A stretch of DNA of 35,692 bases from an uncultured Mycoplasmatota bacterium. Lineage in GTDB: Bacteria > Bacillota_I > Bacilli_A > RF39 > UBA660. The stretch's first letter is position 1; each line of letters opens with the position of its first letter. The notes beneath the pieces are model-generated. The model was given only the letters and a program-made list of their open reading frames with translations, was not told the origin of the DNA and searched no databases. Of the stretch, positions 1 through 35,692 are shown piece after piece. Position numbers and translations under genes: made by a program. The stretch is from positions 1 to 35,692 of the forward strand of contig CAOJCV010000003.1 in the NCBI GenBank assembly GCA_948432605.1, given 5' to 3'.

Positions 1-315
1 ACAAATAGTAACGAAGGATTTCAAAAACTCTTATCGACTATTCAAAATAAACTTGAATGTTTAAATAATATTGAAGTGGCTATGGAAGCAACTGGTCATT
101 ATTGGCTTTCTTTGTATTCAGCTTTAACTGACAATGAATTTAATGTATCTGTTTATAATCCTTATCAAATTAAATCATATCGTGGTGCTTATAATAATAG
201 GAAACAGAAAAATGATATTATTGATTCTATTATTATTGCTGATTATTTAAGAGTATTTGGTTCTAGTGAATCAAAACTCCCAGAAGAAAATATATTATCT
301 TTAAAACAATTATAA
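1..315 (+). pseudogene. IS110-family transposase, N-terminal fragment
   Basis: The reading frame is open from the first base, so the true start lies outside the window. The visible 104 residues match the N-terminal RuvC-like (DEDD) domain of IS110-family transposases: an AMEATGHYW segment, then VYNPYQIKSYRG and an acidic QKNDIIDS segment. The frame stops at TAA 313-315 right after ILSLKQL, where full-length IS110 proteins (usually 300-400 aa) continue into a coiled coil and a serine-containing C-terminal domain. None of that follows, so this is a remnant and cannot be an active transposase as seen here. The truncation point directly abuts the next damaged gene, which suggests an old insertion or deletion junction near 315-320. 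Family assignment is confident; how it broke is inference. Confidence 0.8.
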
Positions 316-319
316 ACCT

Positions 320-721
320 ATGGTTAAAGGTCAGTTTAGGGTCGTTGAGGGGGAATTTAAAGGATCCAGTATATTTATGAATCAATTAGTTGATGAGGGT
401 TGGAAAATAAATATGATGAACGATTTTTTACAATCACTAGATGTAATAGATCCAGAAGATATTTATTTTGAATCATACTCTGATTATAACGATTTAATTT
501 TAGAAATTGCAGAAGAAAGAGAAAAAGCAAAAATTGCTAAATCAAAAGAATTAGAAAAAATAGAGACAAAAGAAGAAAAAGAACTACCTAAAGTAGAAAA
601 AAACAAGAAAAAAAGAAGGAAGAAAAGCCAAAAATAAACATTGATGTTGATTCTGTAATTATGGACGATAATGTGATTACAGATGATGAATTTTTTGACG
701 ATTTTTTCCATGATGAAGATT
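320..721 (+). pseudogene. Orphan gene remnant with a poly-A frameshift, unknown function
   Basis: An open frame starts at ATG 320 without a convincing ribosome binding site and runs to TAA at 635-637 (105 aa). Near its end it enters a lysine-rich stretch with seven consecutive A residues (608-614). In the -1 frame the coding continues as EEKPKINIDVDSVIMDDN and an Asp-rich tail, to TAG at 719-721. The natural product was therefore probably about 130 residues with a charged helix and an acidic tail, now broken by an indel or read through -1 slippage on G-AAA-AAA. The 5' end sits against the IS110 fragment, so the N-terminus may also be missing. I do not recognise the family. A homopolymer assembly error could equally explain the frame break. 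Confidence 0.45.
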
Positions 722-858
722 AGTCTTCTTTTTTTTACTATTTTGGTACAACAAATCAGTTGAATAGAAAATCAAATTCATGTATAATTTTAACAGGATA
801 CAAAATGTCGTATGATAAAATTTGAAAAAATGTCCAAAATAATAGTAGGTGTATCAAA

Positions 859-2592
859 ATGAAAAAGAAAACCATATATATTGTAGCAGGAATGATTCTT
901 ACTCTTGCATGTGTAATTGGAGTAAGTTATGCCTTTTGGCAAGTAAGTCTCATTCAAGAGAGTCAAAACGAAATCACAAGTGGTTGCTTTAAATTAAGAT
1001 TAACAGAAGAAAATGCGATATCCCTAAGAGATGCTTATCCTATGAGTGAAGATGAAGGAAGAAACTTAACACCTTATACATTTACTATTGAAAATATATG
1101 TAATACTACAGCCTCTTATCAAGTCAACTTAGAGGAATTAAAAATGAGTCAAAAAAGATTAAGTGGAGAATACTTAAAAGTGTCATTAGATAATAAAAAA
1201 GCTATCAATGTATCAAATTTAGAAATCGTAGATAAAACCTTAGAAGAAGCAGATACCTCTCATAAACTTACCACAGGAGTATTAAAAGGAAAAGAAAAGA
1301 GAAGTTATGAATTAAGATTGTGGATGGACGAAAGTACACCTACGAAAGAGGAAACCATGGAAGCAACATTTGAAGGAAAAGTTACTATTATTGCAACGTA
1401 TAAAGAAAGTATTCCAGAGTTAGAAATCAGTACAAGAGAAGAGAAAGATACCATCAAAGTAGAAGTAAATACAATAAAAAATAAAACCAATGAAAAATTA
1501 AGATATATCTATCAATTAGAAAATGAAGAAGCAATCGAAACAGAAGAAAATATATATACATTTATAAATATCAAAGATGGAAACTATAAAGTAAAAGTTT
1601 TAGTCTTGTTAGAAGATGAAACAATATTAGAAGACCAAGAAAGAAATGTATCGGTAGCTTATGAAAAAGTATACATCACAAGTAATGGAAATGATGAAAC
1701 AGGAAATGGGTCAATAGAGAATCCTTATGCAGGTTTAAATCCAGCATACACCAAAGTAAAAAGTGGTGGAGAAATGATTCTACTCTCAGATATCACAGCA
1801 ACAGAAACAGGAAATTTCAATATCGAAGGAAAAGAAGTAACTTTAATAAGCCAGGAAGAAAACATTTATACAATTTTAAAAGATACAAGCTTTACTTCAC
1901 CAATTCTTGATATCACAAATACAAATACAGTTACTACAAAGAATATTACTTTGGATGGCAACAACGTCATATCCACAGGAGCATTAGTAGAAGCTTATGA
2001 TTCTACGTTAAACTTGAGTGAGGGAACAACAATACAAAACAATAATAATCGCGGAAGATATTATGAAGAAATGAATGGAAATGGTGCCTTAGGTGGAGGA
2101 GTATTTGCTTGGCAAAGTACAATTAATATCACTGGAGCAAAGATTATTTATAACAAAACATCAGCCCAAAGTGGGTCATGGAGCCACGGAGGAGGAATCA
2201 GTGCTTCGTATGGAACATTAAATTTTTATGATGGTGAAATTTCCTATAATGAAAATGTTGGAGCAATGGTAAACCAAGCAGGTGGTGGAATTGTATTTTA
2301 TGAAGGAAAGTTTTATATGTCAGGAGGAATAATTTCTCATAACAAAACAAATACAGGTGGTGGTGGAATTTTTTTGAATTCTACTAGCATATCTACGATT
2401 TTTACGATGACAGGTGGTAGCATTGTAAATAATTCGGCTGAAACTGGTGGTGGATTATGTTTATATAGGCAAGTAGGTGGATCTGTAATTACGACGGCCT
2501 ATTTAAAAAATGGAATCATTGAAAATAATACAGCTGTAAATGGAACTAATGCTTATGCTAATGATGGTACCCAAATCATTGATGAAAGATAA
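859..2592 (+). CDS. Secreted beta-helix surface protein with TasA-like signal region
   Basis: 577 residues. The N-terminus has a Lys-rich start, a hydrophobic core (about residues 7-23) and SYAFWQ, similar to the signal regions of SipW-processed TasA/camelysin-like proteins. Residues 30-185 look like a beta-sandwich of that group (AYPMSEDEG and LTPYTFTIENIC motifs). Residues 185-265 form a second beta-rich module. From about 275 to the end there is a right-handed parallel beta-helix pattern: repeated turns with GGG(V/I/L) and Asn/Thr/Ser-rich strands such as GALGGGVF, SHGGGISA, TGGGGIFLN and TGGGLCL, as in pectate-lyase-fold adhesins. No sortase motif or C-terminal membrane segment is present. 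The start is supported by AGGTG at 846-850. It is followed by its own terminator, so it is probably monocistronic. Likely role: surface attachment or glycan contact; the ligand is unknown. Confidence 0.7.
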   Translation: MKKKTIYIVAGMILTLACVIGVSYAFWQVSLIQESQNEITSGCFKLRLTEENAISLRDAYPMSEDEGRNLTPYTFTIENICNTTASYQVNLEELKMSQKRLSGEYLKVSLDNKKAINVSNLEIVDKTLEEADTSHKLTTGVLKGKEKRSYELRLWMDESTPTKEETMEATFEGKVTIIATYKESIPELEISTREEKDTIKVEVNTIKNKTNEKLRYIYQLENEEAIETEENIYTFINIKDGNYKVKVLVLLEDETILEDQERNVSVAYEKVYITSNGNDETGNGSIENPYAGLNPAYTKVKSGGEMILLSDITATETGNFNIEGKEVTLISQEENIYTILKDTSFTSPILDITNTNTVTTKNITLDGNNVISTGALVEAYDSTLNLSEGTTIQNNNNRGRYYEEMNGNGALGGGVFAWQSTINITGAKIIYNKTSAQSGSWSHGGGISASYGTLNFYDGEISYNENVGAMVNQAGGGIVFYEGKFYMSGGIISHNKTNTGGGGIFLNSTSISTIFTMTGGSIVNNSAETGGGLCLYRQVGGSVITTAYLKNGIIENNTAVNGTNAYANDGTQIIDER

Positions 2593-2597
2593 AAATT

Positions 2598-2625
2598 TAG
2601 AATAAAAGAGTATTCTAGATTTTTT
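2598..2625 (+). terminator. Intrinsic terminator after the beta-helix gene
   Basis: Seven-base perfect stem TAGAATA/TATTCTA (2598-2604 and 2611-2617) with loop AAAGAG, followed by GA and a run of six T. It lies just after the stop at 2592. Confidence 0.7.
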
Positions 2626-2715
2626 GATGAAATTTGTAAGAAAAAAAGGAAATCGTTATTTTTTTCGGAATATATAAGTAGGAGATACTTTTATCTTCTT
2701 AGAAAGGAGGAATAC

Positions 2716-3267
2716 ATGTAAGAGTATTACCGAAGTGGAAACTATTCCTTATTAGAAGATATTCCTTTTAAAGAAATGTTTGGAAGAAAATCAAGAGTAC
2801 ATTTTGCAGAGTATTTGTTAGAATGTTATTTGACATTGAATAAAATCATAGCCTATAATGGGAAAATCTTTTCATCAGAATTAAATCGTGGAGAAGAATA
2901 CCGAGATTTAAAGAAAGTAAAACAAGTCGTGATTATTGGAAAAAGTACAATCAAATTAGAAGAGAAACTACTGAGTAAAAACTACTATAAGAATGAAAGT
3001 AGAAGACTATCTGATATGCAAGAAATAGATATCATAAGGATTGATAAGGTAGGCTTAAGTGATCATAATAAAGATAACAAAAGGATGTGAAAACTTATTC
3101 GTTTTATTGGAGCTAATAATCAAGAAGAAAGAGATAATCTTGCAAAGGGAAGGAGAAAACTCATGAAAATGAATCAAGAATTAGAAGAAATATCGGGTAT
3201 TACTGAATTAAAAAAAGAAAATATCCAAAAAATTCAAACAAATTCCAAGTCTATGAATCTTGTATAA
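2716..3267 (+). pseudogene. Degraded PD-(D/E)XK (Rpn-type) nuclease family transposase
   Basis: A strong AGGAGG site precedes ATG 2716, but codon 2 is TAA. In-frame translation past it gives EYYRSGNYSLLEDIPF then FKEMFGRKSR, the usual N-terminus of PD-(D/E)XK nuclease-family transposases. The frame continues through SSELNRGEEYRDLKKV, a family hallmark, to an in-frame TGA (3088-3090). Beyond this the same frame reads KLIRFIGANNQEERDNLAKG, the expected C-terminal part, and ends at TAA 3265-3267. Between the N-terminal block and the RGEEY block the catalytic core (roughly 70 residues in intact relatives) is missing. There are thus two nonsense codons plus an internal deletion. The longest open piece (2776-3090, 104 aa) may still be translated but should have no nuclease activity. 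Confidence 0.7.
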
Positions 3268-3469
3268 GAAAAAAGATATTTTTTACAGTCCTTTACAATT
3301 TTTCTTACGTAATTTTACTTTTTTTATAGAATAAATTGATTGTTTCTCTTAGGTATTTATTGCTTGTCAATAGTTTTTCTTTATTTTATTCATGTTTCTG
3401 TCCTGATATGTGTAGAAGAATCATTTACTTCAAATCTTTTTCATGTTACCATTAGTATGGTGATTCATA
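3268..3469. other. AT-rich intergenic spacer
   Basis: This 202-bp stretch separates the transposase remnant from the next gene. I see T-rich tracts but no convincing hairpin, tRNA or coding segment. It presumably holds the promoter of the gene at 3470. Confidence 0.4.
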
Positions 3470-3883
3470 ATGAATAATAAGGAAAATCAAGAAAAAACAG
3501 GTTTATTTTCTTCTGAAAATCTTTCTTATGCCAAGACAAGTGAAGATTTACCAACTACTTATTTTAAGCCTATTGATCAAGTGCAACAAGCTCAAAAAGA
3601 ATTAATAAAAAATTATCAGCAAGAAAAAAAAGAAAATCTAATTGATATACCTGATTTATCAGCTGAGGTTAGGAAGTTAGAGGAAGAATTAAAAAGAAAG
3701 AAAAATTATATGTCGTTGTTGTCTGTTGTTTTATTAGTTTTATTTTTAAATGTTTGTTGGTTTTTAGGAGTTAAATTTTTAATTGAACCTAAGTATGAGC
3801 AGTATGTTGAAGAAAGCAAAGAAATTAAAGCAAATTATGATAGTTTAAAACGTAGAGTTGACGCAATAGTAGGAAGTGAATAA
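3470..3883 (+). CDS. Single-pass membrane protein with coiled-coil flanks, unknown
   Basis: 137 residues. A polar N-terminal half (residues 1-75, rich in Gln, Lys and Glu, with a likely helix at 38-75) is followed by one membrane segment at about 80-103 (MSLLSVVLLVLFLNVCWFLG). A short charged helix ends the protein (EQYVEESKEIKANYDSLKRR). There is no signal-peptide cleavage site, so it is probably anchored with the N-terminus inside. The start ATG 3470 follows GGTGA at 3459-3463. The next gene, an ABC exporter, begins 93 bp downstream after an AT-rich gap, so cotranscription is uncertain. I do not recognise a family. Confidence 0.6.
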   Translation: MNNKENQEKTGLFSSENLSYAKTSEDLPTTYFKPIDQVQQAQKELIKNYQQEKKENLIDIPDLSAEVRKLEEELKRKKNYMSLLSVVLLVLFLNVCWFLGVKFLIEPKYEQYVEESKEIKANYDSLKRRVDAIVGSE

Positions 3884-3976
3884 CTTCTTTTTTATTATAA
3901 AATTGACATATATTGTAGAGCGTGTCATAATATGATTTGTATTGCTTATTAAAGCTATTAAAAGAAAGGATTTATT

Positions 3977-6283
3977 ATGTTAGAGTTAAGAAAAATTAAG
4001 AAAACTTATAAAACTGGTGATTTTGTTCAAAATGCTTTGAAAAAAGTAAGTTTAAAATTTAGAAAAAGTGAATTTGTAGCTATTTTAGGGCCCAGTGGTT
4101 CTGGTAAAACAACGCTTTTAAATATTGTTGGTGGATTAGACCGTTATGAAGAAGGAGATTTAATTATAAATGGAAAATCCACAAAGTCTTTTAAAGATAA
4201 AGACTGGGATTCTTATCGCAATAATTGTATTGGTTTTATTTTTCAGAATTATAATTTGATAAGTCATATTGATATTTTATCTAATGTTGAGATGGGAATG
4301 ACTTTGTCTGGTATTTCTCTTAAAAAAAGACGAAAAATTGCAGTAGATGTTTTAAAAAAAGTAGGGTTAAAAGATCATATTCATAAAAAACCAAATCAAT
4401 TGTCTGGTGGACAAATGCAACGTGTAGCAATCGCACGTGCTTTAGCTAATAACCCAGATATTATTTTGGCAGATGAACCTACAGGGGCATTAGATTCTAA
4501 AACTAGTATTCAAATCATGGATTTGATGAAGGAAATTTCTAAAGATAAGTTAGTAATTATGGTTACTCATAATCCAGAATTAGCGAATACTTATGCGTCT
4601 CGTGTCATAGAAATGAAAGATGGAGAGATTACTAAGGATTCTAATCCGTTAGATGAGAAATTTGTAGAATCTGATTCTTATTTGATTCGTAAGACTGCTA
4701 TGAATTTTTTGACAGCACTTCATTTATCTTTAAATAATATTTGTACTAAAAAAGGAAGAACTATTTTAACAGCCTTTGCATCTTCGATTGGTATTATTGG
4801 AATTTCTTTAATTCTAAGTCTTTCTAATGGATTTGAAAAACAGATTGATACATTTGAAGTAAATACTTTAAGCGCTCTGCCAATAATTATTAGTAAACAA
4901 AGTATGGCTTTAGATGAAGAAACATTAGAGCAAATGCATGATGAAATGAATGAAGTAGGGGATTATCCTTCTACAGATTATCTTATTCCTAAGGAAAATG
5001 AGCAAGATAAATATATGCATTCTAATAAAATAACAAAGGATTATATAGAATATTTAGAAAATTTATCTTCTCAAGATGTTATTGGAATTAATTATTTGTA
5101 TGCAGCTAATATTAATTTTTTACAAAAAGTAAATGGTAAAGTTAAGAAAATTGAAACATCTAATTTAAATGTTGGAAGTTTTCCTCATTCTTTATCACAT
5201 GATGGAGTAAATGTTATTCATGAACGTTTTGATATTTTAAGTGGGCGAGAAGCATTAGATAAATACGATGTTCTTATTGAAGTAGATAGTAAAAATAGAT
5301 TTCCTAAAGAATTATTAGAAATGCTTGGTATTTTAAGTGATGAAAATGTAAGCTTTGATACTATTTTAGGAAAAGAGATTACCGTTGTTTTGAATGATGA
5401 TTATTATGAAAAAGTAGGAAATTATTTTATTCCAAAAAGTGATTTAGAGAAAATGTTTCAAAGTAAAAATAAAATTGTTTTAAAAGTAGTTGGAATCATT
5501 CGTTTAAAGAAAGAATACCCAAGTATGGCTTCTTCAGCTGGTATTTATTATACTAATGAATTTATGCAAGAAGTTTTAGATAAAAATGAATCTTCTAAAG
5601 TAGTAGAAGCTCAAAAACATGCTAAATATAATGTTTTGTCTGGAGAACTTCTTGATACTCAATCTAAAGAAGGTATAGAAGCAAAAGAAGCTTTAATGGC
5701 TTATTTAGGTGGTGATAAAGTGCCATATGTTGTTCAAATTCATCCTAAAAACTTTGAAAGTAAAGAAAATATTACAAATTATTTAGATCGTTATAATGAA
5801 GATAAGGAAGAATCTCAAAAAATTGTATATATTGATCAAGCTAATTTAATGAGTAGCTTATCAGGGAATATTATGGACGCGATTACAATTGTTTTGGTTG
5901 CATTTAGTTCTATTTCTTTAGTGGTATCTAGTATAATGATAGGAATTATAATGTATATTTCTGTTTTAGAAAGAACAAAAGAAATTGGTATTTTAAGAAG
6001 TTTAGGAGCACGAAAAAAAGATATTTCTAGAGTGTTTAATGCAGAAACCTTTCTTATAGGGTTATCTTCTGGGTTATTAGGAATTTTTGTGGCTTGGATT
6101 TTATTATTTCCAGTAAATTCTTTGTTGTATAAATTAACTGACTTGGAAAATGTTGCTGTTTTAAACCCGATTCATGTAATAATTTTAATTACCATAAGCG
6201 TTATTTTAACTTTGATAGGTGGCTGGATTCCTGCAAAAATTGCGAGTAAAAAAGATCCAGTAATAGCTTTAAGAACTGAATAA
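3977..6283 (+). CDS. ABC transporter, ATPase fused to FtsX/MacB-like permease
   Basis: 768 residues with both functional halves in one chain. Residues 1-225 are an MJ0796/LolD-class ATPase: Walker [10 protein letters not shown] (38-46), Q-loop FIFQNYN, signature LSGGQMQR (about 141-148), Walker [12 protein letters not shown] and switch histidine in VTHNPEL. A membrane segment follows (about 262-283), then a roughly 350-residue extracytoplasmic domain, then three membrane segments in the last 135 residues with the FtsX-type motif [19 protein letters not shown]. This is the MacB/FtsX architecture used for peptide, antibiotic or lipoprotein export or for mechanotransmission, not for uptake. The substrate is unknown. 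The start is set by AGAAAGGA six bases upstream. The padR-HAAS pair 334 bp downstream could regulate it, since such pairs often neighbour exporters, but that is inference. Confidence 0.88.
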
Positions 6284-6373
6284 GTTGTATTATCGACTAT
6301 ATCTTTTAAAAGTCGACAAAACTTGTCAAAATCTTTTCTTGCGGTTTTTGATCTTTTCTTTTATAGTAAAACA

Positions 6374-6553
6374 CATCCAAGCAAAACTGCTTGGTACAGA
6401 GGGATTTTAAACTAATTCATATATTCAAAAAAACTACCCTATTACAATACGTTTCTATTTAAAAATTTGGTTATAACACACTTCTTTTCTAATAACTAAT
6501 AACTAAAAAATAAAAAAATCCTCTGGGGACAACTTATTATGAGTTGTCTTTTT
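6374..6553 (+). ncRNA. Candidate small RNA of about 180 nt, unassigned
   Basis: A plausible promoter (TTGCGG at 6339-6344, 17-bp spacer, TATAGT at 6362-6367) would start a transcript near 6374. It would open with a hairpin (CCAAGCA, loop AAAC, TGCTTGG; 6377-6394) and close with the terminator at 6528-6553. The segment right after the first hairpin (CAGAGGGATTTT, about 6397-6408) is complementary to AAAATCCTCTG just before the terminator, which would give a long-range closing stem. The size resembles 6S RNA, but I cannot match its conserved central bubble or any riboswitch. Alternatively this is only the untranslated tail of the exporter mRNA. Confidence 0.33.
6528..6553 (+). terminator. Intrinsic terminator upstream of padR
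   Basis: Perfect seven-base stem GACAACT/AGTTGTC with loop TATTATG (6528-6548) followed by five T. It ends whatever transcript enters from the left and insulates the padR promoter at 6568-6594. Confidence 0.8.
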
Positions 6554-6567
6554 ATATTAACTAGTAC

Positions 6568-6594
6568 TTGACAATACATAGTAGTTGTGATAAT
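6568..6594 (+). promoter_or_regulatory. Promoter of the padR-HAAS operon
   Basis: Consensus -35 TTGACA (6568-6573) and an extended -10, TGT-GATAAT (6586-6594), with a short 15-bp spacing. The intervening ATACATAGTAGT is the likely region for PadR autoregulation, but I see no clean dyad, so the operator is a guess. Confidence 0.55.
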
Positions 6595-6617
6595 TTATTT
6601 ATGGAAGAGGTGATACT

Positions 6618-6932
6618 ATTCATACTCAATTTAAAAAGGGCGTTTTAGAATTGTTGGTTTTATCGATTGTTTCAAAAAAAGATATGTATGGCTATGAACT
6701 TGTAGAAGAAGTAAGTAGGATTGTCGATGTGAATGAGGGAACTATTTATCCTATTTTAAAAAGACTAACAAATGAGTCTTATTTTGAAACTTATTTAGAA
6801 GAATCTAAAGAAGGGCCTATTAGAAAATATTATCATATTACTGCAAATGGAAAGTTACGACAAAAAGAAATGCTTAAGGAATGGACAGAATTTTCTTTAA
6901 GTGTAAATAAATTTATAAAGGAGAATAACTAA
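6618..6932 (+). CDS. PadR-family transcriptional regulator (ATT start)
   Basis: 104 residues if translation starts at ATT 6618, giving (M)HTQFKKGVLELLVLSIV. That matches the conserved PadR N-terminus (xTQFKKGVLEL). No ATG, GTG or TTG lies in frame between the ribosome binding site (AGAGG, 6606-6610, seven bases before ATT) and a TTG at 6651, which would delete the first helix. The winged-helix features are present: YGYELVEEVS, then EGTIYPILKRL, then the wing GPIRKYYHIT. The C-terminal helix (KEMLKEWTEFSLSVNKFI) is the dimerisation helix. PadR proteins are usually repressors released by a ligand or membrane stress. The stop is directly followed by the HAAS gene ATG, so the two are translationally coupled. 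Confidence 0.85.
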   Translation: MHTQFKKGVLELLVLSIVSKKDMYGYELVEEVSRIVDVNEGTIYPILKRLTNESYFETYLEESKEGPIRKYYHITANGKLRQKEMLKEWTEFSLSVNKFIKENN

Positions 6933-8585
6933 ATGAAAAAGAAAGAGTTTTTAAATGCTTTAAGAAAAAAATTAGAAATATTAGAATCGAGTGAAGTGGA
7001 TGATATTATTACAGAATATTCAGGTTATATTGATGAAAAAATGGAATCAGGTGTAAGTGAAGAAAATGCAGTGGAAGCCTTTGGGAATCTTGATGAACTT
7101 GCAAATGATTTATTATCAGCATATAAAATTAAAATAAAAAAAGAAAAAGATCCAATTGGAGATTTTTCTAAGAAAGTTTTAGAAACTATTAATTATATTG
7201 TAGATGAACTTAGTGAAAAGTCTTCTAAAGAGATTATTCAGTTTATCATTGAAATTGTTATTTTAATTTTTATGATAGGGTTATGTAGACTTCCAGTTTC
7301 TATTTTAATCTCTCTTGGAAAAGAAATATTTTTTATTCTTTCAAGTCCATTAAATCGAATTTTCTTTTCTATTTGGAAGTTTGTTTTGGAATTCGCTTAT
7401 TTTGTATTATCTATTTTAGTTTTTATTCGAATTGTTGATAAAAGATATTTGAAAAATAGGACTGTCAAAATGAATGAAAAAAAAATTCAGACAGAAAAGA
7501 TTACTAAAGTAAAAAAAAATAAATCCAAAGAAGAAGTTAGTGAACCTCAAAGTAAAACTTTTTTCATAGGAGAAATGATTATAAAAATAGGGGTATTTTT
7601 CTTAAAGTTTATGGCAATATGTATTTTATTTGGGGCTAGTTTTTATTTAATTAGTATGGCTGCAATATTAGGAATTTGTATTTATCTACTTATTCAAGGT
7701 GTGACTTATTTTGGTTTTTATCTTATTATGTTAGCGCTTTTTGTGCTTGGAATAGTCTTCTTTCATTTATTGTATAATTTTGTAATTGATAGGAAAAATA
7801 AAGGGGTATCGTTATTTATTCAAATCATGATTTCTATTTTATTATTAGGAGGAGGCTGTGGTCTTGCAGTTTTCGAAGTTGCTGATACAGAGTTTATTAA
7901 TGGAGTTCCAAATGATTTAAAAACAGAAAAATTAGTAGAAGAACTTGCTATGGATAAAGATACAATTTTCATTGGGAATGTAGCCAATTATATTGTTGAT
8001 AATGATTTAAATATTGTAAAAGTAGAATTTGAATATTATCCACTTGGAACTAAGATGAGTACTAATATTAAAAAGAAAGAAGATAAAGTTTTCCTTTATT
8101 GGAGTTTTGATCGAATTCATATTCGTTCAGAGTTATTAGAGCATGTTGTTAATGACTTAAAACAAAAGAAAGTGTATAATTATCATTTAGAACCAACTAT
8201 TACGATTATAGCGAATGAAAAAAATATTGAACAAATTAAAATGAATCGTCAAAAATATTATAAAACTTATAAAAACTATTCTTCTTGTGAGTTTGTAAAA
8301 ACTTATCATGTTGAAATGTTAAAACCTAGTCTTGATCAAAATGAAGTTATTGTGGTTGTGTCTCAATATAATGAAGATAATGTTGTTTCTGTAAAACTTT
8401 CTAAAGATTTAGCAAATATTTTAGAAGTGGGTAATGATTATGAGTTTACTTTTAAAACTTATCAAGCTTTTGTAGATACGGATATTGAAAATGTGTTTTA
8501 TGAAAATGATGTAATAGAAATTCAAAAGACAAATAAAAAAGGCTTTGAGCAAAGACAGGATGAAACTTGCACTTTATTTTATTAA
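6933..8585 (+). CDS. HAAS (DUF1700) domain multi-pass membrane protein
   Basis: 550 residues. Residues 1-65 form the HAAS/DUF1700 helical domain (KKEFLNALRKKLE, EYSGYIDEKMESG, EAFGNLDELANDLL) that is known to be encoded next to PadR regulators. Membrane segments follow at about 101-120, 144-166, 215-245, 250-280 and 295-315, with a basic cytoplasmic loop at 167-205. The last 230 residues form a beta-rich domain that probably lies outside the membrane. The ribosome binding site AAGGAG is at 6917-6922, and the start abuts the padR stop. By analogy with PadR-HAAS pairs, it may sense the envelope and tune the regulator. The C-terminal domain is much longer than in simple HAAS proteins and I do not recognise it. 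Confidence 0.75.
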   Translation: MKKKEFLNALRKKLEILESSEVDDIITEYSGYIDEKMESGVSEENAVEAFGNLDELANDLLSAYKIKIKKEKDPIGDFSKKVLETINYIVDELSEKSSKEIIQFIIEIVILIFMIGLCRLPVSILISLGKEIFFILSSPLNRIFFSIWKFVLEFAYFVLSILVFIRIVDKRYLKNRTVKMNEKKIQTEKITKVKKNKSKEEVSEPQSKTFFIGEMIIKIGVFFLKFMAICILFGASFYLISMAAILGICIYLLIQGVTYFGFYLIMLALFVLGIVFFHLLYNFVIDRKNKGVSLFIQIMISILLLGGGCGLAVFEVADTEFINGVPNDLKTEKLVEELAMDKDTIFIGNVANYIVDNDLNIVKVEFEYYPLGTKMSTNIKKKEDKVFLYWSFDRIHIRSELLEHVVNDLKQKKVYNYHLEPTITIIANEKNIEQIKMNRQKYYKTYKNYSSCEFVKTYHVEMLKPSLDQNEVIVVVSQYNEDNVVSVKLSKDLANILEVGNDYEFTFKTYQAFVDTDIENVFYENDVIEIQKTNKKGFEQRQDETCTLFY

Positions 8586-8660
8586 TTAGTTTTAAAAATT
8601 TATCTTTCATGATGAATTTTTTTTTAATTTATGTTAGACTTAATATAGAGGGTGATTCAT

Positions 8661-9599
8661 TTGGAACAATTAAATATGGAAATAAGTATGTTGGAACGTT
8701 ATGGTGAGAATATGACTCGAAAAGAGTATATTACTGATCCTGCTATTGCACGTGATAATGAAATGAAACAATGTATTTTAACTCTTTTAACTCCTGAAAA
8801 AAGTGCTCTTTTGGTAGGAAAGCCTGGAATTGGTAAAACTGCTATAGTAGAAGGTCTTGCATATCGAATTCAAAAAGGTCTTGTTCCAAATGCTCTTTTA
8901 GGGTGGGAAATTATAAAAATTAATGTTACATCTTTATTAGGTTCTGTAACTAAAGATGGGCAAATGGAAAATCGTATTGATTTATTAATAAAAGAATTGA
9001 ATCAAAAAGAAAAAGTAATTTTGTTTATTGATGAAACACATGTTTTAGTAAATAAAAATACGAGTGATAATTCGGGAATTGATTTTGCAAATATGTTAAA
9101 AGCAGGTCTTGATAGAGGTACTATTAAAATGATAGGTGCAACCACAACAGAAGAATATGAAACCTATATTTTACGTGATAGGGCATTTTTAAGAAGATTT
9201 CAAAAAATTGATGTTTTGGAAGCAGATAAACCTACTACTGTTAAAATTTTAATGGGAACTTTGCCTAAAATTGAGAAGCAAATGGGTATTACATTACATT
9301 ATTCTGAATTTATTAAAACGCGAATTATGCAGTTTATTGTAGAGATGACGGATGAATACAAGAGAGTATATGAAGTTGCATCTAGATATCCTGATATTTG
9401 TTTAACAATTCTTTCTAATGCTTTTACTTATGCTTTATTTGATAATGAATCTTATGTATCCATAAAACATGTTTATAAAGCTATTTGTAATGCAAGAAAT
9501 GTTTATGAAGATGTAAAATTAAAAGAAATTGAACGTTTTAAAATTGAATTTCATGATTTAATTGAAGAAGAAAATGTAGATTTGGAAGAAAGGGGATAG
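8661..9599 (+). CDS. Single-domain ClpB/ClpC-like AAA+ ATPase
   Basis: About 312 residues from TTG 8661, chosen because GAGGG (8648-8652) sits eight bases upstream; GTG 8652 overlaps that site. The protein corresponds to the first AAA+ module (D1) of Clp/Hsp100 unfoldases: Walker A GKPGIGKT (53-60), Walker B LFIDETH (121-127), sensor 1 GATTTEEYE, and arginine-finger region DRAFLRRFQ. It has neither the N-terminal repeat domain nor a second AAA+ module, so it is under half the length of ClpB or ClpC (about 810-860 aa). There is no ClpP-binding loop. It may be a stand-alone remodelling ATPase. It is followed after 3 bp by the oxidoreductase, so the two are cotranscribed. Confidence 0.75.
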
Positions 9600-9602
9600 A
9601 AA

Positions 9603-10667
9603 ATGGAAAAAATTAAAGTATTTCAAATTGGTTGTGGCAAGATGAGTAAATATATCATGCGTTATATTTATGAAAAAAAAGGAGAAGTTGTTGGGGCTGT
9701 AGATATTTCTGCTGATGTTATTGGTAAAGATATTGGGAATGTTATGGAGACTGAGGATAAGGGTGTTAGGATTGAATCAGTTAAAAAGCTTGATTCTTTA
9801 TTAAAAATGACAAAGCCACAAGTGGCTATAATTACTACAATGAGTTTTTTAAATGACATCGAAGAGTCTATACGTATATGTATTAAAAATGGTGTAAATG
9901 TTTTAACAACTTGTGAGGAAGCTTTTTTTGCAAATAATTCTAATCCTAAGAGTTTTAAGGAATTAGATGCTCTTGCTAAGGCTTTTAAAGTAACAGTGAC
10001 AGGATGTGGATATCAAGACATTTTTTGGGGGAATATGATTACTAGTATCTGTGCTTCTATGCATCGTATCACAAAAATTAAGGGTGTTAGTTCTTATAAT
10101 GTAGAAGATTATGGACTCGCTTTAGCATTAGCTCATGGAGCTGGTTTTACAAAAGAACAGTTTGATTTAGAAATTGCTCAATCAAATAAGATGAGTGAAG
10201 AAGAAAGAATTGCTTTGATGGAAAAACGTGAATTTTTTCCTAGTTATATGTGGAATGTAGTAGGGTGGCTGGCTGATAAATTAGGACTTCATGTAAATTC
10301 TGTACATCAAGAGTGTATTCCTGTCATGGCTTTAGAGAATTTAGAAAGCATAACTTTGAGTCAAACAATTGATAAAGGTATGGTTCGAGGTATGAATGCA
10401 ATTGTTACTGCTATGACAAAGGAAGATATAATTTTAGAAATTGAATGTATAGGAAAAGTTTACATGGAATCAGAATCTGATTTAAATGAATGGACTATTT
10501 ACGGAGAACCAACTACACATGTATCAAATGAAAAACCTAATACGGTAGAATTAACTTGTGCAGATGTGGTAAATCGAATACCACAAATTATAAAAATGCG
10601 TAGTGGTTTTGTTTCAACAAGTGAATATCCAGAACCAAAATATATTGTAAATGAATTTGAAGTGTAG
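9603..10667 (+). CDS. DapB-like oxidoreductase, similar to 2,4-diaminopentanoate dehydrogenase
   Basis: 354 residues. The N-terminal Rossmann fold starts with VFQIGCGKMSKYI (dinucleotide loop) and continues with VVGAVDIS and VLTTCEE, as in dihydrodipicolinate-reductase-fold enzymes. Length and the central segments (TGCGYQDIFWGNM, ALAHGAGFTKEQF) resemble the 2,4-diaminopentanoate dehydrogenase (Ord) group, which oxidises 2,4-diaminopentanoate with NAD(P)+ in ornithine fermentation. No other ornithine-fermentation gene is in the window, so the physiological substrate is open; another amino-acid dehydrogenase of the same fold is possible. It starts 3 bp after the AAA+ gene with an AAGGGG site inside that gene's end, and the deacetylase follows 13 bp later. 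Confidence 0.6.
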   Translation: MEKIKVFQIGCGKMSKYIMRYIYEKKGEVVGAVDISADVIGKDIGNVMETEDKGVRIESVKKLDSLLKMTKPQVAIITTMSFLNDIEESIRICIKNGVNVLTTCEEAFFANNSNPKSFKELDALAKAFKVTVTGCGYQDIFWGNMITSICASMHRITKIKGVSSYNVEDYGLALALAHGAGFTKEQFDLEIAQSNKMSEEERIALMEKREFFPSYMWNVVGWLADKLGLHVNSVHQECIPVMALENLESITLSQTIDKGMVRGMNAIVTAMTKEDIILEIECIGKVYMESESDLNEWTIYGEPTTHVSNEKPNTVELTCADVVNRIPQIIKMRSGFVSTSEYPEPKYIVNEFEV

Positions 10668-10680
10668 TGTGAGGTAAACT

Positions 10681-12102
10681 ATGAAGAGTGTAAAATTAGA
10701 GGAAAAAATTGTTATTGTTTTAATAAGTATTTTATTACTTATTGTAATCCCTTTGGTTTTTTCTACTCTTTTTTTTAATAAGTTTCAAATAAAAGATTTT
10801 GATTCTGTTCTTGAAATAGCATATCAAAGTGAAATAACTTTTTTAGGTGGAACTGTTTGTTATGGAAATGCTTTTTCTTGTTTCGATGTAGAAGTGCATT
10901 CAGAAGGAGAAGTTGATTCTTTTAAAATTGGAACATATCAAATGAAATATACTTATATGTTTGACGGAAAAATTTTAGAAAAGATGCAAACAGTTAATGT
11001 TGTAGATAAAACTCCACCTGTGTTAGAAATAGAAGATAGGGAATATACTTATTGTAAAAATGGTAAAGTTCCAAAATATTCTTATAAAGCAGTTGATAAT
11101 TTGGATGGGGACATAACTGATAAAGTTTCTTCTTCTATTATAGATGGTCATATTGTATTTTCTGTTACTGATTCTAGTGGAAATACTACTACAATTGAGA
11201 AACAAGCTATGTTGAAGGATGAGGAAGCCCCAACCATTTTGTTAAAGGGAGAGGAAAAAATGTTTTTGTCTTTAGATGAAGCTTATAATGAACCAGGTGT
11301 AAGTGCTTATGATAATTGTGATGGAGAAATTTCTCAAAAAGTTGTCGTAGACGGAAAGGTGGATGAAAAGAAGCCTGGAACTTATATCCTAACATATACT
11401 GTAATGGATGAAAGTGGAAATATGGCTCATATAAGTAGATCAGTTGTTGTTGAAGATAAAAAAATAGTAGGAAGAGTTATTTATTTAACATTTGATGATG
11501 GACCAAGTGCATATACTACAAAGTTATTGGATATTTTAAAGAAATACAATGCAAAAGCAACTTTTTTTGTTACAAATCAATCTTTATCTTATGGTTATGA
11601 TAATGTTATTTTAAGAGCTTACCAAGAAGGACATACGATTGGTCTTCATTCTTATTCTCATAATTATGCCATTTATCAAAGTGAGCAAGCTTATTTTGAT
11701 GATTTATATAAAATTCAAGAAAAGGTTAAAAATATTACAGGTCATACTTCTAAAATTATTCGTTTTCCTGGAGGTAGTTCTAATACTATTAGTCGTCAAT
11801 ATGATGGTGGATCTAAAATTATGAGCAAACTTACTAAGTTAGTTTTAGAAAAGGGTTTTCGTTATTATGATTGGAATATTGTTAGTGGCGATGCAGGGCA
11901 GACAGAAAGTTCTTCTGAAATTATTTCTAATGTGACAAAAGAGTTTGGAAAATTCTCGACTCCAATTGTTTTGCAACATGATATTAAGAGTTTTAGTGTG
12001 GATGCAGTGGAAGGTATTTTATCTTATGGGGTTCAAAACGGTTATAGGTTTGAAGCTATTACTATGAATACACCACTTATCCAACATCGTGTTAATAATT
12101 AA
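10681..12102 (+). CDS. Membrane-anchored polysaccharide deacetylase with Ig-like domains
   Basis: 473 residues. A membrane anchor (about 10-32) is followed by two DUF5011/bacterial-Ig-like repeats (about 115-165 and 180-250; motifs DKTPPVLEI, YDNCDGEIS, GTYILTYTVMDESGN). A NodB-type catalytic domain runs from about 262 to the end. Catalytic motifs are visible: TFDDGPS with D272/D273, H323-x3-H327 in HSYSH for metal binding, RFPGGSSN, YDWN and the closing LQHD. The enzyme should remove acetyl groups from cell-wall N-acetylglucosamine or N-acetylmuramic acid outside the membrane, as PgdA- or PdaA-type enzymes do. It is the last gene of the three-gene run, with ribosome binding site GTGAGG. Confidence 0.88.
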   Translation: MKSVKLEEKIVIVLISILLLIVIPLVFSTLFFNKFQIKDFDSVLEIAYQSEITFLGGTVCYGNAFSCFDVEVHSEGEVDSFKIGTYQMKYTYMFDGKILEKMQTVNVVDKTPPVLEIEDREYTYCKNGKVPKYSYKAVDNLDGDITDKVSSSIIDGHIVFSVTDSSGNTTTIEKQAMLKDEEAPTILLKGEEKMFLSLDEAYNEPGVSAYDNCDGEISQKVVVDGKVDEKKPGTYILTYTVMDESGNMAHISRSVVVEDKKIVGRVIYLTFDDGPSAYTTKLLDILKKYNAKATFFVTNQSLSYGYDNVILRAYQEGHTIGLHSYSHNYAIYQSEQAYFDDLYKIQEKVKNITGHTSKIIRFPGGSSNTISRQYDGGSKIMSKLTKLVLEKGFRYYDWNIVSGDAGQTESSSEIISNVTKEFGKFSTPIVLQHDIKSFSVDAVEGILSYGVQNGYRFEAITMNTPLIQHRVNN

Positions 12103-12126
12103 AAAGAGCCATTTGGCTCATTTTTT
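12103..12126. terminator. Bidirectional terminator between convergent genes
   Basis: Stem GAGCC/GGCTC with a four-base loop, flanked by A-rich sequence on the left and six T on the right. It works for the deacetylase on + and for the LigD-like gene on - (ending at 12136). Confidence 0.85.
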
Positions 12127-12135
12127 AGTAAAGAT

Positions 12136-13554
12136 TTATTGCGAAATATTCCAAAAATTTTCCCAAGGATCTTTTCTTTTTAATCTTTTTAAAGCAGTTT
12201 CGATTGTTATTTCATCTGGTTTGATAGTATTCAATTCACTCCATTTAATGGGGAGTGAAATACTTAATTTCTTTTTTATTCTAATAGAGTAGGGAGCAAC
12301 ACTTGTTGCACCTTTTGTATTTCTTATCCAATCAATGAAAATTTTTCCATTACGTTCATTCATTCTTACATTGCTCGTGTATTTATCAGGCCATTTCATT
12401 TCCATGATTTTGGCAATATTTTTAGAAAAATCTTTTGCTTCGTTCCAACTTTTTAACGAGCTAATGGGGACTAATACGTGATACCCTTTGCCACCACTTG
12501 TTTTTAAAAATGAAGTGAGTTTTAATTCATCTAAAATACTTTTTAGGTCCATTACGCCTTGACGAACTTTTTCTAAGTTTAATTTTTTGTCGGGATCTAA
12601 GTCAAATACAATGATATCTGGTTTTTTTAGTTTTGTAGTTTTACATCCCCATATGTGAAATTCATAACTGTTTCTTTGAACTTCTGTTATAAATCCTACA
12701 GAATTTTTTATATAATAGTAATCTTCTTTTTTTCTAGTCTCATTTTTAATGATTTTTTTCCCTAAATTTTTATTAGATGTTTCAAAATGTTTTTTATAAA
12801 ATTTTTCTCCTTCTATGCCATTAGGGCATCGAATGGTACTAATTAATCTTTTTTCAAAAAAAGGCATTATTCTAGGAATGATTTTTTTATAATAATCTAC
12901 TATATTTTTTTTAGTGATTTTAGGTTTTTTATATATGATTTTATCAGGATGAGTAATTTCAATTTTTTCCAATTCTTGATTTTCTCTTGTTAAATATTTT
13001 TTTGGAGTAATATTTTTTTCAATTTCACTCATTGTTCGATTGGTTTTGATACTTGTTTTAAATTGATTTATATTTTTATATCCTTTAATATTATCTTTTT
13101 CTTTAATTAATAACCAATTGTCTTCTTTAAAATGTACTAGACTCCATTGTCCCTTTAAACGTTTTCCATCCAATTTAAATTTTAAATTGCCATTTTTTAG
13201 AGACCTTTGAGGATTTTCGATTGGAATCCAATATCCTTCATCCCAAAGCATCACAGTTCCACCTCCATATTCTCCTTGAGGAATTGTTCCTTCAAAATGT
13301 CGATAACTTAAAGGGTGATCTTCTACATGTATTGCTAATCGTTTTTCTGTGGTATTATAGGATGGACCTTTTGGAATAGCAAAGCTTAATAGGGTACCAT
13401 TTAATTCTAATCTAAAATCATAATGATCTTTTCTTGCTAGATGATGTTGTACAACAAAGTGTAATTTTTTTTTCGTTTTTTCTATTTTGCCATATGGTTC
13501 TTTTGTTTTTTTAAAGTTTCTTTTTTTATTATATTGCTTTAAGTCTTTTTTCAT
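12136..13554 (-). CDS. LigD-like protein: phosphoesterase plus polymerase, no ligase
   Basis: 472 residues. Residues 25-170 are the LigD 3'-phosphoesterase (PE) domain. HHLARKDHYDFRLELNG supplies H38, H44, D46 and R48; HVEDHP supplies H80; PKGPS and the TIPQGEYGGGTVMLWDEG block are intact. Residues about 195-470 are the LigD polymerase/primase domain: THPDKIIY, RCPNG, VFDLDPD (metal-binding aspartates), TSGGKGYHVLVP and DWIRN. The ATP-dependent ligase domain that LigD proteins normally carry is absent, with neither a KxDG motif nor room for one. It probably processes DNA ends and adds nucleotides in end joining with a separate ligase and Ku, neither of which is in the window. The gene stands alone, converging on the deacetylase. 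Confidence 0.88.
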   Translation of the reverse strand: MKKDLKQYNKKRNFKKTKEPYGKIEKTKKKLHFVVQHHLARKDHYDFRLELNGTLLSFAIPKGPSYNTTEKRLAIHVEDHPLSYRHFEGTIPQGEYGGGTVMLWDEGYWIPIENPQRSLKNGNLKFKLDGKRLKGQWSLVHFKEDNWLLIKEKDNIKGYKNINQFKTSIKTNRTMSEIEKNITPKKYLTRENQELEKIEITHPDKIIYKKPKITKKNIVDYYKKIIPRIMPFFEKRLISTIRCPNGIEGEKFYKKHFETSNKNLGKKIIKNETRKKEDYYYIKNSVGFITEVQRNSYEFHIWGCKTTKLKKPDIIVFDLDPDKKLNLEKVRQGVMDLKSILDELKLTSFLKTSGGKGYHVLVPISSLKSWNEAKDFSKNIAKIMEMKWPDKYTSNVRMNERNGKIFIDWIRNTKGATSVAPYSIRIKKKLSISLPIKWSELNTIKPDEITIETALKRLKRKDPWENFWNISQ

Positions 13555-13616
13555 AATATATCACATGATTAGTTTGTAATTAAAATACAAAGTTATTCTT
13601 AAATCTTAATTTTGTC

Positions 13617-13650
13617 AAAAAAAAGTCCATAATATCGTGTATTACGAACT
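13617..13650 (-). terminator. Terminator of the tRNA-His transcript
   Basis: Read on the minus strand, a ten-pair stem (AGTTCGTAAT with ATTATGGACT, two G-U pairs) and seven-base loop is followed by eight T (13624-13617). The wobble pairs become mismatches on the plus strand, so it acts for leftward transcription. Confidence 0.7.
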
Positions 13651-13688
13651 TTTTTTTATTCACACAAAGGTGTGTGTCAATTTTAATA

Positions 13689-13765
13689 TGGGGCGAAATA
13701 TGGGGATCGAACCCATGCATGCTAGAGCCACAATCTAGTGTGTTAACCACTTCACCAATTCCGCC
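13689..13765 (-). tRNA. tRNA-His (GTG anticodon)
   Basis: On the minus strand the cloverleaf is complete: acceptor stem GCGGAAT/ATTTCGC, D arm with TGGTGAAGTGG, anticodon stem CTAGA/TCTAG closing loop TTGTGGC (anticodon GTG), and T arm ATGGG-TTCGATC-CCCAT. The extra G at -1 opposite C73, the identity mark of tRNA-His, is encoded, and CCA is encoded too (13689-13691). It is an isolated tRNA gene upstream of the LigD-like gene. Confidence 0.95.
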
Positions 13766-13846
13766 ATACAAGAATTATTCTAACAAATTCTTGTTTCTTT
13801 TTCAAGTATATATTATAATTATTTTAGGAAAGAAGTGATTTTTGTG

Positions 13847-14053
13847 ATGATTTTAAATATTTTTACGGATTTATGGGATACTTTTTTAGATTTTATTGAG
13901 CCTCTTACATCTTTTTTAAAAGAAACATGGAGTGATCTTAATACTTTTTTATTAAAATATATGTCTCAAGATGTTATGAATATTTTGGCTTTTGGAATTG
14001 TTGTTGCTATTATACTAATTGTTGTTTTAGCAGTAATTAATAATAAAAATTAG
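13847..14053 (+). CDS. Small single-pass membrane protein, unknown
   Basis: 68 residues from ATG 13847 (AGAAG site upstream; GTG starts at 13835 and 13844 are also possible). An amphipathic N-terminal half rich in Phe, Trp and Asp (NIFTDLWDTFLDFIEPL) is followed by one strong membrane segment (ILAFGIVVAIILIVVLAVI) and a short basic tail. A TATAAT box lies at 13814-13819. A terminator follows at 14096-14130, so it is its own transcription unit. The composition resembles small membrane regulators or toxin-like peptides, but there is no positive evidence for either. Confidence 0.6.
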   Translation: MILNIFTDLWDTFLDFIEPLTSFLKETWSDLNTFLLKYMSQDVMNILAFGIVVAIILIVVLAVINNKN

Positions 14054-14095
14054 TCATTTATTTTTTTAAGTAGTTAAATATTTTTTAAGTTTTTT

Positions 14096-14130
14096 GTTCC
14101 ATACTAAAAAAAAATAGTGGAACTTTTTTT
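14096..14130 (+). terminator. Intrinsic terminator
   Basis: Stem GTTCC/GGAAC extended by ACTA/TAGT around an A-rich loop, then seven T. It ends the small membrane-protein transcript. Confidence 0.75.
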
Positions 14131-14183
14131 AATACTTTGATAAAATAATACGGAGAGTAAACAGAGGTCTGGGATGTGTTGTA

Positions 14184-14765
14184 GTGAATAAAGAGGAAGT
14201 TTATACTATTTTAACTATTGTTATTTCCATTGTAGCAATTTTTCAAACGTGGAAGCAAATGCAGTTAAATACTAAAGAAGTTTTATTTGAAAAAAGAATG
14301 GATGCTTTGTTTGTTTATGAAAAATTAATTAATTTTTATGTTCAAAATAAACACATTTTTTTGTCTAAATCATTGAGTGCTGATAAAATTAAGAAACTTT
14401 ATTTATCTATGACTCTTCTTTTTGATTTGCATGATGAAAGTGATATTGAGAAGCTAAAACTTATGATAGAAAAAATTCCTTTTCTTTTTTGTGGCTCTTA
14501 TATTTTCTTTTTACAAAACTTTTTGTATACGATTTTCTTTTTTATTCAAAAAATTTATTATACTCAAAAATTTTTAGAAAAAATAGAAAAATTTCAAGTT
14601 ATAGAAATTTTACTTTTGAAAGATTATTTTCTAAATAAAACTTTTTCTAAAAGCTGGGCGTCAGAGCAAAATCTTTTATCCACAACTTATGATTACATTC
14701 AAGAAAAGAGAATAATGAGAAAATTAAAAAGACAAATTAATTTATTTTATTCTTTTCGAAAATAA
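14184..14765 (+). CDS. Membrane-associated protein of unknown function
   Basis: 193 residues from GTG 14184; the ribosome binding site is weak. The N-terminus is a membrane segment (TILTIVISIVAIFQTW, about 8-23). A Phe/Lys/Leu-rich helical body follows, with a second hydrophobic stretch at about 100-125 (PFLFCGSYIFFLQNFLYTIFFFI), and it ends in a basic helix (RIMRKLKRQINLFYSFRK). Topology suggests two membrane contacts with a cytoplasmic helical domain between them. No family motif is recognised. It is flanked by terminators on both sides, so it is transcribed alone. Confidence 0.6.
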   Translation: MNKEEVYTILTIVISIVAIFQTWKQMQLNTKEVLFEKRMDALFVYEKLINFYVQNKHIFLSKSLSADKIKKLYLSMTLLFDLHDESDIEKLKLMIEKIPFLFCGSYIFFLQNFLYTIFFFIQKIYYTQKFLEKIEKFQVIEILLLKDYFLNKTFSKSWASEQNLLSTTYDYIQEKRIMRKLKRQINLFYSFRK

Positions 14766-14811
14766 TTGAAATATCTTTTTTGATTAGTTCCATTTCAATT
14801 TTCTTTTTTTT
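14764..14811 (+). terminator. Intrinsic terminator
   Basis: Perfect nine-base stem AATTGAAAT/ATTTCAATT (14764-14772 and 14792-14800) with a 19-base loop, followed by a T-rich tail. Confidence 0.65.
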
Positions 14812-14872
14812 AAATATTGTGCTAGAATAGAAGTAATACAAATCATTACTTTTTTTTGTCAGGAGGCATAGT

Positions 14873-17800
14873 ATGGATAATATCGAAAAAGAAATATTAA
14901 AGGCTGTAACTCGTTTAGATTATCAAAAAGGACTAAATTATGATGAGGATTATATAGATCATGTTGGGACATCTAATATAAGTAATCAAAAAACTCTTCA
15001 GTTTTTAGTTGAATCTGAGCGTTCTAATAAAAAGTATGTTGTTCAAGTAGATTCTAAAAATGGGAGAATAAATAGAACTTTTTGTACGTGTCCTCAATTT
15101 CGAGAAACGCAGTCTTGTAAACATGTAGCAGCTTGTTTGGTATGTTATTCTGATAAATTATTAAGTATTCAAGATACTAAAGTGGTGGAGTTAAAAACTA
15201 AACAATTGTTTCAAAAACTAAAGTCTGAATTTGAAAATGAAATTACAAAAAAAGAAGAAGTTCATGTTATTCCATATATTACTAAAGATACAAGTTATTA
15301 TTATGATGTTGTGACTTTAAAAGTTAAAATAGGTGTAGATAAAATGTATTCTCTTTTGGGAAAATATAATGCTTTTAAAAATGCATTCCGTGATGAAGAA
15401 GAATATAATTTTGGAACAAATTTTAAATATGATCCTAAGAAACATTTTTTTAATGAGACAAGTTTAAAAGTATTTTCTATCATTAATGGGTTAGCTAATA
15501 AAAGGAGTCTTTCAGGAAATTCTATTGTTTTGGATGATGATTCTTTAAAGGAACTATTAAAACTTTTTAAAGATGGTATTTATATGGAAGAAAATAGGCA
15601 AAAAACGCCTATTCGAAATGCTTTTCCATTACAAATGAATTTATCAAAAGAAAATCACAAATATAAAATGCATTTTGAAAGTGATATTCAATATGTAGAA
15701 AGTTTAACTGAAGATTATGAATATATATTACTCTCTAATGTAATTTATCATTTAAATAAAAAGCAAAGAGTTCTTTTAGAAGAATGTTTAAATCATAATA
15801 TGAAAGAATTTATTTTTGAAGAATCGGCTTTTGATGATTTTCAAAAAAGCGTGTTAAGAGTTGTTAAAGATTCTGTTAAATTAGACGAGAGTGTTAAAGA
15901 TCTTGTCTTAGTTTCTAAACCTGAGGTTAAGTTTTACTTTGATTTAAATGAAGATAATATTACTTGTATTCCTAAATTTATTTATAATGAAGAAGAAGTT
16001 TCTTTTTTTGATAAATCTTTAAATATTATAAGAGATGTAGATTATGAATCTGAAGTAGTCAATATTTTAGCTTCTTATGAATTTCATAAAATGAATCATA
16101 TTTTTTTGTTAGATGATTTTGATTTAATGTGTGAATTTATGGATGGAGGATTGGATGAAATTTCAAAGATATATCCTGTTTATACTTCTGAAAATTTAAA
16201 AAATACAAATGTTTTAAAATCTAGTTCTATAACAACTCATTTTAGTATTGGACAAGGACAAATTTTAAATTATGATTTTGATTTAGGTGGGATTGATAAT
16301 TCTGAACTTGATAATATTCTTCTTTCTATGAAAGCAAAGAAAAAGTATTTTCGTCTTAAAAATGGAGATGTTTTATCTTTGGAACAAGATAATTTAAAGC
16401 AATTAAAAGATTTAACTGAAGAGTTAGAAATTGAAGGAGATCAAGGTACTATTCCAAAATATCGGGCTTTATATTTAGATTCTTTGAAAGAAAAAAAATA
16501 TGGAATTATTAAAACTGATTCTTTTTTTCAACAATTTATTCAACAGTTTAAAGAATTTCAACATTCTGAGGTTTCTTTTACAGATAATGAATTACAAACT
16601 TTACGAGATTATCAAATTGATGGCGTAAAATGGTTGTATACTATTTGTAAATGTGGATTTGGTGGTATTTTAGCTGATGAGATGGGGCTTGGTAAATCTT
16701 TACAAACAATTACTTTTATTAAACGTTTGCTTGAAGAAGCAAATGATGCAAAATTTTTAATAGTTTGTCCTACTTCTTTAGTCTATAACTGGGAAAATGA
16801 GTTTTTGAAATTTGCACCTGAATTAAAATTTCAAGTATTTTCTGGAAATAGAGTGGATCGACGTTCTTTACTTGATTCCTTTTCTGGAAATATATTTATT
16901 ACTTCTTATGGATTACTTCGAGAAGACATAGAAGTGTATCAATCAAAATCTTTTCGAGTGTTCGTTATTGATGAAGCTCAAAATATTAAAAATCCAAAAA
17001 CTGGACTTGCGAAAGCAGTAAAAAGTATTATTTCTGAAACAAAATTAGCATTAACAGGAACTCCTATTGAAAATTCTATTGTTGAACTTTGGAGTATCTT
17101 TGATTTTATTATGCCAGGCTTTTTATCAAGTCTTGTAAAATTTCAACAAAAGTATAAAATTAAAGAATTTGATGAAGATACAAATAAGTTACTTGCTACT
17201 TTAAAAGCTCAAGTAAAACCATTTATTTTGAGAAGAAAAAAAGCTGATGTAGTAAAAGATTTACCTGATAAAATTGAGAATAATATTTTTATTGATTTAA
17301 ATGAAGAACAGAAAAAATATTATGCTGCTGAGGTTAAGTATGTAAATGATGAAATGACTAAGCTGATTCAAAGTGGAGGTTTTATAAGAAATAAGATGTT
17401 GATTTTGTCTTTACTTACTAAGTTAAGACAACTTTGTATTGATCCTAGAATATGTATAGATAATTATAATGGGGGAAGTTCTAAAATTGAACATTTGATT
17501 GATCAAATTAAAGAAGTTGTGGCAAATGGACATAAGATCTTACTTTTTACTAGTTTTAAAACAGCTTTAAATATTGTGCATGAAGAATTAGAAAAGGAAA
17601 ATATTTCCAGTTATATTATTTCTGGAGATGTCCCATCTAAAAAAAGACAAATGTTGGTAGATGCTTTTAATAAGGATGAAACAAATGTATTTTTGATCAT
17701 GTTAAAAAGTGGTGGAACAGGTCTTAATCTTACTAGTGCAGATGTAGTCATTCATTTGGATTTATGGTGGAATCCACAGGCTGAGAATCAAGCTACTGAT

Positions 17801-18010
17801 CGTACTCATAGAATAGGACAAACAAAAAATGTTGAAGTCATCAAACTTATTTGTAAAGGTACTATTGAGGAAAAAATCCTTGCTTTGCAAGAAAAGAAAA
17901 AAATTCTATCTGATAAAATGATAGAAGAGGATATGGATGATAATACATATCTTAAAAATCTTTCAGAGCAAGATATTAGAGATTTACTTGCTTATGAGAA
18001 TAAAGATTAA
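14873..18010 (+). CDS. SNF2-family helicase with N-terminal SWIM zinc finger
   Basis: 1045 residues. A SWIM zinc finger lies near the N-terminus (C71-x-C73 ... C82-x-H84, within TFCTCPQFRETQSCKHVAAC). A middle region of about 450 residues matches the bacterial SNF2 accessory domain. The SNF2 ATPase core starts at about 575: LRDYQIDGVKWL, motif I ADEMGLGKS (about 600), motif II VIDEAQNIKNP (about 699), motif III LALTGTPIENS. The C-terminal lobe holds GGTGLNLTSADVVIH, DLWWNPQAENQATDR and THRIGQ. This is a DNA-translocating ATPase of the Bacillota YwqA/HepA-like type, implicated in chromatin or transcription-complex remodelling. The start is fixed by AGGAGG at 14861. Its stop overlaps the end of the tspO pseudogene on the other strand. 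Confidence 0.92.
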   Translation: MDNIEKEILKAVTRLDYQKGLNYDEDYIDHVGTSNISNQKTLQFLVESERSNKKYVVQVDSKNGRINRTFCTCPQFRETQSCKHVAACLVCYSDKLLSIQDTKVVELKTKQLFQKLKSEFENEITKKEEVHVIPYITKDTSYYYDVVTLKVKIGVDKMYSLLGKYNAFKNAFRDEEEYNFGTNFKYDPKKHFFNETSLKVFSIINGLANKRSLSGNSIVLDDDSLKELLKLFKDGIYMEENRQKTPIRNAFPLQMNLSKENHKYKMHFESDIQYVESLTEDYEYILLSNVIYHLNKKQRVLLEECLNHNMKEFIFEESAFDDFQKSVLRVVKDSVKLDESVKDLVLVSKPEVKFYFDLNEDNITCIPKFIYNEEEVSFFDKSLNIIRDVDYESEVVNILASYEFHKMNHIFLLDDFDLMCEFMDGGLDEISKIYPVYTSENLKNTNVLKSSSITTHFSIGQGQILNYDFDLGGIDNSELDNILLSMKAKKKYFRLKNGDVLSLEQDNLKQLKDLTEELEIEGDQGTIPKYRALYLDSLKEKKYGIIKTDSFFQQFIQQFKEFQHSEVSFTDNELQTLRDYQIDGVKWLYTICKCGFGGILADEMGLGKSLQTITFIKRLLEEANDAKFLIVCPTSLVYNWENEFLKFAPELKFQVFSGNRVDRRSLLDSFSGNIFITSYGLLREDIEVYQSKSFRVFVIDEAQNIKNPKTGLAKAVKSIISETKLALTGTPIENSIVELWSIFDFIMPGFLSSLVKFQQKYKIKEFDEDTNKLLATLKAQVKPFILRRKKADVVKDLPDKIENNIFIDLNEEQKKYYAAEVKYVNDEMTKLIQSGGFIRNKMLILSLLTKLRQLCIDPRICIDNYNGGSSKIEHLIDQIKEVVANGHKILLFTSFKTALNIVHEELEKENISSYIISGDVPSKKRQMLVDAFNKDETNVFLIMLKSGGTGLNLTSADVVIHLDLWWNPQAENQATDRTHRIGQTKNVEVIKLICKGTIEEKILALQEKKKILSDKMIEEDMDDNTYLKNLSEQDIRDLLAYENKD

Positions 18011-18449
18011 TTTAAAATTATAATTTCTATATTTAAATATCTTGCAAAAATTAACCAAAGAAGATAAGGAATGAATAAATATCCTGATATCTTCTTTTTC
18101 TTTATTAAATAATATGTTAGTACAATGTTTATTCCGATAAGTAAAAGAAGCCAAAAAAGCGAGAAAATTCGCCATTAAAAAAAAAATAGAATTGTCCATG
18201 TATAATTTAAAAATAATTGTACGTAATATAAAATATCTATTTTTGAACATTTTTGATTTTCTTTTTTATAAAAGTAATATGCTATTCCAATTAATAAATA
18301 AATAATTGTCCAAACAATAGGAAATAGATAAGATGATGGGGAAATAGTTGGTTTGTTTATTTGATTATAATCTTAATAATTAATGAAGTTAATCCACCTA
18401 ATAGAAGTGGTAAAAAAATAGTTATTAATGACTTTAATTTTTGAACCAT
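18007..18449 (-). pseudogene. TspO/MBR-family membrane protein, double frameshift
   Basis: On the minus strand AAGGAG precedes ATG 18449. The three frames together spell a TspO/MBR protein: MVQKLKSLI ... LPLLLGGLTSLIIK, then (shifted) DYNQINKPTISPSSYLFPIV, WTIIYLLIGIAYYFY and VQLFLNYTWTILFF, then (shifted again) FWLLLLIGINIVLTYY and ISGYLFIPYLLWLIFARYLN, ending at TAA 18009-18007. This is the full five-helix family with its Trp-rich signature. One frameshift is near 18370 and the second is at a run of ten A on the plus strand (18177-18186). TspO binds porphyrins and sterol-like ligands in membranes. Either the gene is dead or the homopolymer is variable or misassembled. Confidence 0.8.
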
Positions 18450-18525
18450 ATCAATGTTCTCCTTAAAATAATATAGTTTAAATTTCTTTTTTTATGATAA
18501 AATATTTTTAGAAGTGGATGATTTT

Positions 18526-18828
18526 ATGAATGATATTGAAAAAGATTTTCAAAATATTTTAGAGCAAAATGCTTTGGAAAAAGTAAATGATCGTTTTTAT
18601 TTAACGAAATATCAAACTCAGGTTTTAGAAAAAAATAATATTCCTTATAAATCATGTAATTCTATGAGTGAATTATTATTCTTATTATCAGATATAAGTA
18701 ACGAGGATGAATTTTTTGAGTTGGAAATGGTAGCGAAAGAGATAGAAGAGTTTCATTATTATAATGAACATAGAGGTATGTTTCCTAGATCTTGTTGTAG
18801 ATCAATTTTTAAATTTTTGATAGTATGA
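18526..18828 (+). CDS. Small acidic protein of unknown function
   Basis: 100 residues from ATG 18526, with a GAAGTGG site upstream. It is helical and acidic (NDIEKDFQNILEQNALEKV ... SNEDEFFELEMVAKEIEEF), with a C-terminal segment containing RSCCRS. No membrane segment. The residues 40-65 region (LEKNNIPYKSCNSMSELLF) looks like a compact conserved fold, but I cannot name it. It ends in TGA; an in-frame TAA follows eight codons later. The ATP-grasp gene starts 27 bp downstream, so the two are probably cotranscribed. Confidence 0.6.
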   Translation: MNDIEKDFQNILEQNALEKVNDRFYLTKYQTQVLEKNNIPYKSCNSMSELLFLLSDISNEDEFFELEMVAKEIEEFHYYNEHRGMFPRSCCRSIFKFLIV

Positions 18829-18855
18829 AATTATGTTATAGAAAGTTGGTAAAGC

Positions 18856-19878
18856 ATGAATGTAAATAAATGGATTTTAAGAAAAATAAAAGGACTTAAT
18901 CATGAAAGAATGAATGAATTTGTAAGTAAAATTGCAAAAGAAGAATGTAAATCAAAATTGTTTGTTAAATTAGATATCTATTGGAATTTTTTTACTCGTG
19001 GATGTGGGTATACTGATTATTTTCGAGGAAATTATATTAATTTATCCAAAAGCGAGAAAGATACGTTTGTAACAGCTAAGAAATTTTATAAAATACTTGA
19101 TTATTTAAATGATGAACGTTATGAAATTATTTTGCATGATAAACTTTTATTTAATAAATTTTTTCAAGATTATTTAAAAAGAGATTATATTAATTTACGA
19201 GAATGTTCTTTTGAAAAATTTGAAAAGTTTTTAAAAGGAAAAGATGTAGTATTTGCAAAAACGCCAACTGGGGAAGGTGGTCATGGAGTTTCAAAAGTTG
19301 TAGTAAAAGATTTTAAAAATTTGAAGAAGCTATATAATGAACTTTTGGAAAAACAACAGTTTTTGGTTGAAGATGCGATTATTCAAAGTAGGGATTTGAA
19401 TGAAATTAATCCTAATGTTGTCAATTCCTTTCGCATTGTGACTCTTTATAAGGATGGTGAAGTTACTATTTTAAATAATGCTTTGCGAATTAATCAAGAT
19501 GATTCTGATGTAATAGGATGTACGAATGATCTCTATTTTAGTTTAGGAGAAGATGGTAAAATTGATTCTAATGTTATAGATGATTATGGAACTATTTATG
19601 AAAGTCATCCTTTAACGAAAAAAAATTTTAAAGATGTCCAAATTAAAGGTGTGAAGGAAGCCTTTGATAAATCAATTGAGTTAGCGCGCAAAATACCTCA
19701 AGTAAGATATATTGGTTGGGATTTTGCTTTCACAGAAGATGGACCCGTTTTAGTAGAAGGAAATGAATATCCAGGATATGGTTTGTTTCAGTTTTATAAG
19801 TTAAAAAATAAAAGAACAGGTCATTTGGAAGAAATTGCTCAAGTTTTAAAAGACGAAATGTCACAGATAAAATTATAA
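18856..19878 (+). CDS. Sugar-transfer-associated ATP-grasp protein
   Basis: 340 residues. The fold is ATP-grasp of the sugar-transfer-associated type: a helical N-terminus; DVVFAKTPTGEGGHGVSKV forming the first ATP-binding strand and glycine loop; FLVEDAI; VNSFRIVTLYKDGEV; and the metal-binding end YIGWDFAFTEDGPVLVEGN followed by YPGYGLFQ. Members are usually found in polysaccharide or surface-glycan gene sets and are thought to ligate a carboxylate to an amine or sugar derivative; the substrate is unknown. The ribosome binding site is weak (GAAAG). It lies 77 bp upstream of cas9 but has no known link to CRISPR. Confidence 0.75.
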   Translation: MNVNKWILRKIKGLNHERMNEFVSKIAKEECKSKLFVKLDIYWNFFTRGCGYTDYFRGNYINLSKSEKDTFVTAKKFYKILDYLNDERYEIILHDKLLFNKFFQDYLKRDYINLRECSFEKFEKFLKGKDVVFAKTPTGEGGHGVSKVVVKDFKNLKKLYNELLEKQQFLVEDAIIQSRDLNEINPNVVNSFRIVTLYKDGEVTILNNALRINQDDSDVIGCTNDLYFSLGEDGKIDSNVIDDYGTIYESHPLTKKNFKDVQIKGVKEAFDKSIELARKIPQVRYIGWDFAFTEDGPVLVEGNEYPGYGLFQFYKLKNKRTGHLEEIAQVLKDEMSQIKL

Positions 19879-19955
19879 GTTTTCATGATAGAAAGCTTTT
19901 TTGTTTGTATAATTCCCACTTTTATGATATAAAAGGAACTAGAAAGAGGTATTTA

Positions 19956-22900
19956 ATGAATCAAAATTATATTATTGGCTTAGATTTAGGAATTAATAAT
20001 GTAGGCTATGCTGTGGTGGATGAAAACACAAAAACAATTGAAAAGAAAGGGGTTCGTCTTTATAAAGCTTCTGATAAGGCAGAAGATAGACGGGTTGCTC
20101 GCAATACGAGGAGACGAATGAAAAGAAAAACAAATAGAATTCAAGATTCTTTATCATTGTTTAAACATATTGGTTTTCCGAAAGAAAATACAATTGATGA
20201 AAAACTTTTGCAAAAAAGAATAAAAGGTTTAAAAGAAAAATTGGAACCTCAAGATATTGTAAATGTTGTATGTTATTTTATGAGACATCGTGGTTATATT
20301 CCATTTGGAGATGAGGAAAGAGAATTAATTCAATTAAATGGAATGTTTCCATGTGAATATTATAATAAATTGCATCAAGATCTAGGAAAACATAGAGCTT
20401 TAGAACAAGTCGTAAATCATATTGATTTGATTCATGAATTAAAAAATATTTTGTTAACACAGACTATGTATTATCCAGAAATTGGGGATATTATTGGTGA
20501 TTATGAAAAGCAAAATGGTTTGTTATGGATTTTTAGTCGTAAAAGAAAGTTCTGGGAAGGCCCTGGAAGTGAAAAGTCCTTTTCTCCGTTTGGCAGATTT
20601 GTTAACCAAGATGATGTGTTAGAATATCAGCAAATGAAATTAGAGGGAAAAGAAAAATTTCTCTTTGAAGATCTAATTGGACATTGTAAAATCTATCGTG
20701 AAGAAAAATGTGCTCCAAAAGCAAACTTTTTTGCAGAAAAATTTAATTTATTAAATGATTTTATTAATATTCGTATAACTAATATAGAAAATATTAAAAA
20801 AGTAGAGTATATTTCTATAACTAAAGATAAAACTTATAAGTTGACGACTGAAGCGTTGGAAGAATTGGTGAATTATTGTATAAACTATAATGAAAAAACT
20901 TTAACTTATGCTAAAGTTTTGAAAGAAGTTCTTGGTCTTACGAAAAATGATATTACAGGATATCGAGTAAAAAAAGATGGTTCTATAGAATTTAATTTGA
21001 TGAAAACTTATCAGTATGTGGTAAGAGAATTCAAGAAAAATGATTTAGATTCAACATGGCTATTAGAAAATTCTTGGGAAAATTATAATAAGTTAATGAA
21101 TATTCTTGCAGTAGCTCCAGGTATTGTAGAAATTACTCATATGCTTGCTGGAAGTATTCGTGTTTGTTCTGAAAAAGAACAAAGTGTTATTAAAACTATT
21201 CATGACAAATTAAAAAAGGATGGAATGCTCCAATATCATGCTTTAAGTGAAAAAGCGTTGGTAAAGGCGATTCATGATATGCAAAGTACATGCCTAAATT
21301 TTATGCAAGTTTCAAAAAAATTTGATTATGAAAAAGAATCTAGAGAATATTTTGTAAAAAATTATGGTAGTGGCAAAGGTAGACTTTTAATGAGTTCAAA
21401 ATATGTTGATGAGATTATTGCATCTCCTCAAGTTAAGAAAACTTTAAGACAGGCTATTCGCGTGATTAATGCTATTATTAAAGAAAAAGGAAATTATCCA
21501 AGTGTAATTGCTATTGAATCTACAAAAGATATGAATAGTGATGAAAAAAGAAAAGAAATTGAAAAAGAACAATCTATTAATGAAAAAAATAGGAAAGATG
21601 CTAAAGCTTTATTAGAAGGGGTTACTACACCAGATAAAGTTACCGAAAATATGATTCAAAGAGTAATGTTTTATCAAGAAATAAATGGAGTTTGTCCATA
21701 TTGTGGTAAGCCGATTAATATTAATGATGTACTTAATAATACAGTAGAAGTAGAACATATTTTACCAATTAGTCAAAGTGGTGATGATAGTCAAAATAAT
21801 AAAACGTTATCATGTAGATCTTGTAATGCTAACAAGAAAAATAGAACACCTTTTATGTTTTTAAATGAAAAAGAATTTGATGATTTTACTAAAAGAATTA
21901 ATGCTTTAAAAATATCAGCAAGGAAAAGAAATAATTTTTTAACTCAAGAGGATTTAAATAAATATCAAATAAGATTTTTTAATCGAAATTTAAGAGATAC
22001 TTCTTATGCTACAAAAGAACTTGTAAATCAAGTGCATCTTTTTAATGAATATTTAAAAGCCAATACAAAAGATATAGAGATTTTAACTTTGTCTACTCCT
22101 GGTCAATTAACACATAGTATTAGAGAAAATTTGGAAATAAAAAAAGATAGAGATGATGGGGTTTATCATCATGCTGTGGACGCTTCAATTATTGCGGGAA
22201 TCGCTACAACAACTATTGGTAAAAAGATAGTGGAAGCTCAAAATGATCCACAATACTGGGTAACAAAAAAAGAAGAAGCGAAAGAAATTCCAAAGTTGTT
22301 AGAAGATTTTTATTTTATAGATATGAAAGATGAAATTATGAAAATTCAAAGTGATGAGGATATTTTGATATCTATGCAAGTAAACAAGGATGCAAATCGA
22401 AGTATTTCTAATGCAAATATTTATTCTTATATAAAAAAAGGAGAAGATTTTTATAAGATTGAGCAAATATCTGATATTTATTCTATCGATTTAATTCGTC
22501 AAAAAAAAGATTTACTTGATACTTTATTTGATGAAAATAATTCTAAATCAGTGCTGCTTTGTCAAGAACAAAATCCAAAACTTTTTCAATATTTACAAAA
22601 AATTTATTTTAATTTTGCAAAAGAAAAAGAAAATCCATTTTTAAATTATTGTATGGAACAATTGAGTGAGAAAGAAAATTTTGATTATTTAAAACATGGA
22701 ATTAAGACACCATCTAAAAATGGGAATGGTGTGCTCATAAAAAAATTGAGGTATATGAGTAGTGTTAGTGAACCATTTTTACTAGAAAAGAAAAATATTA
22801 AGAAAAAAGATAATACTCTTATAGGTCTTGATAGTGTAAGTATTTATTGTACACGATTATTTTGGGATAAAGATTTAAAAAAAATAATATTTATTCCAGT

Positions 22901-23210
22901 ATATGTTCCAACTGTTGATTTTAAAACAAAAAGAATTAATGAAAATCATCCTTTATATCAAAATTATTTTCAAAAGATGTTGAATGGAAAAAATGTAGAG
23001 TTTATCGTTGATTTATTTAATGGAGATTATGTGGAAATAGAAAAAAGTGATGGAACGATTTTAAAAGAATATATAAAAGGTTACGATAAATCTAGTAAAG
23101 CTATACAATGTAAATCAGGAAAAAGAATTACTTCTAAAGATCGTTTTACACTATATGATGTGGATGTTTTAGGGAATAAGAAAAAGCGTTTGACATGGCC
23201 AAAAGATTAA
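19956..23210 (+). CDS. cas9: Cas9, compact type II CRISPR nuclease
   Basis: 1084 residues from ATG 19956, six bases after AGAGG; an upstream in-frame extension to 19905 is rejected because it lacks a binding site. RuvC-I: IIGLDLGINNVG with catalytic D10. Arg-rich bridge helix: about 41-63 (KAEDRRVARNTRRRMKRK). RuvC-II: SVIAIEST with E521. HNH domain about 570-640: VEHILPIS with H601, DDSQNNKTL with an Asn near 615, and a zinc knuckle from C580/C583 (CPYCG) and C620/C623 (CRSC). RuvC-III: HHAVDASI with H739 and D742. The PAM-interacting region is the last roughly 250 residues. All nuclease residues are present, so it should cut both strands of DNA matching a spacer when loaded with crRNA and tracrRNA. 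Size is close to the small S. aureus-type Cas9. A TATAAT at 19908-19913 may be its promoter. Confidence 0.97.
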   Translation: MNQNYIIGLDLGINNVGYAVVDENTKTIEKKGVRLYKASDKAEDRRVARNTRRRMKRKTNRIQDSLSLFKHIGFPKENTIDEKLLQKRIKGLKEKLEPQDIVNVVCYFMRHRGYIPFGDEERELIQLNGMFPCEYYNKLHQDLGKHRALEQVVNHIDLIHELKNILLTQTMYYPEIGDIIGDYEKQNGLLWIFSRKRKFWEGPGSEKSFSPFGRFVNQDDVLEYQQMKLEGKEKFLFEDLIGHCKIYREEKCAPKANFFAEKFNLLNDFINIRITNIENIKKVEYISITKDKTYKLTTEALEELVNYCINYNEKTLTYAKVLKEVLGLTKNDITGYRVKKDGSIEFNLMKTYQYVVREFKKNDLDSTWLLENSWENYNKLMNILAVAPGIVEITHMLAGSIRVCSEKEQSVIKTIHDKLKKDGMLQYHALSEKALVKAIHDMQSTCLNFMQVSKKFDYEKESREYFVKNYGSGKGRLLMSSKYVDEIIASPQVKKTLRQAIRVINAIIKEKGNYPSVIAIESTKDMNSDEKRKEIEKEQSINEKNRKDAKALLEGVTTPDKVTENMIQRVMFYQEINGVCPYCGKPININDVLNNTVEVEHILPISQSGDDSQNNKTLSCRSCNANKKNRTPFMFLNEKEFDDFTKRINALKISARKRNNFLTQEDLNKYQIRFFNRNLRDTSYATKELVNQVHLFNEYLKANTKDIEILTLSTPGQLTHSIRENLEIKKDRDDGVYHHAVDASIIAGIATTTIGKKIVEAQNDPQYWVTKKEEAKEIPKLLEDFYFIDMKDEIMKIQSDEDILISMQVNKDANRSISNANIYSYIKKGEDFYKIEQISDIYSIDLIRQKKDLLDTLFDENNSKSVLLCQEQNPKLFQYLQKIYFNFAKEKENPFLNYCMEQLSEKENFDYLKHGIKTPSKNGNGVLIKKLRYMSSVSEPFLLEKKNIKKKDNTLIGLDSVSIYCTRLFWDKDLKKIIFIPVYVPTVDFKTKRINENHPLYQNYFQKMLNGKNVEFIVDLFNGDYVEIEKSDGTILKEYIKGYDKSSKAIQCKSGKRITSKDRFTLYDVDVLGNKKKRLTWPKD

Positions 23211-23218
23211 GTTATAAT
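23190..23218 (+). promoter_or_regulatory. Consensus promoter of the tracrRNA
   Basis: TTGACA (23190-23195), a 17-bp spacer and TATAAT (23213-23218): a perfect sigma-A consensus. The -35 lies in the last codons of cas9 and the -10 just after its stop. The predicted start is the G at about 23225. Confidence 0.9.
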
Positions 23219-23224
23219 GTAATT

Positions 23225-23331
23225 GGATCTTGAAAAGAAAAGTTTTCAATTTCTAAAATTACACAGGGTTTCCTATTATAACTATTTATTAGGCAACCAA
23301 AGGAATGCTTATATAAGTATTCCTTTTTTTT
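23225..23331 (+). ncRNA. tracrRNA
   Basis: About 107 nt on the plus strand between cas9 and cas1. Positions 23242-23267 are the anti-repeat: they match the reverse complement of the CRISPR repeat over 26 bases, except CC to TT at two positions, which become G-U pairs in RNA. After a short bulge (GTT), TCCTA (about 271-275) pairs with TAGGA of the repeat 5' end, giving the lower stem. A weak nexus-like element (GG-CAA-CC near 23292) precedes the terminator hairpin. The RNA should pair with pre-crRNA for RNase III processing and Cas9 loading. Orientation agrees with rightward transcription of the array. Confidence 0.9.
23300..23331 (+). terminator. Terminator of tracrRNA, directly before cas1
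   Basis: Eleven-base stem (AGGAATGCTT paired with AAGTATTCCT, one G-U pair) around loop ATAT, followed by eight T. It ends only nine bases before the cas1 ATG, so transcription of cas1-cas2-csn2 from upstream must read through it. Confidence 0.88.
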
Positions 23332-23339
23332 ATAAAAAA

Positions 23340-24233
23340 ATGGCTTTTCGAACAATTTATATAGAAAAAGCTTTAAGAGTTCGATTAGATTTAAACAACA
23401 TTGTTGTGAATTATGAGGATGATAATTATACGATAAATTTAGATGAAATAAATACTATTATTTTTGATGATCCAAGGTGTAGAGTTTCCTTAAGGCTTCT
23501 TGCAACTTTATGTGAGTTGGGGATTAATGTAATCTTTAATGATTCTTCTCATATGCCTATTGGGTCTTTACAAACTTTATATAATCATGCAAGAGCTCCT
23601 AAGAAAATAAAAAATCAAATTATTTGGGATAAAAATTCACAGATTTATTTGTGGACTGAATTAGTAAAACATAAAATTAAAAATCAAATACTTACTTTGA
23701 AAAAAGTAGAAAAAACAGAGAAATTGGAATTATTAAATACAATGATTGATGAGATGATTTTGGGGGATTTAACAAATAAAGAAGGGATTGCAAGTAGGGT
23801 TTATTTTAAAGAATTGTTTGGTAGTACATTTAAAAGATTTGATGAGAATATTATAAATTATGCTTTGAATTATATTTATCAAATTATTCGGTCAAAAATT
23901 GCTCAAGAAATTGTTTCTTGTGGTTATATTCCAGCATTAGGAATATGCCATAAAAGTGAATTTAATTTATATAATCTTGCTGATGATTTTATAGAACCTT
24001 TTCGTCCTATTTGTGATTATTTTGTATATGAAATTTTGACAAATACAATAGAAGATTATTTAACGTCTTTTGTTAAAAGAGATATTGTAAATATATTAAA
24101 TCAATTAGTTTTATTTAAAAATGCTACATATAAAATACATATAGTCATTCAATTTTATGTTCAGTCCTTATTTAAGTATCTAGAAACAGGGGATATATCT
24201 TTTATTCAATATCCTACATTATGCAATATATAA
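23340..24233 (+). CDS. cas1: Cas1 integrase of the type II system
   Basis: 297 residues from ATG 23340. The N-terminus MAFRTIYIEKALRV matches type II Cas1 proteins (MxxRTVVI...). An in-frame TTG at 23223 would add 39 residues, but that stretch is the tracrRNA gene and is not protein-like. Active-site positions by family alignment: E148 (NKEGIASRVYF), H204 (GICHKSEFN) and E219 (DDFIEPFRP). Cas1 with Cas2 inserts new spacers at the leader end of the array. No ribosome binding site is visible; the region before ATG is the terminator T-run plus seven A, so initiation may be weak. The 3' end overlaps cas2 by 13 bases. Confidence 0.95.
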   Translation: MAFRTIYIEKALRVRLDLNNIVVNYEDDNYTINLDEINTIIFDDPRCRVSLRLLATLCELGINVIFNDSSHMPIGSLQTLYNHARAPKKIKNQIIWDKNSQIYLWTELVKHKIKNQILTLKKVEKTEKLELLNTMIDEMILGDLTNKEGIASRVYFKELFGSTFKRFDENIINYALNYIYQIIRSKIAQEIVSCGYIPALGICHKSEFNLYNLADDFIEPFRPICDYFVYEILTNTIEDYLTSFVKRDIVNILNQLVLFKNATYKIHIVIQFYVQSLFKYLETGDISFIQYPTLCNI

Positions 24234-24586
24234 ATTTATATAAACAAATGAGATTATTATTAATATATGATTTACCAATGGTAGATGAAATGGATCGAAA
24301 AATATATTCTAAATTTCATAGAGATATTACAAGATTAGGATTTTATATGCTTCAGTATTCTGTTTATTCTAAAGTTGTTCAAAACGATACTTCGATGAAA
24401 CAATATTTATTTAAAGTAGAAAGGATTACTCCTAAAAAAGGAAATATAGTTTTAATAAAAATTACAGAGAAACAATATCAGGATATGATTTATTTAAGAG
24501 GTGAAAAAAATAAGTTTGATGTTTTAGTTGGTGGAAAAGAATTTGTTGTTTTTGGAGGTGATGAAGATGATGAATTTGTTAATTGA
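24221..24586 (+). CDS. cas2: Cas2 of the type II system
   Basis: 121 residues from ATG 24221, overlapping cas1 by 13 bases, which implies coupled translation (a later start at ATG 24248 is possible). It has the ferredoxin-like Cas2 fold: LLLIYDLPMVD with the conserved Asp after the first strand, FHRDITRLGFYMLQYSVYSK, and PKKGNIVLIKITEKQYQDM, closely resembling type II-A Cas2. It forms the structural centre of the Cas1-Cas2 complex that holds the prespacer. The C-terminus (GGDEDDEFVN) is slightly longer than usual and overlaps the next gene start. Confidence 0.93.
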   Translation: MQYINLYKQMRLLLIYDLPMVDEMDRKIYSKFHRDITRLGFYMLQYSVYSKVVQNDTSMKQYLFKVERITPKKGNIVLIKITEKQYQDMIYLRGEKNKFDVLVGGKEFVVFGGDEDDEFVN

Positions 24587-25457
24587 TAATAAAAAAGAAG
24601 AGTTATTCTTATCTATAAAAAAAGATAATGCTATATTTTTGTTAAACAAAAAAAGTTTATTTGATTTTTATTATTTATTTTATGAAGTTTTAAAAAATAA
24701 AACAAAAGAAGTTCAAATTAAAATAGGTGAAAAGTTTCTTGATTCTAAAAATACTATATTGTTATCTTTGTGTGATTATACTGAAATATTAGAAAGTTTA
24801 TCCTTCAAGAAGGGGAGCTTATTTTATGAATATTTAGTTAGTATAATTAATATGTCAAATTATTTAGACAATGATATTTTATTTTCTGATTTGTCTAATG
24901 TTATTAAAAATCTATTAGAAGAATCTGAAGTTAAATTTCAATATGATATTAATGAGGATTTGGAAAAAATGATATTTAGTTTTGCTGAGTTTTCCTTAAA
25001 ATATAATTACCGTGAGTTATCAAATACTTTGAATGTCATGTTAAAAAGCTTTATGGAAAAAAATGTGAGTAAATTGTTTATTGTATTCTATAATTCAAGT
25101 TTATTAGAATTAAATTTTAAAAATGTAGATAATTGCTATACATTTGATGTATCTGAAGAAAAATCTTTAGAACAATATAATTTGATTTGTGAAAACAACA
25201 TAAAAGAATTAAATTTAGAAAATATAATTCAACGATTAGAAACGGTGTGGCCTGTAGAGTTTGATAAAAAAATAGTAATGCATGATGTGTCAAAGTATTT
25301 TATGATGAAAAAGGTTCATTTGGCTTATGATATTTATTCAGAAAATGAGCTTCTAGTTTGTAAAATATTGGATAAAATGAGAGAAGAAGAAAGTCAAATA
25401 ATTAGTCATAATGTAATAATTCGAGACAATGTTAAATCTTTTTTAGAACACTTTTAA
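24567..25457 (+). CDS. csn2: Divergent Csn2-like adaptation protein with C-terminal extension
   Basis: 296 residues from ATG 24567 (GGAGG at 24554-24558, eight bases upstream; ATG 24561 and 24570 are alternatives). It overlaps cas2 by 20 bases and lies directly before the array, the usual place of csn2 in type II-A. The pattern of the first ~195 residues fits Csn2 loosely: an early helix (FDFYYLFYEVLKN), a long helical middle (about 85-165) and a hydrophobic strand KLFIVFYNS (169-177) like the LLIFINL strand of Csn2. Canonical Csn2 has about 220 residues; here about 100 more follow (LENIIQRLETVWPVEF ... ENELLVCKILDKM). Csn2 rings bind DNA ends and help spacer capture. The call rests mostly on position, so an unrelated adaptation protein is possible. 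Confidence 0.65.
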   Translation: MMNLLIDNKKEELFLSIKKDNAIFLLNKKSLFDFYYLFYEVLKNKTKEVQIKIGEKFLDSKNTILLSLCDYTEILESLSFKKGSLFYEYLVSIINMSNYLDNDILFSDLSNVIKNLLEESEVKFQYDINEDLEKMIFSFAEFSLKYNYRELSNTLNVMLKSFMEKNVSKLFIVFYNSSLLELNFKNVDNCYTFDVSEEKSLEQYNLICENNIKELNLENIIQRLETVWPVEFDKKIVMHDVSKYFMMKKVHLAYDIYSENELLVCKILDKMREEESQIISHNVIIRDNVKSFLEHF

Positions 25458-25465
25458 AAAAAGTA

Positions 25466-25474
25466 TGATATAAT
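25466..25474 (+). promoter_or_regulatory. Extended -10 promoter of the CRISPR array
   Basis: TGA-TATAAT (25466-25474) is an extended -10 element with no clear -35. It predicts a start at about 25481, just before the first repeat at 25483. The leader between the csn2 stop and the repeat is only 25 bp, so leader signals must overlap the csn2 end. Confidence 0.6.
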
Positions 25475-25482
25475 TTCTATAG

Positions 25483-25980
25483 GTTTTAGGATCCTGTGTA
25501 ATTTTAGAGGTTGAAAATCGCCATCTTCCTTGGACTCCAGAAGATTTAGTTTTAGGATCCTGTGTAATTTTAGAGGTTGAAAACCCTTCGCTATCTTCAA
25601 CTTTGAATTTAACGGTTTTAGGATCCTGTGTAATTTTAGAGGTTGAAAACTTACTTACGAAACAGTTGATATGGGTTATGTTTTTAGGATCCTGTATAAT
25701 TTTAGAGGTTGAAAACAAACAGAACGTACAATTGATGTTAATTTAGGTTTTAGGATCCTGTGTAATTTTAGAGGTTGAAAACAGTTGCTGGAAATGAGAA
25801 ATTATCTTTATAGTTTTAGGATCCTGTGTAATTTTAGAGGTTGAAAACCTTTTATATCAATATATGAAGCAACAAACTGTTTTAGGATCCTGTGTAATTT
25901 TAGAGGTTGAAAACTTTCTTACGTTACATGATGTCTGGAGGAAGGTTTTAGGATCCTGTGTAATTTTAGTAATATATTAT
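25483..25980 (+). CRISPR. Type II CRISPR array: 8 repeats, 7 spacers of 30 bp
   Basis: The repeat is 36 bp, starting GTTTTAGGATCCTGTG and ending TTAGAGGTTGAAAAC. Repeats begin at 25483, 25549, 25615, 25681, 25747, 25813, 25879 and 25945; every spacer is exactly 30 bp. Direction is left to right, shown by the GTTTTA start, the plus-strand tracrRNA and the decayed right end. Variants: repeat 1 ends in T instead of C; repeat 4 starts with T and has A for G at position 16; repeat 8 matches for 25 bases (25945-25969) and then diverges, the usual distal-end decay. The spacers look richer in G+C than the surroundings, which is compatible with foreign origin. I found no match to a spacer elsewhere in the window by eye. 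Confidence 0.98.
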
Positions 25981-26035
25981 ATATATACATGTTTGATATT
26001 ATTAGTGATTTTAAATTTGTTTATTTATTTCTACT

Positions 26036-26056
26036 ATGAAAATTATTAGTTTTCAT
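26036..26056 (+). repeat. Perfect inverted repeat between array and next gene
   Basis: ATGAAAA, seven-base spacer, TTTTCAT. It overlaps the upstream edge of a TATAAT (26058-26063) that probably drives the next operon. It could be an operator, or a weak hairpin ending pre-crRNA transcription. Confidence 0.4.
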
Positions 26057-26084
26057 TTATAATAGATTTATGGGAAGTGGTACT

Positions 26085-26435
26085 ATGAATCTTTTTATTT
26101 GTTATCCTAAATGTTCTACTTGTAAAAAAGTAAAGTTTTTGTTAGAAGAAAATAATATTTCGTTTGTAGAAAGAGATATAAAAAAGCAGAATCCAACAAA
26201 GGATGAAATTTATAATTGGAGTAAAAAATATGATATTCCAATTCGTAAATTTTTTAATACAAGTGGAATTCTTTATAGAGAGCTTTCTTTAAAAGAAAAA
26301 TTAGCTTCTATGAGTGATGAAGAACAGTTAAATTTATTAAGTAGTGATGGTATGTTAGTAAAACGCCCGATTTTTGTATCTGATTCAAAATTAATTATTG
26401 GTAATTCTAAAAAGGATTATGAGGAATTATTATGA
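26085..26435 (+). CDS. Spx/ArsC-family thioredoxin-fold protein
   Basis: 116 residues from ATG 26085, with a GAAGTGG site upstream. It has the ArsC/Spx fold with the redox pair C10-STC-C13 (CYPKCSTCKK), a central ERDIKKQNPTKDEI segment and the family end MLVKRPIFVSDSKLIIGN. Spx proteins bind the RNA polymerase alpha subunit under disulfide stress; the YffB/YusI-like branch reduces or conjugates thiols. The retained CxxC and the KRPI motif fit both. It ends in TGA within ATGA, which also starts the SDR gene, so the two are translationally coupled and head the operon. Confidence 0.82.
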   Translation: MNLFICYPKCSTCKKVKFLLEENNISFVERDIKKQNPTKDEIYNWSKKYDIPIRKFFNTSGILYRELSLKEKLASMSDEEQLNLLSSDGMLVKRPIFVSDSKLIIGNSKKDYEELL

Positions 26436-27100
26436 AAGTTGTATTTTTAACTGGGGCTTCTTCTGGTCTTGGTTTGGTTATTGCGAGAAAGTTATTGGAA
26501 AATGGCTATTTTGTAGTATTGCATTATTTTAAAAATAAAGATAATGTAGCTATGCTTTCTAATGAGTATCAAAAAACTTCTTTTTTAATTTCTGGTGATA
26601 TTTCAAATGAAGAAAATGTTTTGCTAATGAAAAAAGAATTAGATCAACAAAATATAAAAGTTGATATTTTGATTAATAATGCTGCTATTGAACATTTGAG
26701 TGAATTAAATGAAAAAAACGAAATTACTTTTTTGAATGTATTTAAAGTTAATACACTTGGCTCGTTTTATATGATGAAACATTTTGGGTATGATATTAAT
26801 GAAAATCATGGAAGTATTATTAATATTTCTTCTGATAATACTATTGATAAATATGATATTGTTACTTTAGAATATGATGTTTCAAAATCAGGGCTTAATT
26901 TAATGACAAAAACTTTTGCAAATTATTTTTTGGATACTAAAATAAATGCTGTTGCATTTGGATGGTTGGATACACCAATGAATGATTTTCCTGAAGATAT
27001 TAAGTCTTCGATAAATTTTGTTTCATTAGATGAAGCAGCTATAAAAGTAATTGATTTGATTACTACTAAAGAAACTGGAAAAATAGAGATGGTGAGGTAA
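26432..27100 (+). CDS. Short-chain dehydrogenase/reductase (SDR)
   Basis: 222 residues. Classical SDR motifs are all visible: cofactor loop TGASSGLG (7-14), NNAAIEH, strand GSIINISSDN with the catalytic serine, and the Y148-x3-K152 active site (EYDVSK), followed by NAVAFGWLDTPM. The enzyme should use NAD(P)H to reduce a carbonyl or oxidise an alcohol; FabG-like 3-oxoacyl reduction is one possibility, but the substrate cannot be read from sequence. It is slightly shorter than the usual 240-250 residues. Its start overlaps the preceding stop by 4 bases; the PLP-enzyme gene follows after 1 base. Confidence 0.88.
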   Translation: MKVVFLTGASSGLGLVIARKLLENGYFVVLHYFKNKDNVAMLSNEYQKTSFLISGDISNEENVLLMKKELDQQNIKVDILINNAAIEHLSELNEKNEITFLNVFKVNTLGSFYMMKHFGYDINENHGSIINISSDNTIDKYDIVTLEYDVSKSGLNLMTKTFANYFLDTKINAVAFGWLDTPMNDFPEDIKSSINFVSLDEAAIKVIDLITTKETGKIEMVR

Positions 27101-27101
27101 T

Positions 27102-28364
27102 ATGAAAGAATTTTTAGAATTAAATGAGAAAACATGGTTATTATATGAAGAAGCGAATGATGAATTACAAAGTATATTTCAAGATATTGATGATATTTGT
27201 GAATATAATTCAGCTAAAGTAATGAATGCATTTTTTATCAATCATATCAATGAATCTCATTTTCATAGTACAACAGGATATGGATATGGTGATTTAGGAC
27301 GGGAAGCTATTGAAAATGTATATGCCACTATTTTTAAGGCAGAAAGTGCATTGGTACGTAATCAATTTATTTCTGGTTCTCATGCACTTTGCAAGACGTT
27401 ATTTGGACTTTTAAGACCTCATGATTTGATGTTATCTATTACAGGACTTCCTTATGATACCTTGCATGAAGTGATAGGAATTGTTGATAATGAAAGTTCT
27501 TTAAAAAGTTTTGGTATAAGTTATGATCAAATTGATTTAATAAATGATGATTTTGATTATGATCAAATAGAAAAGTATTTGAAAACACATTCTGTTAAAC
27601 TAATTGAAATACAAAGAAGTAGAGGATATGCTACTAGAAAAAGTTTAGATATTGAAAAATGTGAAAAAGTAATTTCTTTAATTAAAAAAGTAAGTCCTAA
27701 AACAATAGTTATGATTGACAATTGTTATTGTGAATTTGTGAGTAAAGTGGAACCTATTCAAATAGGTGCTGATATTGTAGTAGGATCACTTATTAAAAAT
27801 TTAGGTGGAGGTTTTGCCCAAAATGGTGGGTATGTTGTTGGAAAAAAAGAACTAGTTCAACTTGTTGCTGAGGCTTTGACCCTACCAGGAGAAGGTAGTG
27901 AAGTTGGACCAAGTTTAGGTGCTAATAGACAATTTTTACAAGGACTATTTTTTGCTCCTAGTGTTGTTGCTAGTGCTTTAAAGACTAGTGTTATTGCAAG
28001 TTATATGTTAAAAAGTTTAGATTTTGATGTAGATCCTGATCCATTTGAATCTAGAAGTGATATTGTTGAGACAATACGATTTGGAAACGAAGAAGATTTA
28101 ATTCGTTATTGTGAAGGAATTCAGGCAGGTAGTCCAATTGACTCTTACGTAACACCAGTTCCTGTAGATATGCCAGGTTATAAAGACCAAGTCATAATGG
28201 CTGCGGGTGCTTTTGTTCAAGGTTCTTCTATTGAATTATCATGCGATGGACCAATTAGGGAACCATATATTGCCTATCAACAAGGTGGTCTTACTTTTGA
28301 TACTGCTAAAATTGGAGTCTTAAAAGCAGTTGATAAAATAATAAAAGAAAGAGAGGGTAAATAA
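27102..28364 (+). CDS. YnbB-like PLP enzyme (methionine gamma-lyase family)
   Basis: 420 residues. It is a fold-type I PLP enzyme of the YnbB/aluminium-resistance family: GYGYGDLGREAIENVYA, ALVRNQFISGSHAL, NDDFDYDQI, IDNCYCEF, and the PLP lysine K232 in GSLIKNLGGGFA. The C-terminal part (PVDMPGYKDQVIMAAGAF, SCDGPIREP, QGGLT) is equally typical. These proteins resemble cystathionine gamma-synthase and methionine gamma-lyase, but their true substrate is not settled. The ribosome binding site is GTGAGG at the SDR end; the stop overlaps the next start by one base (TAATG). Confidence 0.88.
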   Translation: MKEFLELNEKTWLLYEEANDELQSIFQDIDDICEYNSAKVMNAFFINHINESHFHSTTGYGYGDLGREAIENVYATIFKAESALVRNQFISGSHALCKTLFGLLRPHDLMLSITGLPYDTLHEVIGIVDNESSLKSFGISYDQIDLINDDFDYDQIEKYLKTHSVKLIEIQRSRGYATRKSLDIEKCEKVISLIKKVSPKTIVMIDNCYCEFVSKVEPIQIGADIVVGSLIKNLGGGFAQNGGYVVGKKELVQLVAEALTLPGEGSEVGPSLGANRQFLQGLFFAPSVVASALKTSVIASYMLKSLDFDVDPDPFESRSDIVETIRFGNEEDLIRYCEGIQAGSPIDSYVTPVPVDMPGYKDQVIMAAGAFVQGSSIELSCDGPIREPYIAYQQGGLTFDTAKIGVLKAVDKIIKEREGK

Positions 28365-28609
28365 TGAATTTTGATGAGACATTTTTTTTGGATACAGAAG
28401 ATGGAAGTCGTGAATGTCAAGTTATAACAAGTGTATATTCTGAATCTAGAAAAAAATATTATTTAATTTATGAATATATAGATAATAAAAGTGATGAAGT
28501 TTTTGTTTCTTCTTATGTCCCAGATGATGAAAGTGGAACTTTAAATGATATTACAGATGAGAATGAACTTGCAGAAATAGCTGATTTTTTGAAAGATTTT
28601 GAGGAATAA
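28364..28609 (+). CDS. DUF1292-family small acidic protein
   Basis: 81 residues. It has the DUF1292 (YrzB-like) pattern: a beta-rich start with FFLDTEDGSRECQVITSV, then KYYLIYEYIDNKSDEVFVSSYVPD, and an acidic helical end (ENELAEIADFLKDFEE). The family is widespread in Bacillota and its function is not established. It overlaps the preceding gene by one base and is followed after 2 bases by the transglycosylase-like gene, so it belongs firmly to this operon. Confidence 0.8.
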   Translation: MNFDETFFLDTEDGSRECQVITSVYSESRKKYYLIYEYIDNKSDEVFVSSYVPDDESGTLNDITDENELAEIADFLKDFEE

Positions 28610-28611
28610 GT

Positions 28612-29865
28612 ATGAATGGGTATCAATATCAAAAAGATGCAATAAAAGATAATAGAATTACGAAACAAGACATTTTAAATTATTTGTATCAATGTGTTCC
28701 TGTGGAACTACAAAATCAAAAATGTGTGTTTTATGATAAGTCCAATGAAATAAGTATAGGAAGGCATCTTTTTAATTTTTATATTAGAAATCAAAGAATT
28801 ATTATTACAGAAAAAAAGGTTCGTAATGGTGAAGTTTTTGACGTATTATTAACACCTCGTAAAAATAAATTAAATAAACGGAAATTAGGTATTAAAAAAG
28901 GCTTTGTAAATCAACATAAAACAATATTAATTTATAGTGTAGCTTTATTTTTAAGTGCCTCTGGAATTAATTTTGTTATGAATAATTTAAAGTCTGAAAT
29001 TTCACAAGAAACAAGTGAATCTATAGAAGTTTTGGAAAGTTTTGATGAAAAAGTAGAACCTTTATTAACTAATATTGTAATTCAAGATGACAGTATGATT
29101 AATTTACAAGTGAATGTAGTTCCAATTGATCGTCTTGGTTTTCAAAAAAGGGAGTTATTAGTTCAAAAATATGGAAATCAAATTAATTTTTTTGCAAATC
29201 GTTATGGTTTGGATTTTGATTTTGTTGTAAATTTACTTTCTCAAGAAAGTCATAATGAGCTTGATTCTGTTTCAGCAGAAGAAAAAGAAAATTTGGGGCA
29301 GCTTACTTCTTCTATATGTACCGAACCAATTATGGCTCCTGTTTTTCAAGATGGAGTGCTTGTTGGATATGAAGGGTATTTTATTTTACCTGCTCTTTAT
29401 CCTGAAAATTTGTCAGTTTCTACTATATTTGATGTTGATGAAACTTATTTAACAGATATTCAAAGAGATAATTTAAGACGGGCTAGAAGTAGAAATTGTA
29501 ATTGGACTGTTTTTCGAAAAAATGAAGCTTTTTGTGAAGCAAATTCTAATATTAAAGTATCTGTAGCTTATTTGTCTTATTTGGTTAATAAAAAACAAGA
29601 TTTGATATTGGGAGCAATGAGTTATCATGCTGGATATTCTAAAACAAATGAATTGACAAGAGAAGATGCAGTGATGGGGAGAGTTGATGCATTTGATAAA
29701 AATTATATAGCTAATATCATACGTTATCAGCCAATTGAAACTTATGATGATGGCTTTGATTTTACAATCCATTTTCAAAATGGAGAAATAAAAACTTATA
29801 ATATTAAAAATCCAACTTTAGAAAGTGAATATAATTATGAAAAAGAAAATGGATATCATTTATGA
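28612..29865 (+). CDS. Membrane-anchored lytic transglycosylase-like protein
   Basis: 417 residues. The N-terminal 100 residues are cytoplasmic and basic at the end (RKNKLNKRKLGIKKG). A membrane segment follows at about 103-124 (TILIYSVALFLSASGINFV), then a linker and an extracellular domain. Within it, FANRYGLDFDFVVNLLSQES resembles the catalytic helix of SLT-fold lysozymes with E212 as likely acid; a later AMSYHAGYSKTNEL matches the AxxAYNxG element. The central Gly-Leu-Met-Gln-type motif is altered (NLGQLTSS), so activity is uncertain. It would cleave peptidoglycan glycan strands. It ends in TGA and overlaps the RluA gene by 29 bases. Confidence 0.68.
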   Translation: MNGYQYQKDAIKDNRITKQDILNYLYQCVPVELQNQKCVFYDKSNEISIGRHLFNFYIRNQRIIITEKKVRNGEVFDVLLTPRKNKLNKRKLGIKKGFVNQHKTILIYSVALFLSASGINFVMNNLKSEISQETSESIEVLESFDEKVEPLLTNIVIQDDSMINLQVNVVPIDRLGFQKRELLVQKYGNQINFFANRYGLDFDFVVNLLSQESHNELDSVSAEEKENLGQLTSSICTEPIMAPVFQDGVLVGYEGYFILPALYPENLSVSTIFDVDETYLTDIQRDNLRRARSRNCNWTVFRKNEAFCEANSNIKVSVAYLSYLVNKKQDLILGAMSYHAGYSKTNELTREDAVMGRVDAFDKNYIANIIRYQPIETYDDGFDFTIHFQNGEIKTYNIKNPTLESEYNYEKENGYHL

Positions 29866-30520
29866 AGATAAAGAGTTATTAATTATTAATAAACCAGCAA
29901 AATTGTTGACTGTTGGTACAGATAAAATAAAAGATCATACTCTTTATTATGAGGCAAGTGATTACGTTAAGAAAAAATATCCTAAGAATAAAATATTTAT
30001 AGTAAATAGATTAGATAAAGATACTTCAGGAATTGTTGTTTTTGCCAAAAATGAAGAGGTAAAAAAAGAACTTCAAAATAATTGGAATCAGATTGCTGTA
30101 GTACGTGAATATTTGGCTATTGTAGAAGGTAAGGTTTTGAAAAAACAAGGTACTTTAAAATCTTATTTAAAAGAAGATAAAACGTTGCGAGTTTATGAAA
30201 CTACTGAATCAAATGGTCTTCTTGCAATTACTAATTATGAAGTAATATCCAGTACTAAAGTTTATTCTTTACTTCGTATTACTATTGAAACAGGAAGAAA
30301 AAATCAAATTCGTGTTCAATTAGCTAATATGGGGCATCCTATTATAGGTGATAAAAAGTATGGAGCTGTGAAAAATCCTTTGGGAAGACTTGGCCTTCAT
30401 GCATCTTATATGAAATTAAATAGAAAAAATGATAAACTTGATTTGTTTGCAAAGATTCCAAAAGAATGGAAAAATATGTTTGAAGAAGTAGTTACTTATG
30501 AAAAAAATATTCGTTATTAA
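29837..30520 (+). CDS. RluA-family pseudouridine synthase
   Basis: 227 residues from ATG 29837 (AGAAAGTGA upstream; ATG 29849 is also possible). Motifs: IIYEDKELLIINKPAKLL, catalytic D60 in VNRLDKDTSGIVVF, EYLAIVEG, and TGRKNQIRVQLANMGHPIIG with GDKKYG. There is no S4 RNA-binding domain, as in the shorter RluA/RluC-like members. It converts uridine to pseudouridine in rRNA or tRNA; the exact site is not predictable. It lies between the transglycosylase-like gene (29-bp overlap) and the RluB-type gene. Confidence 0.9.
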   Translation: MKKKMDIIYEDKELLIINKPAKLLTVGTDKIKDHTLYYEASDYVKKKYPKNKIFIVNRLDKDTSGIVVFAKNEEVKKELQNNWNQIAVVREYLAIVEGKVLKKQGTLKSYLKEDKTLRVYETTESNGLLAITNYEVISSTKVYSLLRITIETGRKNQIRVQLANMGHPIIGDKKYGAVKNPLGRLGLHASYMKLNRKNDKLDLFAKIPKEWKNMFEEVVTYEKNIRY

Positions 30521-30540
30521 AAAAATGGTTGGGTGAATTT

Positions 30541-31254
30541 ATGGAAAGATTACAAAAAGTGATAGCTAATTCTGGATTTTGTTCTAGGAGAAAAGCTGAA
30601 GAATATATAAGTCGTGGAAAAGTTTATGTAAATGGTGAAAAAGTTACTGAATTTGGATTAAAAGTAAACTATGACGATGAAATTATTGTAGATGGACAAG
30701 TTTTATCTCAAAAAGAGGATAAAGAATATTATTTACTTTATAAACCAACAGGCGTGATTTCGAGTGTAAGTGATGAAAAAGGAAGAAATACAGTAGTTTC
30801 TCTTATTCCTACTTCTTCTAGAATTTATCCAATTGGAAGATTAGATTACAATACAACAGGACTTCTTTTATTAACAAATGATGGAAATTTGGCAAATACA
30901 TTGATGCATCCTAAAAATTGTGTTGAAAAATGTTATTTGGCAAAAATTGAAGGAATTTTAAATCCTGAGGAATTTATGAAATTAAAAAAAGGGATTTATA
31001 TTGAAGGAAGAAAAGTTATTCCTACTTATTTAAAAATTAAGCGTGTTAATAAAGAAGCAAATACTTGTAGTGTTCTAATTAGTATAATTGAAGGAAGAAA
31101 CCATATTGTAAAAAAAATCTTTTCTTCTTTAGGACATGAAGTTATGAGATTAAAAAGAGAGACGTATGCTTTTTTAAATTTAGATGGACTTCGGCCTGGA
31201 GAATGTCGAAAGTTATCTGTTAAAGAAGTAAAAAAATTATATTCTCTTAAATAA
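30541..31254 (+). CDS. rluB: RsuA/RluB-family pseudouridine synthase
   Basis: 237 residues from ATG 30541 with GGGTGA upstream. Residues 1-60 are an S4 RNA-binding domain (RLQKVIANSGFCSRRKAEEY). The catalytic domain has YKPTGVISSVSD, D102 in IGRLDYNTTGLLLLTNDG, EGRNHIVKKIFSSLGHEV and LRLxLGxL-like RETYAFLNLDGLRPGE. This is the RluB type, which modifies 23S rRNA in the peptidyl-transferase region; RsuA (16S) cannot be excluded from sequence alone. It is the last gene of the operon and ends at a terminator. Confidence 0.88.
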   Translation: MERLQKVIANSGFCSRRKAEEYISRGKVYVNGEKVTEFGLKVNYDDEIIVDGQVLSQKEDKEYYLLYKPTGVISSVSDEKGRNTVVSLIPTSSRIYPIGRLDYNTTGLLLLTNDGNLANTLMHPKNCVEKCYLAKIEGILNPEEFMKLKKGIYIEGRKVIPTYLKIKRVNKEANTCSVLISIIEGRNHIVKKIFSSLGHEVMRLKRETYAFLNLDGLRPGECRKLSVKEVKKLYSLK

Positions 31255-31255
31255 A

Positions 31256-31280
31256 AAAAAGTTGCACTAAGCAGCTTTTT
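31256..31280. terminator. Bidirectional terminator overlapping the ferredoxin stop
   Basis: Stem AAAAAGTTGC/GCAGCTTTTT with loop ACTAA. On plus it ends the rluB operon. On minus it covers the last codons and stop of the ferredoxin gene, so the hairpin lies partly inside coding sequence. Confidence 0.75.
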
Positions 31281-31566
31281 CGTTTTCTTTACAATTGTCT
31301 TCGTCTTCATTGCAGTGACATTCTTTATTTGTATCATTACAGCAATGACAATCCTGATCGCAATCACATTCTTCGTCTGTCTCCTCATAAGAAATTACAC
31401 TTACTGGGCAAACTTCGACAACTTCTTGTATTTTTTCAGGATTAATATTTTCTTCATTTTTTACGATAGAAAGTCCTTCTTCATTAAAATCAAAATGTTC
31501 TGGATCTAAACCAACACATGCGCCACATCCTATGCATCCTTCTGTATTTACTTTTATTTTTTTCAT
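31267..31566 (-). CDS. 4Fe-4S ferredoxin with cysteine-rich C-terminal tail
   Basis: 99 residues; AAGGAGTGAATTT precedes the start. Residues 1-60 form a Bacillus-type single-cluster ferredoxin: C11-IG-C14-GA-C17, EHFDFNEEGLSIV, and C53-P closing the site, giving one 4Fe-4S cluster for electron transfer. Most such ferredoxins end soon after the CPV segment (about 60-80 aa). Here about 35 residues follow with eight more cysteines (67, 69, 73, 75, 76, 83, 85, 92) and two histidines (74, 84) in CDC, CHCC and CHC groups among acidic residues. The tail looks like a metal-binding, metallothionein-like extension. Its electron partner is unknown. Confidence 0.88.
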   Translation of the reverse strand: MKKIKVNTEGCIGCGACVGLDPEHFDFNEEGLSIVKNEENINPEKIQEVVEVCPVSVISYEETDEECDCDQDCHCCNDTNKECHCNEDEDNCKENEKAA

Positions 31567-31677
31567 AAATTCACTCCTTACTAAATTATTATATATATAA
31601 ATTTTAAAAAAAACAACATTTACACATTTCCAAAAATGTCAAAATATGTTATATTTAGTACGAAAGGATACATATTT

Positions 31678-32523
31678 ATGAAAACAAGGGTCGAGAAATT
31701 AGAAAGCAGAGTAGAAGAATATGCACCAAGAAGAGTTTCAAAAAATACAAAATTATATGATGAAATTAAGAATAGTGAGCTCGATAATTTTAATCTTGGA
31801 AGTAATGCAAAGGTTATAGGAGATAATGAGAGTCAAATTGATATAAATAAAATTAAAGAAATACTTGAAAAAAATTATCAAGAAGAACCTAAAAAAAGAA
31901 GTATGAAATTTGATTTTCCTGAAGAAAATCTGGAATTGGAAAAAACTAGAGAATATGATATTAATGCTATTATAGAACAGGCGAGGGAAGAAAAAGAAGT
32001 TGATTATCAAAAAGAACGTTTAAAGAAAATTAGAGATACTCAATTTGATATTTTAAAAAGCTTGGAGTTAGAGGCAAAAGAGCAAGCAGAGAATAATAAT
32101 CAAAAAACAAAGGAAGAGTTGTTAGAACTTATTAATACAATTAATTTAAATGAAGTTCAAAATAAAATAGATAAGGTTGAAAATGAAGAAGAAAAAGAAA
32201 TAGATCCTTTAGATATTTTAAGTGATCTTAGAGGTGATGATAATACGGTTGTGGTTGGTGCAAAAGAATTTACAGAAGAAATGAAAACTTTAGAAATGCA
32301 AGAAATTGCTAAGGAAAGTAAAGAGGAAGCTGATGAGTCAATTGAAAATTCTTTTTATACCAATAGTATGACATTTGATAAAAAAGATTTTTCTGATTTT
32401 GATGATTTAAAAGAACCTAATGGAAATGTTTTAATTAAAGTATTTATTGTTTTATTATTAGTTGCAATTGTTGTAGGAACCATCATTTTTTTAAATGAAT
32501 TTTTAAATTTAAATTGGTTTTAG
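31678..32523 (+). CDS. Tail-anchored coiled-coil membrane protein, unknown
   Basis: 281 residues from ATG 31678 (GAAAGGATA upstream); an in-frame start at 31636 lacks a binding site. It is almost wholly charged and helical (Glu/Lys-rich, long coiled coil about 60-170), with a conserved-looking N-terminus RVEKLESRVEEYAPRRVSKN. A single membrane segment sits near the C-terminus (about 252-273, VLIKVFIVLLLVAIVVGTII), so the bulk is probably cytoplasmic. Such layouts occur in cell-division and envelope scaffolds, but I recognise no family. A terminator follows directly. Confidence 0.65.
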   Translation: MKTRVEKLESRVEEYAPRRVSKNTKLYDEIKNSELDNFNLGSNAKVIGDNESQIDINKIKEILEKNYQEEPKKRSMKFDFPEENLELEKTREYDINAIIEQAREEKEVDYQKERLKKIRDTQFDILKSLELEAKEQAENNNQKTKEELLELINTINLNEVQNKIDKVENEEEKEIDPLDILSDLRGDDNTVVVGAKEFTEEMKTLEMQEIAKESKEEADESIENSFYTNSMTFDKKDFSDFDDLKEPNGNVLIKVFIVLLLVAIVVGTIIFLNEFLNLNWF

Positions 32524-32548
32524 GGCTAGATTATTCTAGTTTTTTTTT
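32524..32548 (+). terminator. Intrinsic terminator
   Basis: CTAGA-TTAT-TCTAG stem (32526-32539) followed by nine T, immediately after the stop at 32523. Confidence 0.78.
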
Positions 32549-32567
32549 AATTATCATAATATTTATT

Positions 32568-33278
32568 ATGAAAACTTTCAAATATAAAAAAAAATACAAA
32601 TCTTTTCTTCTATGTTTTGTAATTTTATCTATTTTTGTTTGTGTGTTTGGTCTTTTTTCTTGGTTTAGTAAAAAACTTACTCCTAAATTGATTCATATTT
32701 CAGAGCTTAGTATGAATAAATATATTTTGCATACTGCAAGTAATTTTAAGATTTTTACTTTGGAAAAAAATTCTTCTGATCATTTTTTGAAAATTACAGA
32801 GAATAAAGATGGTGAAATTTCTGGAATCGATTATGATATGGCTAAAATTTATCAATTGGCAGATAATTTAACTAATGATTTAGAAAATAATATGGAACAA
32901 TCTCCTGTTTTAAATGAATTTCTAAATTCTCCTTGGAAAAGTGAAGAAGGTTTATTACTTTTTTTTCCAGTTGGTCTTTTAAGTGATTCAATATTTTTAG
33001 CTAATTTAGGGCCTAAAATTCCTGTGTTAGTAAAATTTATTCATTCTGTTTTTTCAAGTATTAAAACTAGAGTTAGAGATTATGGTATTAATAATGTACT
33101 ATTAGAAGTTTATTTAGATGTAACTATTTCTTATGAAATTTTAACTCCCATTACGATGGAAGAAAAATCTTTTCAATATGAATTACTTTTAGATTCTAAA
33201 GTCATTCAAGGCAAAGTACCATCTTTATATGGAGGTGTTCTAGAAAGTAGAAGTGCATTTTTTGATGTTCCTTTCTAA
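32568..33278 (+). CDS. yunB: YunB-like sporulation protein
   Basis: 236 residues from ATG 32568; an extension to 32514 is rejected because it runs through the terminator. One membrane anchor (about 12-35) is followed by the YunB pattern: KDGEISGIDYDMAKIYQLAD, LLFFPVGLLSDSIFLANLGP, KIPV, IKTRVRDYGINNVLLEVYLD and the end VIQGKVPSLYGG. YunB in B. subtilis is made in the mother cell under sigma-E and is needed for efficient sporulation. In this lineage it may have another envelope role. B. subtilis also keeps yunB close to yutD, as seen here two genes downstream. No clear ribosome binding site is visible. Confidence 0.85.
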   Translation: MKTFKYKKKYKSFLLCFVILSIFVCVFGLFSWFSKKLTPKLIHISELSMNKYILHTASNFKIFTLEKNSSDHFLKITENKDGEISGIDYDMAKIYQLADNLTNDLENNMEQSPVLNEFLNSPWKSEEGLLLFFPVGLLSDSIFLANLGPKIPVLVKFIHSVFSSIKTRVRDYGINNVLLEVYLDVTISYEILTPITMEEKSFQYELLLDSKVIQGKVPSLYGGVLESRSAFFDVPF

Positions 33279-33312
33279 TTTTTTGTGTTATACTTATACT
33301 AGGGTGAAGAGT

Positions 33313-34140
33313 ATGATAGGGAAACCATTTATAAATGAAGAATTATCTCAAGCTATTGAAAATTATTTAAAATTTAAAGATAAACCAGATTCTTTAGAAT
33401 TTTCTTCATTTCCTGTAATGGTAATTCGTTCATTAGTATTTATTTATGGAGAATTAGATATAATAAATCCATATATTACAAGAAATGAAAATAATATGGG
33501 TGGTTTTAATGGTAATTTGATGAAATATGGTATTTCGTTGGAATTAGTTCAAAAGTTTAAAGAATGTTTTCCATCTTTTAAACAAGAAGCTTTAGAGCTG
33601 AAAAAGCCTAATGTTTCTTTTATAAAGATAGAAAAATATTTGATTCAAATGTATTTTTGTAAGAAAAAGATGATGAATTTATCTAGAGAAAATCAACAAG
33701 AATTTAAGAAATTTTTATATTTAAAAGAAAATAATAATGTTAGGATGCAAGAAGATTTGAAAAAATATACAATTCATGAAGAGGAATTGGATTTATATTT
33801 TCAAAGCATTGCTTTTGAATATGCTCATAATTTTATTTTAGAAGAAGCAAGGAGAAGTTTTTTAACTAGAGATGCCTATACTTTACTTGGATATTCTATG
33901 GAACAAATTTATCTTTTAAATGATGCTGATTTAAGGAATGTAAATCAACAAATTTATAATTTTTTTCGTGTCGATTCTAATTTGGAAAATAAAGAGGAAC
34001 TTTTGGAAAAAGCTGTAAATTATTATAAACGTTATGGAAATAAAGTAACTTCTGGAAATGGATTTGTTGATTTTTTGCTTTTTGCTAGTATTTTAGCAAC
34101 TGCTATCTTTGTTACTTTTTTAATATCAGTTGTAGTGTAG
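33313..34140 (+). CDS. Helical protein with C-terminal membrane anchor, unknown
   Basis: 275 residues from ATG 33313, six bases or so after AGGGTGAAG; TATACT boxes at 33289-33300 suggest its own promoter. The body is helical, with conserved-looking segments FPVMVIRSLVFIYGELDIIN and NNMGGFNGNLMKYG, and a final membrane segment FLLFASILATAIFVTFLIS. It is predicted to be cytoplasmic and tail-anchored. No catalytic motif or family is recognised. The yutD-like gene follows 11 bp later with its binding site overlapping this stop. Confidence 0.65.
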   Translation: MIGKPFINEELSQAIENYLKFKDKPDSLEFSSFPVMVIRSLVFIYGELDIINPYITRNENNMGGFNGNLMKYGISLELVQKFKECFPSFKQEALELKKPNVSFIKIEKYLIQMYFCKKKMMNLSRENQQEFKKFLYLKENNNVRMQEDLKKYTIHEEELDLYFQSIAFEYAHNFILEEARRSFLTRDAYTLLGYSMEQIYLLNDADLRNVNQQIYNFFRVDSNLENKEELLEKAVNYYKRYGNKVTSGNGFVDFLLFASILATAIFVTFLISVVV

Positions 34141-34151
34141 AGGGATATTTT

Positions 34152-34439
34152 ATGAAATATATTACAATTCAAAATACTCAATATATGGTAATGAAAGATT
34201 ATAAAAGTGGTTTTGATATAGATGCTGTTTTGGAAAAATATACGGATTATTTTCAAAATTTTGATTATATTGTTGGAGATTGGTCTTATGGAAAGTTGCG
34301 ATTAAAGGGATTTAATAGTAAGACTAATCCTAATTTTAAAGAATGGAATGATATTGATAAAGTAGAAGAGTATATTAAAACTCAATGTCCATATGAATGT
34401 CGTTATTTTATATTAAGTAAGGAGCAAAAATTATCGTAA
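34152..34439 (+). CDS. yutD: YutD-family (DUF1027) protein
   Basis: 95 residues. It matches YutD: VMKDYKSGFDIDAVLEKYTD, FDYIVGDWSYGKLRLKGFNS (the family hallmark DYIVGDWxYGxLRLKGF), IDKVEEYIKTQCPYECRYFIL. It is a small, widely conserved Bacillota protein without an established reaction. The start follows GAGGGA by about seven bases at the end of the previous gene, so the pair is cotranscribed. Confidence 0.88.
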   Translation: MKYITIQNTQYMVMKDYKSGFDIDAVLEKYTDYFQNFDYIVGDWSYGKLRLKGFNSKTNPNFKEWNDIDKVEEYIKTQCPYECRYFILSKEQKLS

Positions 34440-34447
34440 ATTTGTTG

Positions 34448-34476
34448 TTGCTTATTTTTTTGTTTTTTGTTATAAT
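34448..34476 (+). promoter_or_regulatory. Promoter of the 34506-35611 operon
   Basis: TTGCTT (34448-34453), 17-bp spacer, TATAAT (34471-34476), directly upstream of the next gene. Confidence 0.6.
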
Positions 34477-34505
34477 TTTTTTAGAATAGTGAGGGATAAT
34501 GGATT

Positions 34506-34787
34506 ATGAAAGAAAAAGTTATACTAGAGAATCCTAATGGAGAAAAAGAAGAAAGAACTGTGGTATGTCATTTTAAATCTATTAGTGATGCTCGTCCAAA
34601 TATAAAAAATGTTCCTATTTTAGTTGTAGATAAAAATGAACAAAATAATGGAAATAATGTTTTAGAGTTTTTTTGGGAAAAAGATGGTCTTTACCAAGGA
34701 ATTAATGATGAAGCTGCTTGGGGAGAAGTAAAAAGTGTGATTATAAATATGATAAAATCTAATGTAGAAGTGGCAGGTGTAATGTAA
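34506..34787 (+). CDS. Small protein of unknown function
   Basis: 93 residues from ATG 34506 after GAGGGAT. Soluble and mixed alpha/beta: VILENPNGEKEERTVVCHFK, NVPILVVDKNEQ and EDKD-like turns, then a closing helix (EVKSVIINMIKSNVEVAGVM). No motif is recognised. The stop overlaps the following ATG by one base (TAATG), so the two products probably work together. A consensus promoter precedes the pair. Confidence 0.6.
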   Translation: MKEKVILENPNGEKEERTVVCHFKSISDARPNIKNVPILVVDKNEQNNGNNVLEFFWEKDGLYQGINDEAAWGEVKSVIINMIKSNVEVAGVM

Positions 34788-35611
34788 TGGAAGATAAAGT
34801 TATTGTAATTAATAATGTTGATGTTTTAACATGCGCTATTGGTAGTGGTCGTTTTTTGCAAGTTAAAGACGTTCAAAGAAATAGTCTTCGTTCTAATACA
34901 GATGCTGCTTTTCAATCTTTTCAACAAACATCGCAAGTTGAAATGCCTGTGAACGAAGTAGTTATGGAACCTCAATTGTCTAACGAGACTATAGAGATAC
35001 CACAAGTTGTTGAAACTCCAGTAGAAACTTCAATTCCAGTTGTAGAAGCTCCAGCAGAAACACCAGTTGCTGTTGCGGAAGTTCCAGTTGTTTCTCCTGA
35101 ACTTTCAGAGAGTGTATCTATGCCAGTTGTAGAAGAAAATATTTCAATGGAACCTTCAGTTGTAGAAACTCCTCAGGAGAGTGTAGTACCAGTAGTAGAA
35201 AATGCTCCATCTAATGCTGTAGAAATAGTATCTCAAGTTTCTACTGATTCAGAATATGATTTATTAATGGATGAACTTGCAAAAATTGATCAAGAATGCA
35301 ATCAAAAGATTGTAGATATAAATGCTGAACGTGAAGCGAGAAAACAAAAAGTTTTAGCAGATCATAAACAAAAAATTCAAGCAGAAAAAGAACAAATTGT
35401 AGATTTTAAAACGAGAGCAGAAGAACATTTAAAAAATGCTCAGGCAGCAGAACAAATTGCTACTATAGCTCATCAAAATGCTATGAATATAGCTTCTCAA
35501 ACAAATGTAGCAAATACTACTGTGCAGTCAGAAATTCCTTTTGCACCAAATATAACTGGTTTGGAAGATCTCAGTTTAAGTTCTCAACAAGTATTAGCAA
35601 AAATAGCTTAA
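34787..35611 (+). CDS. Val/Pro/Glu-rich repeat and coiled-coil protein, unknown
   Basis: 274 residues. The first 45 residues are mixed (VIVINNVDVLTCAIGSGRF). Residues about 50-155 are a low-complexity region with repeated VVETP, PVVEAPAETP and PVVEE-type units, likely extended and disordered. A coiled coil follows (about 160-225, DELAKIDQECNQKIVDINAE and KQKVLADHKQKIQAEKEQ), then an Ala/Asn/Thr-rich end. There is no signal peptide or membrane segment. The layout suggests a cytoplasmic scaffold or linker protein. It starts in a one-base overlap with the previous gene. Confidence 0.6.
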   Translation: MEDKVIVINNVDVLTCAIGSGRFLQVKDVQRNSLRSNTDAAFQSFQQTSQVEMPVNEVVMEPQLSNETIEIPQVVETPVETSIPVVEAPAETPVAVAEVPVVSPELSESVSMPVVEENISMEPSVVETPQESVVPVVENAPSNAVEIVSQVSTDSEYDLLMDELAKIDQECNQKIVDINAEREARKQKVLADHKQKIQAEKEQIVDFKTRAEEHLKNAQAAEQIATIAHQNAMNIASQTNVANTTVQSEIPFAPNITGLEDLSLSSQQVLAKIA

Positions 35612-35692
35612 GTTTAAGGATAATTGTCAAATAGTGCGTGTAGATACAAAAAAGTGATAATTATTGAAATAGTCAATGTGAATAGCATTGGC

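What the first reader, a model, noticed from the sequence alone, without database searches (positions are those of the whole stretch)
23190..23340. tracrRNA gene between cas9 and cas1 with a perfect promoter inside the cas9 end
The sequence shows TTGACA-17-TATAAT straddling the cas9 stop, a 26-nt anti-repeat with only two wobble pairs to the CRISPR repeat, and an 11-bp terminator, all within 145 bp. In many type II-A loci the tracrRNA lies upstream of cas9. The region would easily be missed because an in-frame TTG at 23223 lets cas1 be called 39 codons too long, over the tracrRNA.
Basis: partly seen in the sequence, partly recalled or inferred. Interest (0 to 1): 0.75.

Follow-up and report, generated by a model that had tools for sequence, protein, structure and literature searches.

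The report
tracrRNA gene between cas9 and cas1
This is the ordinary tracrRNA gene of a short-Cas9 type II-A CRISPR locus in an uncultured Bacilli bacterium, in the cas9-tracrRNA-cas1 order already known for this branch; the one detail I could not find described is a conserved base-paired 5' end on the predicted RNA.

Summary
At 23190-23218 lies the window's only exact TTGACA-17-TATAAT (0.07 expected by chance), with the -35 inside the last codons of cas9 and the cas9 stop in the spacer. At 23242 starts a 26-nt anti-repeat with two G-U pairs (shuffled repeats reach at most 18 pairs). A 12-pair terminator ends at 23326.

Across nine loci with a known repeat, repeat and anti-repeat change together at ten positions. 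In 12 loci the 17-bp spacer is fixed, and the -35 uses the Leu codon TTG every time although TTG is 14% of Leu codons in those cas9 genes. The 39-codon Cas1 extension is not conserved: the frame closes earlier in 11 of 11 relatives. So this is a real tracrRNA gene; no transcript was measured.

The placement is not new. It is published for S. thermophilus CRISPR1, L. rhamnosus and most Mollicutes, and it is the rule in the other Bacilli loci read here.

Not found described: the predicted +1 is followed at once by a stem-loop in 34 of 35 loci (about 5 expected from shuffles). In the window's lineage it folds the leader onto the start of the anti-repeat.

The parts
19956..23210 (+). cas9, 1084 aa, short type II-A form
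   Evidence: TIGR01865 1.6e-145 and PADLOC Cas9; nearest solved chains are 8hud, S. thermophilus CRISPR1 Cas9 and SaCas9
23190..23218 (+). tracrRNA promoter TTGACA-17-TATAAT; -35 within the last cas9 codons, cas9 stop in the spacer
   Evidence: spacing 17 in 12 of 12 related loci, Leu codon TTG in 12 of 12
23225..23254 (+). predicted 5'-terminal hairpin: leader 23225-23241 folds onto the first part of the anti-repeat
   Evidence: start site inferred as 6 nt after the -10, not measured
23242..23267 (+). anti-repeat, 26 nt paired to repeat positions 11-36 with two G-U pairs
23268..23298 (+). lower-stem partner (TCCTA pairs with TAGGA of the repeat, after a two-base bulge) and a small nexus
   Evidence: cofold with the repeat, -55.7 kcal/mol; CAGGGTTTCCTATTATAACT identical in the 12 genome-collection hits, which were found by that pattern
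23299..23332 (+). intrinsic terminator of the tracrRNA, which also lies inside the cas operon
   Evidence: 12-pair stem then T run
23340..24233 (+). cas1, 297 aa, true start ATG 23340 rather than TTG 23223
   Evidence: TIGR03639 aligns from residue 42 of the long ORF; frame closed upstream in 11 of 11 relatives
24221..24586 (+). cas2 (a start at 24248 is possible)
   Evidence: TIGR01573 4.3e-21
24567..25457 (+). fourth gene, probably a divergent Csn2, 296 aa
   Evidence: no family hit; the six best structure matches are all Csn2 chains, best E 0.0067, model pLDDT 60
25483..25967 (+). CRISPR array: seven full 36-nt repeats at 66-nt period and a truncated last repeat

Best explanation
The element is the tracrRNA gene of a type II-A CRISPR-Cas locus of the short-Cas9 branch (that of S. 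thermophilus CRISPR1 and S. aureus Cas9). A strong housekeeping promoter whose -35 is built into the last cas9 codons starts an RNA of about 107 nt near 23225. Its anti-repeat pairs with the repeats of the pre-crRNA, RNase III would cut the duplex, and Cas9 would use the resulting dual RNA as its guide scaffold. The terminator ends the RNA 8 nt before the cas1 ATG and would also reduce read-through from cas9 into cas1-cas2-csn2. Shown by sequence: promoter, anti-repeat, covariation, terminator, conserved location. Inferred: start site, transcript, RNase III cutting, Cas9 loading and the attenuator effect.
For: Only exact promoter in the window. 26-nt duplex against at most 18 for shuffled repeats. 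Ten duplex positions with two-sided compensatory change across nine loci. Twelve independent hits in the genome collection, ten of them titled uncultured Bacilli, all with cas9 upstream and cas1 downstream. Leu codon TTG at the -35 in 12 of 12 loci against 13.8% in the same cas9 genes, and a fixed 17-bp spacer. Full cas operon and array beside it.
Against: No transcript data. The codon count is not corrected for shared descent. L030 keeps only 18 of 26 pairs in an ungapped register. The csn2 assignment rests on a low-confidence model.
Confidence: 0.95

Rival explanations
1. The region is coding: Cas1 starts at TTG 23223 with 39 extra residues, and the anti-repeat is incidental.
For: The frame is open for 39 codons and has a TTG start.
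Against: In 11 of 11 relatives the same frame closes 7 to 34 codons upstream of the ATG and the start is lost or moved. The Cas1 profile begins at residue 42 of the long ORF. The intergenic sequence covaries as RNA.
Confidence: 0.02
2. The 5' leader plus anti-repeat is a natural single guide like tracr-L of S. pyogenes, which directs Cas9 to repress the cas promoter.
For: The leader resembles the 3' end of the repeat and folds onto the anti-repeat.
Against: The predicted start leaves no guide segment before the hairpin. The sequence before it matches the cas9 upstream region no better than shuffles in six of eight loci; the other two share one near-identical sequence and match only a T-rich 10-mer.
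Confidence: 0.04
3. The leader hairpin has no function and comes from shared descent or from the leader being an old copy of repeat sequence.
For: Eight of the 14 lineage-A leaders are close copies, and each hairpin alone is only moderately unusual against shuffles or random genomic leaders.
Against: A stem at the predicted +1 occurs in 34 of 35 loci with unrelated sequences, including lineages where it does not use the anti-repeat.
Confidence: 0.35

Closest known systems
Streptococcus thermophilus CRISPR1 (type II-A, St1Cas9)
   Same: tracrRNA in sense orientation between cas9 and cas1 (PMC3401199); Cas9 among the nearest solved relatives
   Different: RNA and repeat sequences differ; whether its tracrRNA has the same 5' hairpin was not tested
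Mollicutes type II CRISPR loci
   Same: order cas9, tracrRNA, cas1, cas2, array reported as the most common (PMC6882279); SaCas9-like proteins
   Different: Different sequences; a 5' leader hairpin did not appear in the passages read
Lactobacillus rhamnosus GG type II-A (LrCas9)
   Same: 138-bp tracrRNA between Cas9 and Cas1, with Cas2 and Csn2 following (PMC10541446)
   Different: Not compared by sequence here
tracr-L of S. pyogenes
   Same: A longer tracrRNA form whose 5' part takes part in guide function (PMC11417352)
   Different: No guide segment and no match to the cas promoter here

Membership tests
tracrRNA | anti-repeat complementary to the repeat of the same locus | tested here: met
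   26 of 26 nt paired, ten positions covary
tracrRNA | own promoter and Rho-independent terminator | tested here: met
   as sequence only
[quoted passage not shown]
   cofold gives all of these, the nexus small at three pairs
tracrRNA | expressed, cut with crRNA by RNase III, bound by Cas9 | not testable with these tools
   needs RNA and protein work
type II-A CRISPR-Cas | cas9, cas1, cas2 and an array | tested here: met
type II-A CRISPR-Cas | csn2 as fourth gene | tested here: inconclusive
   right place and length; no sequence hit; the six best fold matches are all Csn2 but weak
tracr-L type natural single guide | 5' segment matching the cas promoter next to a PAM | tested here: not met
   longest match 7 nt in the window, as in shuffles

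The most novel reading that the evidence does not exclude
tracrRNA primary transcripts of the short-Cas9 type II-A branch in Bacilli share a functional 5'-terminal stem at +1, of changing sequence. It shields the 5' end from 5'-3' decay and, in the window's lineage, holds the first 10-12 nt of the anti-repeat closed until a crRNA repeat displaces the leader.
Probability: 0.45. Interest if true: 0.5.

Novelty: new member of a known kind. Interest (0 to 1): 0.3.

Why it matters
The gene itself is expected and adds one more usable dual-RNA/Cas9 pair. Two general points follow. Gene callers can place a too-long cas1 over such a tracrRNA, and pipelines that discard anti-repeats inside ORFs, as one metagenome study did (PMC10278012), would then lose it. 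And the conserved 5'-terminal stem suggests that the natural form of these RNAs differs at the 5' end from the trimmed scaffolds used in sgRNA design, which a simple stem-swap test can check.

Tried and rejected
Search by Cas9 protein in genome contigs found nothing, so a conserved 20-nt tracrRNA pattern was used; the same pattern has no hit in viral contigs. A tracr-L reading was tested and dropped. Random genomic leaders placed before the anti-repeat fold as well as the real one in 0.5-6% of trials, and swapping leaders between loci gave a mixed picture, so no single locus proves the hairpin; the case rests on the count over loci. Looking for the fourth gene in Pfam, NCBIfam, PADLOC and PDB sequences gave nothing. 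Paper searches for a described 5' hairpin of tracrRNA found none, but most subscription journals are not held, and the tracrRNA survey I tried to open (PMC3737331) was not available.

Full report
What was claimed and whether it is there. The window belongs to a 1.06-Mb, 77-contig genome of 78.6% completeness; its relatives are titled uncultured Bacilli. The claimed parts are all present. TTGACA-17-TATAAT is at 23190-23218 and is the only exact copy in the window, with 0.07 expected. The cas9 stop is 23208-23210, so the -35 is coding sequence (R-L-T-W codons) and the -10 lies just after the gene. The anti-repeat at 23242-23267 pairs with repeat positions 11-36 without a gap and with two G-U pairs; wobbles extend it to 30 nt, and 30 shuffled repeats reach 13-18. 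The terminator at 23299-23326 has 12 pairs.

Surroundings. cas9 (1084 aa), cas1, cas2, a fourth gene and an array of 36-nt repeats follow in order. By sequence the nearest solved Cas9 chains are 8hud, S. thermophilus CRISPR1 Cas9 and SaCas9, which puts it in the short type II-A branch. The fourth gene has no sequence hit. A low-confidence model (pLDDT 60) has six Csn2 chains as its six best structure matches, the best at E 0.0067. I take it as a divergent Csn2, not proven.

Comparative evidence. A scan of genome contigs with CAGGGTTTCCTAWTATAACT found 12 further loci, all with cas9 upstream and cas1 downstream. Repeats were available for nine loci including the window. Ten positions of the duplex show changes on both sides that keep pairing; own pairs score 25-26 of 26 except L030 (18, in an ungapped register), against a mean of 22 for swapped pairs. 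The promoter spacing is 17 in 12 of 12. The -35 is TTGACA in 11 and TTGACT in one. The Leu codon TTG is used in 12 of 12 although it is 13.8% of Leu codons in these cas9 genes. This is selection on DNA inside coding sequence, with the caveat that the loci share descent.

Cas1 start. The 39-codon extension from TTG 23223 is open only in the window. In the 11 relatives the frame closes 7 to 34 codons before the ATG. The Cas1 profile starts at residue 42 of the long ORF.

Is the place unusual? No. It is reported for S. thermophilus CRISPR1 (PMC3401199), L. rhamnosus GG (PMC10541446), L. brevis (PMC9204096) and as the commonest order in Mollicutes (PMC6882279). In a sample of Bacilli outside the family, 17 of 18 loci with cas1 in reach have a sense-strand promoter in or near the end of cas9 and a tracrRNA-like element before cas1. 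The layout is the rule for this branch.

The predicted +1 (6 nt after the -10) is followed at once by a stem-loop. In the window's lineage the leader GGATCTTGAAAAG folds onto the first part of the anti-repeat. Such a terminal stem is present in 21 of 21 loci of the family, from two Cas9 lineages about 30% identical, with 2.0 expected from shuffles and 18 of 560 for stretches after any TATAAT. In 14 loci from other families it is present in 13, with 3.1 expected and 46 of 490 in a control; that test accepted five pairs where the first asked for six. The stems have unrelated sequences (for instance GUGAAC/GUUCAC, GUGAUU/AAUCAC, GUAGUC/GACUAC, GUAGUG/CACUAC). Per locus the signal is modest, and the loci are not independent. 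My reading is protection of the 5' end from 5'-3' decay plus temporary closure of part of the anti-repeat; both are inference. The tracr-L alternative fails, since no guide-like match to the cas9 upstream region exceeds shuffles except a T-rich 10-mer in two near-identical loci.

Verdict. New member of a known kind. The 5'-terminal stem deserves a test; I could not find it described, but the library searched lacks most subscription papers.

Noticed in passing
23225-23254; also L030-L034, L036-L039, L029, L026, L047, L049, L016-L021, L042, L064-L082: A stem-loop starts at the predicted +1 of the tracrRNA in 34 of 35 loci tested; in the window's lineage its 3' arm is the start of the anti-repeat.
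   Followed up: yes
23299-23345: cas1 has no Shine-Dalgarno-like motif within about 20 nt of its ATG, here or in 11 relatives, and starts just after the tracrRNA terminator; how cas1 is translated and how much read-through it gets is open.
   Followed up: partly
24567-25457: Fourth cas gene has no hit in Pfam, NCBIfam, PADLOC or PDB sequences; a weak model resembles Csn2, so the family models miss this Csn2 branch.
   Followed up: partly
L009:2820-3449 (G000 contig 53): A second array of ten identical repeats, on the minus strand at 66-nt period, with no cas gene in the 6 kb read; neighbours look like NusA, RimP and a tRNA methyltransferase. It would depend on this tracrRNA.
   Followed up: partly
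25681-25716 and 25945-25969: One internal repeat carries two changes and the last repeat is truncated after 25 nt.
   Followed up: no
L015/L024 (G022:C37): In one relative cas9 is split into two reading frames at about residue 600.
   Followed up: no
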